DNA from: Bacteroidota bacterium
Lineage (GTDB): Bacteria > Bacteroidota > Rhodothermia > Rhodothermales > Bin80
Assembly: GCA_026709335.1 (NCBI GenBank)
Contig: JAPOTE010000122.1
Span: forward strand, 1 to 64,000
Direction: 5' to 3'
Length of the DNA stretch: 64,000 nucleotides
In this document: piece after piece, positions 1-64,000 of the stretch
How the letters are laid out: each line of letters starts with the position of its first letter
Numbering within the stretch: the first letter of the stretch is position 1
Notes under the pieces: model-generated
Database searches by the model: none
What the model saw: the letters and a program-made list of their open reading frames with translations, nothing else
What the model was told of the DNA's origin: nothing
Made by a program: the position numbers and the translations under genes

Positions 1-100
1 TAAATGACAGAACGGTCAAACAGACAGTTCCAATCAGAGATAAAACTACGCGCATAGCGCGACGGCTAAAAAGAGATAGAAAAAATCCCATATTATTCAT
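1..100 (-). CDS. N-terminus of exported cysteine-rich peptide precursor (copy 1, cut by window edge)
   Basis: The first 33 codons of a gene running off the left edge on the minus strand. The start ATG (98-100) overlaps the stop of the preceding gene as ATGA. The encoded residues are a basic stretch followed by a hydrophobic helix, that is, a signal peptide. The DNA is the exact reverse complement of 43009-43108, where the complete gene encodes a 94-residue precursor with six cysteines in the mature part. This copy is therefore probably a second gene of the same kind, but its mature part lies outside the window and cannot be checked. Function unknown. Confidence 0.6.
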   Translation of the reverse strand, partial: MNNMGFFLSLFSRRAMRVVLSLIGTVCLTVLSF

Positions 101-333
101 GACGAATGTTCTATTGGCTTTAACAAGTGCATTTGAGCGGGGGGATTCATACGAAAATCCCGTATAGCATAATCATTTATACGGATAAATTGGGGTTGAT
201 CATTTTCAATGTGGACGCAGATCCAATGTGTGGAACAAAACGTCAAGATTGAAGGGGATTCCATTTTTAAGTAGATAAGAGCCTCGGATTGGAATTGAAT
301 GTTCGAGATTTTTTGTAACGTGGCCAGTTCGTC
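1..333. repeat. Inverted repeat copy A (matches 42776-43108)
   Basis: Reading the reverse complement of 1-333 against 42776-43108, I find one mismatch (position 322, C on the minus strand here and T in the other copy). Position x pairs with 43109-x. The match runs to the first base of the window, so the repeat probably continues to the left. The near-identity indicates a recent duplication or ongoing gene conversion. Confidence 0.9.
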
Positions 334-366
334 TGTACGTTGACATGCATGCAATATTCGTGCCAT
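97..366 (-). CDS. Hypothetical protein preceding the peptide gene (copy 1)
   Basis: An 89-residue reading frame whose last 78 residues are identical to the protein at 42773-43012. I do not recognise the family. No signal peptide or membrane helix is visible; the protein contains two cysteines in an FCSTHWIC stretch. In this copy the ATG used by the 42.8-kb copy is missing because about 20 bases upstream are deleted. The frame instead opens at an ATG inside a conserved block (339-405), and whether this start is used is unclear. It overlaps the next gene by four bases, as in the other copy, so the two genes are probably translated together. Confidence 0.45.
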   Translation of the reverse strand: MARILHACQRTDELATLQKISNIQFQSEALIYLKMESPSILTFCSTHWICVHIENDQPQFIRINDYAIRDFRMNPPAQMHLLKPIEHSS

Positions 367-405
367 GCCCTGTCCAGTAGGTTCATCAACAGTTCTGCGG
401 CTGGG
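339..405 (-). repeat. Conserved 67-95 bp block, copy 1
   Basis: This minus-strand stretch resembles 42664-42758 (+) and 46966-47064 (-). The shared core encodes NLLDRAWHEYC in one frame. Between the copies many differences fall in third codon positions of that frame, which suggests descent from a coding sequence. The frame is broken by a stop a few codons upstream here. It sits directly before a gene start in each of the three places. Confidence 0.6.
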
Positions 406-648
406 ATCATTGAGTGGTATCTATGTGGTTGGTGGACGTGTTAAAACAGATCCATACGATTGCCGAAGAGCAGAGATCTACGCTACTGCTTCAGCATTGG
501 AAGGCAACACAGCAAACCACGCTCGCAAAATCCGCATAGATCCGCCGCGGTAGATATTTGCTCCCCTTCCACCCTGCCATGATACCATCATCTGACATAC
601 CAGATGAAATACTCACAGAAATGATTCCAACTCACTGTGCCCGAGTAT

Positions 649-760
649 GTCGAGTAGCCCGGGGGAATTTTACCCCCGGGCCCTCACAGAACCGTACGTG
701 AACCTCTCAATTCATACGGCTCTTCCTATGCAAACCGTCTTCCGACTGCTACCGTCTCCA
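649..760 (-). mobile_element. Group II intron 3' end (domain V and domain VI) remnant
   Basis: On the minus strand, 722-689 forms a textbook 34-nt group II domain V. It has the GAGCCGTATG and CACGTACGGTTC arms, the AGC triad near the 5' side and a GAGA tetraloop closed by short pairs. It is followed by a GC-rich hairpin (about 680-655, CCCGGGGG paired with CCCCCGGG) and the terminal CTACTCGAC at 657-649, a usual 3' end for bacterial group II introns. Upstream bases to about 760 look like the usual pre-domain-V linker. No reverse transcriptase/maturase gene and no 5' intron end (GUGYG) are present nearby, so this is a degraded, immobile remnant. Confidence 0.8.
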
Positions 761-765
761 TGTGC

Positions 766-1041
766 TCAAACAGAACAGTGTACTGTTACGCGAAAGAAAT
801 AATCTCTTGTTATAGGGTAGGGTTCACCGATCCATCCCGAAATCCCACCCGGATCTGGAAAAAGATTCCATTGCAACATCCAGTTCGGCACGCAAATAGT
901 CTCTGCGCCGGACCAGATCTGTCCCACTGCTAATTTATAGTCCTCCGGCTCATCACGGCATTCCTTGAGTTCTTCCTTTACCTGTCTCAACAACTCGGGC
1001 TTCAGCCTCTCGCCATGCTGCTTCCAGATGTCTTCCACCAC
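766..1041 (-). CDS. Hypothetical protein near the intron remnant
   Basis: A 91-residue frame that opens at a GTG; the frame itself continues about a dozen codons further upstream to a TAA. The N-terminal half is rich in Glu, Lys and Arg and likely helical. The C-terminal half has Trp/Pro/Gly-rich segments (for example NLFPDPGGISGW). I do not recognise it and it does not look like the end of an intron-encoded reverse transcriptase. It ends 44 bases before the group II domain V. It may be a gene fragment left by the intron or other insertions. No clear ribosome binding site is seen. Confidence 0.35.
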   Translation of the reverse strand: MVEDIWKQHGERLKPELLRQVKEELKECRDEPEDYKLAVGQIWSGAETICVPNWMLQWNLFPDPGGISGWIGEPYPITRDYFFRVTVHCSV

Positions 1042-1217
1042 ACACTCATAGGCCGCCCTAACAGGGAGAGAAGAGGAAAGTTATTACCAGAGTTCGTGGA
1101 GTTGACTAGAGCCTACAAATTTGCTGATTGATCGCGCTCAAGGCAACACACTCCTGCAAATTTTGAGGATCGTTCTCTGTTTCATATGCCATAGTATTTT
1201 ATCGTTTTTGTTCAATC

Positions 1218-1440
1218 TGACATCTAGCCGTCATTCAATCTGACATCTAGCCGTCATTCAATCTACTATTTAAGCTCATTAATAAATCTCTTGCAAAACC
1301 AAAAAATTGAGCATAAATATTACTCTGAAAGTACCTTAGAAAATATTTTCTATCTGAAAACAGAGGTTTTGATATATCAAAATTTCCAATTTATCTACAT
1401 AATTTGACATCTAGCCGATATGAAACCTGACACCTAGCCG
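1218..1440. repeat. Four copies of a TGACATCTAGCCG-type motif upstream of the ATPase gene
   Basis: The 13-mer TGACATCTAGCCG occurs at 1218-1230, 1241-1253 and 1405-1417, and with one change at 1428-1440. The first two form a perfect 23-bp tandem repeat unit (about 1208-1253); the last two are also 23 bp apart. The regular 23-bp period resembles the multiple transposase-binding repeats at the ends of IS21-family elements. No istA/istB gene is present, so this would be a leftover. Alternatively it could be an operator array for the gene at 1483. Confidence 0.6.
1291..1333. repeat. About 43-bp dispersed repeat, copy A (matches 44840-44883)
   Basis: TTGCAAAACC at 1291, then ATTGA, TAAATAT and CTCTGA-AGTA at the same spacing as at 44840-44883, with one single-base indel. 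It probably marks the end of the same kind of mobile element at both places. Confidence 0.45.
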
Positions 1441-1482
1441 AGAAGTATATTCACAATCAAACCATACTATCTCAATTATAGC

Positions 1483-2736
1483 ATGACCGGACCAGACTAC
1501 ATCCACCGACGGCTACACTCCATCCTTGTTAAAAAGATGAGTTATTCTCCGGTGACCCTGATCCACGGGCCTCGTCAATCCGGCAAGACTACTTTAGCAC
1601 GATCCGTGGGGAAACCACTTGGATATTCGTATTTCACGTTTGACGATCCAGAGATTCGAGCGGCTGCACAATCTGATCCAATGGGCTTTATAAGTAGTTG
1701 CCCTGAACGTACTATCCTTGACGAAATTCAGCTTGTTCCAGACCTGTTTCGCGTAATCAAGTTGTCGGTGGATCGCCACAGGGTGCCTGGAAGATTCATC
1801 TTGACCGGATCAACCAACATGCTGTTTGTGCCTGATTTAATTGATGCACTGACCGGCCGAATGGAAATTGTATATCTCCATCCCCTGTCACAGCACGAAA
1901 TTGAACAGACCTCAACGCTTCCTTTTCTGGAACGATTGTTTGCAGGTGATTTTAAGACATTAAGGGTTGAGCGTCTGGCAGACAATCTAGCTGATCGAAT
2001 TGTCGCAGGCGGATACCCTGCGGTGCTAAAAGCTCTCTCCGATGAAGATCGCTCGTCCTGGCATCGGATTTACGCCAACTCTCTTATCCAGAAGGATATC
2101 CTGGATCTGGCCAGGATTCGGTCATCTGATATAATACCCAAACTTCTCACCTCAGTAGCAAATATGTCAGGACAGCTATTTAACGTTACCACTGTGGCCT
2201 CAAAATTCAAAATGAGCCGCAATACAGTTCGAGACTATCTAATACTACTGGAGCGCCAGTTTCTGATTGAAAGACTTTCGCCTTGGTATAGCAACAGGAT
2301 GAAAAGGCTGGTTAAGAAACCAAAAATTCATATTGGCGACACAGGGTTGGCGTGTACCCTCCTTAGAATAGACTCCCATTCATTGCTAAAAGATCGAGAA
2401 CTGCTTGGACAGTTCCTTGAATCGTTTGTTGTTCAAGAGCTGAAACGACAGGCAAGCTACTCTAATAAACCCTATGAATTCTATTATTACCGTGACCGAG
2501 ATGATTTTGAGGTTGACCTAGTGATTGAACTGGGAGCTTTTGAACTAGCCTGTGTTGAAGCCAAAGCCTCCGCCACAATAGCCAGTTCTGATTTCAAGGG
2601 ACTTCGTAAAATCAAGGCTGCCGAGGGGGATCGATTCAAGTTTGGCGCCCTTCTGTACGATGGAGAAGTTTGTGCAAGTTTTGGGGATGGCATGTATGCC
2701 GTCCCCATTCGCATGCTCTGGGAAAATAGTACATAA
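1483..2736 (+). CDS. AAA ATPase with DUF4143 C-terminal domain
   Basis: A 417-residue protein of the COG1373 family. A Walker A motif GPRQSGKTT lies near residue 30 and a Walker B-like ILDEIQ near 80, followed by the sensor region ILTGST. The C-terminal half has a winged-helix-like stretch (residues 230-265) and the DUF4143 region, which contains a nuclease-like FEVDLVIE...VEAKAS segment. Members of this family are common, patchily distributed ATPases of unknown role, often near mobile DNA or toxin genes; no biochemical activity can be assigned. The gene stands alone, preceded by AT-rich DNA with a repeated 13-mer, and the start is the first ATG after that. Its position between insertion-element debris and core genes suggests it was acquired by transfer. 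Confidence 0.9.
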   Translation: MTGPDYIHRRLHSILVKKMSYSPVTLIHGPRQSGKTTLARSVGKPLGYSYFTFDDPEIRAAAQSDPMGFISSCPERTILDEIQLVPDLFRVIKLSVDRHRVPGRFILTGSTNMLFVPDLIDALTGRMEIVYLHPLSQHEIEQTSTLPFLERLFAGDFKTLRVERLADNLADRIVAGGYPAVLKALSDEDRSSWHRIYANSLIQKDILDLARIRSSDIIPKLLTSVANMSGQLFNVTTVASKFKMSRNTVRDYLILLERQFLIERLSPWYSNRMKRLVKKPKIHIGDTGLACTLLRIDSHSLLKDRELLGQFLESFVVQELKRQASYSNKPYEFYYYRDRDDFEVDLVIELGAFELACVEAKASATIASSDFKGLRKIKAAEGDRFKFGALLYDGEVCASFGDGMYAVPIRMLWENST

Positions 2737-2893
2737 AGGAAGATGCTTCGATATGAATGATTCGTCGAAAAGGCAGGTAATCCTGACAAGCTTCTGTAAT
2801 TACTTGCTCTTCAATGAAGACAGACTCAAATCTGATACTTCAATGAGCGTGCCAGTGAATAGCAATCACTCAGGGAACGCCGTCCGATCCCGA

Positions 2894-3775
2894 CTACTTA
2901 TAGCCATACGAACGCAGGAAACGATCCTGATTTCGCCAATCCTTTCGGACGCGAACAAAGAGCTTCAGGTAGACCTCCCGTTCTAAAAACACCTCAATAT
3001 CCCGGCGAGCAGAAATCCCGACCACCTTGAGCGCCTGACCTTTTGCCCCGATCATGATCCCTTTTTGGCTCGGACGCTCTACAATGATTTCAGCTTCAAT
3101 CAAATCCTTCCCATCCGTTCGCTCTATAAAACTGGAAATCGTGACTGTGGATGAATAGGGAATCTCCTGTCGGAATTTCTCAAATACCTTTTCCCTGATA
3201 ATTTCCGCGACAAAAAACCGTTCAGGGTGCTCACTGAGCATTTCCGAGGGATAGAACGGGGGGCCTGCCGGAAGAAACGCGCGAACTTCCCCCATGAGGG
3301 CGTCAAGGTTTATTCCCTTGAGTGCACTGATCGGGATCACGGCCTCAAAGGACCGCAGGGAAGTATATGCGTCAGCCAGCGGGATCATCTGTTCCTGGCG
3401 TACCAGATCTGCCTTGTTCAAAGCCAGGATCGCGGGTTGATCCGTGATCGTCTCCAGACTTTTCAGATCCGGTTCCACGGAGCGGGCATCGGTCATATAT
3501 ATGATCAGGTCAGCATCCGCTACAGATTCACGCACCTTTTGCATCATGGAGCGATCCAATCTGGTATTCGGACACATGATTCCTGGAGTATCCAGAAAAA
3601 TTACTTGGGTGGTGTCATCGGTCAAAATTCCCAGTACACGATGACGGGTCGTCTGTGCTTTTGAGGTAACAATCGAGAGCTTTTGCCCGATCAAGATATT
3701 CAGCAATGTACTTTTGCCTACATTTGGTTTTCCAATCAGAGCAACATAACCACTCCTGAAGCCCTCGGGTATCAT
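2894..3775 (-). CDS. era: GTPase Era
   Basis: A 293-residue protein and a normal-length Era. It has the G1 loop GKPNVGKST (residues 16-24), G3 DTPG near 62 and G4 NKAD near 120. A C-terminal KH RNA-binding domain carries the IMIGAKGQALK loop around residue 240. Era binds the 3' end of 16S rRNA and helps assemble the 30S subunit at the membrane or in the cytoplasm. Its ATG overlaps the stop of pdxJ (ATGA), so the two are one transcript. The 157 bases between this gene's end and the AAA ATPase gene (convergent) hold no gene. Confidence 0.98.
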   Translation of the reverse strand: MIPEGFRSGYVALIGKPNVGKSTLLNILIGQKLSIVTSKAQTTRHRVLGILTDDTTQVIFLDTPGIMCPNTRLDRSMMQKVRESVADADLIIYMTDARSVEPDLKSLETITDQPAILALNKADLVRQEQMIPLADAYTSLRSFEAVIPISALKGINLDALMGEVRAFLPAGPPFYPSEMLSEHPERFFVAEIIREKVFEKFRQEIPYSSTVTISSFIERTDGKDLIEAEIIVERPSQKGIMIGAKGQALKVVGISARRDIEVFLEREVYLKLFVRVRKDWRNQDRFLRSYGYK

Positions 3776-4512
3776 CCTTCCCCTTTGACCAATTGGGCCA
3801 TTTCAGCTACTGCATCCTCAAGTCCTACAAGTAAAGCGCGTGCGATGACAGAAAATCCAATGGATACTTCACTGACATGAGGTACAGAGTTCGCGAAGAC
3901 GCCATAATTGTCATAATTGAGACCATGGCCCGCATGAACGATCAATCCACATTCGTGAGCTAGCTCTGCAGCCTTGGCCAGTCGACGGGTTTCATGCAAC
4001 TGATTGGACTTATCCACAGCATTGGCAAAATCACCTGTATGTAACTCAATAGCGTTTGCACCCGTGTCACATACTGCCCGAATCTGATCTAGATCGGGAT
4101 CCACAAACAGAGCAACTTCACGAACTCCAGCATCCTTGAGGCGATTCACGGTGGTGGAAAGGGCTGCTTGGCGAAGAATCACATCGAGTCCCCCTTCCGT
4201 CGTGATTTCTTCCCTACGCTCTGGTACAAGCGTAGCTAAATCTGGACATATCTCACAACAGATTCCAACAATCGCATGATCTGTGGAAAGTTCAAAGTCA
4301 AGTTTTCCTTGTACATTCTGCTTGAGTCTGGTTACATCATCGTCATGAATATGGCGCCGATCCTCCCGCAAATGAAAGACTATTCCATCTGCACCAGATA
4401 CCTCACACAGACGAGCTGCTTCTACCGGATCAGGGAACGCCTCACGCCGAGCATTTCGTAATGTTGCGACATGATCAATATTTATCAGTAAATTTGTCCG
4501 GAATTTATCCAT
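3772..4512 (-). CDS. pdxJ: Pyridoxine 5'-phosphate synthase PdxJ
   Basis: A 246-residue cytosolic TIM-barrel enzyme that condenses 1-deoxyxylulose 5-phosphate with 3-amino-2-oxopropyl phosphate to give pyridoxine 5'-phosphate, the last ring-closing step of the DXP-dependent vitamin B6 route. The N-terminal INIDHVATLRNAR, the HLREDRRHI motif and the late VHAGHGLNYDN loop are diagnostic. It is the first gene of a pdxJ-era pair and diverges from the gene at 4696. The 183-base divergent spacer should contain both promoters. Confidence 0.98.
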   Translation of the reverse strand: MDKFRTNLLINIDHVATLRNARREAFPDPVEAARLCEVSGADGIVFHLREDRRHIHDDDVTRLKQNVQGKLDFELSTDHAIVGICCEICPDLATLVPERREEITTEGGLDVILRQAALSTTVNRLKDAGVREVALFVDPDLDQIRAVCDTGANAIELHTGDFANAVDKSNQLHETRRLAKAAELAHECGLIVHAGHGLNYDNYGVFANSVPHVSEVSIGFSVIARALLVGLEDAVAEMAQLVKGEG

Positions 4513-4601
4513 TAACTTTATCTGGGTAAGTACATTGATAAACGTTGATCCTCATTTGGGTTTCTCTCTCATCTTCGATGATTGTGAGGCTTTCTACAAC
4601 T

Positions 4602-4645
4602 TAACACACCGGAATGTGTTATATTAATTTCGGGTTTTTTGCCCG
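4602..4645. promoter_or_regulatory. Palindromes in the divergent pdxJ / 4696 spacer
   Basis: A perfect 7-bp inverted repeat TAACACA / TGTGTTA with a 6-base spacer lies at 4602-4621. About 10 bases further on is CGGG-TTTTTTG-CCCG (around 4631-4645). The first could be a regulator site or part of a terminator; the second is a small hairpin. Function is a guess from position. Confidence 0.3.
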
Positions 4646-4695
4646 TTTCATAGCTTCGTATTAAATTAGGCGTATTAAACAGTTCTTTTGTGGTA

Positions 4696-5151
4696 ATGGT
4701 CAATCAAAATGTTAAAATTGCTATACAGGCCTTGATGGCCGTTTTAATTGTGGTACTGGGGATATGGCTTTATCGGTCAATCACTGAACCATGGGAGGCA
4801 ATTGAGCGCCAGCAGCTTCTGACCCAGTTGACGCGCAATCAGATGGTTCAGGTTCGAACCGCTTTGACACACTACGAACGTGAAGAGGATCGTTTTCCTT
4901 CTTCACTGGATTCTCTCATTCTTTGGCTTCGAGTCGACTCTCTGGCAATTGCCGACCCGCAAAGAATTTTTGATGAAAACATCATATTGGACTCTCTGGT
5001 CTATTCTCCTCGTACGGGAAATGCATTTGAGTACGCCCTGAATGATACAGGACGGGTTGCCATCTATTTACTGAGCGATCCTGATTCCGAAGATTATATC
5101 GGATCTGAAATTCCGGACATCACGCTTCTGAACGCCGCGAGTTGGGAGTGA
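4696..5151 (+). CDS. Membrane-anchored protein resembling a type II secretion pseudopilin-like domain
   Basis: About 151 residues. One hydrophobic helix near the N-terminus (roughly residues 8-28) is followed by a soluble domain. The long helix after the membrane segment and the RFPSSLDSL and YLLSDPDSEDYIGS stretches resemble the globular part of type II secretion GspG-like proteins, but the prepilin cleavage signature (G-F-T-L-I-E) is absent, so it is not a real pseudopilin. I chose the ATG at 4696; a GTG two codons earlier is also in frame. It precedes a secreted LamG protein by 83 bases in the same direction. Function unknown. Confidence 0.75.
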   Translation: MVNQNVKIAIQALMAVLIVVLGIWLYRSITEPWEAIERQQLLTQLTRNQMVQVRTALTHYEREEDRFPSSLDSLILWLRVDSLAIADPQRIFDENIILDSLVYSPRTGNAFEYALNDTGRVAIYLLSDPDSEDYIGSEIPDITLLNAASWE

Positions 5152-5234
5152 GCAAGAAGGCCTAGTGTTCGCTTGCTTGTGATCTTGGGCTTGACCAGTT
5201 CATAAGTGAGACTTTGGAGGATTGTATTTAGAGC

Positions 5235-6890
5235 ATGTTTCAATCCATATGCTCCTTGTTGTTGATTGCTTGCATGCTACCGCTATCCCGGGTAGATGGA
5301 TACTGTATGCAAGGCCAGAACCAAGACATCTGGGGATCAACTACGTTTGAGCCCGGAAACGCCATCAATCTGTTCACACAATGGAATGGAGTTCCTTTGG
5401 ATGAAGGATTTCTAGTCTCCTTGCCTTCGGAATGGAGATTAATCTCTGCCCAGGCCGTTAGTCAGGCTTATCGCTATGTACAACTCAACTCGTTGAATCT
5501 TTCGGATGGCCACTACCTGTTGTCCTCATCCAACCCTCTATGGGGAGCCTACGACCTTATACTACAAATCCAAACAGACAAGAATAGCACGTTTCAGAAC
5601 TATAACGTTTCGGTGGCTCCCGCTATTAAGGTTGGCTCAAATTATACCCCGGACAATGGATCTATTCGCCATGGTGAATTACATGCAAGATCAGCCAATG
5701 GATACGGAACTGTCCTCGCTTTCGACAAGAACACTGCACCACTTCACATTCAGCCTCGCTGGATAGAGGCATTCACTCACAGCTATACGATAGAGTTCTG
5801 GATCCAGACTACTGCATTAAATGCGATCGTTCTGTCTTCATGGGATGGCTCCGAAGAGAATTTGTATCCCATAGAATTCATCATTGATGCCAAGGGGCAA
5901 ATGCGTTATTATCGCAATACCGTCAATCATCACATCACACTCTCTACTGGATCTGTTGTGTCCGACGGTAGCTGGCATCACATTTCGCTGGTGTACGACC
6001 CCGAAATACATTGGACAAAACTTTATCTCAATGGTCAGATTGCGGACTCGCTTTTGGATCCAAGGAGGACTTATCTACACGCCACTCCTCCAGTCGCCTT
6101 GGGGGGACGCCTCGACTCAGATAGTAGCCGATTTATTAACAGATTCACAGGCAAGCTTGATGATTTGCGGTTATGGCCCACGGCCCGTACTGTCACACAG
6201 ATCAATGGAATGATGAGACAATCATTGGCTCCCTCAGAGGTACTCGCTCTGAATTTTGAATCTGCCGAGAGCTTCAAATATTTTGAAGAATCAAATATAC
6301 GAGACTATCTATCCCCAGGTGGTCCCATGTTTGACCCATTGGTTGATGAATTCCGGGGAGTAATTTTAGATGAGGGAGTGATGCTCACTTGGAAAAATAA
6401 AGATCCACGTTCCACGGCGTTTCGAATTGAACGCTCCGGGGATGGCATCCATTTTGAAAACCTTGCTCGCATCGATTACTCTCTCGACCGGACGCAATGG
6501 TCCTATATCGATCCCGACCCTTCCAGTCATATCGTCTTCTATCGTTTGATTCAAGAGCTGCCTGAGCAGCAGCCGCAGATCTCGGGAATTATAAAACTAG
6601 GGTTGGGCCCCGAGACCACTCCCTCTTCTGTGGAGATTCTGGGAAACTACCCCAATCCATTTAATCCTCAAACCTTGATTACCTACGAGGTTCGTGAATC
6701 CCAACATGTTCGACTCTCTATCATCAATATCTCCGGGCTTGTCGTCGCTGAACTTGCAGATAATTTTCACGAAGCTGGAATATTTGAAGTGAACTGGGAT
6801 GGAACGGAGCTTTCCAGCGGTACATACTTCGCACGAATCCAGGGGCAGGATGGAACTGTATTGACTCGACAAATTTTACTCACGAAATAG
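5235..6890 (+). CDS. Secreted LamG-domain protein with type IX secretion C-terminal sorting domain
   Basis: A 551-residue secreted protein. A signal peptide occupies about residues 1-24. A concanavalin-like LamG/LamG-3 domain spans roughly 150-310 (WIQTTALN..., DGSWHHISLVYD, KLYLNGQ, GKLDDLRLWP). A linker that could be fibronectin-type III follows (residues 370-450: VMLTWKNKDPRSTAFRIER). The last 85 residues are a Por sorting domain (GNYPNPFNPQT, then FEVNWDGTELSSGTYFARI), which directs export through the outer membrane by the type IX system and is usually removed on arrival. LamG domains typically bind carbohydrates or other surface ligands. GGAGG at 5216-5220 is a possible but distant ribosome site. 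The gene is followed by 6893 with a 2-base gap. Confidence 0.9.
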   Translation: MFQSICSLLLIACMLPLSRVDGYCMQGQNQDIWGSTTFEPGNAINLFTQWNGVPLDEGFLVSLPSEWRLISAQAVSQAYRYVQLNSLNLSDGHYLLSSSNPLWGAYDLILQIQTDKNSTFQNYNVSVAPAIKVGSNYTPDNGSIRHGELHARSANGYGTVLAFDKNTAPLHIQPRWIEAFTHSYTIEFWIQTTALNAIVLSSWDGSEENLYPIEFIIDAKGQMRYYRNTVNHHITLSTGSVVSDGSWHHISLVYDPEIHWTKLYLNGQIADSLLDPRRTYLHATPPVALGGRLDSDSSRFINRFTGKLDDLRLWPTARTVTQINGMMRQSLAPSEVLALNFESAESFKYFEESNIRDYLSPGGPMFDPLVDEFRGVILDEGVMLTWKNKDPRSTAFRIERSGDGIHFENLARIDYSLDRTQWSYIDPDPSSHIVFYRLIQELPEQQPQISGIIKLGLGPETTPSSVEILGNYPNPFNPQTLITYEVRESQHVRLSIINISGLVVAELADNFHEAGIFEVNWDGTELSSGTYFARIQGQDGTVLTRQILLTK

Positions 6891-6892
6891 GC

Positions 6893-7576
6893 ATGAAACT
6901 CATTTACTTCGGCCACTCGGCATTTCAGATCGAAACGGGCGCCTCCACGTTACTCTTCGACCCCTTTATTACCGGCAATGGCTTGGCAGAGGGAGTGATC
7001 GATGTAGACTCATTGTCCCCCGATGTGATTCTATTGACCCACGCACATTTTGATCATTGGGGCGACACGATGGATATTGCAAAGCGCAGTGGAGCACTCA
7101 TTGTCGGTAATCACGAAATCACCGAATACGTTCAGAAAAACGGATATGAGAATGTTCAGCCAATGAATATCGGAGGCTCATGGTCATTTGAATGGGGAAC
7201 TCTGACTATGACCTATGCAAGACATTCATCCTCTTTTCCAGACGGAACTTACGGGGGTAACCCAAATGGTTACGTGCTTTCTACTGAGGGGATCTGTGTT
7301 TACAATTCTGGAGACACCGGCCCTTTCTCCGAGATGTCATGGATTGGCGAAGATCATTCCATTGATCTCGCCCTGCTCCCGATTGGCGATCTGTTTACCA
7401 TGGGACTTGCAGGAGCAGTCAGAGCGGCCCGCATGCTGAAACCAAAACTCACCGTTCCCCTTCATTTTGACACATATCCGCCTATTCAGGCTGATACATC
7501 CAGCTGGCAGGAACGTATGAAAACCGCAGGACTCTCCTCTCGCATCTTAAAGCCGGGAGAGCAGCTTGATCTCTGA
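6893..7576 (+). CDS. UPF0173 metal-dependent hydrolase (metallo-beta-lactamase fold)
   Basis: A 227-residue cytosolic protein. It opens with MKLIYFGHSAFQIE and carries the zinc site THAHFDHWGD near residue 52, NSGDTGPF near 140 and a late PLHFDTYP histidine motif. This pattern is that of the UPF0173/YtkL-type hydrolases related to UlaG lactonase; the natural substrate is not established. It starts 2 bases after the LamG gene and is followed by the phosphatase gene, so it is likely co-transcribed with both. Confidence 0.92.
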   Translation: MKLIYFGHSAFQIETGASTLLFDPFITGNGLAEGVIDVDSLSPDVILLTHAHFDHWGDTMDIAKRSGALIVGNHEITEYVQKNGYENVQPMNIGGSWSFEWGTLTMTYARHSSSFPDGTYGGNPNGYVLSTEGICVYNSGDTGPFSEMSWIGEDHSIDLALLPIGDLFTMGLAGAVRAARMLKPKLTVPLHFDTYPPIQADTSSWQERMKTAGLSSRILKPGEQLDL

Positions 7577-7586
7577 TCAAACGTGT

Positions 7587-9272
7587 ATGCAGGAAACACT
7601 TCTTCGGGCAGAGCAAGCGCAACGACATGATCTTCAGGCGCTGTTTCAGACCAGTCAACTACTGAGCAGCTCTCTTGAACTCCATTCGGTTTTCAACAAC
7701 CTGCTGTTGACTGCCATGGGGAAGTTCTTGGTTTCCCGAGGAATTGCTCTTCTATATGATGCCACTGATACATCTTGGCGTGTGGTTGTATCCAAGGGAA
7801 TCCTCGGGATTGAAGAAGGTACGGATATTGAATTTGCACCATTGAATTCTGGAGCTCCCATTGCGGGTGAGCAGTTACCTGTTTCGCTCCGTTCCCTCGG
7901 AATTCACCTCCTCCTACCTGTTCGTGATGACCAATCCATGATCGGTGCTGTTGCTCTTGGCCGTAAAGTAACTGGAGCGGAATTTAATGAAGAGGAGCTC
8001 CAGTTTGTGCAGTCCTTGGTAAATATGTCCTCCACATCTGTTCGAAACTCTCTGATGATGGAAAAGCTACGCAGGACAAATCTGGACTTGGACAGCACCG
8101 TACAGCAACTCAATACTCTTTTTGAATTGTCCAAGGAGTTCAATAAAACCGTTGATCGAACCCATGTTCTGAAGATTTTCTCATTTGCTCTTATGGGGCA
8201 TATGGTGATCAGAAATCATTTGTTTTATTTAAGGCGTCCAGACGATTCTTTTGAACTTGTATCGGGAAACGAAGGGCATCTGAAGAGCCCAGCACTTGAG
8301 TTTCTGGCTGGAATTGAAAACCTTGTACGCTCGGAACCAGGAAATCAACTTGACCAGTGCGGAATTACAGTTGCTCTTCCGATCCTACAACAAGGGGTTG
8401 TGCATGGGATACTGTGTCTTGGGAAAAAACCTGGAGGATCTACCTATAGTCAAAAAGATGTTGAGTTCCTCTACGCACTCGGCAGCCTGGCTGTGACTGC
8501 GATCCAGAATGTTGAGCTGATTGAGGAGCGGATTGCTAAACAGCAGCTAGAGGAAGAGCTCCGTATGGCCCGCTTGATTCAACGCCGCCTGCTTCCCAGC
8601 GAAATCCCTCGAATACCGGAAATCGAAATTGCCACACTCGCTCTTTCCAGTCGCGAAGTCGGAGGGGATTATTTTGATGTTGTTCCATTGAATGATGGAC
8701 GAACCCTTTTCATGATTGCAGATGTTACCGGAAAAGGTGTGCCTGCTGCATTGCTAATGTCCAGTATTCATGCATGTACACACATTATGCTTCCCATGAA
8801 GCTGACGCTCCGGGAAGCGATTGAACATACGAATCGTGTGCTCTATGAGAATACAGATTCGGATAAATTCATTACTGCTTTCGCAGCCATCTACCATCCA
8901 AACCAATCACTGGAGTATGTAAACGCCGGCCATGAACCTCCTTTGCTAATTCGATCGGACGGCCATGTAGATCGTCTCCGTGACGGCGGACCACTTCTAG
9001 GAATTATCCCAAACGCATCTTACGATCCGAGTTATATTACACTGGCACCCAATGACTTGATCGTAATGTACACCGATGGTATCACTGAAGCTATGGGAAA
9101 TGCGATGGAGGAGTACAATGAAGAGCGTCTGCTGAACCTGATCCTTGAAAATCAGAATTGCTCTGCATCAAGGCTTACAGAAATGATTCAAAACGATATT
9201 CAACAATTCACTGGTCCTGTCGAAATGCTTAGTGATGATCGCACCCTGATTGTTCTCAAGGCCTCCGACTAA
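7587..9272 (+). CDS. GAF-domain PP2C/SpoIIE-type serine phosphatase (RsbU-like)
   Basis: About 561 residues from the ATG at 7587; a TTG 21 bases earlier, overlapping the previous gene, is the alternative start. Two GAF-like sensor domains (roughly residues 30-165 and 185-325) are joined by coiled-coil linkers. The C-terminal SpoIIE phosphatase domain (350-555) has metal-binding motifs GGDYFDV, ADVTGKGVPAAL and YTDGITEA. In this family the phosphatase dephosphorylates an anti-sigma-factor antagonist (partner switching). No anti-sigma factor or STAS antagonist is next to it, so its partner must lie elsewhere. It is a soluble, cytoplasmic signalling protein; the ligand of the GAF domains is unknown. 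Confidence 0.93.
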   Translation: MQETLLRAEQAQRHDLQALFQTSQLLSSSLELHSVFNNLLLTAMGKFLVSRGIALLYDATDTSWRVVVSKGILGIEEGTDIEFAPLNSGAPIAGEQLPVSLRSLGIHLLLPVRDDQSMIGAVALGRKVTGAEFNEEELQFVQSLVNMSSTSVRNSLMMEKLRRTNLDLDSTVQQLNTLFELSKEFNKTVDRTHVLKIFSFALMGHMVIRNHLFYLRRPDDSFELVSGNEGHLKSPALEFLAGIENLVRSEPGNQLDQCGITVALPILQQGVVHGILCLGKKPGGSTYSQKDVEFLYALGSLAVTAIQNVELIEERIAKQQLEEELRMARLIQRRLLPSEIPRIPEIEIATLALSSREVGGDYFDVVPLNDGRTLFMIADVTGKGVPAALLMSSIHACTHIMLPMKLTLREAIEHTNRVLYENTDSDKFITAFAAIYHPNQSLEYVNAGHEPPLLIRSDGHVDRLRDGGPLLGIIPNASYDPSYITLAPNDLIVMYTDGITEAMGNAMEEYNEERLLNLILENQNCSASRLTEMIQNDIQQFTGPVEMLSDDRTLIVLKASD

Positions 9273-9309
9273 ACCTCACTACTCATTCCTTAACTCTATA
9301 CACAATCAT

Positions 9310-9996
9310 ATGAAATTTTTTATTGACACAGCTGATCTGGTCGAAATTCAAGAAGCTGGCGAAATGGGAGTTCTCGATGGAGTCACCACAAATCCCTCCC
9401 TCATGAAGATTGCGGCAGAACGTGCTGGTAAACCTCTGGATTTTCACGAGCACATTGCGAAAATCTGTGATCTTGTTCCAGGAGATGTTTCGGCGGAGGT
9501 GACTGCAGTTGATTTTGACGGTATTATGGAGCAGGGGCGTACGCTTGCCTCTATCCGTGATAATGTAGTGGTCAAAGTTCCTCTGATCCTGGATGGCATA
9601 AAAGCTATCAATGCTCTTGCTCAGGAGGGAATCCGATCCAATTGCACTTTGTGCTTTTCTCCAACACAGGCGCTTCTGGCAGCGAAGGCCGGTGCTGCAT
9701 ACATTAGCCCCTTCATCGGCCGTGTAGACGATATCTCCTCAGATGGCATGAAGCTTGTACAGGAAATCATTGAGATTTATGAAGCTTATGGGTACACCAC
9801 TGAAGTGCTTGCAGCCTCTATCCGTCACCCTATGCATGTCCTGGAATCTGCACTAATGGGTGCCCATGTAGCTACAATGCCACTTGGTGTGATTAAAAAA
9901 CTCCTCGCACATCCTCTCACAGATATCGGTCTCGCTAAATTTATGGCGGACTGGAAAACATTTGAAGAGCGCCAATCTGGCGAGGGTTCTTGCTGA
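9310..9996 (+). CDS. Fructose-6-phosphate aldolase / TalC-type transaldolase
   Basis: A 228-residue protein of the small transaldolase family. The start MKFFIDTADLVEIQ is diagnostic, and I place it at 9310 rather than at an in-frame ATG 60 bases upstream that lies inside the phosphatase gene. The Schiff-base lysine is in VVVKVPL (about residue 84), and NCTLCFSPTQALLAAKAGA is the usual strand-helix motif. The reaction is either transaldol transfer (pentose phosphate pathway) or fructose 6-phosphate cleavage; sequence alone does not separate the two. It overlaps the next gene as TGATG. Confidence 0.93.
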   Translation: MKFFIDTADLVEIQEAGEMGVLDGVTTNPSLMKIAAERAGKPLDFHEHIAKICDLVPGDVSAEVTAVDFDGIMEQGRTLASIRDNVVVKVPLILDGIKAINALAQEGIRSNCTLCFSPTQALLAAKAGAAYISPFIGRVDDISSDGMKLVQEIIEIYEAYGYTTEVLAASIRHPMHVLESALMGAHVATMPLGVIKKLLAHPLTDIGLAKFMADWKTFEERQSGEGSC

Positions 9997-11360
9997 TGGA
10001 GTTTATTTCTCTTGGTAGATCCAATGATATCGGTGCAAGTTCCCATTACCTTCGCATTGGTGGACACGGTATAGTTCTGGATGCTGGCGCTGATCCAAAC
10101 GAAGAAGGACCTGCTTCACTACCTGATTTTTTCCCATTGGAAAACCGTCGTGTTGATCATGCATTTATCACTCACGCCCATCATGATCATATTGGCGGGA
10201 TCCCCGCACTGAACGCAAAGTGGCCAATGGCCCGATTGCATCTGACTCCCGCCACGCGGACGCTCACCACACTGATGCTCTATTCCTCTGCGAGGCTACA
10301 GAGGCGAAAATTTTATGAGGGTTCGTCGCCATTTCCTGCATTATTTGAGGAGGAAGATATAGACGATGTCTACGATATGTTTCGTACTCATAACTATGAT
10401 CAGTGGATTGACCTGGGATCCGAACACCTGCGGGCAAAATTCTATTATTCCGGTCATTTACTCGGATCGGCAGGAATACTCTTGAAGACGTCCAAAAAAC
10501 AGCGGATTTTTTATACCAGCGATACTCGAACAGAGCATCAAACGATCATTCCGGGAGGCAGCTACCCTTCCGAACCTGTTGATGTTCTGATCATGGAATC
10601 TACTCTGGGAGCGGATCCAGTTGCTGAGACGGTGACACGCGCCGAAGAAGAAATTCGATTTGCCCAGCGACTTCGCACAGTTCTGGATCGAGGAGGATCC
10701 ATACTGGTACCTGTATTCATGTTGGGGCGTGCACAGGAAATACTTGCTCTTCTTGGACGTTTCAAAAAGGAGAAACTGATAGATCCTGAGATACCTATCT
10801 ATACCGCCGGGGGCTTGCGTGAAGTCTCCAAAATTTATGATGACTATCGCATGTCCACTCCAAGGATGGATCCGGATTTTGAAGTCTATTCAGTCCAGCA
10901 GTTGCGATTTCCAAGAACTCACAAGGCGCGGCGGCGGGCACTGAATCGACCAGGCATTCATGTTCTGACCAGCGGGATGATGATTGAGCGGACTCTATCA
11001 CATCAAATCGCTATGGAGCTTCTTGAACACGAAAAACATGCCATCTTTTTCGTTGGATTCAGCAAGGATGACCTCCCGGCAGGAAGGCTTCTTCATGCAG
11101 CAAAGTCTGGTGAGGAGGGAATTTTACTCAATACGGACCGCGGGATGCAGCCGATAGCTTGTGAGGTGGAACGATTTCGTTTCAGCGGGCATTCTCACCG
11201 CAAGGAACTCACTGCGCTCGCAACGAAGCTACAGCCGAAAACCATCATCCTGATCCATGGAGAGACTGATGCAAGAGCCTGGATGAAAGAAGAGCTTGGC
11301 AAACGTTGCCCTGAGGCGCGTATTTTTGCACCGGATCAAGGCGAATTGATGAGCGTCTAA
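9996..11360 (+). CDS. Beta-CASP metallo-beta-lactamase nuclease (YSH1/CPSF-like)
   Basis: A 454-residue cytosolic protein. The metallo-beta-lactamase core has THAHHDHIGG (about residue 60) and YSGHLLGSAG (about 155). It is followed by the beta-CASP region with SILVPVFMLGRAQEIL and the C-terminal RMMBL part with FSGHSHRKEL and IHGE. This is the arrangement of bacterial RNA-specificity-domain hydrolases related to eukaryotic CPSF73/Ysh1, likely an RNase. The ATG at 9996 shares a base with the talC stop and is preceded by GAGGG. Target RNAs are unknown. Confidence 0.92.
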   Translation: MEFISLGRSNDIGASSHYLRIGGHGIVLDAGADPNEEGPASLPDFFPLENRRVDHAFITHAHHDHIGGIPALNAKWPMARLHLTPATRTLTTLMLYSSARLQRRKFYEGSSPFPALFEEEDIDDVYDMFRTHNYDQWIDLGSEHLRAKFYYSGHLLGSAGILLKTSKKQRIFYTSDTRTEHQTIIPGGSYPSEPVDVLIMESTLGADPVAETVTRAEEEIRFAQRLRTVLDRGGSILVPVFMLGRAQEILALLGRFKKEKLIDPEIPIYTAGGLREVSKIYDDYRMSTPRMDPDFEVYSVQQLRFPRTHKARRRALNRPGIHVLTSGMMIERTLSHQIAMELLEHEKHAIFFVGFSKDDLPAGRLLHAAKSGEEGILLNTDRGMQPIACEVERFRFSGHSHRKELTALATKLQPKTIILIHGETDARAWMKEELGKRCPEARIFAPDQGELMSV

Positions 11361-11426
11361 GGTATAATGCTTGAAACGATTAGAGTAGACTACTTTAACC
11401 AAAACTGAACGCCATTGGCTCTCATT

Positions 11427-11828
11427 ATGGCCTCACAGTATTCTTTTTCAAGGCACGAAACATTTCCGCTACGACTCGCATGGCTGAAAAAAGCGGTAGA
11501 TGCGATTGAGGATAGCACTATTTTCCAATCTGACTTTGCCATTGCTAAGTTTGGAGTTGGCAAGAATATGGTACGTTCAATCCGTCATTGGAGCCTTGCA
11601 ACTGGCGTGATTGAGGCTGATCCTAGCTCAGATGAACGTAATGCCTTGCGTGCTTCGGATCTCGGAAAATATTTGCTGGGCAAAAAAGGTGTTGATCCCT
11701 ATTGCGAAGACGCTGCCACCCTCTGGCTATTACATTGGCTACTATGCCGCTCACCCGCCCGAGCCACTCTCTGGCATTTTGTATTTGGATATTGGAGGGG
11801 AGGGGGCATTGAGCTCCGTAGCCTTTAA
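11427..11828 (+). pseudogene. Truncated DUF4007 gene (defence-island protein)
   Basis: The N-terminal 110-115 residues match the DUF4007 family: FSRHETFPLRLAWLKKAVDAI, then FGVGKNMVRSIRHW and PYCEDAATLWLLHWLL. Full members are about 280-300 residues; this one ends at 133, after a non-homologous tail (GGGIELRSL). The next gene on the other strand follows within 150 bases, so the C-terminal half is lost. DUF4007 genes are usually found in phosphorothioation (Dnd/DndB-like) and related defence islands, where their role is unclear. No partner genes remain here. This is best read as a remnant of a deleted defence cluster. The start is the ATG at 11427. Confidence 0.75.
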
Positions 11829-11975
11829 CCGGCACTGAAGAAATGGTTAAACGAGAGGGGCGCCTCTCTCCCTTCGGACTCAACAGGGAATCACTGAACT
11901 GTAGCGTACGGATCCTCCCGCCTCCTCTCGCTGAGATCTTCCCAAACATCAGCGCCTTGGCCTCCCCCGCTTGGA

Positions 11976-12800
11976 TTACGCTCTGGCTTCTCCCCGTTGC
12001 CTCAACCAGTTCACCGTAAGAAGTAAAAGCACAGCAAATACGATCAGAAATGTCGCAATCGCTAAAATTGCAGGGCTGATCTGCTCCCTGATTCCGGCCC
12101 ACATCTGACGCGGAATCGTACGTTGCTCAATTCCACCCATAAACAGGATCACCACCACCTCATCAAACGAGGCGGCGAACGCAAAAAGAGAACCTGAAAT
12201 CACCCCGGGTGCTATTAACGGAAACTGTATGCGACGAAACGTAGTCCAGGGACCAGCACCCAGACTGGCTGCCGCATGATTGAGCGTGGAATCATAGGCG
12301 GCCAGTGTCGCTGTTACCGTGACCACAACAAAAGGAACTCCCAGTACTGTATGGGCAAGAATAATGCTAAGGTGTGTCTGGCCCAGCCCAAGCTCTGAGT
12401 AGAAGAAAAACATGCCTGCTGCAGCAATAATCACGGGCGTGACCATCGGTGAAATAATCATTCCCATGATCGCTCTCCTGGCAGGAATCGCCGAACTCGC
12501 GAGCCCCAGTGCAGCTAAAGTGCCAAAAAAGGTAGCAAGCACCGTTGCACTGACACCGATAACGATACTGTTTACAAAGCTTTTCACCCAGGCTTCACTA
12601 AAAATGATCTCACGATACCATCTCAATGACCAAGCATCAGGATCCAAACGCAACATTCCTTCTGTGAAGGTAAAGTAGGGTTCGGCATTGAAACTCAAGG
12701 GAACGATGACGATGATCGGCGCCACCAAAAACACAAAGACGAGTGTGCAAAAACCCAAATAGAGGATTCGACCAAACTTGGGTCGCGTGCCGCTCATCAT
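11976..12800 (-). CDS. Polyamine-type ABC transporter permease (PotC-like)
   Basis: A 274-residue inner-membrane protein with six predicted helices and the permease loop AAASLGAGPWTTFRRIQFPLIAPG (about residues 175-198), the site that contacts the ATPase. It is the last gene of a four-gene operon: ATPase, binding protein, then two permeases. Its start overlaps the stop of the preceding permease by one base. The best match by pattern is the PotC/YdcV class that imports putrescine/spermidine-like compounds, but exact specificity cannot be read. About 150 bases separate its end from the truncated DUF4007 gene; nothing else is seen there. Confidence 0.9.
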   Translation of the reverse strand: MMSGTRPKFGRILYLGFCTLVFVFLVAPIIVIVPLSFNAEPYFTFTEGMLRLDPDAWSLRWYREIIFSEAWVKSFVNSIVIGVSATVLATFFGTLAALGLASSAIPARRAIMGMIISPMVTPVIIAAAGMFFFYSELGLGQTHLSIILAHTVLGVPFVVVTVTATLAAYDSTLNHAAASLGAGPWTTFRRIQFPLIAPGVISGSLFAFAASFDEVVVILFMGGIEQRTIPRQMWAGIREQISPAILAIATFLIVFAVLLLLTVNWLRQRGEARA

Positions 12801-14017
12801 TACCTCAACCCTATTCTCTCGATACCTATGAGCCGTTCATATACTACATACAGTACAAGGACGCCTGCTAACAATACTCCACCAAGGGCAGCAGCCAACC
12901 CCCAGTTAAGTGAGGTCTGCATATGGTAGGCAATCATGTTTGAAATTAATTGCCCATCACTGCCTCCTACCAACGCTGGGGTGATATAGTAGCCAATTGC
13001 TAGTATGAAGACAAGAAGAGCACCTGCACCTACACCGGGCAAAGACTGAGGCCAATAAACTCGTAAAAATGCCTGTAAGGGAGTTGCACCAAGTGATGCA
13101 GCCGCATTCATATGAGTTTCAGAAATCCCGCGCATTACTGAATAAAGTGGCAAAACCATGAATGGCAATAGAACATGAGTCATGGCCACAATAGTTCCAG
13201 TCATGTTGTAGATCATAGATAAACGTCCATCATCACCAATTAGCCCGATCGCGACGAGAAGATCGTTCAAAACCCCTTGTGTCTGTAGTAATACGATCCA
13301 CGAGGTAGTCCGAACCAGGAGTGATGTCCAAAATGGAACCAGCACCAGAATTAATAACAAATTCGCACGCTGAGGTGGTGAGCGGGCAATCAAATGCGCG
13401 ATTGGATAGCCCAGCACAAGACAGAGTAACGTGATGAGCGCACTAATCATGAGAGTACGCCAAAAAAGATGAACATAAATACGACGCTCATCGGGCTGAC
13501 TGACCACCGAACCGTCAGGAAGGCGCTGCAAATCCAAAGCATTCAAATAATGCCGTGAAGTAAAACGTTCACCCGTTACTTGGATTGCATGCCACGTCGC
13601 TGGATCAGACCAGACAGAATCAATGGCTATCATTGATTCGCGCCGAGATCCCTGCTGCACGTTACGTAATTCACGGGAGGTATGCGTAATTGCTCCCCGA
13701 AGACCTCCTCGTACCCGGTTGATTCGACTAGCAACCAAACCAAGTGAACGTTCTGCCTCCGCTTGGGAGATCTCCTCTGAAGCGGCAGCATAAACAGCTT
13801 CCGATGGAAGTCCTACTCCATCCCAGGAGTCAAGCAATCGCAATGTATTGGGTAGTACATCAGCGACCACGGGATCATAGACACTGCGAGTCAGCATTGT
13901 CCCCAAAGGCGCAATAAAGGTCACCCCAATGAAGATCACAAGGGGAGCAACCAAAGCAAGTGCCCTAAGCCGTGCACGATATCTCGGATCCCTCAACGAT
14001 GTCAAAGAGCCAGCCAT
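12800..14017 (-). CDS. Polyamine-type ABC transporter permease with long N-terminal insertion (PotB-like)
   Basis: A 405-residue inner-membrane protein. The last 230 residues are an ordinary PotB/YdcU-type permease with the AAASLGATPLQAFLRVYWPQS loop. PotB of E. coli is about 275-285 residues. Here the first membrane helix (residues 18-40) is followed by about 125 extra hydrophilic residues, predicted to lie outside the membrane, before the second helix. Longer PotB-like permeases of this sort occur in marine bacteria and the insert is presumably a periplasmic domain. It overlaps the binding-protein gene by 16 bases and the next permease by one. Confidence 0.9.
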   Translation of the reverse strand: MAGSLTSLRDPRYRARLRALALVAPLVIFIGVTFIAPLGTMLTRSVYDPVVADVLPNTLRLLDSWDGVGLPSEAVYAAASEEISQAEAERSLGLVASRINRVRGGLRGAITHTSRELRNVQQGSRRESMIAIDSVWSDPATWHAIQVTGERFTSRHYLNALDLQRLPDGSVVSQPDERRIYVHLFWRTLMISALITLLCLVLGYPIAHLIARSPPQRANLLLILVLVPFWTSLLVRTTSWIVLLQTQGVLNDLLVAIGLIGDDGRLSMIYNMTGTIVAMTHVLLPFMVLPLYSVMRGISETHMNAAASLGATPLQAFLRVYWPQSLPGVGAGALLVFILAIGYYITPALVGGSDGQLISNMIAYHMQTSLNWGLAAALGGVLLAGVLVLYVVYERLIGIERIGLR

Positions 14018-15093
14018 GCACTAAAGCGCTCATTCAGCTCATCCTGATGGTCCGCCCACCAAGCCCAATCAAAACGTAAAGCATTCCGCATATTGTCGGG
14101 ATTGGCAGGCAAGTGAGGCGCCATGTCAACACCTGTCGTTAAATGAGTTGTCACAAGTGATTGCCCCGAATTCCGTACAGAGGAATATGAAATTCTTTCA
14201 CCAATTCGAGCTAATGATTCTGTACTGGTCAAAAACGCAACATATTTTCGGGCCTCTGCAAGCCTGGGCGTCCCGGCGACGATTGAAGCCTGACCTATAT
14301 CATATACCTGACCATCCCATACAATTACGAACGGCTGATCTTCAAGAACCTGCGCATTGAAGATGCGCCCATTGTATGCGGTGCTCATAACCACTTGCCC
14401 ATCAGCAAGCATTTGCGGAGGCTGTGCACCCGCTTCCCACCAGTCAACTTGATCCTTAATTGTTTCAAGTTTTGCAAAAGCACGATCTAATCCTTTGGGA
14501 GTACTCATTACAGCATACACTTCATTTGCGGGAACCCCGTCGGCGAGCAATGCAAATTCAAGGTTTACATGAGGAACACGCCTCAACCCGCGACGGCCGG
14601 GAATTTTTTCTAAATCAAAAAAATCTGCCGGTGTTTCGGGTGCAGGACCGCGGATGGTTTCTGCGTTATAAGCATACACATTTGAATAAACGAGGCTACC
14701 GATCCCACATCCGGTTTTAACCTCATCGGGAAAATCTTCGGAGGCTGGAGTCCCGTCGGGAGCGGGAGTTAGCATGTCAAAATCTATGGGTTCCAGCAGC
14801 CCTTCGTCACAACCTCGCACTGCGTCAGCGATTTCCAAGTCTACTACATCCCAATGAACCTCCCCAATCTCTACCTGTGCACGAATCTGAGCCAGTCCTC
14901 CATTATAATCTTCAACTCTTACCTCGATACCAGTTTCTTCGGAAAATGGGATATTCGCACTCTCGTTGACCGCTTTTCCATATGAACCTCCCCAAGATAC
15001 CGCTGTGACATAAGGAGCCTCTTCGGTTGAACAAGCAGCTACAAATAAGGCAATCAAAACAGACAATGCAACTAATTTAATATGATAATTCAT
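14002..15093 (-). CDS. Polyamine-type ABC transporter substrate-binding lipoprotein (PotD-like)
   Basis: A 363-residue protein. The N-terminal signal ends in a lipobox (FVAACS, Cys about 21), so it is a lipid-anchored periplasmic protein. VSWGGSYGKAVNE near residue 32 and WDVVDLEIADAVRGCDEGLLEPID (about 82-105) are the hallmarks of the spermidine/putrescine-binding family. It lies between the ATPase and the two permease genes, with a 3-base gap after potA. Putrescine, spermidine or a related amine is the likely ligand; a different small molecule cannot be ruled out. Confidence 0.9.
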   Translation of the reverse strand: MNYHIKLVALSVLIALFVAACSTEEAPYVTAVSWGGSYGKAVNESANIPFSEETGIEVRVEDYNGGLAQIRAQVEIGEVHWDVVDLEIADAVRGCDEGLLEPIDFDMLTPAPDGTPASEDFPDEVKTGCGIGSLVYSNVYAYNAETIRGPAPETPADFFDLEKIPGRRGLRRVPHVNLEFALLADGVPANEVYAVMSTPKGLDRAFAKLETIKDQVDWWEAGAQPPQMLADGQVVMSTAYNGRIFNAQVLEDQPFVIVWDGQVYDIGQASIVAGTPRLAEARKYVAFLTSTESLARIGERISYSSVRNSGQSLVTTHLTTGVDMAPHLPANPDNMRNALRFDWAWWADHQDELNERFSAWLAL

Positions 15094-15096
15094 GAT

Positions 15097-16263
15097 TTAA
15101 TTTTCTGGATTCGGATGTTCGTAATTGAGGGCCCGGCAGTCAACAGTCGTCCAGCCGATACGAATGGAATCACCTTCCACCAACCCACCATGCCCCACAA
15201 TATTGGGAATTGTAACAATAAAATCTTCTATACCACATGTAGCCAGTCGGATCCGCAATTGATCTCCCAAAAACGTCAGATCCCGCACGGTAGCATTCAC
15301 TTCGTTCACGTACTGGTTCGGTCCGGGGTTAATCTTGACTCGCTCAGGGCGAATTGAAAGAGTAACGTGATCTCCCACGCCGCATGACTCCACCTTTAGC
15401 GCACGAATGATCTCACCACCTGTCTTCACCTCGCACACATTATCCTCTTCCAGCAATCTGTGGACTTGCCCCAAAAGTTGATTACTCTCACCAATAAAAC
15501 GGGCCACAAATGCACTCTGAGGAGCCTCATAGAGTCCCTCGGGCACTGAAATCTGTTCTACAATACCAGCACGTAAAACTGCGATACGATCTGACATGAC
15601 CATCGCTTCCTGTTGATCATGAGTTACATAAACCATGGTTACTTCCAAAGTGCGATGGATGCGGCGAATCTCATATTGCATTTCTTCTCGCAGATTCCTG
15701 TCCAGTGCGCCCAGGGGTTCATCCATCAATACAAGGGTGGGATCAAAAACCAGGGCTCGTGCAATTGCAACTCGCTGTTGTTGGCCACCAGAAAGCTGAC
15801 TCGGGTGGCGGTCGGCAAACCCTTCAAGACGGACTAGGCGTAACACCCGTTCAACTCGTTCCTTGCGCTCTTCTGAGGAGATACCACGGACCTCCAAAGG
15901 AAACGCCAAATTCGCGCCCACTGTCATATGTGGGAAAAGTGCATAATTCTGAAAAACCATGCCAATTCCGCGTTTACGCGCTGGTAGGTCATGGATGAGA
16001 CGCCCCTCAAGTAGGATCTCACCTTCAGACGGTGTCTGGAAACCTGCAAGCATCATCAGAACGGTCGTCTTTCCTGATCCTGACGGCCCCAACAGGGTCA
16101 CAAATTCGCCTGTTTGGATCTTGAGATCAAAATCTTTAACTACTCTGTTATGACCATCGTAGCTCTTGCTGACTCCCTTGAACTCAACATGGGTGTTCTT
16201 GTGATGCTGCTCTGAAGCTCCGCCGGGCGAATCTGGGGAAGCTTGTCCACCTGTTTTGATCAA
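15097..16263 (-). CDS. Polyamine-type ABC transporter ATP-binding protein (PotA-like)
   Basis: About 388 residues. The ABC core has Walker A GPSGSGKTT, Q-loop FQNYALFPHMTV, signature LSGGQQQRVAIARAL and Walker B LVLMDEPLGALD. The last 100 residues are a TOBE domain (LSIRPERVKI...). The reading frame stays open for about 33 codons upstream. I place the start at the TTG at 16263-16261 because GAGGG lies seven bases before it and the upstream residues do not look like a PotA N-terminus. First gene of the pot operon. The ATPase sits on the inner face of the membrane. Confidence 0.92.
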   Translation of the reverse strand: MIKTGGQASPDSPGGASEQHHKNTHVEFKGVSKSYDGHNRVVKDFDLKIQTGEFVTLLGPSGSGKTTVLMMLAGFQTPSEGEILLEGRLIHDLPARKRGIGMVFQNYALFPHMTVGANLAFPLEVRGISSEERKERVERVLRLVRLEGFADRHPSQLSGGQQQRVAIARALVFDPTLVLMDEPLGALDRNLREEMQYEIRRIHRTLEVTMVYVTHDQQEAMVMSDRIAVLRAGIVEQISVPEGLYEAPQSAFVARFIGESNQLLGQVHRLLEEDNVCEVKTGGEIIRALKVESCGVGDHVTLSIRPERVKINPGPNQYVNEVNATVRDLTFLGDQLRIRLATCGIEDFIVTIPNIVGHGGLVEGDSIRIGWTTVDCRALNYEHPNPEN

Positions 16264-16682
16264 AATCTGACCCTCTAAAATTAAGCAGGCTTCAACCGGA
16301 CTCCGAAGATAGTAGTTCCTAGATATCCAGACAATAATTGCCACCTGCTCAGACCTCGACAAAAGCTTCTAACTCTAATCATGAACTCTTTGCTTTCACG
16401 AGTGGAGGCTCTCTGGATAGAGTGTCCACTCAGAGAAAGATTGACTCTCTCACATTCAACGTGTGTGTAGCTGAAATCTAGTAGTGACAATCTGATCATT
16501 CTCCTTGTGATCTATTCACAGTACTTATCGCGCCCTACTCCCGGAACTTCTACTGGAACAAGTTGAATGGCCTTCTCTACATTCACAGAGAATATGTAAA
16601 AGTTTTGTCGCGGACTTTCAAAATTTTGACGTTACACGCTCAGCGTGGGACCGCTGAATCCAGAGCCCTCTGCGACTTGCCC
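16264..16682 (-). promoter_or_regulatory. Leader and likely promoter region of the pot operon
   Basis: 419 bases without a credible gene. On the minus strand, TTGAAA (about 16623-16618) is followed 17 bases later by TACATA, a plausible vegetative promoter. A short inverted repeat CAGCG...CGCTG is at about 16640-16655. Short open frames in this stretch show no family resemblance. Confidence 0.3.
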
Positions 16683-16712
16683 GTATGTTGCGCTACGAGA
16701 AGCGCAACATAC
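16683..16712 (-). terminator. Hairpin after the abiE operon
   Basis: A perfect 11-bp inverted repeat GTATGTTGCGC / GCGCAACATAC with an 8-base loop, 17 bases beyond the abiEii stop. There is no clear T-run, so it may be a stabilising 3' hairpin as much as an intrinsic terminator. It separates abiE transcription from the pot operon, which runs in the same direction. Confidence 0.65.
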
Positions 16713-16728
16713 TCTGTGATCTGATATC

Positions 16729-17925
16729 TTATGATGGCTGGATCAACGGACGGAGTTCTATTTGATAGCGTGGAATATAGCTATGCGTTGTAACTCTTGC
16801 ACTCTCAATATTTTCAATTTGATATATGAAGTGCTTTTTATCAGAAATTCTGATTGCATGCAATATGATTTTTCCATCTTTTGCACAGTGTAGCGAATAA
16901 GGTTCAATGCAATGAACCGAGTGTTCATAGGTAAGATCAACACACAGATGGTTGATTGCCGCAAAACGGATCACCTCTAACCAAACTTTTGCATCATGTT
17001 TGAGATGCAGGTTCATTGATGATTCCCGGAGGATTGTTTCATTTTCTTGAATCTGCGCTATAGGTGACAGGGAGTGTATCGCCCCTGTCTGTAGCCAGTC
17101 AAAGAATTTAGATAATGCAGAGAAATAAGATTCAATGGGTGGGAGTTCTTGAAGTTGATGGCTAAGCATATGGCTCCAATGCATTTCAAAATCTTTATCA
17201 CGTACCTGTATATCACTGAGCTTTGGAACTGTAATATTACGGTGTGCGCATTTTTTGAGGAGTATTTCATTGATAATGATACGATTTGGCCGAGCCTCGT
17301 CATTGCGGAAGAGATTAACTAGATCGTATAAGTCTCTTGGCCTTACACGCTGTCCCATGGCACAGATTTTCTCGGCGGCAATCTCTTCTATAGCATAGCA
17401 TTGGGCTACTAACTCTTCGGGCAAATCATCACTGTAGTTGTGATGTATAGTTCTTTCAGTTGATGGAAGCACTAAAATCTCATCAAATGTTAGATCAATC
17501 TTAAGTCTTGGAAGAGAGCGATATCCATATTGAGGATTCACCGGACCTCGATAACCAATTTTCCCCCGGCAAGATTTTGAGCCCCTCGGGTTTGTAAATA
17601 TTTCAAAACTGAGAAGTCTTGGCGGAATTTCTAACCCAAACTCATCATGGAGCCAATCACATATTTCAGTGAATGTCTCAGTGAGAAAATCACTACTGAG
17701 ATGAGAGGGTTTCACAACTGTAAAATCAAGATCTTCTGAAAATCTATAGGTGTCAAAGTGACATTTCTTGAGACAGGTTCCCCCCTTGAAAATCCAACTG
17801 TTCTTCAGGGTGGCATTATGGTATATTCCAGCTAATATCCACCCGAGTATGTAGTCTTTTTCAATGACATGAGGGTTTATGCGCCGTACATTTGAGATAT
17901 GCAAGATCTCTTGTTTCCCAATCAT
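16729..17925 (-). CDS. abiEii: AbiEii/AbiGii-family nucleotidyltransferase toxin with C-terminal WYL-like domain
   Basis: A 398-residue cytosolic protein. The N-terminal nucleotidyltransferase has FKGGTCLKK...RFSEDLDF (residues 46-70, the G-S/T and DxD motifs), KIDLTFDE near 140 and EKICAMGQRVRPRDLYDL near 200. The last 80 residues (CVDLTYE, HCIEPYSL, GKIILHAIR, FIYQIENIESARV) look like a WYL ligand-binding domain. AbiEii is the toxin of type IV toxin-antitoxin pairs that abort phage infection; homologues such as MenT modify tRNA. It overlaps the antitoxin gene by four bases (ATGA). All key residues appear present, so it could be active. Confidence 0.93.
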   Translation of the reverse strand: MIGKQEILHISNVRRINPHVIEKDYILGWILAGIYHNATLKNSWIFKGGTCLKKCHFDTYRFSEDLDFTVVKPSHLSSDFLTETFTEICDWLHDEFGLEIPPRLLSFEIFTNPRGSKSCRGKIGYRGPVNPQYGYRSLPRLKIDLTFDEILVLPSTERTIHHNYSDDLPEELVAQCYAIEEIAAEKICAMGQRVRPRDLYDLVNLFRNDEARPNRIIINEILLKKCAHRNITVPKLSDIQVRDKDFEMHWSHMLSHQLQELPPIESYFSALSKFFDWLQTGAIHSLSPIAQIQENETILRESSMNLHLKHDAKVWLEVIRFAAINHLCVDLTYEHSVHCIEPYSLHCAKDGKIILHAIRISDKKHFIYQIENIESARVTTHSYIPRYQIELRPLIQPS

Positions 17926-18725
17926 TTACTCTTCGGAGCCCAGCTCTCAGGAACCCAAAGACGCCATTTTGACACTAAGCGTGGGTTTGGCACTCCTGGT
18001 TGAAGTTTTGCATTGCCTTTGGTCATTCCCTCCTTGCAAGCATCCATGAGGTATGTACAATTCGGCTTACGCTCTGCCAAAAAACCTAAACGTTTGAATA
18101 CGGCACCATTTCCAAGACGAGAGGCATAGGAGATCAGCTCCTTATCATTTCTGTGTTCATGGCGTAGATATTCAGAAAAACAATCTTCCACATGCTGAAT
18201 TCCGCCTCCCAATTCAGGATCATCCAAGATGTCCAGCATCGTTCTATGAACATCCGAGACAGCAATCCTGATCGTTTCGTTCCATACATGCTTCATACCA
18301 AAAATTTTGCCTGAGCAAATGTGCTTTAATGTAAACCGTAGGCCAAGGCGCTTTTGGTATTTCTCCTTTACTGGCTGTCCAGTCATCACCACTAAGTCGA
18401 GGAAAATCTGCTCTGTAAGCCCCCAGTATTCAGCGGCGGTCCTGCCAGCTACATAAGCAGGATTAAATAATTCAGGCACAAGGATCCAGGGATCCGTTAA
18501 TACCTGTTCAAACTCAATGTATTCTATGGGCACCTGTACATAGACGCCAGGGCCCGCACGCCGCAACCATCCCTGACTGCGCCACCTGGAGAGGAGTTTT
18601 GAAGCGGTAGGACGATCTACATCGAGGGATTTTTCTACATCGTCAGCACGAATCACCCGCCCAGCAGACTGAATAACGGTTGCAAGGCGAAGTCGCCCTT
18701 TCGGTATCTTGATTTGTGTATTCAT
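17922..18725 (-). CDS. abiEi: AbiEi-family antitoxin / transcriptional autoregulator
   Basis: A 267-residue protein. An N-terminal winged helix (residues 10-62: VIRADDVEKSLDVDRPTASKLLSRWRSQGWLRRAGPGVY) is followed by the AbiEi C-terminal antitoxin domain (PAYVAGRTAAEYWGLTEQ and later VSDVHRTMLDILDDPELGGG). In characterised systems AbiEi represses its own promoter by binding inverted repeats and counteracts AbiEii without direct contact (type IV). An operator-like palindrome lies 6 bases upstream of its ATG. The toxin gene follows with a 4-base overlap. Confidence 0.93.
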   Translation of the reverse strand: MNTQIKIPKGRLRLATVIQSAGRVIRADDVEKSLDVDRPTASKLLSRWRSQGWLRRAGPGVYVQVPIEYIEFEQVLTDPWILVPELFNPAYVAGRTAAEYWGLTEQIFLDLVVMTGQPVKEKYQKRLGLRFTLKHICSGKIFGMKHVWNETIRIAVSDVHRTMLDILDDPELGGGIQHVEDCFSEYLRHEHRNDKELISYASRLGNGAVFKRLGFLAERKPNCTYLMDACKEGMTKGNAKLQPGVPNPRLVSKWRLWVPESWAPKSK

Positions 18726-18731
18726 AATATG

Positions 18732-18768
18732 AATTTCAATTCACATTAATTGGTGTAAATTGGAAATT
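18732..18768 (-). promoter_or_regulatory. Operator-like inverted repeat upstream of abiEi
   Basis: Imperfect palindrome: AATTTCAATTCACA (18732-18745) faces TGTAAATTGGAAATT (18754-18768), pairing with one unpaired base and one mismatch around an 8-base centre. Its place just before the start fits the known negative autoregulation of abiE operons by AbiEi, which binds inverted repeats. Binding here is inferred. Confidence 0.6.
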
Positions 18769-19191
18769 AATTATACTGCATAGCCCTGAAAATGTTAACT
18801 CTGGGCACCGTGAAAGGAAAGATAGTCTAGTCTTACTCCCTGAGGTTAGACATCGACCATATGCCGGATCTACGCGTATTTTCAGAAAAACTCATTTTAT
18901 ATAACACATACTCTCGTGGAGGCTTGTTTCAGTGTCAGCACCTGAGATTCCTCAAGACAGTGGGCTATAAACCATACGTTCCAATAGACCAGCAAAAATT
19001 CTATGATTGGATGCATCCTGTAAAAACTCACGCATTTTATAGACTGGAAGAGAGGCAGGGCTTTTGCAAAACCTTTGTTCCAAATAGAAAAATTTTCCCT
19101 CCTGTGCATCCAGATAATATTTGCACTCAAGCGAAGGGTTTTGCAAAATGCTCAGAGATGGATATTGACTCTTTGGTCTCGACCACCACGA
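18769..19191. other. Non-coding stretch with two TTTTGCAAAA palindromes
   Basis: No convincing gene. TTTTGCAAAA occurs at about 19063-19072 and again at about 19139-19148, the first with ACC following. Short minus-strand frames here (for example one ending in VYSPLS) match nothing I recognise. It may hold ends of a lost insertion element; otherwise I see only the 3' flank of the moxR gene. Confidence 0.4.
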
Positions 19192-20190
19192 TTACGAAAG
19201 GCTACTTACAGGCTCAGATACCTCAGACAAAAGCCGATCAATCACCGACTCTACATTCACTCCCTCACTCTCTGCATAGAAGTTTGTGAGTACGCGGTGA
19301 CGAAGTACGGGATATGCCAAGGTTCGGATATCCTCTATAGCTACATTGTAACGACCCCGTAATGCAGCTCGCACTTTCCCGCCAAGGAGTAGATACTGCG
19401 TAGCTCGCAACCCTGCTCCCCAACTCACCCAGTTGGATATAAATTCCAGTGCTCCTTCCGCCTTTGGTCGCGTACTGCGAACCAGATCTACGGCAAATTG
19501 GGCAACATTATTGGGAACGAAAACTTTACGGATCTCATGTTGATAAGACAGAATGTCTGTACCACTCAACACTTTTTCTACGGGCTCCTGATCTCGGCTG
19601 GTGGTTTCCAGGGCAACCGTCAACTCATCTTCAGCAGACAAATAATCAATCACAATATTAAACATGAATCGATCAAGCTGAGCTTCCGGCAACGGGTACG
19701 TCCCCTCCAGCTCAATCGGATTCTGTGTCGCCAGCACGAAGAAAGGTTTTTCCAAAGAAAGTTGCTCACCTGCAGCAGTGACCTGATACTCTTGCATCGC
19801 CTCCAGCAAGGCTGCTTGCGTTTTGGGAGGAGTACGATTGATTTCGTCTGCAAGGATAATATTGGCAAAAATGGGGCCTTTGACAAATTCAATGTTCCTG
19901 CGCCCGGTCGTTCGATCCTCATCCAGCATCTCCATCCCTGTAATATCCGCCGGCATCAGATCCGGTGTGAACTGAATCCGCTTATACGACAAGTCAAGCA
20001 TCTCACCGAGAGATTTGATCAACAATGTTTTGGCAAGCCCGGGAACCCCTGTCAGAAGACAATGCCCTCCAGCAAAGAGTGCAATTAAAACCTGTTCAAT
20101 CACTTCATCCTGACCAACGATGCGCTGACGTATCTGCTTCATGATTCGAGACTTGCCCTCACGCAATTGGGCAAGTGCCGGCTCTTCCAT
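19192..20190 (-). CDS. MoxR-family AAA ATPase
   Basis: About 332 residues from the ATG at 20190; a TTG at 20205 in the same frame is an alternative. It has Walker A GVPGLAKT, Walker B LADEINRTPPKTQAALLEAMQEYQV and sensor-1 FVLATQNPIELEGTYPLPEAQLDRF, all classic MoxR. These chaperone-like ATPases work with vWA-domain proteins to mature metalloenzymes or membrane complexes. The usual partners (DUF58, BatA) are not adjacent; a BatA-like protein is encoded 32 kb away at 52229. The next gene upstream, on the same strand, is the TPR peptidase. Confidence 0.95.
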   Translation of the reverse strand: MEEPALAQLREGKSRIMKQIRQRIVGQDEVIEQVLIALFAGGHCLLTGVPGLAKTLLIKSLGEMLDLSYKRIQFTPDLMPADITGMEMLDEDRTTGRRNIEFVKGPIFANIILADEINRTPPKTQAALLEAMQEYQVTAAGEQLSLEKPFFVLATQNPIELEGTYPLPEAQLDRFMFNIVIDYLSAEDELTVALETTSRDQEPVEKVLSGTDILSYQHEIRKVFVPNNVAQFAVDLVRSTRPKAEGALEFISNWVSWGAGLRATQYLLLGGKVRAALRGRYNVAIEDIRTLAYPVLRHRVLTNFYAESEGVNVESVIDRLLSEVSEPVSSLS

Positions 20191-20205
20191 CTCTTGAATT
20201 TCCAA

Positions 20206-20623
20206 AACGACTTATATTTATGGTGCCTGGATCTTACGGAGCACTGGTCAAAATGTGCGGAAGGACCGTGAGTGACATGACCGCCCTTCTCTTCGGCGCG
20301 TGAGTGCAACTTGACTGAAAATCGCAGGATTTACAGTCGTATCTGTGACACTAGTGATCTCGGAACCGCATACAAGCACATTGAACTGCCTCTCGACAAA
20401 GAGTATAGAAACCCTGCTGAGCGAGATTATACACACCAACGGACCTGGCCATATCCGGCGTAAACGTTCAACTCTACCTCTGATTAATCACGCACACACA
20501 CCGGGATGTCTCTGTCCCGCCTCCTTTGTTCTGGACCAGTGTCTCAAAATGTACATGTCCTAATACAATTACTCACGGTGCCGCTGATGCCCCAGCAAAT
20601 ACGACTACAACAATCATGACTGC
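20206..20623. other. Intergenic stretch between moxR and the TPR peptidase gene
   Basis: 418 bases. Only short frames with no recognisable content; on the minus strand one of about 60 codons ends in an Arg/Ser-rich tail. It probably contains the moxR promoter. No repeats or strong hairpins noticed. Confidence 0.3.
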
Positions 20624-23200
20624 CTATTCATGCTGATGATCCACGATTTGGAGTAGCAGTTTTTGTGCTTCGCGATAGCCCGGTGCAATCTCCAACGCTT
20701 GTAGAATGGCACGCCTGGCGTCAGGAATCTGCTGGTTGAAATATAGGCTTGTCGCAAGCGCAAACAGTGCTTCCGAGCGATTCATCGGCTCAAGGGCCAA
20801 AATAGCTTGCCTCATTTCTACAGCTTGTGTGTGCTGCTGCGAATCGGTATATAATTCAGCCAATTGATCAAGAACCTCTATGTCGTATGGCTCAGTATAC
20901 CGTGACCGATTCAAATAATACATGGCTTCGGTCGTATCTGCCCGCTGCAACAGAATCTCGGCTAACTCCACAGCGTACTGATCTCCGTACGGATAAATCG
21001 CGAGATAATCCCGCAAAACCTGTGCCAGTGCTTCCACCTGTCCGAGCTGACGGTAAATCTCTGCCAGGCCTTCATATGCATTCCGCGGCCCGGTATATTG
21101 CGGATAAAGGGCCACAGCTCTTTGATAGGCGGATTCTGCACTATCGAGATCTCCCTCCCTGAACGCTTTTTCTGCATTCGCTAGAAGACCATAAAACGAA
21201 CCCTGCCCTTGCTCGGCTAAATAGTCTGCAAGATTTCCTCCATGTAGCTCTTCTGTCAACATGTCGGGCCACCCTTGAAGCACGGGATCAAGCAATGCAC
21301 GTTCACGCTTTAGATGTGCACGAAATTCTGCGTCTAGCTCCTTTCGGGGTTTCCCGAAAACCAATTCCATTGCAGCTTCCTCTGTATGTCCATGGCGCAA
21401 GGCCTGCAGAAGCTTAATCAGTGACTGAAATCCGTATTCCCTTGCCATGAATTCAACGACGCGATACGCATGATAATAACTCAACAGAACCTGTCCCTGA
21501 AATGTCGGACGTGTGAAGCCGCGATCAATCTCTTCGAGTTCATGCAATCTTTCCTGATCATATGCAGTAAAGAATTGAATTTCCATATCTCGCCTCCAAG
21601 AGGGGTTGGCACGAACTTCCTCATAAACAGATAGTCCTTCGGTCAACCATCTGGGTATACGAAAATTGCTTACCCCAATCGTCATGGTATGGGCCAATTC
21701 ATGCCATAGTGTACGGGCCCAATTGTATTGTACATCCGCCTGGGCAGCGGGAGTATTCATTGCGACAATATCTCCAAAGCAGACCCCCAATAGCCCGACA
21801 TGTGGAATTCCTGCAACACGAACAGCGAAGTCATCTGCATCATTGTATGCTTCCAGTAAAATTCGGTCAGATGGCTGATATCCATACTGTTCCTGAAGTG
21901 CCACATAGGCTTTTTCTGCTTCACGCAACATGATGGGCCCCAGAATATCTTTTTCACTTACATGAATGCGAAGTGTAAAATGTTGACTGGTAAGGATTGC
22001 AAAATCATCCAGTTCATCCAACAGATTTAGGGTGTTAGCTACATACAGATTAAATGCATCGCTGTCATAGCTCTGCTCCAGGTATACGCGCGCCGACTGA
22101 AGTTCTCCCGTACGCATAAGTGCAGTAGCGTATGTTGCATTAGCTGCAGCATCTTCAGGGTTTGATTCCACAGCCCGCTGCGCATAGATTACCGCCTCGG
22201 GGTACCTGAATCGCAAGGCTAGGTCTTCACTCACATTCCGGTAAAATGCGGCTAGTTGACTGGTTTGTTGTTTGATCGTTTCTTCCGCCTCATTCACCGC
22301 TTTTTCATTTCCCTGCAGAAATTGGGCAGCCGTATAATGTGCCCATGCCTCCATATTTCCTGAATCTTCATTCAGTGCAGCGCGGGCCACATCGACCGCT
22401 TCGATATAGTTTCCATCAAGTAGATGTAATTGAGACAGAAGTGCCAATGCCGGAGAATATCGCTCGGTAATTTGTAACGCCTGTTTCACCAGCCCTTCTT
22501 TTGCAGCATAGGACCCGGTGACCTCAGCCAGCTTTACATAAATCTCCGGACGATAAGGATTGATGGATAAAGCCCTCCCATACAGCTCGTTTGCAAATGC
22601 CTCATCATAGGTAGCCCTGTACAGATCTCCATGCCATAGTAAAAACTGAACATTATCCTCATCCAGCCTCAACGCGGTCGAGATCGCTTCATTCGCCTCA
22701 TGATATTCTCCCAGTCGCATCGCAGCCTGTGCTCCGATTGCAAGGCCTCGCGCAGTCGTGAACCCGCCTTGCCTCAGCCGTCTGTGAATGATGGAGTACA
22801 GGCGACTGGATTGGCGAATATTCCCTCGCAGGTAATACAAGTCGGCCAAGTATAGTCCTGCACGCCAATAGTCATTTCTAATTTGAATGGCTGTAAGGTA
22901 GGCTTTCTCTGCTTCGCTCCAGTTTCCTATGGCCATATACAGGCGGCCCATAGCATAATTCACATACTCCTGCTGAGTTGATTGAATGAGCATTTCCTGC
23001 GCCCTGTGTAGCCCTGTTCCATAATCCCCTGTCTGAAGATAGGTTTCGAAATACCCTTCTATATTGGTGCCAAACAGACTGTCCCCAAACACTTCCCGTG
23101 CTTCAGAATATTGCCCTGCATTCAACAGATCTTCCCCGTCCTGCGCGAGTGCGACCAGAGAAAAACCCCAGAGAAGGATGAAGAAAACAGATACTCGCAT
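20624..23200 (-). CDS. Large periplasmic TPR protein with gluzincin-like peptidase domain
   Basis: An 858-residue exported protein (signal peptide about residues 1-19, ending VALAQ). Residues 20-380 and 650-850 are tetratricopeptide repeats (for example AYLTAIQIRNDYWRAGLYLADLYY). Between them, about residues 400-620, lies a peptidase MA-like domain. Its zinc site is HELAH, 12 residues before the RWLTEGLSVYEE glutamate, which fits a gluzincin HExxH...E arrangement. The substrate is unknown. TPR arms could hold a protein partner. Same strand as moxR, with 433 bases between. The start ATG follows an AT-rich spacer. Confidence 0.9.
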   Translation of the reverse strand: MRVSVFFILLWGFSLVALAQDGEDLLNAGQYSEAREVFGDSLFGTNIEGYFETYLQTGDYGTGLHRAQEMLIQSTQQEYVNYAMGRLYMAIGNWSEAEKAYLTAIQIRNDYWRAGLYLADLYYLRGNIRQSSRLYSIIHRRLRQGGFTTARGLAIGAQAAMRLGEYHEANEAISTALRLDEDNVQFLLWHGDLYRATYDEAFANELYGRALSINPYRPEIYVKLAEVTGSYAAKEGLVKQALQITERYSPALALLSQLHLLDGNYIEAVDVARAALNEDSGNMEAWAHYTAAQFLQGNEKAVNEAEETIKQQTSQLAAFYRNVSEDLALRFRYPEAVIYAQRAVESNPEDAAANATYATALMRTGELQSARVYLEQSYDSDAFNLYVANTLNLLDELDDFAILTSQHFTLRIHVSEKDILGPIMLREAEKAYVALQEQYGYQPSDRILLEAYNDADDFAVRVAGIPHVGLLGVCFGDIVAMNTPAAQADVQYNWARTLWHELAHTMTIGVSNFRIPRWLTEGLSVYEEVRANPSWRRDMEIQFFTAYDQERLHELEEIDRGFTRPTFQGQVLLSYYHAYRVVEFMAREYGFQSLIKLLQALRHGHTEEAAMELVFGKPRKELDAEFRAHLKRERALLDPVLQGWPDMLTEELHGGNLADYLAEQGQGSFYGLLANAEKAFREGDLDSAESAYQRAVALYPQYTGPRNAYEGLAEIYRQLGQVEALAQVLRDYLAIYPYGDQYAVELAEILLQRADTTEAMYYLNRSRYTEPYDIEVLDQLAELYTDSQQHTQAVEMRQAILALEPMNRSEALFALATSLYFNQQIPDARRAILQALEIAPGYREAQKLLLQIVDHQHE

Positions 23201-23845
23201 AAACAGAAAGGATTGATTATTTATTAGTGGAACTCTTCTATACTCCGGAAATGTTCATCAATGGGTATGCAGGAGTGTCCGTGCCACCGAAGTCATCTCG
23301 GACAGATCTCGCGAGTGAGGCAGGTTCTGCAACGGATTCCCTGTGATCTGCATCAGATCTGCTGGTGTACCCCTGGTGGATTTGACCAAATGTGCCTTGC
23401 TTTTGTGAAGTACCTTTTCATAACACGGGTTCCTGTAATGAAGACTGCATTATTCAACTTCCAGACATCTTCCATCCATTCTATTTTCCCATATACAGAA
23501 AATCTTGGTTCACTGTCGAATTGAAGAGCGGTTGTTTCCATGAAAATTCAGACTTCTGATTGATATAACGCGTGTGAAATTTGAATATGGATCCACTCCA
23601 GCACTGCTATTCTATGTTCTTCCAGTTTCGCTGCTGTTCCGCGGCCACAACTCTATGCGCCAACAAGGCCTCATTGCTATCCATGGGAGATACGACAACA
23701 TGGGCGACTGCCAAACCCCTCGCCTGGTACACATCATAGGCGAAAAGAACGACCAGATCAATTCGATTCTTGCATTTTTTCGCCTTCAATGGAGAATGCT
23801 TCGCAGTTCTTCGTATTACTGGTGCATTTGCACTAGTGATCCCAT
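23201..23845. other. Divergent spacer, possibly with a decayed gene
   Basis: 645 bases between the TPR peptidase gene and nadE. On the minus strand, about 23541-23260 contains two overlapping frames (one with RFSVYGKIEWMEDVWKLNN, another with TPADLMQITGNPLQNL). Together they look like a real protein end interrupted by a frameshift. I cannot name the family. Promoters for both flanking genes should lie here. Nothing else stands out. Confidence 0.35.
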
Positions 23846-25471
23846 ATGAAATTGGCTTTGGCTCAAATTAATACCCTCGTAGGAGATTTGAGAGGAAATG
23901 CAGACAAGGTGTTGCAATATTGCCAGAAGGCGCATTCCAAAGGCGCTGACCTGGTAGTATTTCCTGAACTCACACTCCCGGGATATCCCCCACTGGATTT
24001 ATTGGAGTACCGTCATTTTGTTGCATCCGAACAGGAACTCCGTCAAGAGCTTGCGACACAGATTCCTGATGATCTAGGCCTGCTGATTGGAGGATTGGCA
24101 CCCAATTCCGGGCCCGGTAAACCGCTGTTTAATGCAGCCTACCTGTACGAGAATGGCCAATGTGTCGGAGTACGACATAAACAGCTTCTGCCAACCTATG
24201 ACATCTTTGACGAGCGAAGATACTTCGCTCCGGAAACTGCACCCACCACTCTGCGCTGGCGTGGCCTGAATCTGGGGATTCATATCTGTGAAGATCTATG
24301 GAATGTTCGTGACCTTGACCCGAAACCCTATGCTGATGACCCCGTCTCCACTCTGGCCCGCCAATCTCCTGATGTATTTATCAATCTGTGCGCTTCTCCA
24401 TTTGCGATTGACAAACACCATGAACGCAGGGAATTAATGCAAACCGTAATTCATCAATATGAGCGTCCTTATGTTTTTGTAAACCTTGTTGGAGCTAATA
24501 CTGATGTGATTTTTGACGGTAGAAGCTGTGTCATCCGAGATGGAGTAATTCTGGAGGCCCCTGCTTTTGAAGAGGCATTGCTTATATGGGATTTGAAACA
24601 TCCGCCAACATCAGGCTCTGTCTCGTCAACCCCAATGGAGCAAGTTCTGGGTGCGCTGACGGTGGGAATTCGAGACTATGTGAGCAAATCCCGCCTCCAA
24701 AAGAAGGCATATATTGGGCTTAGCGGGGGAATCGATTCTGCCGTGACTGCAGCAGTTGCTGTACATGCATTGGGCCCCGACAATGTAATCGGAGTAGCGA
24801 TGCCCTCAATTTTTTCCTCAGAGGGATCTGTGAGAGATGCTCACAGTTTGGCATCAAATCTTGGAATTGAACTTCATACGATTCCCATTCTCGAGTTGGT
24901 CAATTCTTTTGACTCCACACTGAAAAAGCTGTTTGAGCATACATACCGCGATACAACTGAAGAGAATATCCAGGCACGGATACGAGGAACGCTACTGATG
25001 GCGCTGACCAACAAGTTTGGTGGAATCGTGCTAGCCACTGGAAATAAAAGCGAGTTAGCAATGGGATATGCAACCCTCTACGGAGATATGAACGGCGCAC
25101 TCGCTGTTTTGGGAGATCTCTATAAGACAGAGGTTTATGAACTTGCGCATCTGCTCAATCAATCCCGCACGGTGATCCCGGAATCCTCTATTACTAAAGA
25201 ACCCTCTGCAGAGCTGTCGCCTGATCAGAAAGATCTAGATACCCTTCCACCCTATCCAATCCTGGATAAGATCCTTAGATTATATCTTGAAGAGCAAAAA
25301 TCACCAGCAGAAATCGCTGAACATTTTGGCGACGATGAAGATCTTGTGCGCTCTATTATTTACAAGGTTGACCGCAATGAATTCAAGCGTCAGCAGGCCG
25401 CCCCGATCCTTCGGCTTCGCAAGAATGCATTCGGGAGCGGTCGCAGAAAGCCGGTCGTGACCCACCTCTAA
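23846..25471 (+). CDS. nadE: Glutamine-dependent NAD+ synthetase
   Basis: A 541-residue cytosolic enzyme. The N-terminal CN-hydrolase (glutaminase) domain has catalytic Glu in FPELTLPGYPP, Lys in RHKQLLP and Cys in HICEDLW. The C-terminal ATP-dependent amidase has the PP-loop IGLSGGIDSAV (about residue 290) and ATGNKSELAMGYATLYGDM near 400. It converts deamido-NAD+ to NAD+ using glutamine-derived ammonia, the last step of NAD synthesis. Its end overlaps that of aroQ, which runs the other way, by four bases. Confidence 0.97.
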   Translation: MKLALAQINTLVGDLRGNADKVLQYCQKAHSKGADLVVFPELTLPGYPPLDLLEYRHFVASEQELRQELATQIPDDLGLLIGGLAPNSGPGKPLFNAAYLYENGQCVGVRHKQLLPTYDIFDERRYFAPETAPTTLRWRGLNLGIHICEDLWNVRDLDPKPYADDPVSTLARQSPDVFINLCASPFAIDKHHERRELMQTVIHQYERPYVFVNLVGANTDVIFDGRSCVIRDGVILEAPAFEEALLIWDLKHPPTSGSVSSTPMEQVLGALTVGIRDYVSKSRLQKKAYIGLSGGIDSAVTAAVAVHALGPDNVIGVAMPSIFSSEGSVRDAHSLASNLGIELHTIPILELVNSFDSTLKKLFEHTYRDTTEENIQARIRGTLLMALTNKFGGIVLATGNKSELAMGYATLYGDMNGALAVLGDLYKTEVYELAHLLNQSRTVIPESSITKEPSAELSPDQKDLDTLPPYPILDKILRLYLEEQKSPAEIAEHFGDDEDLVRSIIYKVDRNEFKRQQAAPILRLRKNAFGSGRRKPVVTHL

Positions 25472-25899
25472 GAATTTGATATCAGCCAGCGTATCGCCAA
25501 GCCATATCCCCCAGTGCCCAGACCCGATATCTGGCCGACACAAACCGGAGCCAGGTACGAAAAATGGCGGAAAGGTTCTCTGGAGTAAATATTACTCAGA
25601 TGCACCTCAATGACCGGGGTTGAAATAGCCTTGACCGCGTCACGGAGGGCCACCGAAGTATGTGTATAAGCTCCGGGATTGAACACGATCCCTCGCAAGC
25701 CTGTGTGATGGGCCTGATGGAGGCAGTCCACCAGTTCTCCCTCGTGATTGCTCTGAAAAAAAGATAGCTCAAGATCAGGGAACGCGTCCCGTAGATCATC
25801 TTCGAGGTTTTCCAGAGAGATCTTTCCATATTGATCGGGCTCTCGTTCTCCCAGTAAATTCAGGTTTGGGCCGTTCAGGATCAGAAATTTATGTTTCAT
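25468..25899 (-). CDS. aroQ: 3-dehydroquinate dehydratase, type II
   Basis: 143 residues from the ATG at 25899; a TTG two codons upstream is also possible. Type II motifs: LNGPNLNLLGEREPDQYG at the N-terminus with the catalytic Tyr, FFQSNHEGELVD, FNPGAYTHTSVAL, and the HLSNIYSREPFRH lid. It dehydrates 3-dehydroquinate to 3-dehydroshikimate in the shikimate pathway; the type II enzyme is a cytosolic dodecamer. Third in a minus-strand chain in which each gene overlaps or nearly touches the next: outer-membrane protein, small protein, PhnP-like hydrolase, aroQ. Confidence 0.96.
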   Translation of the reverse strand: MKHKFLILNGPNLNLLGEREPDQYGKISLENLEDDLRDAFPDLELSFFQSNHEGELVDCLHQAHHTGLRGIVFNPGAYTHTSVALRDAVKAISTPVIEVHLSNIYSREPFRHFSYLAPVCVGQISGLGTGGYGLAIRWLISNS

Positions 25900-25901
25900 G
25901 G

Positions 25902-26678
25902 TCAACTTGATTCAAGGATCATACCGTCATACCCGAGTTCTATGGTTTCAGGTAGTTGTGCATTCTCCCGTTCGTGAAGCACTTGATGTGCTATATGGGT
26001 GAATACGGTTCGTTTTGCCCCGATCTTTCGGGCAGTGTCTACAGATTCGGGAATTGAAAAATGGCGCGGATGTTTCTGTGGTCGGAGTGCATCAAGCACC
26101 AACAGGTCAAGGCGCTCAAGTTTATGGAACTCGGCTTCGGGGATATAGCTCACATCAGTCAGGTACGCAAAATTCCCTATCCGATATCCATTCAACTGCA
26201 TATTTCCATGGAACATCTGAATCGGGATCCCGCGGATTACATCAGAACCACCGTACCGGCTTCTGATTTCGAATGGTTCTTCGGCAATCTCAAGATCTAG
26301 TTTCCCCGGATAATGCCTGGGCGTGCTCCATATATACGGAAAGATTCTCTTCAGCACCTGGATGCTCCCCCGGTGTGCAAAGCACGAAATAGGAGCTCTG
26401 CAATCAAAAAAATAAGGTCGCAGATCGTCGAGCCCCATCACATGATCAAAGTGATGATGGGTCCAGAGCACCGCGTCGATACGTCGTACCTGTGCTCGTA
26501 ACATTTGCACTCGAAAGTCCGGCCCCGTATCAATGACAATACTAAGATTTCCAGCCTGAACATGGCATGCTGTACGCAGTCGGTGATCCTTTGGATCAGT
26601 AGACAGGCATGTCCTGCAATCACATCCAATCATGGGAACTCCGACGGAGGTGCCCGTACCCAAGAGCGTTATGCGCAT
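25902..26678 (-). CDS. PhnP-like metallo-beta-lactamase-fold hydrolase
   Basis: 258 residues. It starts MRITLLGTGTSVGVPMIGCDCRTC, with a Cys-rich loop (CDCRTC) that can bind a structural metal as in PhnP. The active-site motif is THHHFDHVMGLDDLR near residue 75, and a late YLTDVSYIPE and THIAHQ complete the metal ligands. PhnP is a cyclic phosphodiesterase; family members in this phylum commonly sit in housekeeping operons and the real substrate here is unknown. It overlaps the aroQ start region by a few bases. Confidence 0.9.
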   Translation of the reverse strand: MRITLLGTGTSVGVPMIGCDCRTCLSTDPKDHRLRTACHVQAGNLSIVIDTGPDFRVQMLRAQVRRIDAVLWTHHHFDHVMGLDDLRPYFFDCRAPISCFAHRGSIQVLKRIFPYIWSTPRHYPGKLDLEIAEEPFEIRSRYGGSDVIRGIPIQMFHGNMQLNGYRIGNFAYLTDVSYIPEAEFHKLERLDLLVLDALRPQKHPRHFSIPESVDTARKIGAKRTVFTHIAHQVLHERENAQLPETIELGYDGMILESS

Positions 26679-26684
26679 GCATTT

Positions 26685-26954
26685 CTACTCAGATGAGTAT
26701 CGACGGATTATGGATTCTACGTGCTTCCGCATCCCCTTCCGCATGGAAATGTCATCCAGGGGTACATCTTTCAGAGTACGTGCCAGAATTCCAAGGTGCA
26801 CTTCCGTGGGATGATGCCGATTCAACACGATCAACTTGTTTCCGACAAGTGTACAGGAGCCGCCTTGAAACTGTCCCCGCTCCCATCGAACCGTATAGCC
26901 GATTTTTTTTACGATACCTTCCATCGCACGTAGAATTGCCGTATCCTTGGCCAT
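26685..26954 (-). CDS. Conserved hypothetical small protein
   Basis: 89 residues from the ATG at 26954, or 91 from a TTG overlapping the stop of the upstream gene. It is soluble and basic. GGSCTLVGNKLIVLNRHHP followed by a helix looks like a small conserved cytosolic family, but I cannot name it. It is tightly placed between the outer-membrane protein gene and the PhnP-like gene (6-base gap), so it is co-translated with them. Confidence 0.75.
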   Translation of the reverse strand: MAKDTAILRAMEGIVKKIGYTVRWERGQFQGGSCTLVGNKLIVLNRHHPTEVHLGILARTLKDVPLDDISMRKGMRKHVESIIRRYSSE

Positions 26955-26956
26955 CT

Positions 26957-27679
26957 TCAAAACCAGATCCCCATTGAAATGGTTTGTACACTGCCGGCGT
27001 AGTCGTACAGTTCATCAACCGCATCCGAAAACCCCGTAGATCCATTCACATTCCAAAACTGGTAACGGAATGTATATCCGATCACCAATCCCAGGCTGGA
27101 AAAAATATCTGCAATCTTAACGAGGGCTTCCGAATCTACGGCCCAGGAAAATCCTACTGCATCCGCAATTTCGCTGCCGGTAATTCCGGCGAGCGGCATC
27201 GCCCGCAATTCAAATCTTGCACGCTGACTCAAAGAATGCAAAAGTGAGGCTCCACCTCCAAACATAATTGCATTTGCACCAAAAGGAGCTACATCATTGC
27301 CTGGCGCCACTCGGCGCCAGGCAATCAGAAAGCCTATGGGAACGGCGATAGTGGTATTGCCTCGCTCTACTTTCACAAAAGAAGGCAGCAACCAGGCTGT
27401 TGCGGAAAGGTCTACAAACGTGCCTGAATCGTCTGTTCTGGCAAAGAGCCCCGCAGCACGTAGCTGAGGGCCGATATAGGAAAGTCCAAATGCAACCCCC
27501 TGATACTCATAGGATTGAATGAGATCTGCTGCACCGACATATTCATGATTGATCCTCCCAAAATTGAATGCAGCTGCATGGCGACTACGCTGAAAAAATC
27601 CCTCCTGTGCCATCACATCCACACAACCCAGAATCAGAAGCGTGATCAGAAGTAAGATTCTGCATCGGGGATCATGCAT
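26957..27679 (-). CDS. Outer-membrane beta-barrel-like protein
   Basis: 240 residues from the ATG at 27679, which directly precedes a signal peptide (LLLITLLILGCVDVMAQ). The frame opens 18 codons further upstream inside the RNase gene, but that start is less likely. The mature part alternates hydrophobic and polar residues with many Gly and aromatics (FGLSYIGPQLRAAGLF, VIGYTFRYQFWNVNG) and ends in an aromatic residue (GIWF), as in outer-membrane barrels. Cys in LGC is inside the signal and not a proper lipobox. No family name. It overlaps the RNase gene by eight bases. Confidence 0.75.
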   Translation of the reverse strand: MHDPRCRILLLITLLILGCVDVMAQEGFFQRSRHAAAFNFGRINHEYVGAADLIQSYEYQGVAFGLSYIGPQLRAAGLFARTDDSGTFVDLSATAWLLPSFVKVERGNTTIAVPIGFLIAWRRVAPGNDVAPFGANAIMFGGGASLLHSLSQRARFELRAMPLAGITGSEIADAVGFSWAVDSEALVKIADIFSSLGLVIGYTFRYQFWNVNGSTGFSDAVDELYDYAGSVQTISMGIWF

Positions 27680-29405
27680 TAACCGCAGTCTTCTGTGGCC
27701 GACGACGTTTTGGTTTCCCGGGTGCCTGACCATTCTGATCCCTTTGCGATCCGGATTGATCCTTCTTTTTTGTAGTCGGACTTGATTTTTTTGACGAATT
27801 CTGCTTCGCTTGTGCCTTGATGCGAACCATCCGGGGGCTTAGATCCGTAATATCATGTTCGCTTTTGGCATCCAGAAACCTGAACTCATCTGGGGTCAGG
27901 GATTCCGTTTCAACTACCCTGATCCGGTGTTTGTATTGACGCTGCCATTTTGCCTTCCTGCTGCGGAACCATCCCCCACGCAGGATCCACGCTGCGGTAA
28001 GGGGGTGTACTTGTAGATGCAAGCTGCCCCCGTCATGTTTCTCCAGCCACCGCTCAATTTTCCTTGCGATGAAATCCGGATTAGGTGGAGGCACTCGATT
28101 GATTCTGGATTTTCGTGCTAATCGGTGCGTTGAAGTGACACTGACCCGCTTACGCTCCCTGGCAATCTGGACGATTCCCAGTTCGCTCATCGGAAAGTTT
28201 TGGGATTGCACTCGGTCAGCTTGTAATGCTGTCGTAAGTGTATCATCCACTTTTTTGCGATTTGACTCAAATCTCAGGTCAATAAAATCAACCACGATCA
28301 ATCCACTCAAATCACGCAGACGGATTTGACGGGCAATCTCTCCCACTGCCTCGAGATTTACCTTAAGCGCCTGTGACTCTGCATCCTTCTTGGTCCGTGT
28401 ACGTCCGGAATTGACATCAATCACATGCATCGCCTCGGTTGCCTCAATGATGAGAGATCCTCCGGAGGGGAGGCCAACCTGCGTATCAAAAACTTCACTG
28501 ATCTGATCCTCTATCCCTGCTGCTGCAAAGATGGGATGATTGCCTTTATGTTCTTTGACCGCATGAATCATGTGAGGGGCAACTGCAAGGACATATCCAC
28601 GAATTGCACGGTACATGCGATGATTATCCACAAGAACACGAGTGAAGTCATCAGAGAACAGATCCCGGATGATTGAAGAAGCCAAGTTCACATCTTCATG
28701 CAGCTTTTTGGGTGCATCCTGGCTTCCCTGCAGTGATTTTTCAATGTTTTCCCATCGGTCCATAAGCAATTGGAGATCCTTCTCCAGTGCCTCCTCGTCT
28801 CTTCCTTCGGCAACAGTTCTCGCAATCAGTCCAAATCCGGCTGGACGGATTTTTTTGACGATAGAGCGCAGTCGATTACGTTCCTTTCGACTCTCAATCC
28901 TCTTGGAAACGGCTCCGTATTCTGCAAGAGGAATCAACACAAGAAACCGACCCGCCAGCGAGATATCCGTGGACAAACGGGGGCTCTTACTGTGATAGGG
29001 CTCTTTGGTAATTGTGACAAGAATCTTCTGTTTAGACTTCAGTAGATTGGAGTCTCCCCAACGGCGACGAGACGAATCTTTTTGAGAAGATGCTTCCGGG
29101 TGTTTGGATAACCAGGTTCTCATAAATCTCGCCACATGAGGTTTAGATTCTTCCACAAAAGCAAGTTGCTGCTCAAGATTTGAGGCGAGATCAGAGAAAT
29201 GAAGGAATCCCTGCTGCTCTTCTCCAATATCCACAAACGCAGCCCGGAGGCCAGACCGGAAGGTGACAATGCGGCCGAGAAAAATATCTCCTACGGTTCG
29301 CTCGTTCTCAGGACTTTCAATATAGAATTCAACCAGCTTCCCTTGGTCAACGATTGCGATCCTCGTTTCCTTGGGGGTGGTGTTAATGATAATTTCTTTC
29401 GACAT
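27672..29405 (-). CDS. rng: Ribonuclease G/E family endoribonuclease
   Basis: 577 residues from MSKEIIINTTPKETRIAI; the open frame continues 52 codons upstream, but this is the family's normal N-terminus. An S1-like RNA-binding domain (residues 35-125: GDIFLGRIVTFRSGLRAAFVDIG) is followed by the catalytic DNase I-like domain with GGSLIIEATEAMHVIDVNSGR and IVVDFIDL metal ligands. The C-terminal tail is basic and low in complexity (KKSSPTTKKKDQSG...KRRRPQKT), likely RNA-binding or a scaffold for partners. It lacks RNase E's long degradosome arm, so RNase G is the better name. It acts in mRNA decay and rRNA maturation. Divergent from gltA. Confidence 0.95.
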   Translation of the reverse strand: MSKEIIINTTPKETRIAIVDQGKLVEFYIESPENERTVGDIFLGRIVTFRSGLRAAFVDIGEEQQGFLHFSDLASNLEQQLAFVEESKPHVARFMRTWLSKHPEASSQKDSSRRRWGDSNLLKSKQKILVTITKEPYHSKSPRLSTDISLAGRFLVLIPLAEYGAVSKRIESRKERNRLRSIVKKIRPAGFGLIARTVAEGRDEEALEKDLQLLMDRWENIEKSLQGSQDAPKKLHEDVNLASSIIRDLFSDDFTRVLVDNHRMYRAIRGYVLAVAPHMIHAVKEHKGNHPIFAAAGIEDQISEVFDTQVGLPSGGSLIIEATEAMHVIDVNSGRTRTKKDAESQALKVNLEAVGEIARQIRLRDLSGLIVVDFIDLRFESNRKKVDDTLTTALQADRVQSQNFPMSELGIVQIARERKRVSVTSTHRLARKSRINRVPPPNPDFIARKIERWLEKHDGGSLHLQVHPLTAAWILRGGWFRSRKAKWQRQYKHRIRVVETESLTPDEFRFLDAKSEHDITDLSPRMVRIKAQAKQNSSKKSSPTTKKKDQSGSQRDQNGQAPGKPKRRRPQKTAVNA

Positions 29406-29676
29406 ATAGTGTAACTTAGGGTATGCCTGGCGCATCCCAACTACCACAAACCCTGTCACCTCTGCCAACGAAGCAGGCGACGGTTGGATTGAAGGAGGGC
29501 GTCGTAACACGGTGAATTTGGACTGCGTGTCAGATGGGTCCGCCTCAAGCTCAGGTATCAACAGGCCCTAAAGAAACGAAGAAACAGATCATTTGATCCA
29601 TTTAGGCACATCATCAGAGTTAATACGTTAAAGGACAGCAAAACTTGGCCCGCTCTTCTGTAATACTATCATTTTA

Positions 29677-30816
29677 ATGAATCCATCAAATATTGGGACG
29701 GTTGGCCAGGATCTTCATGTAAAGGGACTTGAAGGAGTCATTGCACTAAACTCGTCAATTTGCCATATCGATGGGCGTAAGGGAACGCTAATCTATCGGG
29801 GGTATGCTATTGAGGATCTGGCTGCAAACAGCACTTTTGAGGATGTAGCCTACCTCCTCTGGCACGGGCATATTCCTGACGAAGATCAGGGGCTGGAAAA
29901 GGAGCTGGCCTCCCTTCGTCATGTGCCGGAACAGGTTCTTAACCTGCTTCTTCAGCTGCCTTCTGACTTTGACCCAATGGCGGCTTTGAGGACCGGGATT
30001 TCATTACTTTCCCACTATGATCCTGAGGCGAACAACAGTTCCCCAGACGCCAACTATCAAAAGGCTCTTCGCCTGACTGCACAAATCCCTGTCCTGATTG
30101 CAGCACTCGCTCGACACCGACATAACAAACCGCCTGTAACTCCTCAAATCACAGGTAATACAGCAGAAAACTTCCTGTATATGCTCACCGGTGAGGAGCC
30201 CGGCCCCAGTGCTGCTCAAGCGTTGGACGCTGCCTTGGTTCTCCATGCCGAACATGGACTGAATGCCTCTACCTTTGCTACACGTGTGATTGGGGCGACT
30301 CTCAGTGACATGTATTCTGCAGTCGTCGGCGGAGTCTCTGCGCTCAAGGGCGCCCTTCATGGAGGAGCGAATACCCGGGTCATGCTCGCACTCCTTGACC
30401 TTCGCGATAGCGGAGAGGATCCTGCTGAATTTGTCCGAAAAAAACTCGCCGCAAAAGAACGCGTCATGGGCTTCGGGCATCGTGTCTACAAGACACTGGA
30501 TCCACGTGCGAACGTTCTCCGCAAGTTGCTGATTGAACTCGCACATGAGAGGAATGCCTTGTACTGGATTGATCTTTGCTCAGCTTTAACCCGGGTGATG
30601 GAAGAAGAAAAAGGTATCAATGCGAATGTAGATTTCTATAGCGCTCCCACCTACCATCTGCTGGGAATTGAACCTGACTTTTATACTACACTCTTTGTGA
30701 TGGGACGGATCACCGGATGGACGGCCCATCTATTAGAACAGTGGAAAGACAATCGACTTATCAGACCGCGCGCCGCCTACACCGGGCCTGTAGGACTTAA
30801 GCTCAGTAATGCATAG
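29677..30816 (+). CDS. gltA: Citrate synthase
   Basis: 379 residues, type I-like short form. The catalytic triad is visible as His in LHAEHGLNAST (about 195), His in MGFGHRVYK (about 268) and Asp in NVDFYSAPTYH (about 321). It condenses acetyl-CoA with oxaloacetate to start the TCA cycle. It is followed at 51 bases by sdhC, so citrate synthase and succinate dehydrogenase form one cluster. The 271 bases upstream, shared with the divergent RNase gene, must hold its promoter. Confidence 0.97.
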   Translation: MNPSNIGTVGQDLHVKGLEGVIALNSSICHIDGRKGTLIYRGYAIEDLAANSTFEDVAYLLWHGHIPDEDQGLEKELASLRHVPEQVLNLLLQLPSDFDPMAALRTGISLLSHYDPEANNSSPDANYQKALRLTAQIPVLIAALARHRHNKPPVTPQITGNTAENFLYMLTGEEPGPSAAQALDAALVLHAEHGLNASTFATRVIGATLSDMYSAVVGGVSALKGALHGGANTRVMLALLDLRDSGEDPAEFVRKKLAAKERVMGFGHRVYKTLDPRANVLRKLLIELAHERNALYWIDLCSALTRVMEEEKGINANVDFYSAPTYHLLGIEPDFYTTLFVMGRITGWTAHLLEQWKDNRLIRPRAAYTGPVGLKLSNA

Positions 30817-30867
30817 CAATTGGCCATGGCTCAATAGAACACCCGGCAACTCGAGATTTCGTTCACC

Positions 30868-31554
30868 ATGAACTTAATAACTGCACTTACATCTCCTGTT
30901 GGCCGCAAGGTCCTGACCGGGGCTACAGGGATTGGCCTAGTTGCGTTCGTCATTGCACATATGATCGGAAATCTTTCCTATCTCCCGGGCCCTGAAGCCT
31001 ATAATGGATATGCTCACAAGCTATTAAGTCTGGGATGGATTTTCTATACGATCGAGATTCTGCTGGCACTTTGCTTCCTTCTTCACGCAATTATCGGAAT
31101 TTCGATACAAATACGGCGATGGCAGGCACGGCCGGTTGGGTACAAGATGTATAAGAGTGCTGGAAAGCCGAGTCGATCGGGATACAGCGCACGTTCAATG
31201 ATCTTCACCGGAATCATCCTGCTTGGCTTCCTGATTTTGCACTTGATCTCGTTCAAATATGGTCCGGGCGTTGCCGAAGGATATACAGCTACCTTGGATA
31301 ATGGAGAGTCCGTACGTGATTTACATCGCCTGATGACCGAGAAATTCAAGGAGCCCCTCTACGCATTTGGATATCCAATTATTATGATTCTTCTCGGAAT
31401 GCATATGCGGCATGGCGTCTGGAGTGCACTCCAGTCTCTCGGGATGATGAGCCGCCGCCTCTCACCATACCTCTATGCACTTGCCGCCATACTGGGGGTG
31501 TTTGTGGCGGTCGGATTCTTGTTTGTTCCCCTTTACATCTATTTTCTGGTTTAA
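30868..31554 (+). CDS. sdhC: Succinate dehydrogenase cytochrome b subunit (single-subunit anchor)
   Basis: A 228-residue inner-membrane protein with five predicted helices (about 15-37, 56-82, 110-133, 163-180, 195-226). Conserved histidines in AHMIGN, LHAIIG, LHLISF and MHMRHG are the likely ligands of two b hemes. A single long anchor instead of SdhC plus SdhD is the type B (b558) form typical of Bacteroidota and relatives. It passes electrons from SdhB to menaquinone. It precedes sdhA by 6 bases. Confidence 0.95.
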   Translation: MNLITALTSPVGRKVLTGATGIGLVAFVIAHMIGNLSYLPGPEAYNGYAHKLLSLGWIFYTIEILLALCFLLHAIIGISIQIRRWQARPVGYKMYKSAGKPSRSGYSARSMIFTGIILLGFLILHLISFKYGPGVAEGYTATLDNGESVRDLHRLMTEKFKEPLYAFGYPIIMILLGMHMRHGVWSALQSLGMMSRRLSPYLYALAAILGVFVAVGFLFVPLYIYFLV

Positions 31555-31560
31555 GCGCGA

Positions 31561-33504
31561 ATGGGATCTCCTGTTGCTGAGCGATCACAAAGTCCACGCC
31601 TGGATTCAAAGGTGCCATCGGGGCGTCTCCAGGAAAAATGGGATATATATAAAAACTCTGTCTCACTCGTCAGTCCTGCAAACAAGAGATCCCATCACAT
31701 TCTTGTAGTGGGATCTGGACTGGCTGGTGCTTCGGCTGCCGCCACGCTTGCAGGACTAGGTTACAATGTAACCTGCTTCTGTATCCAGGACTCCCCCCGA
31801 AGGGCCCATTCAATTGCAGCACAAGGAGGAATTAATGCTGCAAAAAATTACCCGAATGATGGTGATACCATCTGGCGCCTGTTTTATGATACGATCAAAG
31901 GCGGAGATTATCGATCCAGAGAAGCGAATGTTTATCGGCTCGCCCAAGTGTCCAACAATATCATCGACCAGGCAGTCGCTCAGGGGGTTCCTTTTGCCCG
32001 GGAATACGGAGGTATGCTCTCGAATCGATCTTTTGGTGGTGCCCAAGTTTCACGCACTTTTTATGCAAGAGGGCAAACCGGACAGCAACTCCTACTTGGA
32101 GCATATCAGGCATTGAGTCATCAAGTTTCTATGGGCCGCGTCAAGATGTTGCCACGCAGAGAAATGATTGATCTGGTGGTGGCCAATGACCGCGCCTGTG
32201 GGCTGATCGCGCGTAATCTGATCACGGGCGAACTCGAGCGATATGCGGGCGACGCAGTTCTGCTTTGCACCGGAGGATACGGGAATGCCTACTACCTGTC
32301 GACAAATGCCAAAAACTCCAATGTCACGGCGGCTTGGCGCTGCTATAAGCGAGGAGCTTTTTTTGCAAATCCCTGCTACACCCAGATTCATCCTACGTGC
32401 ATCCCGGTGTCAGGAGATTATCAGTCGAAGCTCACACTAATGAGTGAGAGCTTGCGCAATGATGGCCGCGTGTGGGTTCCGAAAGATCCAAAGGATTCCC
32501 GTGCACCTGAAATGATCCCCGAGGATGCCAGAGACTACTACCTGGAGCGCCGCTATCCCAGCTTTGGCAATCTGGTTCCCAGGGATGTGGCGTCACGCGC
32601 TGCCAAGAAAGAGTGCGATGAGGGACGGGGTGTCGGTGAAACCCGACTCGCCGTATATCTTGATTTTGCCGATTCGATCCGGCGCCTGGGAGAGCATACC
32701 ATCCGCGAGCGCTATGGAAACCTCTTTGAGATGTATGAGCGCATCACCGGAGATAATCCCTATAAAACCCCCATGCGGATCTATCCTGCAGTTCACTATA
32801 CAATGGGTGGATTGTGGGTAGATTATGAGCTTCAGAGCACAGTCCCGGGGCTGTTCGTGCTTGGGGAGGCAAATTTTAGTGATCACGGTGCCAATCGACT
32901 GGGGGCCAGTGCCTTGATGCAGGGATTGGCGGACGGATACTTTGTGATCCCCTACACGCTTGGTGCCTATCTTGCGGGGACCCGCCAGTCGGATCAGGTC
33001 ACTGAAACGCATGAGCATTTTGCAACCGTTGAAGAGGAAGCCGGGGCCCGGATTGATTCAATGCTTAAGAACAAGGGGGACAAATCTCCAACTCAGTTCC
33101 ACCGGGAACTTGGTCGTCTACTTTGGGACCATGTAGGAATGGCACGGAATCGGACGGACCTTATGTCCACCATTGATGCTATTGAAAACCTGAAAGAGGA
33201 ATTTTGGGAGCGTATCCTTGTCCCCGGATCCGCCGATCGATACAACAAAAATCTGGAGTTCGCCGGGCGTGTGGCTGACTTTATTGAATTGGGATCCCTC
33301 ATGGCACGGGATGCTCTTCGTCGAGAAGAGTCCTGTGGAGGGCATTTCCGCGAAGAATATCAAACTCCGGAGGGAGAGGCCGCGCGAGACGACGAGGCAT
33401 TTGCGGATGTGGCAGCATGGGAACACACAGAACAAGATCCCGCACTACACCTCGAGCAACTCTCCTTCGAGAATGTGCACCTAACCAAACGCAGCTATAA
33501 ATAG
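31561..33504 (+). CDS. sdhA: Succinate dehydrogenase flavoprotein subunit
   Basis: 647 residues. After a 45-residue N-terminal extension come the FAD dinucleotide loop [15 protein letters not shown] and the covalent-FAD histidine in [14 protein letters not shown]. Substrate-site residues lie in HPTCIPVSG and [12 protein letters not shown], and near the end [20 protein letters not shown]. It oxidises succinate to fumarate on the cytosolic face of the inner membrane. It sits between sdhC and sdhB, separated by 6 and 4 bases. Confidence 0.97.
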
Positions 33505-33508
33505 CGCC

Positions 33509-34252
33509 ATGATTATCAACCTGCGTGTCTGGAGACAAGAAGGACCCGAATCTCCCGGAAAACTCGTTGACTACACGGTTCCCGAGGCCAGTGAGCATAT
33601 GTCTTTTCTTGAACTCCTTGACGTACTCAATGAACAGCTTCTGGCGGACGGGGAGGAGCCCGTAGAATTTGACAGTGACTGTCGCGAAGGAATCTGCGGG
33701 TCATGCGGCCTGATGGTTGCGGGCATTGCGCACGGCCCTCAAAAGCGAACTGCCGTATGTCAGTTACACATGCGCAGCTTCAAGGATGGAGACACAATTA
33801 CGGTTGAACCTTTCCGCGCACGGGCATTTCCGGTGATTCGGGATCTTGTTGTGGACCGAAGTGCTTTTGATCGAATTATTACTGCGCATGGTTATGTTTC
33901 TGTAACAACTGGCTCCGCACCTGATGCGAACGCAATTCCGATCCCCAAGGATACAGCGGATGAAGCGATGGACTACGCAACATGTATCGGCTGTGGAGCC
34001 TGTGTAGCCGCATGCCCAAATGGCAGCGCATCCCTCTTTACGGCAGCAAAGATTGCACACTTGGGCCTGCTTCCCCAAGGAGAGGTGGAATCACCCCAGC
34101 GAGTGACTGCAATGGTCAACCAAATGGACGCGGAAGGATTTGGGGATTGCTCTAACTACGCCGAATGCGAAGCCGTCTGCCCGAAAGGGATTTCTGTTGC
34201 GGGAATTGCCAGCATGAGGCGTGCCTACATGAAAGGACTTCTTTCGGGGTAA
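33509..34252 (+). CDS. sdhB: Succinate dehydrogenase iron-sulfur subunit
   Basis: 247 residues. The N-terminal plant-type ferredoxin domain carries the [2Fe-2S] ligands in [10 protein letters not shown] with the fourth Cys in [10 protein letters not shown]. The C-terminal part has [4Fe-4S] and [3Fe-4S] motifs [14 protein letters not shown] and [15 protein letters not shown]. It transfers electrons from SdhA to the SdhC hemes and quinone. Last gene of the gltA-sdhCAB cluster. Confidence 0.97.
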
Positions 34253-34305
34253 TCACTTTTCTCATTGATCCGATATATACACTTTTAGCTCCCTGAGGCA
34301 GTTTA

Positions 34306-35568
34306 TTGATCGTAGCAACCCACGTTGGCTTACTTGTTCTTTCGGTTTACCTGATCGTAAAATCAAGTGATTCGTTGGTAGATTTGGCCAGCGGAATTGG
34401 GCGGAAGGCAAAGCTCAGTGATTATTTTATCGGTAGCTTCATCGTTGGGATCGGCACCTCATTGCCGGAACTTTTCACCTCCGTTGCGGCGGCCAATTCA
34501 GGCTCCCCGGAGTTAGTGAGCCCGAATATTTTTGGTACAGTCATTGCCAACCTGGGATTAGGGTTTGGGCTGGGGGTCCTTGCGTTATTCTTTTTTGTTC
34601 GGGCGGAAGATGGAAGGCTTCGAGTATTTACCAGGGCGCATGCATTTTCGAATGGATACCTGAATTTTGGCGACACGAATGCCAGTCCGGTCATTTTTGC
34701 ATCCCTTTCTGTACTTCTAACCTTGGTCCTTTGCCTGGACAATAAGTTTGGACGCCTTGACGCTGTTCTGTTTGCTGTTCTCTACATCACCTTTATGGGC
34801 TGGCAATTTTATCAGAGCCGCAGCCAGCAACCGGCGGAAATTCCTCATCCCACCTCAAAGGAAATTAGTCACACTCGTTCCAAGCAGAGTTTATTTGCAA
34901 AAGCTCTGCGAGTTATTCTTCCGACGGGTATAGCCTTATTATTTGCCGGGGTGTTGTTCATAATTCCTGACGCTCGACAAGAGTTGTTTGAGGTTGCAAC
35001 TGGCGGCTTTGCCCTCTACTGTTTCATGGGTGGGCTACTCCTTTTGCTGATCTTTCAGATCTGGGATTATTTGCCTGAATTGAGAGGCACCGGAGGCCCT
35101 GAATCTTCAAATGTGGCCAACGTACCCATCTTGATGGGAATCCTTCTGCTCGGCCTCATTATCGCTGTATTGTACTCCAGTGGTGTCATCGTTGTGGGGT
35201 CCCTTGTTAAGCTTTCTGAGGACTTGGGGATTAATTCGGGTGCTCTTGCTGCCAGTGCACTAGCGATTGGCACCTCTCTTCCTGACATTGTAGTCGCCCT
35301 CAATGTGACCCGGCGTGGTAGGCATAAGCTCCTTGTCGGTCATATTTTCCAGTCGAATGTGTTTGATGCGCTTCTGATCATGGCAGTTTGTGGTTTTATC
35401 ATTCCACTTCCAGACGTCGCATCTGGTCCATCAATGATCTGCATTGTCGCATCGGTCATCCTGACTCTTCCCATGCTGTGGACACTGCGATCCCGGAAAT
35501 TGACAGCGCTAGGAGGCATGGGATTGTTTATCGGGTTTCTCGTGTTCCAATTCCTGCTTTATGGTTAG
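34306..35568 (+). CDS. CaCA-family sodium/calcium (cation/proton) exchanger
   Basis: A 420-residue inner-membrane protein with about ten helices in two halves. The alpha repeats are FIVGIGTSLPELFTSV...NIFGTVIANLGLG (residues 45-85) and ALAIGTSLPDIVVAL...GHIFQSNVFDALL (about 312-352), the ion-binding signature of the CaCA superfamily. The central loop is cytosolic and charged. The start is the TTG at 34306, with GAGG eight bases upstream; no nearby ATG would include the first helix. The ion pair (Na+/Ca2+ or H+/cation) cannot be told from sequence. It follows sdhB by 53 bases and may share its transcript. Confidence 0.93.
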   Translation: MIVATHVGLLVLSVYLIVKSSDSLVDLASGIGRKAKLSDYFIGSFIVGIGTSLPELFTSVAAANSGSPELVSPNIFGTVIANLGLGFGLGVLALFFFVRAEDGRLRVFTRAHAFSNGYLNFGDTNASPVIFASLSVLLTLVLCLDNKFGRLDAVLFAVLYITFMGWQFYQSRSQQPAEIPHPTSKEISHTRSKQSLFAKALRVILPTGIALLFAGVLFIIPDARQELFEVATGGFALYCFMGGLLLLLIFQIWDYLPELRGTGGPESSNVANVPILMGILLLGLIIAVLYSSGVIVVGSLVKLSEDLGINSGALAASALAIGTSLPDIVVALNVTRRGRHKLLVGHIFQSNVFDALLIMAVCGFIIPLPDVASGPSMICIVASVILTLPMLWTLRSRKLTALGGMGLFIGFLVFQFLLYG

Positions 35569-35803
35569 TTGAACGAAGCGGAGCATTTAAATTTTGACAA
35601 GATGTTCGTCATTCGATCTTGTCGATTGTGCGACCTGAATTCCCCAATCATATCTGATTGTCACATCATATTCTCTGATACAGGATGGTGTCCGCGATGA
35701 GAATAACTGAATTGAATATCTGCCTGAGTCAGCCTGTTGCAAGCTGTGCCGTGGTTTACTGGGCCGAGCGCCTTGTGAATCTCTGGCAGTAGTCATGCCA
35801 TAC

Positions 35804-35832
35804 ATGGCTCCTCTTTGAGGTAAGAGAGCCAT
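35804..35832. terminator. Bidirectional terminator-like hairpin between convergent genes
   Basis: ATGGCTC-CTCTT pairs with AAGAG-AGCCAT around a TGAGGT centre. It lies at the meeting point of the exchanger gene (+) and the beta-propeller gene (-) and touches the latter's stop codon. The other 235 bases between the two genes hold no gene. Confidence 0.5.
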
Positions 35833-36923
35833 CACATGGCTGTCCGGTACAAGACAGGAACCTCGTAGCGTAACACCGCTGGAAGCGGTCTGCGATAAAT
35901 CGCATAGAGATAATGTCCGTTTTGAGAAACCCCTATTTGCATTGCCCCATCTTGTAGTTCAAGTACTCCAACGGGCTCCCCCGCCCAGGTAAGAACAATT
36001 ACGGTCTGCCCAGGTGGGGAGAAATGTCCCTGACTGCGAACCCAAGCTCTGGTTTTTCCGGAGTATAAGGCAAAAATAAACTGATCAGTTACGGCCATAC
36101 TAACATAGCCTTGGATTGTCTCGGATTCAATGAGCGTACGTGGATTCCCATCGCTGTCGGCGCTCACTACGCTGAAAACAGGTTCGTGAAATCCAGGTCC
36201 CCGTATGAGGCGAACCATTTTTGAAGTGTCAAAAATTTCAAGGCGATCCGTATTCAGTGACGCAGCCACAATTCTGGTCCCCGATGAGTTAGTTCTCAAA
36301 ATGGCTTCGTAAGCATACTGTCGAGCCGCCACGGGAGTGGATGGTTCACCGGGAATAAGGGAACCTATTGCTCTAATAAACTCTCCCTCAGGAGAATATA
36401 CACCCAACCGGCCAGACTCATATATCCCGGAGGAAATGATGCTGTCTCCAAAGACCCATACTGGATCCATTGGAGCCCCTTCACCTATTAGTCGGATGGT
36501 CGCCCCGGTTAGTGATGCACCATCAAAATACTTTGCTATTCCCGGGTGAGCATAAGCCCATCCTGAATCATCTCCTGGCCTGAAATTCATTGACCGTAGC
36601 CTAGATATTTCCTCAGCTCCCTCTCCTTTAGGAGCAGCATGTGCTACAAAATCGCCGGATTCCCTACTGAAAACAGTAATTGCTTGATCTGCATACGGAT
36701 CCCCTATTAACACAAACTGTTCTCCTATAGAGATGTCTGTAGGCATTCCCAAAGAATCACTACGAATGAACATCTCTCCTTGCAAGTCATGTGTAAGGAG
36801 AGTATCGGCAGAAAATTTGACCAGCAGAGGATCTGGAGGGACTTGAACAGGAGCGATACACCCCACCAACACTATTAGCAGTAAAAAGACTACCAGTAGC
36901 TGATGTCTCTTGGACAGTATCAT
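35832..36923 (-). CDS. Six-bladed beta-propeller lipoprotein (BF3164-like)
   Basis: 363 residues from the ATG at 36923. The signal peptide ends in a lipobox (LIVLVGC, Cys about 22), so the protein is lipid-anchored. The rest shows the repeating four-strand pattern of propeller blades (QFVLIGDPYADQAITVFSRESGDFV, RLGVYSPEGEFIRAIGS, RIVAASLNTDRLEIFDTS) and resembles the BF3164/TolB-like lipoproteins of Bacteroidota, whose function is unknown. It is one of three propeller sequences of this style in the window (with 43749 and the fragment at 46593) but stands alone in a core-gene setting. No neighbour in its operon. Confidence 0.8.
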   Translation of the reverse strand: MILSKRHQLLVVFLLLIVLVGCIAPVQVPPDPLLVKFSADTLLTHDLQGEMFIRSDSLGMPTDISIGEQFVLIGDPYADQAITVFSRESGDFVAHAAPKGEGAEEISRLRSMNFRPGDDSGWAYAHPGIAKYFDGASLTGATIRLIGEGAPMDPVWVFGDSIISSGIYESGRLGVYSPEGEFIRAIGSLIPGEPSTPVAARQYAYEAILRTNSSGTRIVAASLNTDRLEIFDTSKMVRLIRGPGFHEPVFSVVSADSDGNPRTLIESETIQGYVSMAVTDQFIFALYSGKTRAWVRSQGHFSPPGQTVIVLTWAGEPVGVLELQDGAMQIGVSQNGHYLYAIYRRPLPAVLRYEVPVLYRTAM

Positions 36924-37345
36924 TAAAGTATGTGAATTCTGAGCTCTTCCAAGACACAATAAAAATGAAGCTCGTTGAAGCTCTCCTGGGGCATTACTAC
37001 TTGCTTTTTTGGCATATATGTGTTATACTTAGTCTTTGTTCCTCACGCTGTATGTCCGAAAACTGCTGTCTTCTTTAAGAAATGTTCGCTTCTTCTTAAC
37101 CCTTGATGGGGTTGTTTCAGAACGTGTTGAGACTTCCTTTGCTCACTGCTTTCAGCTGATGTAACGTAAAACTCCTTTCCCCTGATAGCCTGCCAATCAC
37201 TTTCTCTCTCGCCTCCGCCGGACGAAAAGCCTCTTGGCTTGTCATGTTTCTCCATTAACTCGTACCGGTCAGTCAACATACATCTCCCGCATCTGTGGGG
37301 GCGGAATATGGAGTTTGAACCTAGCGTTCCCTGATCTTTTCTGAC
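36924..37345. other. Divergent spacer between the propeller lipoprotein and dctQ
   Basis: 422 bases. A minus-strand frame of about 108 codons (37369-37043) runs through it but has no recognisable content and overlaps dctQ, so I do not call it. AT-rich DNA at 36960-37040 likely carries promoters. No repeats seen. Confidence 0.35.
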
Positions 37346-37945
37346 ATGATCACAGCCTTTGCAAATCAAGTTGAAAGGGTAACAGATTTCTTCGGAAAGT
37401 TGACTTGGTATTGTACTCTCCTCATGGTTGTTACCGGTGCCTATAACGCCACTCTTCGCTCTCTCTCAGGCTGGGCCCATATCGATCCATCAAATGCAAG
37501 TAATTTTCAGAAAATTCTGCAATGGATTGGGGAAATCGCAAAACAGGGAAGCTCAAATACGTTCATTGAACTCCAGTGGTATCTTTTCAGCATCGTTTTC
37601 CTCATGGGAGCTTCATATGCATTAAAAACTGATGCACATGTGCGGGTGGATATTTTTTACAACCGCCTTTCCCTGACTGCCAAAACCTGGACCAACATCA
37701 TAGGCACACTGGTTTTCCTTCTACCATTTTGTATACTGATGATCTGGACTTCATGGCCTGCGGTTGTAGACTCATGGATCCGACTGGAAGGATCTCCCGA
37801 TCCTGGCGGGTTACCCCGTTATCCCCTCCTGACAGTGATTCCGTTTGCTTTCATCTTATTAATGGCACAGGGCTTGGCCTTCGCGGCTCGGGAGGCACTG
37901 CAACTCTTCGATCTTGCTGAACAAAAACATCGGGATCGTCCATGA
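37346..37945 (+). CDS. dctQ: TRAP transporter small permease (DctQ)
   Basis: A 199-residue inner-membrane protein with four predicted helices, the DctQ topology. ALKTDAHVRVDIFYNRLS (about residues 90-108) is the family's R-V-D-V-like motif. It pairs with the large permease DctM, whose ATG overlaps its stop by four bases. The binding protein is encoded just beyond, on the opposite strand. The system imports an organic acid using a sodium or proton gradient. Confidence 0.95.
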   Translation: MITAFANQVERVTDFFGKLTWYCTLLMVVTGAYNATLRSLSGWAHIDPSNASNFQKILQWIGEIAKQGSSNTFIELQWYLFSIVFLMGASYALKTDAHVRVDIFYNRLSLTAKTWTNIIGTLVFLLPFCILMIWTSWPAVVDSWIRLEGSPDPGGLPRYPLLTVIPFAFILLMAQGLAFAAREALQLFDLAEQKHRDRP

Positions 37946-39291
37946 CGGGACTTGAGTGGCTGGCACCGCTCATGTTTGCGGTAGCTTTAATTCTGATTTT
38001 CTCGGGCTATCCAGTTGCCTTTTCTCTTGGGGGGGCCTCCCTCATTTTTGCCGCGATCGGTGTTGGCACTGGTTATTTTGATTGGCATTTGTTGCTGGCA
38101 CTGCCGGACCGACTGTTCGGGATCATGTCCAACTATACGCTCTTAGCTGTTCCCTTTTTTATTTTCATGGGGACCATGCTGGAAAAAAGCAATCTTGCAC
38201 GGGATTTGCTGCACACAATCGGACTTCTGTTCGGTCCCATCCGCGGAGGCCTGTCAATGGCAGTTATTCTCGTAGGTGTACTCCTTGCAGCTGCAACAGG
38301 CATCGTTGGTGCAAGTGTCGTCGCAATGGGAATGATTTCTCTTCCCGTCATGCTCAAAAACGGATACTCAAAGGAGCTCTCCGCAGGTGTTATTACAGCA
38401 ACAGGAACCCTCGGTCAGATCATTCCTCCCAGTGTAGTCCTGGTTGTGTTGGCGGATCAACTGGGGGTATCTGTGGGCGATCTCTTCATCGGTGCACTGA
38501 TTCCCGGTGTCCTGCTTGCAGTGCTTTATGGGGGGTATACAACAGGAGTGGCCATCTTCAAGCCGTCCGCCGCGCCCGCAATTCCGAAAACCGTACGCGA
38601 TAAGGAGCATGGAGATTTACTCCGAAAAGTGTTTCTGGTCATGCTCCCTCCTCTATTGCTGATCTTTGTCGTACTCGGCAGCATTTTTGCCGGAATTGCT
38701 ACGCCCACGGAATCGGGAGCCTTGGGAGCTGTTGGAGCTATTGTTCTGGCGGCATTGAATCGTCGCCTCGATAAAAAGGCTCTGCTGGAAACCATGGAAG
38801 AAACCACAAAGCTCACTGCCATGGTGGTGATGCTTCTAATTGCTTCCACCGCATTTGCTCTCATATTCAGAGGACTGGATGGTGGGATCTGGATTGAGGA
38901 TCTTCTGATTAACCTGCCCGGAGGAGTCATTGGTTTCCTGATCCTTGCAAACCTCTCTATCTTCATTTTAGGATTCTTTATCGATTTCTTCGAAATCGCA
39001 TTTATTATCATTCCACTCATGGTTCTGCCAGCTGCCCATCTGTTGAGCCCAATGCTTGGTGTGCCCGAGACTACTGCTCTGATCTGGTTCGGGGTCATGG
39101 TCGGCATGAACCTCCAGACATCTTTCCTGACCCCACCATTCGGGTTTGCACTCTTTTATCTCCGGGGTGTCGCTCCGCCAGAACTTAAAACGGAAACGAT
39201 CTACCGCGGAGTTCTCCCCTTCATTGGAATCCAGGTACTTGGCCTGATTCTTCTGATTTTATTCCCAGATCTGGTTCTCTGGGCACTCTGA
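37942..39291 (+). CDS. dctM: TRAP transporter large permease (DctM)
   Basis: A 449-residue inner-membrane protein with about 12 helices, the DctM length. Typical segments include SNYTLLAVPFFIFMGTMLEKS, ATGIVGASVVAMGMISLPVML, TGTLGQIIPPSVVLVVLAD and GIATPTESGALGAVGA. It is the transport-path subunit. It is convergent with the binding-protein gene (4 bases apart), an unusual arrangement because TRAP genes normally lie in one operon. Confidence 0.96.
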   Translation: MTGLEWLAPLMFAVALILIFSGYPVAFSLGGASLIFAAIGVGTGYFDWHLLLALPDRLFGIMSNYTLLAVPFFIFMGTMLEKSNLARDLLHTIGLLFGPIRGGLSMAVILVGVLLAAATGIVGASVVAMGMISLPVMLKNGYSKELSAGVITATGTLGQIIPPSVVLVVLADQLGVSVGDLFIGALIPGVLLAVLYGGYTTGVAIFKPSAAPAIPKTVRDKEHGDLLRKVFLVMLPPLLLIFVVLGSIFAGIATPTESGALGAVGAIVLAALNRRLDKKALLETMEETTKLTAMVVMLLIASTAFALIFRGLDGGIWIEDLLINLPGGVIGFLILANLSIFILGFFIDFFEIAFIIIPLMVLPAAHLLSPMLGVPETTALIWFGVMVGMNLQTSFLTPPFGFALFYLRGVAPPELKTETIYRGVLPFIGIQVLGLILLILFPDLVLWAL

Positions 39292-39295
39292 TTGC

Positions 39296-40411
39296 TTACG
39301 ACCCGGATGTTCTGCGTCGATTCATGTAAGAGAGCATCTCAAATTCGGATGTCTGGACCCAGTTGTCTGATTCACGGCGCCAGGCAAGGAAAGAGTCGTG
39401 GACCCGAGCAAAAGCAGGATTACTGCGTTGCTCCTGCAACAGGTCCTGCGAGGCGGTATATGCAGCATCCATCATATCCTGAGGAAAAGATCGTAACTCA
39501 ATATCAGAATTAACAATCCGTTGAAATGCAGGAGGGTTCAGGGCATCATATCTTGTAAGCATATACTGATTGGCTTCCGCCATTGCAACTTCCAAGGCCG
39601 CTTGGTATGTTGATGGAAGTTCCTGCATAGCCTGCGTATTCACAAAGAAGGAAAGGTTCGCCGACGGCTCCCACCAGCCCGGATAATAGTAATAGCGTGC
39701 AACCTGATTAAACCCGAGTTTTTCATCATCATAAGGGCCGACCCATTCCGCCGCGTCAATGGCTCCACGCTCTAGTGCTGGATAAATCTCGCCGCCCGGA
39801 ATCTGCTGCACGGTAACTCCCAGCTGATCCATTACTCTGCCCCCCAAGCCGGGAATACGCATGGAGAGGCCATTGAGGTCCTGCAAGCTATTTATTTCGC
39901 GATTGAACCAGCCACCCATCTGTGCTCCCGTATTTCCCCCGGGATAATTCAGCACATCATAATCTGCGAACAACCCCCTCAAGACTTCCTGCCCCCCACC
40001 TTCATAGACCCAACTATTGTATTGACGTGCTGTGAGACCAAAAGGGACGGTCGTCTCAAACGCGAACGCAGGATTCTTGCCGATATAATAATATCCAGCC
40101 GAGTGCCCGATTTGTATCGTCCCCTTCTGCACGGAATCAAGCACCTCAAAGGCCGGGACAATTTCTCCAGCCGGATAAACGCGAATGGTAAATCTATCGT
40201 CGGTCAGTTGACTCACACGATTACTCATGACTTCGGCTGCCCCATAAATCGTATCCAGTGAGCGTGCAAAACTTGATGCAAGCCGCCATCGAAGTCTTGG
40301 GGTTCGGGTCTGTACTGCGGGAGAATCGGAATCCGTCGAGCTACAACCGGCAAGAACGGTTCCGGCTGCGGCACCCAAGGCTGCGTTTCTGATAAATTTT
40401 CTGCGTTTCAT
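39296..40411 (-). CDS. dctP: TRAP transporter substrate-binding protein, 2-oxoacid type (TakP-like)
   Basis: 371 residues. The N-terminus has a twin-arginine motif (KRRKFIRNAALGA) and a lipobox (TVLAGC, about Cys 23), so it may leave by the Tat route and be lipid-anchored. The binding domain has AEWVGPYDDEKLGFNQVARYYYYPGWWEPS (about residues 210-245) and the ligand arginine in LSMRIPGLGG, a pattern close to TakP, which binds pyruvate and other 2-oxoacids with sodium. It lies on the strand opposite dctQM, next to and 2 bases after an SDR gene that reads the same way. Confidence 0.93.
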   Translation of the reverse strand: MKRRKFIRNAALGAAAGTVLAGCSSTDSDSPAVQTRTPRLRWRLASSFARSLDTIYGAAEVMSNRVSQLTDDRFTIRVYPAGEIVPAFEVLDSVQKGTIQIGHSAGYYYIGKNPAFAFETTVPFGLTARQYNSWVYEGGGQEVLRGLFADYDVLNYPGGNTGAQMGGWFNREINSLQDLNGLSMRIPGLGGRVMDQLGVTVQQIPGGEIYPALERGAIDAAEWVGPYDDEKLGFNQVARYYYYPGWWEPSANLSFFVNTQAMQELPSTYQAALEVAMAEANQYMLTRYDALNPPAFQRIVNSDIELRSFPQDMMDAAYTASQDLLQEQRSNPAFARVHDSFLAWRRESDNWVQTSEFEMLSYMNRRRTSGS

Positions 40412-40413
40412 GG

Positions 40414-41121
40414 CTATCCGCGTGGTCTGAGAGGCCGCATGACAACCTCTGAAATCAAATAATTGTCTGGTGCTTGCAAGATATGAATCACCGTGGACGC
40501 AATATCCTCCGATTGCATGGGATTTGACGCTCCCGGTGAACCTGCTACACTCCCGAATTCTGTTGCAACGCTACCTGGACACACACTGGTAACCTTAATG
40601 CCGTCACCTCGCAATTCCTTCATCAATGCCTCACTAAATCCGCGCAATCCGAATTTCGTTGCATTGTATGCACTTAAATTCGCATTCCCAACCAAACCTG
40701 CAACCGACGCAATATGAATGATATGACCTCCAAACCCAGTCTGCCGGTTCTGTTCTTTCATCAGTGGGATGACTGCACGGGTACAGAGGTATACGCCTGT
40801 CAGGTTTGTATCTATCTGTACATCCCAATCCTCTTTTGACTGTTCTTCGACTGCAGCAAAACGTCCGAGCCCTGCATTATTGATTAGGATATCCACACGA
40901 TCAAGCCCGGAAAAAGCTTCTCTAACAGAAACCTCATCAGACACATCACATTCAACGGGCCTGAATTCTGAACCGATCTCAGACTCCAGCGATTCCAGAC
41001 GGTCCAGTCTCCGTGCAAGCCCATAGACTCTACTGCCGTGATTTACCAGATGGCGAGCGAACTCCCACCCGAGCCCACTGCTGGCACCGGTTACTACAGC
41101 GACCTTGTTGCGTAAATTCAT
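40414..41121 (-). CDS. SDR-family oxidoreductase
   Basis: A 235-residue cytosolic enzyme with a classical short-chain dehydrogenase fold. The nucleotide-binding motif TGASSGLGWEFA is at residues 12-23, NNAG at about 85-88, catalytic Ser in IIHIASVAG and Tyr-Lys in YNATK (about 155-159), then CPGSVATEF. Arg after the first strand (LARRLDRL) favours NADP(H). Substrate unknown. Two bases before the TRAP binding-protein gene, so the pair is co-transcribed and the substrate could be linked to the imported acid. Confidence 0.93.
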   Translation of the reverse strand: MNLRNKVAVVTGASSGLGWEFARHLVNHGSRVYGLARRLDRLESLESEIGSEFRPVECDVSDEVSVREAFSGLDRVDILINNAGLGRFAAVEEQSKEDWDVQIDTNLTGVYLCTRAVIPLMKEQNRQTGFGGHIIHIASVAGLVGNANLSAYNATKFGLRGFSEALMKELRGDGIKVTSVCPGSVATEFGSVAGSPGASNPMQSEDIASTVIHILQAPDNYLISEVVMRPLRPRG

Positions 41122-41195
41122 GAATAATCCGGATTAGTATGTAAAGCTTGAACCCCAGCCATATATACCTGTTCTCCATTAAATGGACTTCTTTC

Positions 41196-42371
41196 ATGAA
41201 AACCGACTTTGCGCGTCACCTTGCCTGGACAAGTGATCATCCTCTCGGCTTTGAAGTGGAATGGGCAGAGGGACCTTTTCTCTTTTTGACCAATGGCAAT
41301 CGACTGATTGATTTCATCAGTGGAATTGCAGTTTCCTCGCTGGGGCATCGACATCCGAGTGTTTTGCGTGCAATCCGTGACCAGCTTGACAAGCACCTCC
41401 ATGTTATGGTCTACGGGGAGTTCATCCAGGCACCCCAAGTTCAGTTTTCAAAGCACCTGACGAATCTACTCCCAGCCCCGCTGGACTGTGTCTATTTTAC
41501 CATGTCAGGAACTGAGGCCAATGAGGGGGCCCTCAAACTGGCCAAGAAGTACACTGGCCGTAATCGAATGATTGCCTTTGAGCAATCTTATCACGGAGAC
41601 ACCCATGGCTCTCTGAGTGTCACCGGACGAAGTATCTACCAGGATCCATTCCGACCACTCCTTCCAGATGTTACCTTTCTGACTTTTGGTGACTTCGACG
41701 CTCTGACTGAAATTGATGATCAAACTGCTTGCGTGATTACTGAGCCAATCCAGGGGGAAGGGGGAATGCGCGTGCCTCCTCCAGGATGGTTCAAAGCTTT
41801 ACGATCGCAATGTTCTTCCACAGAAACTCTGCTGATTCTGGATGAGATTCAGACAGGATTCGGGCGTACCGGACATTTGTTTGCTTTTGAGCATGAAGGC
41901 ATTATACCGGATATTCTAACTCTGGCCAAAGCAATGGGAGGGGGCATGCCCCTTGGTGCTTTTGTGTCCAGTACCAAGATCATGGATTCTTTGCGGCGTG
42001 ATCCGCCACTCAGCCATGTGACCACTTTTGGAGGGCATCCGGTTTCTTGTGCGGCGGCCGATGCTACGCTACGAGTTATGACAGAAGAAAAACTTCCTGA
42101 ACGAGCGAGATGGGTAGGAGATCAAATCCGATCAAAGCTCCAGCCTTCACCCATCAGTACTCTACGTGGCCGGGGGGCCATGATGGGACTGGATCTCCCG
42201 AGTACGGCGATTGCTGAGCAGGTCGTGAAAATCTGCCTGGATCAAGGAGTCCTTCTGGGATGGACACTCCATTCGGGAACTGTCATCCGCCTCGCGCCTC
42301 CACTCAATATCCCGCAAAACATTCTGGACGAGGCGTTGGATGTGATTTTGGGCGCGCTTCATCTTGTATAG
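41196..42371 (+). CDS. Class III aminotransferase (acetylornithine/ornithine-type)
   Basis: 391 residues from MKTDFARHLAW (ATG at 41196); an upstream in-frame ATG adds 16 unlikely residues. PLP enzyme motifs: SGTEANEGALKLAKK (about 100-115), TEPIQGEGGMRVPP, LILDEIQTGFGRTG with the PLP-binding Asp, and the Schiff-base Lys in LAKAMGGGMPLGAF. This is the fold-type I class III family that includes ArgD, RocD and GabT. Sequence does not fix the amino donor. It diverges from the SDR gene by 74 bases to the start. Confidence 0.93.
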   Translation: MKTDFARHLAWTSDHPLGFEVEWAEGPFLFLTNGNRLIDFISGIAVSSLGHRHPSVLRAIRDQLDKHLHVMVYGEFIQAPQVQFSKHLTNLLPAPLDCVYFTMSGTEANEGALKLAKKYTGRNRMIAFEQSYHGDTHGSLSVTGRSIYQDPFRPLLPDVTFLTFGDFDALTEIDDQTACVITEPIQGEGGMRVPPPGWFKALRSQCSSTETLLILDEIQTGFGRTGHLFAFEHEGIIPDILTLAKAMGGGMPLGAFVSSTKIMDSLRRDPPLSHVTTFGGHPVSCAAADATLRVMTEEKLPERARWVGDQIRSKLQPSPISTLRGRGAMMGLDLPSTAIAEQVVKICLDQGVLLGWTLHSGTVIRLAPPLNIPQNILDEALDVILGALHLV

Positions 42372-42663
42372 GAGAAATCATCACAAGATTCAGAGAAACT
42401 GAACGGGCACATTTAATACCTTCCGCTATTGGCATGCTTGGATTTCTAACGAACCAAGAAATCACAACGCAGAATACTTTATCTACCCCCTTAATCAGGA
42501 GATTTTAAATCCCTCATTTTGATCTATTATCCTATTACTTGACTTATGCAGAGTTATGAAAAAATTCTCCAGAACCTCCCTCGCTTTACAGCACGTTTCA
42601 TGATGTCGAGGGCCATCGTTCAACTCACACGGAGTCACTGGATCCCGTTGATATATTGGTCGA
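42372..42663. other. Spacer before the peptide/propeller locus
   Basis: 292 bases after the aminotransferase. Open frames through 42495-42749 on both strands are unconvincing and contain no known motif. It leads into the conserved block at 42664 and may carry the promoter of the following operon. Confidence 0.3.
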
Positions 42664-42758
42664 GTCCTGCAAACAGTCGTTCCCCCAGCCTCAGAACTGT
42701 TGATGAACCTACTGGACAGAGCATGGCACGAATATTGCAGGCATGTCAACAGATTAAT
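42664..42758 (+). repeat. Conserved 67-95 bp block, copy 2
   Basis: Begins CCTGCAAACAGTC and contains a frame encoding NLLDRAWHEYCRH. It resembles 46966-47064 (-) over its whole length and 339-405 (-) over its right two thirds. In the NLLDRAWHEYC frame the copies differ mainly at synonymous positions. The frame is blocked by a stop at 42649, so no full gene remains. It ends a few bases before the ribosome binding site of the next gene. Confidence 0.65.
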
Positions 42759-42772
42759 GAAGGATTCCTTCT

Positions 42773-43012
42773 ATGGACGAACTGGCTACGTTACAAAAAA
42801 TCTCGAACATTCAATTCCAATCCGAGGCTCTTATCTACTTAAAAATGGAATCCCCTTCAATCTTGACGTTTTGTTCCACACATTGGATCTGCGTCCACAT
42901 TGAAAATGATCAACCCCAATTTATCCGTATAAATGATTATGCTATACGGGATTTTCGTATGAATCCCCCCGCTCAAATGCACTTGTTAAAGCCAATAGAA
43001 CATTCGTCATGA
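42773..43012 (+). CDS. Hypothetical protein, first gene of the peptide/propeller operon
   Basis: 79 residues, with an AAGGA ribosome site eight bases before the ATG. Not recognised. It is soluble and has an FCSTHWICVHIENDQPQFIRIN stretch that could be beta-rich; the C-terminus is Pro/Met-rich. Its stop overlaps the start of the exported peptide gene as ATGA. Except for its first codon it is identical, residue for residue, to the protein encoded at 97-366, on the other strand 42 kb away. A leader-binding or processing role for the peptides is possible but purely a guess. Confidence 0.6.
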   Translation: MDELATLQKISNIQFQSEALIYLKMESPSILTFCSTHWICVHIENDQPQFIRINDYAIRDFRMNPPAQMHLLKPIEHSS

Positions 43013-43108
43013 ATAATATGGGATTTTTTCTATCTCTTTTTAGCCGTCGCGCTATGCGCGTAGTTTTATCTCTGATTGGAACTGTCTGTTTGACCGTTCT
43101 GTCATTTA
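42776..43108. repeat. Inverted repeat copy B (matches 1-333)
   Basis: 333 bases with one mismatch to the reverse complement of 1-333. It covers nearly all of the 42773 gene and the first 33 codons of the 43009 gene. On the left, similarity continues after a 20-base indel into the conserved block. The right limit cannot be seen because the partner leaves the window. Confidence 0.9.
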
Positions 43109-43293
43109 CACTGAATCACGAGCCAGGACTTGCGGCTGCTGGCTTAAAATGTGACGGAGATGTAATTTGCACAGGCCTCTGTACCACCACGTGCGATCCT
43201 TTTGCGCTTCCAGTACTCTGCGGGCAATTTGTTCCAGCGTCAGGTCCTGCATACTGGTTCGGATTACATAGCCCTCCATGTAAAATGAGATGA
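43009..43293 (+). CDS. Exported cysteine-rich small protein
   Basis: A 94-residue precursor. Residues 15-40 form a signal peptide (basic RRAMR, hydrophobic helix, then GLAAAG). The predicted mature part, about 52 residues, has six cysteines (KCDGD, ICTGLC, TTTC, VLCGQ, PPCKM), an even number consistent with three disulfides. No lipobox. No family recognised; size and context (next to another Cys-rich secreted peptide and a beta-propeller lipoprotein) recall the NVEALA-peptide/6-bladed-propeller loci of Bacteroides, but I see no NVEALA leader. Start overlaps the preceding stop. Confidence 0.65.
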   Translation: MNNMGFFLSLFSRRAMRVVLSLIGTVCLTVLSFTLNHEPGLAAAGLKCDGDVICTGLCTTTCDPFALPVLCGQFVPASGPAYWFGLHSPPCKMR

Positions 43294-43399
43294 AAAAACG
43301 CACCCTTGTTCAGGGGGCATTTTACAGCAGGCACTATATAATTCCAATTTATTTCTTACACTTGAATGTCCTTCACCCATTAAACAATCTCTTGCTGTC

Positions 43400-43645
43400 A
43401 TGAAAAAACTCTTTAACTTTATCTGTATATGCGTAATATTCATTCTCGGAAGCTTAGTCTCTGCGCATGTGTCCGATTCCGCAACGAAATTAGAGTGTGA
43501 TAATGGGACTTGCAAAACAGAGCTCAATACGGACGATGACGGCTGGGAAATGTCTATTGATTGTGGGGAGTATGGCTCGTGGTCAGGAAGCGGGGATGGA
43601 CCATGGATAGGTCGTTTATGTGGGGTTTCTGTTAACGGAGGATAG
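43400..43645 (+). CDS. Second exported cysteine-containing small protein
   Basis: An 81-residue precursor with a clear signal peptide (MKKLFNFICICVIFILGSLVSA). The mature part of about 59 residues is acidic and Gly/Ser/Trp-rich. It has four cysteines (LECDNGTC, IDCGEYG, RLCGV) and a GSWSGSGDGPWIG stretch. No family recognised. It lies 107 bases after the six-cysteine peptide and 104 before the propeller lipoprotein on the same strand. Likely a secreted, disulfide-bonded peptide of the same system. Confidence 0.65.
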   Translation: MKKLFNFICICVIFILGSLVSAHVSDSATKLECDNGTCKTELNTDDDGWEMSIDCGEYGSWSGSGDGPWIGRLCGVSVNGG

Positions 43646-43748
43646 ATCAACTGTTTTTCTCCTACGCTCATTCTTGTTCGTGTAGGTCGGGGATCGTTCA
43701 AGTAGTGTTCCCGGATAATAGGGGAAGGGTGTTGGTGCTGGATCTATT

Positions 43749-44834
43749 ATGAAATTAATTTCTCCTGCTTGTTTGAGATCCGCGGCGTTATCTTTTCTAT
43801 TTCTTCTCTTTGTAGCTTGTGGAGAGAGAGAGTCGGCAATGCTTACCCGATTTGAAAACTCTCCGACGGTTGACAGCTTGTTAACTGTTGCTCCACACTT
43901 TATTGTTAACACTGATATAGAAGCTGAAGAATGGGTTGCTAATGCTGCACTGGGATTAGTAAAGGATTCTTTGATTCTCGGACGCCCTAATGGTATCATT
44001 GCTATTGCAGACAGCTTTTATATCTCAGATAGCCAAGCTACTGGCATTTTCGTGGTGGACCGCAACGGGCATCTTGTGCGGAAAATTGGTAAGCGTGGAA
44101 AAGGTCCAGGAGAATTCTTAAGTTTGAGGGGGCTTGAATACAATGGAACTCATGTATTTGTAAAAGATAGAGGGCGTGTCCAAATTTTCAAAGAAAGTAT
44201 GGATTATGCAAGTTCCTTTTCTGTTTCTGGCATGGGAACTCTAGGAGTTTCACCTGGATATATGCTTTTGGAATGCCCCGAAGTTAACAAATGGATCATT
44301 TGTGCTCGTAGCACTGTCCCTCCTTTTCATTGGTTTGAATTCAAACAATTACTTCCTGTTTTGGACCTTCCTGACCGTACCGGGGAAAACAGTTACATTG
44401 TATCCATTTCTCCCGAAGGAAATCGCGTTGCAGTAGGATACAAAGGCCTTCCTTATATATTTGTTTATGACGATCAGTTTACACACTTAAAGACAATCCG
44501 GTTTGAGGGAAAAGATGTTCGTGATTGGACGCCTACTGGCATTCCTGGTGGAGCACCTCCAGAAGTCCTTAATCCTGGGACGTTCAGCTTCATTGAATGG
44601 GTTGAATTTATAGATTCTCGTTACTTGATTGCAAGCGTACACAGAACAGACAACTACATTATCGATGTGTCTGAAAATGAGCATCAACTCGTTAGAAAAT
44701 TTGTTCTGCGCCCCACCAATAATCCAGAAGAACGCAAAAATATCCCTGCTAGAGATTTTCTATTTCATAGAGATCGTTTATACGTTGCTTCACCATGGGC
44801 AGAATATGTATATGGCTATAGTTTTGACTTATGA
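43749..44834 (+). CDS. Six-bladed beta-propeller lipoprotein
   Basis: 361 residues. The signal peptide ends in LFVACGE (lipobox Cys about 25), so it is lipid-anchored. Blade-like repeats include SFYISDSQATGIFVVDRNGHLVRKIGKRGKGPGEF (about 95-128), a 6-bladed propeller signature close to NHL/BF3164-type domains, then TGENSYIVSISPEGNRVAVGY and SRYLIASVHRTDNYIIDVS. Function unknown; such proteins in Bacteroides often lie beside small secreted peptides, as here. Last of the four-gene run. The region after it is mobile-element debris. Confidence 0.82.
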   Translation: MKLISPACLRSAALSFLFLLFVACGERESAMLTRFENSPTVDSLLTVAPHFIVNTDIEAEEWVANAALGLVKDSLILGRPNGIIAIADSFYISDSQATGIFVVDRNGHLVRKIGKRGKGPGEFLSLRGLEYNGTHVFVKDRGRVQIFKESMDYASSFSVSGMGTLGVSPGYMLLECPEVNKWIICARSTVPPFHWFEFKQLLPVLDLPDRTGENSYIVSISPEGNRVAVGYKGLPYIFVYDDQFTHLKTIRFEGKDVRDWTPTGIPGGAPPEVLNPGTFSFIEWVEFIDSRYLIASVHRTDNYIIDVSENEHQLVRKFVLRPTNNPEERKNIPARDFLFHRDRLYVASPWAEYVYGYSFDL

Positions 44835-44839
44835 TCTTC

Positions 44840-44883
44840 TTGCAAAACCTCTTCATTGAAAAGTAAATATCGCTCTGAGAGTA
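44840..44883. repeat. About 43-bp dispersed repeat, copy B (matches 1291-1333)
   Basis: TTGCAAAACC, then ATTGA, TAAATAT and CTCTGAGAGTA, aligned with the copy at 1291. It lies 6 bases after the propeller gene and about 300 before the 3' end of a broken transposase gene, so it may be that element's right end. The 270 bases from here to 45154 hold no other recognisable feature. Confidence 0.45.
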
Positions 44884-45154
44884 GTTGGGGGTATATTTTT
44901 ATGGGATTTGTGTAGCAAAATCTACATAGAGTTCGTCCGAAAAGTACGACTTTTCTGATTCCTCGGGTCACTTTGGGGATCGACTGTTGGACTGAGTCTG
45001 GATTGAGGGTACATAATGTGCGATTACATGATCGTTTTTGGGGGCAAACGGAGGAATTGATCTCTACACGATCACGAATTTGGGAAGTCCGGACATATCT
45101 CCCCCGTTCAGTTCAGGTGACTTCTTCAAAAAGATCCCACATCCTATGGTTTTA

Positions 45155-46277
45155 CTACGCCGCACGTCGTTTGCGTTCGCGCTCCTGCGCCCGAATGATC
45201 GCTCTCAGTCGGTGGAGATTTGCTCCCAGTACCGAGAGTGCAACGGCCCGTGCAAATGCTTCCTGACTCACCTCTCGCACCACATCCATCCTCCGATGAT
45301 TGAGATTGTTCATGCAGGACTCCACTGCCGAATGCCCTGTACGAGCTTCTTTGTATGCCGGCATGTTCTGACGCGCACACTCCGCCTTGTCGAGATATCC
45401 CTTCTTTGACATGCCGGTGACCTCTAACAAATGATCTAGCTCCTGTCGCACTTCGGGGCTGTAAAAGGACAGATCAAACGAACAGGTGAACTTGAATTCC
45501 GGGAACTGCGCCTGCACCTGTTTCATCATCTCGACCGCAATGTCTTTATCGGTCCATAGAACCCCATGCCCCAGGACAAATTGATACTCATCCTCTACCA
45601 CGGCAACCGGAACCCCCAACTCCTGCAGGATCCCTGCCTTGCCTTATACAATCCAGCGCGTGAAGGACTTAAAAATGGAAAAGATTTTCTCTTGATGGGA
45701 AATCTGTTCTCTGTGAAGAATGCGACGAACGATTTGATCTGAAAAGAGCTCTCCATAGTCGAGATACAACGAAATCTCGTGCGTGGCGGTGCGGAGCTAT
45801 TCAAGCAGATCGGCATCTGTTTCCAAACTTTTCTGCGCGCCTTGCCTTGCCGCGATCTCCGCTTGCATCTGTTCCATCCAGCCCAGGATTCGAACGGCTT
45901 TCTTACGGATCTTCTCGCAACGATCCAGATACCGGTGAACTCGCAGCTTCTTGTACTTTTTCCAGCCTTTCCTCGCTCGCTGAAACGCCCGATACACCTT
46001 TTGGGATACACTCGCATGTTGACGCCAGCCTGCATACGCGGATCAAACAGCGCGTGGAATCCCACAGCAGGTTCAAATCTGTGGGATAGTGCACATCGGT
46101 TTTAACCACCTTTGAGTCGCTCCGACACTTCAGTGTTCCTTGCGTTTTCCCAACCATCCTGTGGCCGAGCTTCACAATCAACACTAATCTATCTTGGCTT
46201 TCATGGAAATACTCTAACATAGCTGGAAGAGTATCCGCGACACCATGATCATCAGTTGGTTTGACCAAAAAAGTCAC
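45155..46277 (-). pseudogene. DDE transposase C-terminal part (ISNCY-like), frameshifted and interrupted
   Basis: Read on the minus strand, the parts in order are VKLGHRMVGKTQG...VVKTDVHYPTDLNLLWDSTR (about 46230-46050), KKYKKLRVHRYLDRCEKIRKKA (about 45970) and EKIFSIFKSFTRWI-stop-GKAGILQELGV (about 45700-45620). The last is PVAVVEDEYQFVLGH ... GHSAVESCMNNL ... LGANLHRLRAIIR, to the stop at 45155. This order matches transposases annotated as ISNCY (the DVHYPTD and HSAVE motifs are diagnostic). At least one frameshift and two stops break it, so it is dead. The N-terminal third is missing here; a possible N-terminal piece lies at 47239. Confidence 0.85.
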
Positions 46278-46592
46278 ATGCAGAAAAAAACAGTAATGCC
46301 AACACTACTAGGTGCATACATAATCCATTCTAAATACCTCATTGCAATCGCTTTAATCTGTTCTGAAGCAGTGTTTTATGTTGTCGGATATGGCTTGAAG
46401 CTTGTGTCAACATGATATGATTTATTGGATCAAATTCCTGAAGTGTCATCTGCGCGGAGGAAATTCAGCACAAGTTTCTTCTAGCGAATAATGTGATCCA
46501 AAACACGCCAAAAAAACTTTCTTGCTTTTCAATGACAGATATCCTTGCAGATAGGATAAAATTTCTTTCACAAAAGACGCCTCATCCTTGCC
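46278..46592. other. Spacer without recognisable genes
   Basis: 315 AT-rich bases between the transposase remnant and the propeller fragment. I found no repeat end, hairpin or gene here. Confidence 0.35.
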
Positions 46593-46940
46593 CTAAGAAG
46601 ATCTGTTCATTGAAGAAATAACCACAGTGGCATCACGGGTTATCTGATATATTCGATCATTCGTGATAAATGATGGTCTATAATCTGGAATTCTAAAAGA
46701 ATATTTGTACTCAGCCGAACCAGCTTCATATATGTCAACAATCAAATCTTCTGAATCACCGCGAGACTGAAGAAACAATTCGTCTCCCACGATGCTTGTT
46801 ATACCATTCACATGATCCCCTTCAACTCTATAGCTCTCGATTCCATTCATTACAAATGGTTCAATTCGGGGCTCTTCAAATCTGTCAAAGGTCATTGTCT
46901 TTTTTGCCCGAACGAGACTACCATTCACATCATATACCAT
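46593..46940 (-). pseudogene. C-terminal fragment of a beta-propeller protein
   Basis: 115 residues with no signal peptide. The strand pattern (GIESYRVEGDHVNGITSIVGDELFLQSRG, YKYSFRIPDYRPSFITNDRIYQITRDATVVISS) resembles the last two blades of six-bladed propeller lipoproteins such as those at 43749 and 35832. It begins immediately after the third copy of the conserved block. The frame starts at an ATG, but the missing lipoprotein signal and earlier blades argue for a truncated gene. Whether it is expressed is unknown. Confidence 0.5.
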
Positions 46941-46965
46941 AATTACAGGAAAGCGAAATGGAATA

Positions 46966-47064
46966 CTTCACTAGTCTGTTGATGTGCGGGCAATATTCGT
47001 GCCATGCCCTGTCCAGCAGGTTGGTCAATAGCTCTGAGGTCAGGATTTTTGACTGTTTGCAGGA
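46966..47064 (-). repeat. Conserved 67-95 bp block, copy 3
   Basis: On the minus strand it reads CCTGCAAACAGTC, then a 13-base variable part, then the NLLDRAWHEYCPH-coding core, aligned with 42664-42758. Most core differences are silent or conservative in that frame. It directly precedes the propeller fragment, as copy 2 precedes the peptide operon. The 170 bases from 47065 to 47238 show nothing further. Confidence 0.6.
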
Positions 47065-47238
47065 TCCATCAATCCAAGATGGATAGATCGGAAGTTACCC
47101 CCATTCTTCTGAATTTTGGGGTATTTCGGTAGGGTTTTAACCCATTTAACACTCAATGCTATGCGTATTCCAATAGATTTTCCCACTTATGCACTTGAGT
47201 AAGAGATAAATATCATCAACCTTTTAGCGCACGGGAAT

Positions 47239-47382
47239 TCAGGCTAACAAGGCGATGAATGCTTTCCGGGTCCGGTCATCGAGAAGGACAGCGCGGAAGC
47301 CTTCCAGGCTGTTTGGATGTAGGTCAATCTCCGCAAGCGGCATCCGATCAATGGAGACTTGGAAATCATAGATTTTTCTCAT
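47239..47382 (-). pseudogene. N-terminal fragment of an ISNCY-like transposase
   Basis: 47 codons, MRKIYDFQVSIDRMPLAEID then a helical tail, ending at a TGA. The pattern M-R-K-x-(Y/F)-x-x-Q-(V/L)...I.(I/L).L fits the start of the transposase family whose C-terminal half lies at 45155-46277. The central catalytic part is absent. The intervening kilobase holds a propeller fragment and a conserved block, so either the element was split by insertion or two separate decayed copies remain. Confidence 0.45.
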
Positions 47383-47706
47383 AGGAATCAGATAATTCAG
47401 TGGCGAACAGGAACGAACTCAGACCGAAGATGCAAGGGATCAAAGAGGGAACTCAGGGTTTGAAAACAGACAATCGCCGTTTCCTGCACCTTAAACGCAC
47501 AAATCGCAAAAACACCGCAAAAACTCATCCTCAATTTAGTCTGAACCAGAGCCGAAAAACCCGCTCAGAGTGGGCTCTGGAAGACTTTTTTAAGGATCAT
47601 TGAATTCTCGGACAGGCTCTATATAACTCCCGAAAATAGAATTATTGATCTGATGAGATACCCCACTGCAATTGTTTATCTGCCTTTGTACCAATGTTTC
47701 TTTAAC
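47383..47706. other. Spacer without a convincing gene
   Basis: 324 bases. A plus-strand frame of 67 codons (47400-47603) opens at GTG and is Lys/Arg/Asn-rich, with no recognisable content; I do not call it. This may be the 5' flank of the transposase fragment. Confidence 0.3.
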
Positions 47707-47744
47707 GGGGAGTAGATCTGATACAAATATCAGATCTACTCCCC
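47707..47744. terminator. Perfect 17-bp inverted repeat hairpin
   Basis: GGGGAGTAGATCTGATA (47707-47723) pairs perfectly with TATCAGATCTACTCCCC (47728-47744) around CAAA. It lies 3 bases past the stop of the glycosyltransferase gene on the minus strand, so it is probably that operon's terminator or 3' stabilising hairpin. No long T-run follows on either side. Confidence 0.65.
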
Positions 47745-47747
47745 TGC

Positions 47748-48683
47748 CTATACGGTCTCGGTAATTTCGTATGGCTGGTTATCTTTCATACGTTCGCGCA
47801 ACATTAGATCACCTAGGAATCCGGTGCACATGAATTGAACTCCAACCATTATCAGCAAAGCTCCCAACAACAGAGATGGTCGATCTCCGACCGGATTGTC
47901 GTAAAAAATTTTGTCAATCGTAATCCAAAGACTGATTAGAAAACCGCCCAAAAAAGCCAAGAGTCCCATAGATCCGAAAAAGTGCATCGGCCTCGCACCA
48001 AAACGGATCAGGAAGATCACGGTCATCAAATCCAGACAGCCCCGGATATAGCGCTCTAGCCCGAACTTGGATCGGCCATACTGACGAACTCGATGATTCA
48101 CCTGGCACTCTCCAATTCGGGTGAACCCTTCCCACTTGGCCAGCAAAGGAATATAGCGATGCATTTCCCCATAAATCTTGATCGACTTGACCACTTCCAG
48201 TCGATAGGCTTTCAGGCCGCAATTGAAGTCATGCAATGCAATACCTGACACGATCCGGGTGACTAGATTGAAAAATCGACTGGGTAGGGTTTTGGTCCAT
48301 GGATCTTTCCGAGCCCTTTTCCAGCCACTTACAAGATCCAGCCCCTCTTCTACTTTCTTCACAAGAAGTGGAATCTCGCTCGGATCATCCTGCAGGTCCG
48401 CATCCATGGTAATCACAACGCGAGCCTGAACCCGATCAAATCCCGCTGCGAGCGCCGCACTCTTGCCATAATTACGACGAAATCGAATTGCATGAAACCG
48501 CGAATCGTCTCCACATTGACGAAGGATTTCCGCCCAAGAATCGTCCTGTGAACCATCATCAACCCACCAGACCTCAAAAGTAAGGCCCGTTTTCTCGCAT
48601 CGATCCCGGATCTCACTCGAGAGCGTAGCAATGGATGCAGCTTCCTCAAAAACAGGGATAACAATGCCGACGTCCGGTAGCAT
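47748..48683 (-). CDS. Family 2 glycosyltransferase, dolichol-phosphate-mannose-synthase-like
   Basis: 311 residues. The GT-A domain has VIPVFEEAASI (residues 7-17), the metal-binding DADLQDDPSEIP (about 94-105) and FNCGLKAYR (about 160). Two C-terminal membrane helices (about 230-255 and 270-295) place it in the inner membrane. This is the GtrB/DPM1-like class that transfers a sugar from a nucleotide to undecaprenyl phosphate. It lies 5 bases after gyrB on the same strand, with a strong hairpin just after its end. Confidence 0.93.
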   Translation of the reverse strand: MLPDVGIVIPVFEEAASIATLSSEIRDRCEKTGLTFEVWWVDDGSQDDSWAEILRQCGDDSRFHAIRFRRNYGKSAALAAGFDRVQARVVITMDADLQDDPSEIPLLVKKVEEGLDLVSGWKRARKDPWTKTLPSRFFNLVTRIVSGIALHDFNCGLKAYRLEVVKSIKIYGEMHRYIPLLAKWEGFTRIGECQVNHRVRQYGRSKFGLERYIRGCLDLMTVIFLIRFGARPMHFFGSMGLLAFLGGFLISLWITIDKIFYDNPVGDRPSLLLGALLIMVGVQFMCTGFLGDLMLRERMKDNQPYEITETV

Positions 48684-48688
48684 CGGCG

Positions 48689-50632
<1,944 letters not shown>

Positions 50633-50888
50633 TCAACAAGTATGATTTAGCATAAGAGAAGCCGCACGAACTACTTGCGTCGAAAAGGGCAGGCACACTC
50701 TCGCGATGGGTTTTGCATCCCTGTTGAAGCACCAGTTTTTCTATGAAAACCGCTAATGGGATGCTTGGTGTTCTCGCAATTCCAAGGCATTTGTGCCTGA
50801 AACCTATGATCTTCTTCTCATCTATTTCGGAATGATGAATTAACCAATCATCCCCGAATTGGTTCCGTACACAATGATTGCAGATGCT

Positions 50889-52226
50889 TCAACGCTGGCT
50901 ACGCCGAGACATTAACTGCAACCCTTTGTGTGGGGCCAAAAGGCGTTCAAGTTCATCTGACCGATCACTCGTAATTCGATAATGAACCTTCAGGGCATCT
51001 TCCTGGGTAAATGTCCCATTCCTGCTTGCCTGAACCAGTTCCTGATCCAAAATCACTCCCATGCTCTGAATCCCTGCGAGTGTTCGCCCGTCTGTAATCG
51101 GGACCAGAACAGAGCCTTCAATCTGCGCTCCCTGAACCATTTCTTCCAGTCGACGCGTCAGGGCCTCCAAACCTATTCCCCGTAATGCAGCAATCTGAAC
51201 TGACTCAGGATATTCTCGCTTCAGTGCTGACAGAGTTTCCTCTGGCGCTTCAAGGGCATCTACCTTGTTTAGGACCAGCAGCGTCGGGATATCTAATGCA
51301 CCGATTTCCTGAAGCGTCTGGCGAACCACTATCATCTGATTTTCAAAATGCGGATGCGCAGCACTCACCACATGCAACAATACATCGCTTTGGCGAACCT
51401 CATCCAGCGTACTCTTGAAACTTTCAATCAGCTTATGTGGCAATTTTCGAATAAATCCGACCGTATCCGAGAGGAGTACTGTAGTCGATGAGGAGAGCGT
51501 CCATTTGCGTGTAGTTGAGTCCAGTGTTGCAAATAATCGATCTTCTGCCAGCACTCCCCCTTGTGCTAGGGCGTTCAAGAGTGTCGATTTTCCTGCATTG
51601 GTATACCCAACCAGCGCTACTCTGCAAAATTTTGCCCTACCTCGTCTTTGTGTTGTACGCTGCTGATCTATGCGTTTCAAACGCTCTCGTAACGTAGCCA
51701 TGCGCTGGCCGATGAGTCTCCGGTCTGTCTCGATCTGAGTCTCACCGGGCCCTCGAGTGCCGATGCCTCCCTGTTGCCTCGAAAGATGTGTCCACTGCCT
51801 GGTTAGACGTGTGCGGAGATAGTCGAGTTGTGCAAGCTCTACCTGGGTTTTTGCAACTGCTGTTTGGGCTCGCTTGGCAAAAATATCCAGAATCAACTGT
51901 GGTCGGTCAATGAGTTTGCAACCGATAGATCGCTCAAGGTTTCGGATCTGATTCGGGCTCAATTCATCATCAAACAACACCGTACTGATCTTTTCTTTCT
52001 GTACGATTTCTGCAATCTCCTCGACTTTTCCCGATCCGATATATGTTGCCGGATTGGGCTTCTGCAACACTTGGGTGATTTGACCCGACACGAATGCACC
52101 TGCGGTCTCTGCCAATTGGGCCAACTCGTCAAGGGAATCCGGCCCATTTCCTTTCGCATGCACTGCGGCTACGAGCAAAACTTTTTCCTTGTCCGGCTCT
52201 CCGGTAATATGCAGTTTTCGACCCAT
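50889..52226 (-). CDS. hflX: GTPase HflX
   Basis: 445 residues from MGRKLHITGE (ATG at 52226); the frame is open 27 codons further but those lie in the preceding gene. The HflX N-terminal domain (QITQVLQKPNPATYIGSGKVEEI, then the FDDELSPNQIRNLE helix) is followed by GGIGTRGPGETQIETDRR and the G domain with GYTNAGKSTLLNAL, DTVGFIRKLPH and NKVD. It splits stalled ribosomes under stress. It overlaps no gene but starts 2 bases after the BatA-like stop, so they are one transcript. Confidence 0.96.
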   Translation of the reverse strand: MGRKLHITGEPDKEKVLLVAAVHAKGNGPDSLDELAQLAETAGAFVSGQITQVLQKPNPATYIGSGKVEEIAEIVQKEKISTVLFDDELSPNQIRNLERSIGCKLIDRPQLILDIFAKRAQTAVAKTQVELAQLDYLRTRLTRQWTHLSRQQGGIGTRGPGETQIETDRRLIGQRMATLRERLKRIDQQRTTQRRGRAKFCRVALVGYTNAGKSTLLNALAQGGVLAEDRLFATLDSTTRKWTLSSSTTVLLSDTVGFIRKLPHKLIESFKSTLDEVRQSDVLLHVVSAAHPHFENQMIVVRQTLQEIGALDIPTLLVLNKVDALEAPEETLSALKREYPESVQIAALRGIGLEALTRRLEEMVQGAQIEGSVLVPITDGRTLAGIQSMGVILDQELVQASRNGTFTQEDALKVHYRITSDRSDELERLLAPHKGLQLMSRRSQR

Positions 52227-52228
52227 AT

Positions 52229-54265
52229 CTAAGGGTTTTTCCAGCGTGCTGCCAGAATCATTTCGGTTGCTAACAAAAGAAGTCCCAGTACAAGAAAATG
52301 TCGCCATAACTCCAGCCCTGTTCTTGCTTCCCTGATTGCGGACGGAATCTCTTCTCCGGAATTCGCTTGAAGAATCGTTACCGGAGCTTCCAGATCTTCC
52401 GCCAGTCGATCTCGTGCTTCGACCGGCTCAGCATAGGATAAACTGGATTCGTCAGGATCCAGGCCAACGGAAACGAGCCGGACAGAAAGGTTGTCGGCCA
52501 GTATCCTCGCAATTCCCGGCGAATTAGACTCAAACTCGATCAAACTCGCTCCAAAGACCTGACGATGAGAGGGAATCTCTTTGGTACCATCCGGCATCTC
52601 CAATGTAATCTGCCCCTGCGTTGAAGGGATTCGAATAGTAGCCTTACGCCCGGCCAATACCTGCTCACCTTGGACCGACCCTGCAGCAGAAAGATACTGA
52701 GCGGCCCGATACATCAATGGAACAAACAGGCCTCGAACAGGCAAATCACTCCATGACACCTGAGGTGCTACGGCGAGAAAGAGAACCCGACCCTGATCAA
52801 ATTGAATATCCTGCAATAGCGGGGTTCCTCCTAAAAGGGTTATCAAAGTCTGTTCAGCACGGATTCCCGGCTCATATCGTGCAGTACGGTAGACACGGAC
52901 AGACTCCAGGCGTTGCTCCCGTTCCGTAACTGTGAACACCCCTTCAAAAAGGGGATGCTCAAAGTCTGCGGACACGATTGATGTCTCTGATTCCTGTAGA
53001 GCAACACGACCTGCCTCGTATGTGGTAAGGAGAGTGTTCACCGGGTTCAGATCTAGGCCAGGAAAAATCAATAACCCACCACCATTCTGAACATACTGCT
53101 TCAGTTTCACCACTTCACCGCTGGTGAGTTCGTTCAGTCCAACCAGAAAAATTGCGGAATACTGACTGAACGGCGTAGCCGCCAACTCACGCTGATCGAT
53201 TATGGTTGTGCTCAAACTACTGGATTCACCCCCAAGAGAAAGAGCCAATTCTACATGGCTAGTTTGCGCAGAACTCCCATGTACCAGCAGAATATCCTGA
53301 CGCTCAGGAACATTGAATGAAAAATGCCTTTGATTGTCCTCCATGAACCCATCATCTTCAATCATCACATAGCCTGAGATCCATCCATTTGTTTCTGGTA
53401 CTCCCTGAAGCCGGACTCGAACCGGTACACCAGAAGGCAGCGCAACACTTGTCTGCGCCACTCGCATGCCTTCCAAATATAAACTCACCACATAGTCATC
53501 GATTGAAGTGCCTCCGTGATTGAGGATGGTTGCCTCAATCGTAGCCGGTGAGCCCGGATCAATAATTCGGCTACTCACCTGCACCTTGGTAATTCCTACA
53601 TTCGACCTGGTTTCCGCTTTACCCACAGGAATCAGCATGACATGTACATTTTCTTCCAATGATGTCTGGATAGAATCTGTCAATGTTGCCTCCTGAAGAT
53701 CCCCTACATAATAGACAGCTTTGTTGAAATGTGTCCCTTCACGGGTAAGAAGAGCGGCTGCCTGGCGGATGGTTGAAGCAGCGGATTGGGTTGTATAACT
53801 CGGACTTAGGTCTTCCAGAATATTTACTGATTCTAGATATTGAGCGTTTTCGCGCATCATGAATACTTCATCTGCTGCATCCATCGATTCTGTGATAGAT
53901 TTTACAATTGCTTTTGCCTGAGCAAAACGCGTACCTTCGGCATCCCTCTGCATCATGGACAATGTAGCATCCAATACCAGAACTACGGAAACGTTAGCGC
54001 TCCCCAAAAACTGTGAGCCAGAGGTTCCAACCAAGGTTGGGCGGGCAAAAACAAAAACCAGAGCACACAGTGCTAAAGTTCTCAGAATCAGAAGCAGCCA
54101 GTTTCGAATACGCACCCGCTGCACTGTAGTTTGCTGCAGGGAGTGCAAAAGAGCCAACGAGCTGTAGTCCAATTTCTTTGGCCGGCGAAAGTTGAACAGA
54201 TGCACGAGTAGGGGGAGAGCCGCAGCAGCCAATCCTATCAAAACGAGAGGGTTCACAAAAATCAT
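52229..54265 (-). CDS. BatA-like membrane protein with vWA-type and class I amidotransferase-like domains
   Basis: 678 residues. The BatA N-terminal region has two membrane helices (residues 5-25 and 58-78) around FNFRRPKKLDYSSLALL. A von Willebrand A-like domain (VVLVLDATLSMMQRDAEGTRF, with D-x-T-x-S replacing D-x-S-x-S at the metal site) follows. A C-terminal glutamine-amidotransferase-like part has LKQYVQNGGGLLIFPG (about 390), and a final membrane helix lies at 655-675. Proteins of this type are often found with MoxR and DUF58 genes; here moxR is 32 kb away. The role is presumed to be aerotolerance or membrane complex assembly, not shown. Confidence 0.9.
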   Translation of the reverse strand: MIFVNPLVLIGLAAAALPLLVHLFNFRRPKKLDYSSLALLHSLQQTTVQRVRIRNWLLLILRTLALCALVFVFARPTLVGTSGSQFLGSANVSVVLVLDATLSMMQRDAEGTRFAQAKAIVKSITESMDAADEVFMMRENAQYLESVNILEDLSPSYTTQSAASTIRQAAALLTREGTHFNKAVYYVGDLQEATLTDSIQTSLEENVHVMLIPVGKAETRSNVGITKVQVSSRIIDPGSPATIEATILNHGGTSIDDYVVSLYLEGMRVAQTSVALPSGVPVRVRLQGVPETNGWISGYVMIEDDGFMEDNQRHFSFNVPERQDILLVHGSSAQTSHVELALSLGGESSSLSTTIIDQRELAATPFSQYSAIFLVGLNELTSGEVVKLKQYVQNGGGLLIFPGLDLNPVNTLLTTYEAGRVALQESETSIVSADFEHPLFEGVFTVTEREQRLESVRVYRTARYEPGIRAEQTLITLLGGTPLLQDIQFDQGRVLFLAVAPQVSWSDLPVRGLFVPLMYRAAQYLSAAGSVQGEQVLAGRKATIRIPSTQGQITLEMPDGTKEIPSHRQVFGASLIEFESNSPGIARILADNLSVRLVSVGLDPDESSLSYAEPVEARDRLAEDLEAPVTILQANSGEEIPSAIREARTGLELWRHFLVLGLLLLATEMILAARWKNP

Positions 54266-54955
54266 ACACGAAATGGGCCCCTTTTGAGCCTTTTATAAAA
54301 CCCCGATACTTACGAAATGAATGATAGTTGGGCAACAAGGCTCGCACGAGTTTACTTTTTGCGTCCTTTTTTGCTCCCGGAAAAATGTAAATGCTCTATC
54401 TATTGTGTGGGGCTGCTGTTTTTCTGCTCCACACATTTTTTTTGCATCTGAAAACCAAATTGCGCATTCAGTGAGATTGAAGATGTGCCTATTCGCGCGG
54501 GTTGATTTCGGTTCATTTTTATGACGGTGAACTGATCTGATTCGATGCGATTTTTCTGCGGTGACCTATACCTGTATCCATAACAAAGTTTGCGGTCGAC
54601 AAAAGGGAAAGAGAGCGATAAATTCTTCTCTTCGCTGCCTTTTGCACGTCTATATTCTTTCTGGCACTGCACTGAAATAGTTTTGCATATAAACCAATAT
54701 GCATTGGCTAAATCTGCAAGTTTCTCCGCTTTTTTTCGCGTTCCATGAAACAATCTGTATTTAATTCCCCTGTAGGAACAGTTCTTTTGTTTTTTGTTTG
54801 AATCCCTCGCAGGTATGGTATCAACACGGATGATGTTATGGTAAGAAATAGGCAGGAGTTCCGGTCTTGCCCATTGTGTTCGCATACTTGTTAACCGTGT
54901 TAACGCTCCTGATAACGGGTGCTTAAGATATAATATCTTCATTTATTTCTGTCTT
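54266..54955. other. Divergent spacer upstream of uvrA
   Basis: 690 bases. A 180-codon minus-strand frame (54942-54400) crosses it. It has no recognisable motif, is rich in Arg/Lys/Ser/Gln in no pattern, and lacks a ribosome site; I do not call it a gene. The AT-rich half (54650-54950) should contain the uvrA promoter. No SOS box or repeat was noticed. Confidence 0.4.
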
Positions 54956-57802
54956 ATGTCACATTCAAGTTCGCGTGATTACATTACCGTTCGTGGAGCT
55001 CGTCAACATAACCTGAAGGATTTTGATCTGATCCTCCCCAAGCGCCGCATGGTGGTTGTTACAGGTCCGTCTGGTTCAGGCAAATCCAGTCTGGCGTTTG
55101 ATACCATTTTCGCAGAAGGACAGCGGCGATATATGGAGAGTTTGAGTTCGTACGCACGCCAGTTCCTCGAGCGTATGGAAAAGCCCGATGTGGATTCAAT
55201 TACGGGCTTGGCACCTGCCATTTCCATCGAACAGCGTGTTCTTTCCAAAAACCCGCGCTCCACCGTAGCTACCCAAACCGAGATTTATGATCACCTGCGT
55301 CTGCTTTATGCTCAGATCGGAAAAATCGTGTCCCCGATCAGTGGTGAAGTAGTCTTGCGGGACACACCCCGTTCGGTTGCCAATACACTTCAATCCAAAC
55401 TCCCTGACGGAACTCGATTCTACTTGGTGTTCCCAGTCTATTATGAGGATGACTCTTCCTTGACTGTCGAAATCTCCCGGGAAAGAGGACTCCATCGCCT
55501 CCTGTTTATCATCGGAGGAAAAATTGAATTGGTCAATCTGAATGACTTAGATGATGATTTAACATCCCGTTATCTGAGGGATAAACTTCCAAGTACAATA
55601 GACAAGGCATGGGTTCTGTTGGATCGTCTTGTAACCAAAAAAGACGATGAAAAGGTCACTGGGCGTATCGCGGATTCCATTGAATCTGCCTATGGGGAAG
55701 GAAACGGTATTTGTTCTGCCATCATCCCTTCTCCCTCTTCTAGGGACACCCTTGAATCCAAACTGGATTTCAGTTGGTGGCTGGAACGTGACGGAATGTC
55801 TTTCGTGGCCCCCGAGCCTCGACTTTTTTCATTCAGCAGCCCGATGGGGGCCTGTAAATCGTGTAACGGTTACGGTATGGCGAAGGGGCCGGATCGAAAA
55901 TTAGTAATCCCGCAACCTCAGTTGTCGCTATCCGAAGGAGCCATAAAACCCCTTGAGGGTTCGGATTGGTCTGACGAAAATGAGGATATGCTATCTTGTG
56001 CCCGAAAGCATAAGATAGATATTGAAGCTCCCTACGAAAGTCTTTCCCCGAAACACAAGCACATTCTATGGCATGGTGACGGATCCTATAAGGGAATTTT
56101 GGGATTCTTTGAGCATCTAAAACAACATATTCGCCGCCCTACTTTTCGTATGCATAATGCGCGATTCACAGGCTACGGCGTTTGTGTTCACTGCGATGGA
56201 GCACGCCTTCGCCCGGATGCGCTGTACGTTCAGATTGGCGGAAAACATATTGGGGAGGTCATGAATTTGACTATCCGTGAAGCTGAAGATTTTTTTAGCT
56301 CGCTATCGCTCACCCGTTATGATCAAGAAGCCTCCAAGATCCTTCTTGAAGAAATCCTCAAACGACTCCGCTTCCTGAGCGATGTCGGTCTCGATTATAT
56401 CACGCTGGGACGACTCTCAGAGACTCTCAGCGGCGGGGAGAGCCAGCGCATCCGTCTCGCCACAGCTCTTGGAAGCGCCCTTGTTGGAGCACTCTATGTT
56501 TTGGACGAACCCACGATTGGGCTGCATCCACGTGACACGTTGCGCCTCGTGAATATTCTAAAGAGAATGCGGGATCTGGGGAACACCATCATCGTTGTTG
56601 AACACGATCCGGATGTAATCCGAAGCGCGGATCATATCATTGACATGGGACCTGAATCAGGAATTCGGGGAGGTGAGCTGGTTTTCGAGGGAACCATTGA
56701 CGACATGCTCCGACACAAGACTTCTCGAACCGGTGCTTATCTGGGAGGCAACGAATTCATCTCAATTCCGAAAAAACGTCGTAAACCCAATTGGGATCGT
56801 GCGGTGAAGATCAAGGGAGCAAACGCACATAACTTGAAACACCTCGATCTTCAAATCCCTCTGGAGCTGATCACCTGCATTACCGGTGTCAGTGGTTCAG
56901 GAAAATCTTCGTTGGTAAAAGAAGTTCTGTATCGGGGACTCAAGACGAAGCTGGAGAAAGATCTTGATTATTCTCCTGAGTCAATTCCGTGTAAATCCAT
57001 TCATATTCACAAAAGCCTGGATGCGGTTCGAATCGTAGATCAGTCTCCAATTGGTCGATCCTCCCGTTCAAACCCGGTCACCTATGTAAATGCATTTGAT
57101 TTGATCCGGCGCATCTTTGCAGAAACCACACAAGCACAAGAAAAACTGTACACACCCGGCTTTTTCTCCTTCAATATTCCGGGTGGCCGCTGTGAAACCT
57201 GCGCAGGCGAGGGCACTATCAAAGTGGAAATGCAGTTTTTGGCCGATCTCCATCTCCCCTGCGAAGAATGTAACGGTACACGATACTGTGATGCTGTCCT
57301 AGAGGTCCTCTACAAAGGAAAAAATATCCATGGCGTGCTCAACATGTCTGTTGATGAGGCGCTGGATTTTTTCAGTGATCGCCCTCGCCTGTGTCACATG
57401 CTTTCTCCTTTACAGGTGGTTGGGCTTGGATACCTGAAACTTGGACAACCTGCACCCACATTATCTGGTGGGGAGGCACAGAGAATCAAACTCGCAAGCT
57501 CCTTGGCTCAGCCAAAAAATCGCCATGTGTTCTATATCTTTGACGAGCCAACCACCGGATTGCATTTTGTGGACATACAGAAGTTGATTGATGCTTTTAC
57601 TGAACTAGTCAAAGCTGAACACACCGTTGTCATCATTGAACACAACCTGGATACCATCAAATGTGCTGACTACGTCATTGACCTCGGACCTGAGGGGGGC
57701 GAGGATGGAGGGTATGTAGTGGCTTCCGGGACTCCAGAAATGATCGCGCGCGTTCCTGAAAGTCACACAGGGCGCTTTTTGACTCCTTTGCTCACATCAT
57801 AG
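54956..57802 (+). CDS. uvrA: Excinuclease ABC subunit A
   Basis: 948 residues, the normal length. Two ABC modules: Walker A GPSGSGKSSLAFDT (about 35) and GVSGSGKSSLVKEV (about 645); signatures LSGGESQRIRLATALG (about 490) and LSGGEAQRIKLASSL (about 835). Zinc fingers are at GACKSCNGYG ... CVHCDGARLRPDA and GRCETCAGEG ... CEECNGTRY. UvrA recognises DNA damage and loads UvrB in nucleotide excision repair. Monocistronic, on the plus strand; the start follows an AT-rich region. Confidence 0.97.
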   Translation: MSHSSSRDYITVRGARQHNLKDFDLILPKRRMVVVTGPSGSGKSSLAFDTIFAEGQRRYMESLSSYARQFLERMEKPDVDSITGLAPAISIEQRVLSKNPRSTVATQTEIYDHLRLLYAQIGKIVSPISGEVVLRDTPRSVANTLQSKLPDGTRFYLVFPVYYEDDSSLTVEISRERGLHRLLFIIGGKIELVNLNDLDDDLTSRYLRDKLPSTIDKAWVLLDRLVTKKDDEKVTGRIADSIESAYGEGNGICSAIIPSPSSRDTLESKLDFSWWLERDGMSFVAPEPRLFSFSSPMGACKSCNGYGMAKGPDRKLVIPQPQLSLSEGAIKPLEGSDWSDENEDMLSCARKHKIDIEAPYESLSPKHKHILWHGDGSYKGILGFFEHLKQHIRRPTFRMHNARFTGYGVCVHCDGARLRPDALYVQIGGKHIGEVMNLTIREAEDFFSSLSLTRYDQEASKILLEEILKRLRFLSDVGLDYITLGRLSETLSGGESQRIRLATALGSALVGALYVLDEPTIGLHPRDTLRLVNILKRMRDLGNTIIVVEHDPDVIRSADHIIDMGPESGIRGGELVFEGTIDDMLRHKTSRTGAYLGGNEFISIPKKRRKPNWDRAVKIKGANAHNLKHLDLQIPLELITCITGVSGSGKSSLVKEVLYRGLKTKLEKDLDYSPESIPCKSIHIHKSLDAVRIVDQSPIGRSSRSNPVTYVNAFDLIRRIFAETTQAQEKLYTPGFFSFNIPGGRCETCAGEGTIKVEMQFLADLHLPCEECNGTRYCDAVLEVLYKGKNIHGVLNMSVDEALDFFSDRPRLCHMLSPLQVVGLGYLKLGQPAPTLSGGEAQRIKLASSLAQPKNRHVFYIFDEPTTGLHFVDIQKLIDAFTELVKAEHTVVIIEHNLDTIKCADYVIDLGPEGGEDGGYVVASGTPEMIARVPESHTGRFLTPLLTS

Positions 57803-57899
57803 GAGAATCTGAGAGTCTATTGGCCTATTGTGACTTTTTTGTCTCTGACGGCGCCTACTCTCGAGGACCTCTTGAGTTTTCTCTCCCAATTGCCCTCTC

Positions 57900-59162
57900 A
57901 TGCCACCATATACTGACATTGCGGTCCATGCCCCGGTGGCTGGTCGACGGATTGCGCTGTTTGCGGGCGCCTATAATCATATTTCTGATGGCGTTGCTCT
58001 TACACTGAACCGGCTGGTTCAATATCTGGAAGACCATGGAGCGGAGGTGCTCATTTTCGCTCCAACTACCAATAAACCGCCTGCACTGGCGCACAATGGT
58101 ACGTTGATTCCCGTGCCATCCATTCCTTTTCCCGGTCGAAGTGATTATCGTTTGACGGTTGGAATTTCCAAAAAAGGTTGGTCCCGCCTTGAGACATTTG
58201 AACCGGATCTGGTACACATCGCTACACCGGATTATGCTGGTGCGCAGGCATTGAGGTGGGCAAAGGCAAATCAGGTCCCCGCGGTATCCTCTTACCATAC
58301 GCATTTTGCATCCTATCTGAAATATTTTGCATCCTATAATCCGCTCTATCGCATAGAGCTTCTTGAAAACACTGCATGGCGATATGGGCGCTGGTTCTAT
58401 ACCCAAGTTGAGCATGTTTATGTCCCTTCACCGAGTATTGCCGACAAATTACGTTCACAGGGTATTACGGATGGCCTTAAGATCTGGGCGCGCGGTGTGG
58501 ATTCTCACCGGTTTTCTCCGCGCCACCGCAGTGAGCAATGGCGATCTGCCCACGGCTTTACAGAAAAAGATGTGGTGATTACGTATGTCGGGCGTCTGGT
58601 TTGGGAAAAAAATCTTTCTGTTCTTGGAAAAGTCATAGAACAGCTTAGAGCACAGGGCATCGCTCATCAGAGTCTCGTAGTTGGAGATGGCCCGGCGCGA
58701 AGCGCGTTGAGTGAACAGCTCCAAAACACTGTTTTTACAGGCCCCCTGCACGGAAAGGAACTTGCCACTGCGTATGCCTCCAGCGATGTATTTCTGTTTC
58801 CCAGCGAAACGGAGACCTTCGGCAATGTAACCCTGGAAGCTATGGCCTCCGGACTCCCATCCATATGTGCAAATGCCAGCGGTAGTGACTTTCTCGTACT
58901 CGACGGAGAGACGGGTTATCTCTTGCCTCCCCACGATGTCTCCGCGTTCCGGACGCGAATACAAGAACTTGTTGAGGCACCCTCTCTTCGGAAGCAACTG
59001 GGAAAAGCAGCCCGCAGACGAGCCTTAGCATTTGAGTGGAAAAGTGTAATGGGAACCTTAGCTAGTTACTATCAGGAAATCTGGAAGAATCACCCTGAAT
59101 ATCAGATCTCTGGCCTTGCTCCTGCCGGGCCTGATCTGCATATTCAGAAGGCCGTTGCATAG
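57900..59162 (+). CDS. Glycosyltransferase family 4, GDP-mannose/SQDG-synthase type
   Basis: 420 residues, GT-B fold. The N-terminal motif RIALFAGAYNHISDGVALTLNRLVQYL and HIATPDYAGAQALRWA are typical of the MgtA/SQD2 group. The C-terminal nucleotide-sugar domain has YVGRLVWEKNL, then SETETFGNVTLEAMASGLPSICANASGS with the E-x7-E motif. It transfers mannose or a sulfoquinovose-like sugar to a lipid acceptor, probably phosphatidylinositol or diacylglycerol; the exact donor is not readable. Followed after 2 bases by a second glycosyltransferase. Confidence 0.9.
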   Translation: MPPYTDIAVHAPVAGRRIALFAGAYNHISDGVALTLNRLVQYLEDHGAEVLIFAPTTNKPPALAHNGTLIPVPSIPFPGRSDYRLTVGISKKGWSRLETFEPDLVHIATPDYAGAQALRWAKANQVPAVSSYHTHFASYLKYFASYNPLYRIELLENTAWRYGRWFYTQVEHVYVPSPSIADKLRSQGITDGLKIWARGVDSHRFSPRHRSEQWRSAHGFTEKDVVITYVGRLVWEKNLSVLGKVIEQLRAQGIAHQSLVVGDGPARSALSEQLQNTVFTGPLHGKELATAYASSDVFLFPSETETFGNVTLEAMASGLPSICANASGSDFLVLDGETGYLLPPHDVSAFRTRIQELVEAPSLRKQLGKAARRRALAFEWKSVMGTLASYYQEIWKNHPEYQISGLAPAGPDLHIQKAVA

Positions 59163-59164
59163 CT

Positions 59165-60253
59165 GTGCGTCTTCTGTTTGTCTCTCATTCGTTTCCTCCC
59201 GAGAACAGCCCTCTTGAAAGTATCGGGGGCATGCAGCGCGTTGCCGTAGAGCTCGCAGATGCGCTGGGCAAAAGAGATGATCTGGACTATCAGCAACTGG
59301 TTCTGCGCAGTGCATGGAAATGGCACCACATTCAGTGTGCTCCCTGGCTGGCAACCACCGCGGTGCGCCTACACAAAATGGCTACAAAAAAAGAAATGGA
59401 TGTCGTGCTGTTCTCTTCCATGGTTACGGGTGCACTGGCAACCCTTATACGCAAGAAATGTAGCTCCGCAAACATTAAGCTTTCTGCGATTGCACACGGG
59501 CGAGATGTAACACTCCCCGGAATTTATCAGACTTTACAAGTGCGCCGTACCTTGAACGCTCTGGACAGCGTTCTGCCAGTCAGTCAGGCTACGGCGACAG
59601 AATGTGAAAAACGGGGAATGCCTCCGTCTCGTATTCGGGTGACTCCGAACGGAGTTACCCTTTCAAGATATACGCTCGGAACCGAAAAAGAAAAAACTGG
59701 CCTGCAACTTCTCAGTGTTGGCCGCTTGGTCAAACGAAAGGGATTTACCTGGTTTGTTGACCAAGTAATGCCCCAACTCCCTGTCCATGTCCAGTATAAA
59801 ATCGCCGGAACAGGACCGGAACAGGACGCAATACAAAAAGCGGCCAAGTTACGCGGGCTTGAAGACCGTGTTCACCTGTTAGGACGTGCTTCCGATGAAG
59901 ATCTCGCGATACTCTACAGAGAATCCGATCTTCTGATCATGCCCAACCTTCCTGTTTCGGGAGATATGGAAGGGTTTGGGGTAGTGATGCTTGAAGCCGG
60001 GGCATCCGGAACACCAGCAATCGCAGCCGCTCTTGAAGGAATCAGAGATGTCATCACAAACGGAGTCAACGGGCAACTTGTCCCGAGCGGAGATGTCAAA
60101 AAGTTCAAAGAGGCCATCTTAAACTACCCCAAGACCCCGGAAATGCGTGCACAAACTCGCACACATACAGCCACAAATTTCAGTTGGCCCAACGTCGCTG
60201 AACTTTATGTTCGCCACTTGCACGAACTACATGCCAGCACATTCACTGACTGA
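59165..60253 (+). CDS. Glycosyltransferase family 4
   Basis: 362 residues with a GTG start at 59165, 2 bases after the previous gene's stop. GT-B fold: LLFVSHSFPPENSPLESIGGMQRVAVELADAL at the N-terminus, then HGRDVTLPGIYQ, SVGRLVKRKGFTWFVDQ, KIAGTGPEQDAIQ and the E-x7-E-like MPNLPVSGDMEGFGVVMLEAGASGTPAIA. With the preceding enzyme it probably builds a two-sugar glycolipid or surface glycan. It runs 27 bases into the 3' end of the convergent TPR gene. Confidence 0.9.
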   Translation: MRLLFVSHSFPPENSPLESIGGMQRVAVELADALGKRDDLDYQQLVLRSAWKWHHIQCAPWLATTAVRLHKMATKKEMDVVLFSSMVTGALATLIRKKCSSANIKLSAIAHGRDVTLPGIYQTLQVRRTLNALDSVLPVSQATATECEKRGMPPSRIRVTPNGVTLSRYTLGTEKEKTGLQLLSVGRLVKRKGFTWFVDQVMPQLPVHVQYKIAGTGPEQDAIQKAAKLRGLEDRVHLLGRASDEDLAILYRESDLLIMPNLPVSGDMEGFGVVMLEAGASGTPAIAAALEGIRDVITNGVNGQLVPSGDVKKFKEAILNYPKTPEMRAQTRTHTATNFSWPNVAELYVRHLHELHASTFTD

Positions 60254-61447
60254 CATGATCTTGGCTTCATCCTGACCCGTCTGGGCGTATGCCTGAAACA
60301 ATGCCGCACAGATCTCCTGGACAGAACGCTCTTCTTCCTGCTCTGCGTACTCTTTAGCACTTTCCAGAGGTGCGATAGATAGCTGATATAACGCCTTGCG
60401 CTCCTCTACAAGATCATCAATATCTTCCATCATGCTCTGCTCTTCTTCGGCGGACAACTCATCGTCTCGCTCACGCATCTCATCATCCAGGGCGGTAATT
60501 TTCTTCTGAACAGTATTTGCTTTGTTGATATAGGCAGCCCCCAGGTTATAGTAGGCATCAACATACTGGGGATTGATCTCTACGGCAACCATGAGTTGCT
60601 CTATGGCGTCATCAAACAGTTCTCTCTGCAACAACAGGGATCCATAATTATATCGATAGATCTCGTTTTCCGGGTTGTTGGTAACTGCTTCGGCATATTT
60701 TTCCAGAGCGCGATCGTCCTGTCCGGTTTCGCTGTACGCATTCAACAGATAACTCTGGAGTTCCGAATTGTCTGGAAAATCTTCGACTGCTTTTTCCAGA
60801 AGAGGCACAGCATCGGAAGCCCTATCACTTGTGAGATAGATTCGAGCTAAAAAGCTGTACAGTTCTATCTCTGGCTCTCCATACTCCAAAGCCAGTTTCA
60901 GTGGTTCTATTGCTGCTTGGCTATCCCCGGCTCCAAGCAATGCATAAGCCCAGTTAATATAAGCTCCTGATGAGTCAGGAGACGCAATTGAGCTTGCCTG
61001 AAAATACTTGGCTGAGTTCTGAAAATGCTCTGCCTGAAGTCCTTCATCATCAGCCACTGCCTGAGCATTATTAAACTGCTCAATCCCCTGATTGAAGCTC
61101 TGCATATAAAAGAGCTGCAATCGGTTGTTTATATTATCTGCCTCTTGGGATCGAAGCTCCGCGACTTTATTGTATGCAGCCACCATTTCCTGTACATGAA
61201 TGATGTACTCCTCCATTGAAATTTGGGAGGCTTGAGCGGCTTGAGCGTCGTGAATACGAGCCAGCAGATCCCAGGTCTTGTGATCATCCGGTTTCTCCGT
61301 CATCAACTCGGAAGCGAGTTCCATCGCCTCGGTATGATTTCCTCGCTCCAGTGCGCGGTTTGCTTTACGAAGTTGCGCTTGGGTTTCATGGGGAAAATGA
61401 AAGGCTATTATAAAGCCCAATGCACAGATTAAAAGATTACGTTTCAT
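60227..61447 (-). CDS. Exported TPR-repeat protein
   Basis: 406 residues from MKRNLLICALGFIIAFHFPHETQA (ATG at 61447), a signal peptide; an upstream ATG in the same frame is less likely. The mature part is made of TPR units (AMELASELMTEKPDDHKTWDLLARIHD; ALEKYAEAVTNNPENEIYRYNYGSLLLQRELFDDAIEQLMVAVEINPQYVDAYYNLGAAYIN). A charged helical insertion (DDEMRERDDELSAEEEQSMMEDIDDLVEERK) precedes the last repeat. A periplasmic scaffold is likely. Partner unknown. Confidence 0.9.
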   Translation of the reverse strand: MKRNLLICALGFIIAFHFPHETQAQLRKANRALERGNHTEAMELASELMTEKPDDHKTWDLLARIHDAQAAQASQISMEEYIIHVQEMVAAYNKVAELRSQEADNINNRLQLFYMQSFNQGIEQFNNAQAVADDEGLQAEHFQNSAKYFQASSIASPDSSGAYINWAYALLGAGDSQAAIEPLKLALEYGEPEIELYSFLARIYLTSDRASDAVPLLEKAVEDFPDNSELQSYLLNAYSETGQDDRALEKYAEAVTNNPENEIYRYNYGSLLLQRELFDDAIEQLMVAVEINPQYVDAYYNLGAAYINKANTVQKKITALDDEMRERDDELSAEEEQSMMEDIDDLVEERKALYQLSIAPLESAKEYAEQEEERSVQEICAALFQAYAQTGQDEAKIMSVSECAGM

Positions 61448-61830
61448 GGTACATACTTCACTAATGTTATAGAGTATAACTCCAAAATAATGCTTTAGAT
61501 CTATTTCTGCACAACACCGCTGGATTGTTCTGTGGGCATATCTATACATACACTATCCTTGCGACACCAGATTTGATGTAAACCCTCAGAAACTATTTCG
61601 TAGTTTTGTAGGGGCAACGAACACTTTTATCTATCATCAAATCCGCATATTCTGCGGCGGGTTTTTGTGATAGCGCTCCTCCGTTACGAAAACGTGCATT
61701 CAAATTTTTAGAAATCCGGCTTTCTTTATCTACCCCAAATTAATACAGACTCCCGAAGGACAAACAAAACGGAACCCCTTCCAATTTCCTTGGTACCAGC
61801 CATGTACCTCAACTGATTTCTGAAAACATC
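61448..61830. other. Intergenic stretch with a small terminator-like hairpin
   Basis: 383 bases. CCGCA-TATTC-TGCGG at about 61643-61657 is followed on the plus strand by CGGGTTTTT, which looks like a short terminator or promoter-leader hairpin. No gene seen. Confidence 0.35.
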
Positions 61831-62013
61831 ATGAAAAGGGATGAATTGCAACGCGATGCAGCGCGTCTTTTGGAGGAGGCAAAACTTGTGCACAAAAAAG
61901 CTCTTAAATCGGGAGACATTGACATCATGATTGATGCCGAGCGAATGCTGGACAGGGCCAAGGAAATGGCGGAAAGAGTAGAGAATCTTTGCTTTCCAGA
62001 AAGAAGGAATTGA
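61831..62013 (+). CDS. Possible small coiled-coil protein
   Basis: 60 residues, MKRDELQRDAARLLEEAKLVHKKALKSG then DIDIMIDAERMLDRAKEMAERVENL: two amphipathic, highly charged helices. Not recognised. The pattern looks protein-like, but the gene is short and lacks an obvious ribosome site. It stands between the TPR gene and the exporter, on the opposite strand to both. The 253 bases after it (62014-62266) hold nothing visible. Confidence 0.45.
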   Translation: MKRDELQRDAARLLEEAKLVHKKALKSGDIDIMIDAERMLDRAKEMAERVENLCFPERRN

Positions 62014-62266
62014 GTTCAAACCTATTAACCTCACGAAAGTCCTGCAACCCTAGAGGTAACCCCCGTTACAACCTGTGACGCAATTGCAACCATATCGGGT
62101 TGTCTTTGGCCTTTGTGCCCGTTTCTCTGCCTGAGTAGCTGTCAATCCGAAAGACCGGGTCCAGTGCGAATAGCCCCGGATTTGCATATAGTGGCGAAAT
62201 ACAAGGAATGAAAATATTTGATAAATACATGTTTTTATTCCTTTTTCAAAAACCTTGTAATCGTAT

Positions 62267-64000
62267 TTAAGTCAGCGTACCGCGATCTTCTTGTACTTGA
62301 ATCAGTGCGGGCAAAAAGAGTAGAGCAGCCAGGAGGGTCGTTGCAATACCTGTCACCGCAAGCGCCCCAATCGTATTCAAACCAGGGTGAAAACTCAACA
62401 GAAGCCCACCAAATCCAACCATCGTAGTCACCGCGCCCATACTCACATGCTCTCCTGTGGAGCGTAATGTGCGCAAAAGAGCACCTGCTCCCTCTTCTCG
62501 ATATCGATGTACCAAATGTGCCCCCGCATCATTCCCAATCCCGATAATCGCCGGGATCACGAACAGATTATAGAAATTGAGTCGCATCCCAAAAACCTGC
62601 ATCACCAGAATCATCCAGATGATTCCCACAATCAACGGCATCATGGCTAACAGTGCCCACCGAATTTTACCAAAATTGACCCACATCAAAAGCATCACGA
62701 TTACCAGTGTGGCCAACACCATATATGGACTCTCCTGTCTCATCAGTCGCAAAACATCGGCGGCCACAATTGAAGGGGAACCCGCATGATACGTGTTCCC
62801 CTCTGCTGTCGTGATATCTGACACATCTTCCGCAAACGCCATGGACTTACGCCCATCCGAGAGGCCCACCGCAGGCAAGATGGTGACATACCCTCCCAGC
62901 TCTCCTGACTTGGACATAAAGCGCCTGCTCAAGGTTTCCGGCACATCCTCCACCAAGATAGGATCGCGTGTCCCTGCAGCTCTTCGAACCCGATCCAGAC
63001 TTTCATCCCCGGCTAGTACAGGATCTGTGAGTAAGGAATCCCGAATGTGTGCAATCTGGTCAATCTTCGCAATCTGATCCGCAGGTCTCAGCGGAAAACG
63101 ATCCTGAAGTGTTTCCACACCTTGAATTGTCGTTCGAAAACTGTCCGAATCCACTACATGCAGGATGGTGTCCTCCTCAATCCTAGCTCGCAGCGCTGCC
63201 GCAACCGACGGCGTCTCTGATGGATCATCCACCACAATATATGCAGGGTTTCTACGGTTGAAATCGCTGTACGCGGTTGCAACTCTCGAATTCACTGCTA
63301 TCCAATCTTTGTACTCCGGCTCCAGAACAGAAAATCGATATTCAAACTCAACTCTAGGCGTCATGAACAGAGCAATGACCGTAACGACAATGCACCCGAC
63401 CAACAACCCGCGCGCCCCGGCAAGAGGCCTGAGCGTGAACGATTTCACAGCTTCCCTACGCTCAAAGTTCAACAACCCCCAACGTTCACATAAAACCAGA
63501 AGTGCTGGCAAAATATGAAGGGTGGAGATCAATGCAACCAGTACTCCTGTCCCTGCAAGAAATCCGAATTCACTAAATCCCTTGAAATCTGCAATCATGA
63601 GCACATAGAGTGCCGCTGCAGTGGTAAGTGCTCCAATGGCGATCGCCTGCCCGGTACTCATAAAAGTCTTCTCCACAGCAGCCTCTACACTGCGGCCTGC
63701 TCCACGTTCCTCGATATATCGGGCATAAAAATGAATCCCATAATCAATCCCCAGCCCGAAAAGAACCAATCCCAACGTTGAACTGAACAAGTTCAACGTC
63801 TGATAAACCAGATAGCCGATTGCCGCCGTCCAGACCAGGCTCATCAGAAGGGGGATTCCGATGAGAAATGCCGTTAGGGGTGCCCGCATGAGTTCAGACC
63901 AGATCGCCTGCCTGCCCCGGAGCTGAAGAGCTTTCGCGAAGAAATAGGTCATGAGCACCAAAAGAACTGCCAGTGCTCCGGCACCGAATGAGTCCGTTAC
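62267..64000 (-). CDS. MMPL/RND-family exporter, C-terminal part (cut by window edge)
   Basis: At least 577 residues; the frame stays open to the window edge, so the N-terminus is outside. It shows RND-type architecture: a transmembrane bundle with LGLVLFGLGIDYGIHFYARYIEE and STGQAIAIGALTTAAALYVLM, then a periplasmic loop (about 190-400), then a second bundle with NLFVIPAIIGIGNDAGAHLVHRYREEGAG and STGEHVSMGAVTTMVGFGGLLLS. The GIDYGIHF and NDAGAHL repeats are the hydrophobe/amphiphile efflux (HAE3, MMPL) signature. Such pumps move lipids or hopanoids to the outer membrane. Substrate unknown. Minus strand, after a gene-free 253-base gap. Confidence 0.9.
   Translation of the reverse strand, partial: VTDSFGAGALAVLLVLMTYFFAKALQLRGRQAIWSELMRAPLTAFLIGIPLLMSLVWTAAIGYLVYQTLNLFSSTLGLVLFGLGIDYGIHFYARYIEERGAGRSVEAAVEKTFMSTGQAIAIGALTTAAALYVLMIADFKGFSEFGFLAGTGVLVALISTLHILPALLVLCERWGLLNFERREAVKSFTLRPLAGARGLLVGCIVVTVIALFMTPRVEFEYRFSVLEPEYKDWIAVNSRVATAYSDFNRRNPAYIVVDDPSETPSVAAALRARIEEDTILHVVDSDSFRTTIQGVETLQDRFPLRPADQIAKIDQIAHIRDSLLTDPVLAGDESLDRVRRAAGTRDPILVEDVPETLSRRFMSKSGELGGYVTILPAVGLSDGRKSMAFAEDVSDITTAEGNTYHAGSPSIVAADVLRLMRQESPYMVLATLVIVMLLMWVNFGKIRWALLAMMPLIVGIIWMILVMQVFGMRLNFYNLFVIPAIIGIGNDAGAHLVHRYREEGAGALLRTLRSTGEHVSMGAVTTMVGFGGLLLSFHPGLNTIGALAVTGIATTLLAALLFLPALIQVQEDRGTLT

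Follow-up and report, generated by a model that had tools for sequence, protein, structure and literature searches.

In Bacteroides, peptides of the NVEALA family (PF14055) adjoin propeller lipoproteins of the BF3164/TolB-like or DUF5128 type, and small cysteine-containing peptides beside propeller lipoproteins are, to our knowledge, an unexplained feature of this group. No paper naming NVEALA, and none naming DUF5128, was found in the literature searched. The methylamine dehydrogenase cluster brings together a propeller (MauB), a cysteine-rich protein (MauA) and a thioredoxin-like protein (MauD). The BtuG protein of Bacteroides is a lipid-anchored surface propeller that takes vitamin B12 as its ligand and docks on BtuB (PMC6143338, PMC10404256).

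The locus described here lies in a 64,000-nucleotide stretch of DNA (the window) with which contig C1 of a draft genome of 2.8 Mb begins. The nearest named records are mostly Rhodothermales / Rhodothermaceae metagenome bins, and the names of several of them suggest an origin in marine sponges. Comparisons between genomes used stretches around the loci. A first-pass annotation had proposed a run of four genes: a small protein, two exported cysteine-containing peptides and a propeller lipoprotein. All four reading frames are present at the coordinates given below, with a 4-base overlap of ORF1 and ORF2, six cysteines after the signal in ORF2 and four in ORF3, and the lipobox-bearing product of the last gene is borne out as a propeller by a PF17170 match and by its fold model. 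The run itself does not hold together, as ORF1 is repeat DNA and ORF2 a displaced relic; the conserved unit is ORF3 and the propeller only, at 43400-44834. The features are as follows.

43400..43645, + strand: type A secreted Cys mini-protein ORF3, 81 aa (family A4, pairing, AlphaFold2)
43749..44834, + strand: type A six-bladed propeller lipoprotein, 361 aa (PF17170, pTM, 4raa, clade A in the tree)
43009..43293, + strand: displaced, probably truncated B1-type peptide ORF2, 94 aa (identity to the C32 peptide, B1 profile)
42773..43012, + strand: ORF1, an open frame within a dispersed repeat, judged non-coding (repeat copies)
42577..43022, + strand: lineage-specific dispersed repeat preceding the unit, a mosaic built of three or more modules (DNA matches)
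1..405, - strand: repeat copy with ORF1 and codons 1-33 of ORF2, truncated at the contig start
46593..46967, - strand: C-terminal remnant of a further propeller gene (iterated phmmer)

The last of these has no Pfam match of its own and was linked to other propellers of the same genome by iterated phmmer; a repeat fragment (46960-47073) lies just upstream of it. An ORF at 45155-45619 (- strand), also lacking a Pfam match, resembles a C-terminal transposase fragment.

ORF3 begins with a predicted Sec signal of about 22-28 residues, followed by a mature four-cysteine all-beta domain (about residues 29-78). Its AlphaFold2 model, built from seven sequences, shows a compact all-beta mature domain with pLDDT >90 over most of residues 31-75, for which no match was found in the PDB or among viral models at E<=0.001. 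The peptide family to which it belongs, family A (14 sequences in the A4 alignment), occurs throughout the genus and its family as well as in a second family of the same order (G051), and has no Pfam or NCBIfam match. Its members share the motif C-x(2-5)-C, then W-x-[MLV]-x-I-x-C, then G-x-[WY]-x-G-x-x-C, which is retained down to 25-45% identity and also in G051; W49 is the one invariant tryptophan. With one exception the mature family A peptides are acidic, with charges of -3 to -11, and nearly all mature peptides at these loci are acidic. The propeller exceeds the PF17170 gathering cut-off (36.5 vs 22.9 bits, E=4e-9) and is modelled with a pTM of 0.80 as an all-beta propeller; the closest solved fold by E-value is 4raa, BF0058 of Bacteroides fragilis, with NHL propellers next. 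Its lipobox FVAC (residues 21-24) predicts lipidation at Cys24, and most propeller relatives have LTAC, LIAC or a similar lipobox. The propeller has no plasmid match, and a defence-system or phage origin was ruled out, there being no PADLOC or PHROGs match.

The association of family A with its propeller is kept well beyond the window. A profile made of ORF3 and two relatives (A3) gave 15 matches in eight other genomes, 12 of them directly upstream of a propeller of one clade, clade A. With the larger A4 alignment, 15 genomes, the window's own included, gave ten matches that are full-length and free of stops, and each of these is immediately followed on the same strand by a clade A propeller gene. 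The chance of such a placement is about 0.14% per match. At one locus (G012:C61) an intact type A peptide stands upstream of a broken propeller. Other peptide types are tied to other propellers. Type C peptides, with the motif AEEE-x-CENDxC and mostly six cysteines, directly precede a clade C propeller in 16 of 19 matches and frequently overlap the propeller gene, and type B1 and B2 peptides precede clade B propellers. In a tree of 71 propellers, all 22 loci labelled A fall in clade A, all 14 labelled C in clade C and all three labelled B1 in clade B; the peptide-type label changes 13 times over the tree, compared with a mean of 32.9 for shuffled labels, and none of 200 shuffles was as low. 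Distances between type A peptides correlate with those between their propellers (r=0.65 for 14 loci and r=0.79 for nine genus-level loci; 0 of 5000 permutations). Peptides and propellers are thus inherited as matched pairs, which suggests mutual binding, and such two-gene units are numerous in uncultured Rhodothermales. The pairing of an exported cysteine peptide with a propeller lipoprotein, as first proposed for this DNA, is kept in many relatives. Peptides that have no homologues and show no purifying selection, or a propeller that occurs without them in every relative, had been named as grounds for giving the proposal up; neither was found.

Three further loci are of note in this respect. 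One contig binned as Acidimicrobiales (L139, VYDH01000025.1) carries a type A pair with a propeller 53% identical to that of the window, and is probably mis-binned Rhodothermales DNA. In the window's own genome, an 82-aa product with three cysteines after the signal is encoded directly upstream of a propeller-like gene (C18, L064:2551-2946), possibly a further peptide type unlike families A, B and C, and a 106-aa exported ORF with five cysteines lies directly upstream of a propeller of another clade (C117, L086) and may represent a fourth family.

The DNA to the left of the unit is of a different nature. A DNA search of the same genome with 42520-43310 found 26 matching places, 42560-42970 matches 22 places at E<=1e-4, and the repeat is absent from 12 relatives. 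On the left the copies begin at a common point near 42577, and they are built from modules at about 42577-42849, about 42853-42967 and 42967-43022; several contig ends carry a 55-nt module that includes the inverted repeat CCGTATA/TATACGG. ORF1 lies inside this repeat. Its frame is broken or altered in eight of the nine other copies by stops or by indels, most of which are 1 or 5 nt long, and the differences at the three codon positions of the ORF1 stretch, summed over nine copies, are evenly spread (27, 34 and 21), so that ORF1 was ruled out as a gene. The good ribosome site that the first-pass annotation had noted for it carries little weight, because Shine-Dalgarno-like sites are rare in the window, with only five of its 32 long ORFs having one. 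A structured RNA was likewise ruled out, the repeat having no Rfam match, and so was a component of the peptide-propeller system, since the repeat is missing in the 12 relatives and its copies also precede unrelated genes. Copies were frequently seen just upstream of peptide or propeller genes. The duplication of the first two genes reported at the left edge of the window does contain ORF1 again, together with the beginning of ORF2, but is a further copy of the repeat, truncated at the contig start.

ORF2 has its nearest relatives in an eight-cysteine peptide of the same genome (C32, 46% identity) and in peptides of genomes G010 and G011. The profile of this family, B1, covers only residues 4-65 of ORF2, about its first two thirds, and the later cysteines of B1 are missing. 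In C32 and G010 the B1 peptide is followed by a second eight-cysteine peptide and then by a propeller of a clade other than A, while ORF2, alone among B1 peptides, precedes an A propeller. As judged from its sequence and position ORF2 is a displaced and probably truncated relic of family B1; it was ruled out as a regular member of the unit, being B1-like in its N-terminal part only and having a propeller of the wrong clade downstream.

The two genes of the conserved unit differ in their rates of change and loss. Compared over the same locus pairs, dN/dS is 0.74, 0.44 and 0.76 for type A peptides vs 0.17, 0.24 and 0.43 for the partner propellers. A script scored the upstream peptide of 35 clade A propellers as intact in 11 cases, degraded in 14 and absent in 10; by eye, two peptides scored as degraded are intact variants (L168, L191) and one scored as intact is shortened by a TAA codon (L179). 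Propellers with a degraded peptide or none have dN/dS values of 0.18-0.32, and these orphan propellers therefore remain under purifying selection. In genome G007, which is 97% complete, a peptide remnant is all that was found beside two intact clade A propellers, and there too dN/dS is in this range. Propellers also occur in tandem, four in G004:C118 and three, with one intact peptide, in G004:C51, with at most one intact peptide per array. Between two paralogous loci of G002 (L162 and L167) the peptide dS is 0.26 and the propeller dS 0.83, a hint that the peptide may have undergone gene conversion.

The surroundings of the pair depend on its type. Many type C loci also carry a membrane-anchored thioredoxin-fold protein, observed in the window's own genome at C51, C16 and C52 and at loci L202, L203, L209, L210 and L214-L217, which has a VYIGSSTCGFAN motif with one conserved cysteine instead of CxxC and no Pfam or NCBIfam match of note. 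Clade B propellers of the same genome (C32, C120 and C4; L059, L079 and L082) adjoin a thioredoxin-like protein with a CPYC motif, the reading frame of which looks interrupted in C120; a protein of this kind (T2) gave weak thioredoxin matches. In types B and C the thioredoxin-fold gene several times directly follows the propeller. The neighbours of type A loci include no recurrent thioredoxin-like gene, and no recurrent exporter, regulator, receptor-signalling or TonB-type receptor gene adjoins them.

Taken together, secreted peptide and propeller lipoprotein are well supported as a genetic unit, and their co-inheritance may reflect a physical or functional pairing. We propose, with evenly balanced confidence, that ORF3 is a secreted mini-protein ligand and the propeller at 43749 its cognate receptor or binder, lipid-anchored outside a membrane. 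ORF3 would be exported by Sec and its signal removed, two disulfides would staple the resulting all-beta mini-protein of ~50 residues, and the propeller, anchored by its lipid presumably on the outer side of a membrane, would bind its cognate mini-protein. The propeller is most likely a family-specific binder, of the receptor or immunity type, for a fast-evolving mini-protein that may be diffusible or held at the surface. This reading is favoured because the propeller is the constant member of the pair, the peptide is seldom found without it, the two trees are congruent and the peptide evolves faster, although vertical co-inheritance of neighbouring genes alone would also yield congruence. As orphan propellers persist, or work, without a peptide, the propeller may have another ligand. 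Binding may serve in sensing or signalling, in resistance or immunity, or in retention, or may make the mini-protein a subunit. The suggestion of a secreted peptide with a surface receptor or carrier, made when the locus was first annotated, is thus still the best reading of the co-inheritance; its bacteriocin-like part is doubtful, nearly all mature peptides being acidic.

A broader reading, which we put forward tentatively and consider somewhat improbable as a whole, is that these loci form a diversified recognition repertoire in uncultured Rhodothermales, in which three or more unrelated families of secreted disulfide mini-proteins each have their own propeller clade, with many loci per genome and with orphan propellers retained for sensing or resisting the mini-proteins of other cells.

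The alternative that survives best, though we consider it unlikely, is a two-subunit envelope complex. A propeller-based enzyme or ligand-binding assembly would include the mini-protein as a structural or accessory component, and in types B and C the disulfides of the mini-protein would be matured by the thioredoxin-like protein, after the pattern of the Mau cluster. The fixed order of peptide and propeller, the thioredoxin-fold gene at the same type B and C loci and the acidic, folded character of the mini-proteins would all be accounted for in this way. However, the peptide is lost or decayed at more than half of the clade A loci while the propeller is still under selection, and it evolves faster than would be expected of an obligate subunit; moreover type A loci have no recurrent thioredoxin-like gene, and a conserved cofactor pair, whether Trp/Trp or Trp/Cys, is not apparent, with a single tryptophan invariant. 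As far as sequence comparison can tell, an obligate complex would fit the asymmetric loss, the congruence and the peptide rate less well than a cognate binder.

The same asymmetric loss, together with the orphan and tandem propellers (G004:C118, G004:C51), the fast evolution of the peptides and the coexistence of several families in one genome, is what a toxin and its immunity protein could leave behind: the mini-protein would harm neighbours that lack the matching propeller, the lipoprotein would shield the producer and the orphans would be spare immunity genes. This is more doubtful still, as neither a toxin or bacteriocin domain nor a gene for lysis or for a dedicated exporter was seen, PADLOC and Pfam gave no match, and the mature peptides are mostly acidic, unlike cationic membrane-active bacteriocins. 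Searches for a known bacteriocin domain, a double-glycine leader or a dedicated exporter found no Pfam, NCBIfam, PHROGs or PADLOC match, a signal of the Sec type and no recurrent neighbour. That the peptides are functionless by-products, short cysteine-containing ORFs with signal-like starts drifting beside a widespread propeller family, is highly improbable: dN/dS values of 0.44-0.76 in the closest type A pairs are not far below 1 and many copies are broken, but the motif kept at 25-45% identity and in another family (G051) largely refutes such a reading, against which the confident mature fold and the exclusive pairing with one propeller clade also speak.

The layout most like this one is that of the NVEALA loci, where the gene of a small exported cysteine-containing protein also lies just upstream of one for a six-bladed propeller lipoprotein. 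The likeness is one of layout and not of homology, as families A, B and C have neither a PF14055 sequence match nor the NVEALA motif. PF14055 gave no match to the window's peptides at E up to 1, nor to eight relatives and one further peptide of the same genome at E up to 5; no NVEALA peptide was found in the genome, and none of 198 genomes of the phylum had a match over the cut-off. Membership of that family, which the first-pass annotation had brought into play, was ruled out by this profile. The resemblance to the Mau cluster lies in the combination of a small cysteine-rich protein, a propeller and a thioredoxin-fold protein in types B and C. It differs in that no sequence match, cofactor residues, MauE or MauF were found here and type A lacks the thioredoxin gene; a TTQ-forming tryptophan pair is absent from family A, in which only W49 is invariant. 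We know of no small protein partner of BtuG comparable to the peptides described here. BtuG provides a precedent for a lipid-anchored surface propeller that binds a ligand (PMC6143338, PMC10404256) but docks on BtuB, whereas type A loci have no recurrent TonB-type receptor. The PF17170 (DUF5128) lipoproteins, represented by 4raa, share both fold and sequence family with the window's propeller; PF17170 is defined by the propeller alone, and the partner mini-proteins are absent from Pfam and NCBIfam. The explicit set of matched and orphan partners, in which the peptides are small folded proteins that are easy to express, makes the question of binding directly testable, and if binding holds true these loci would constitute a specific secreted-ligand system in uncultured bacteria, for which record names suggest marine sponge hosts. 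A layout like that of Bacteroides also exists outside that group, in a lineage where the peptide families are unrelated and each goes with a propeller clade of its own.
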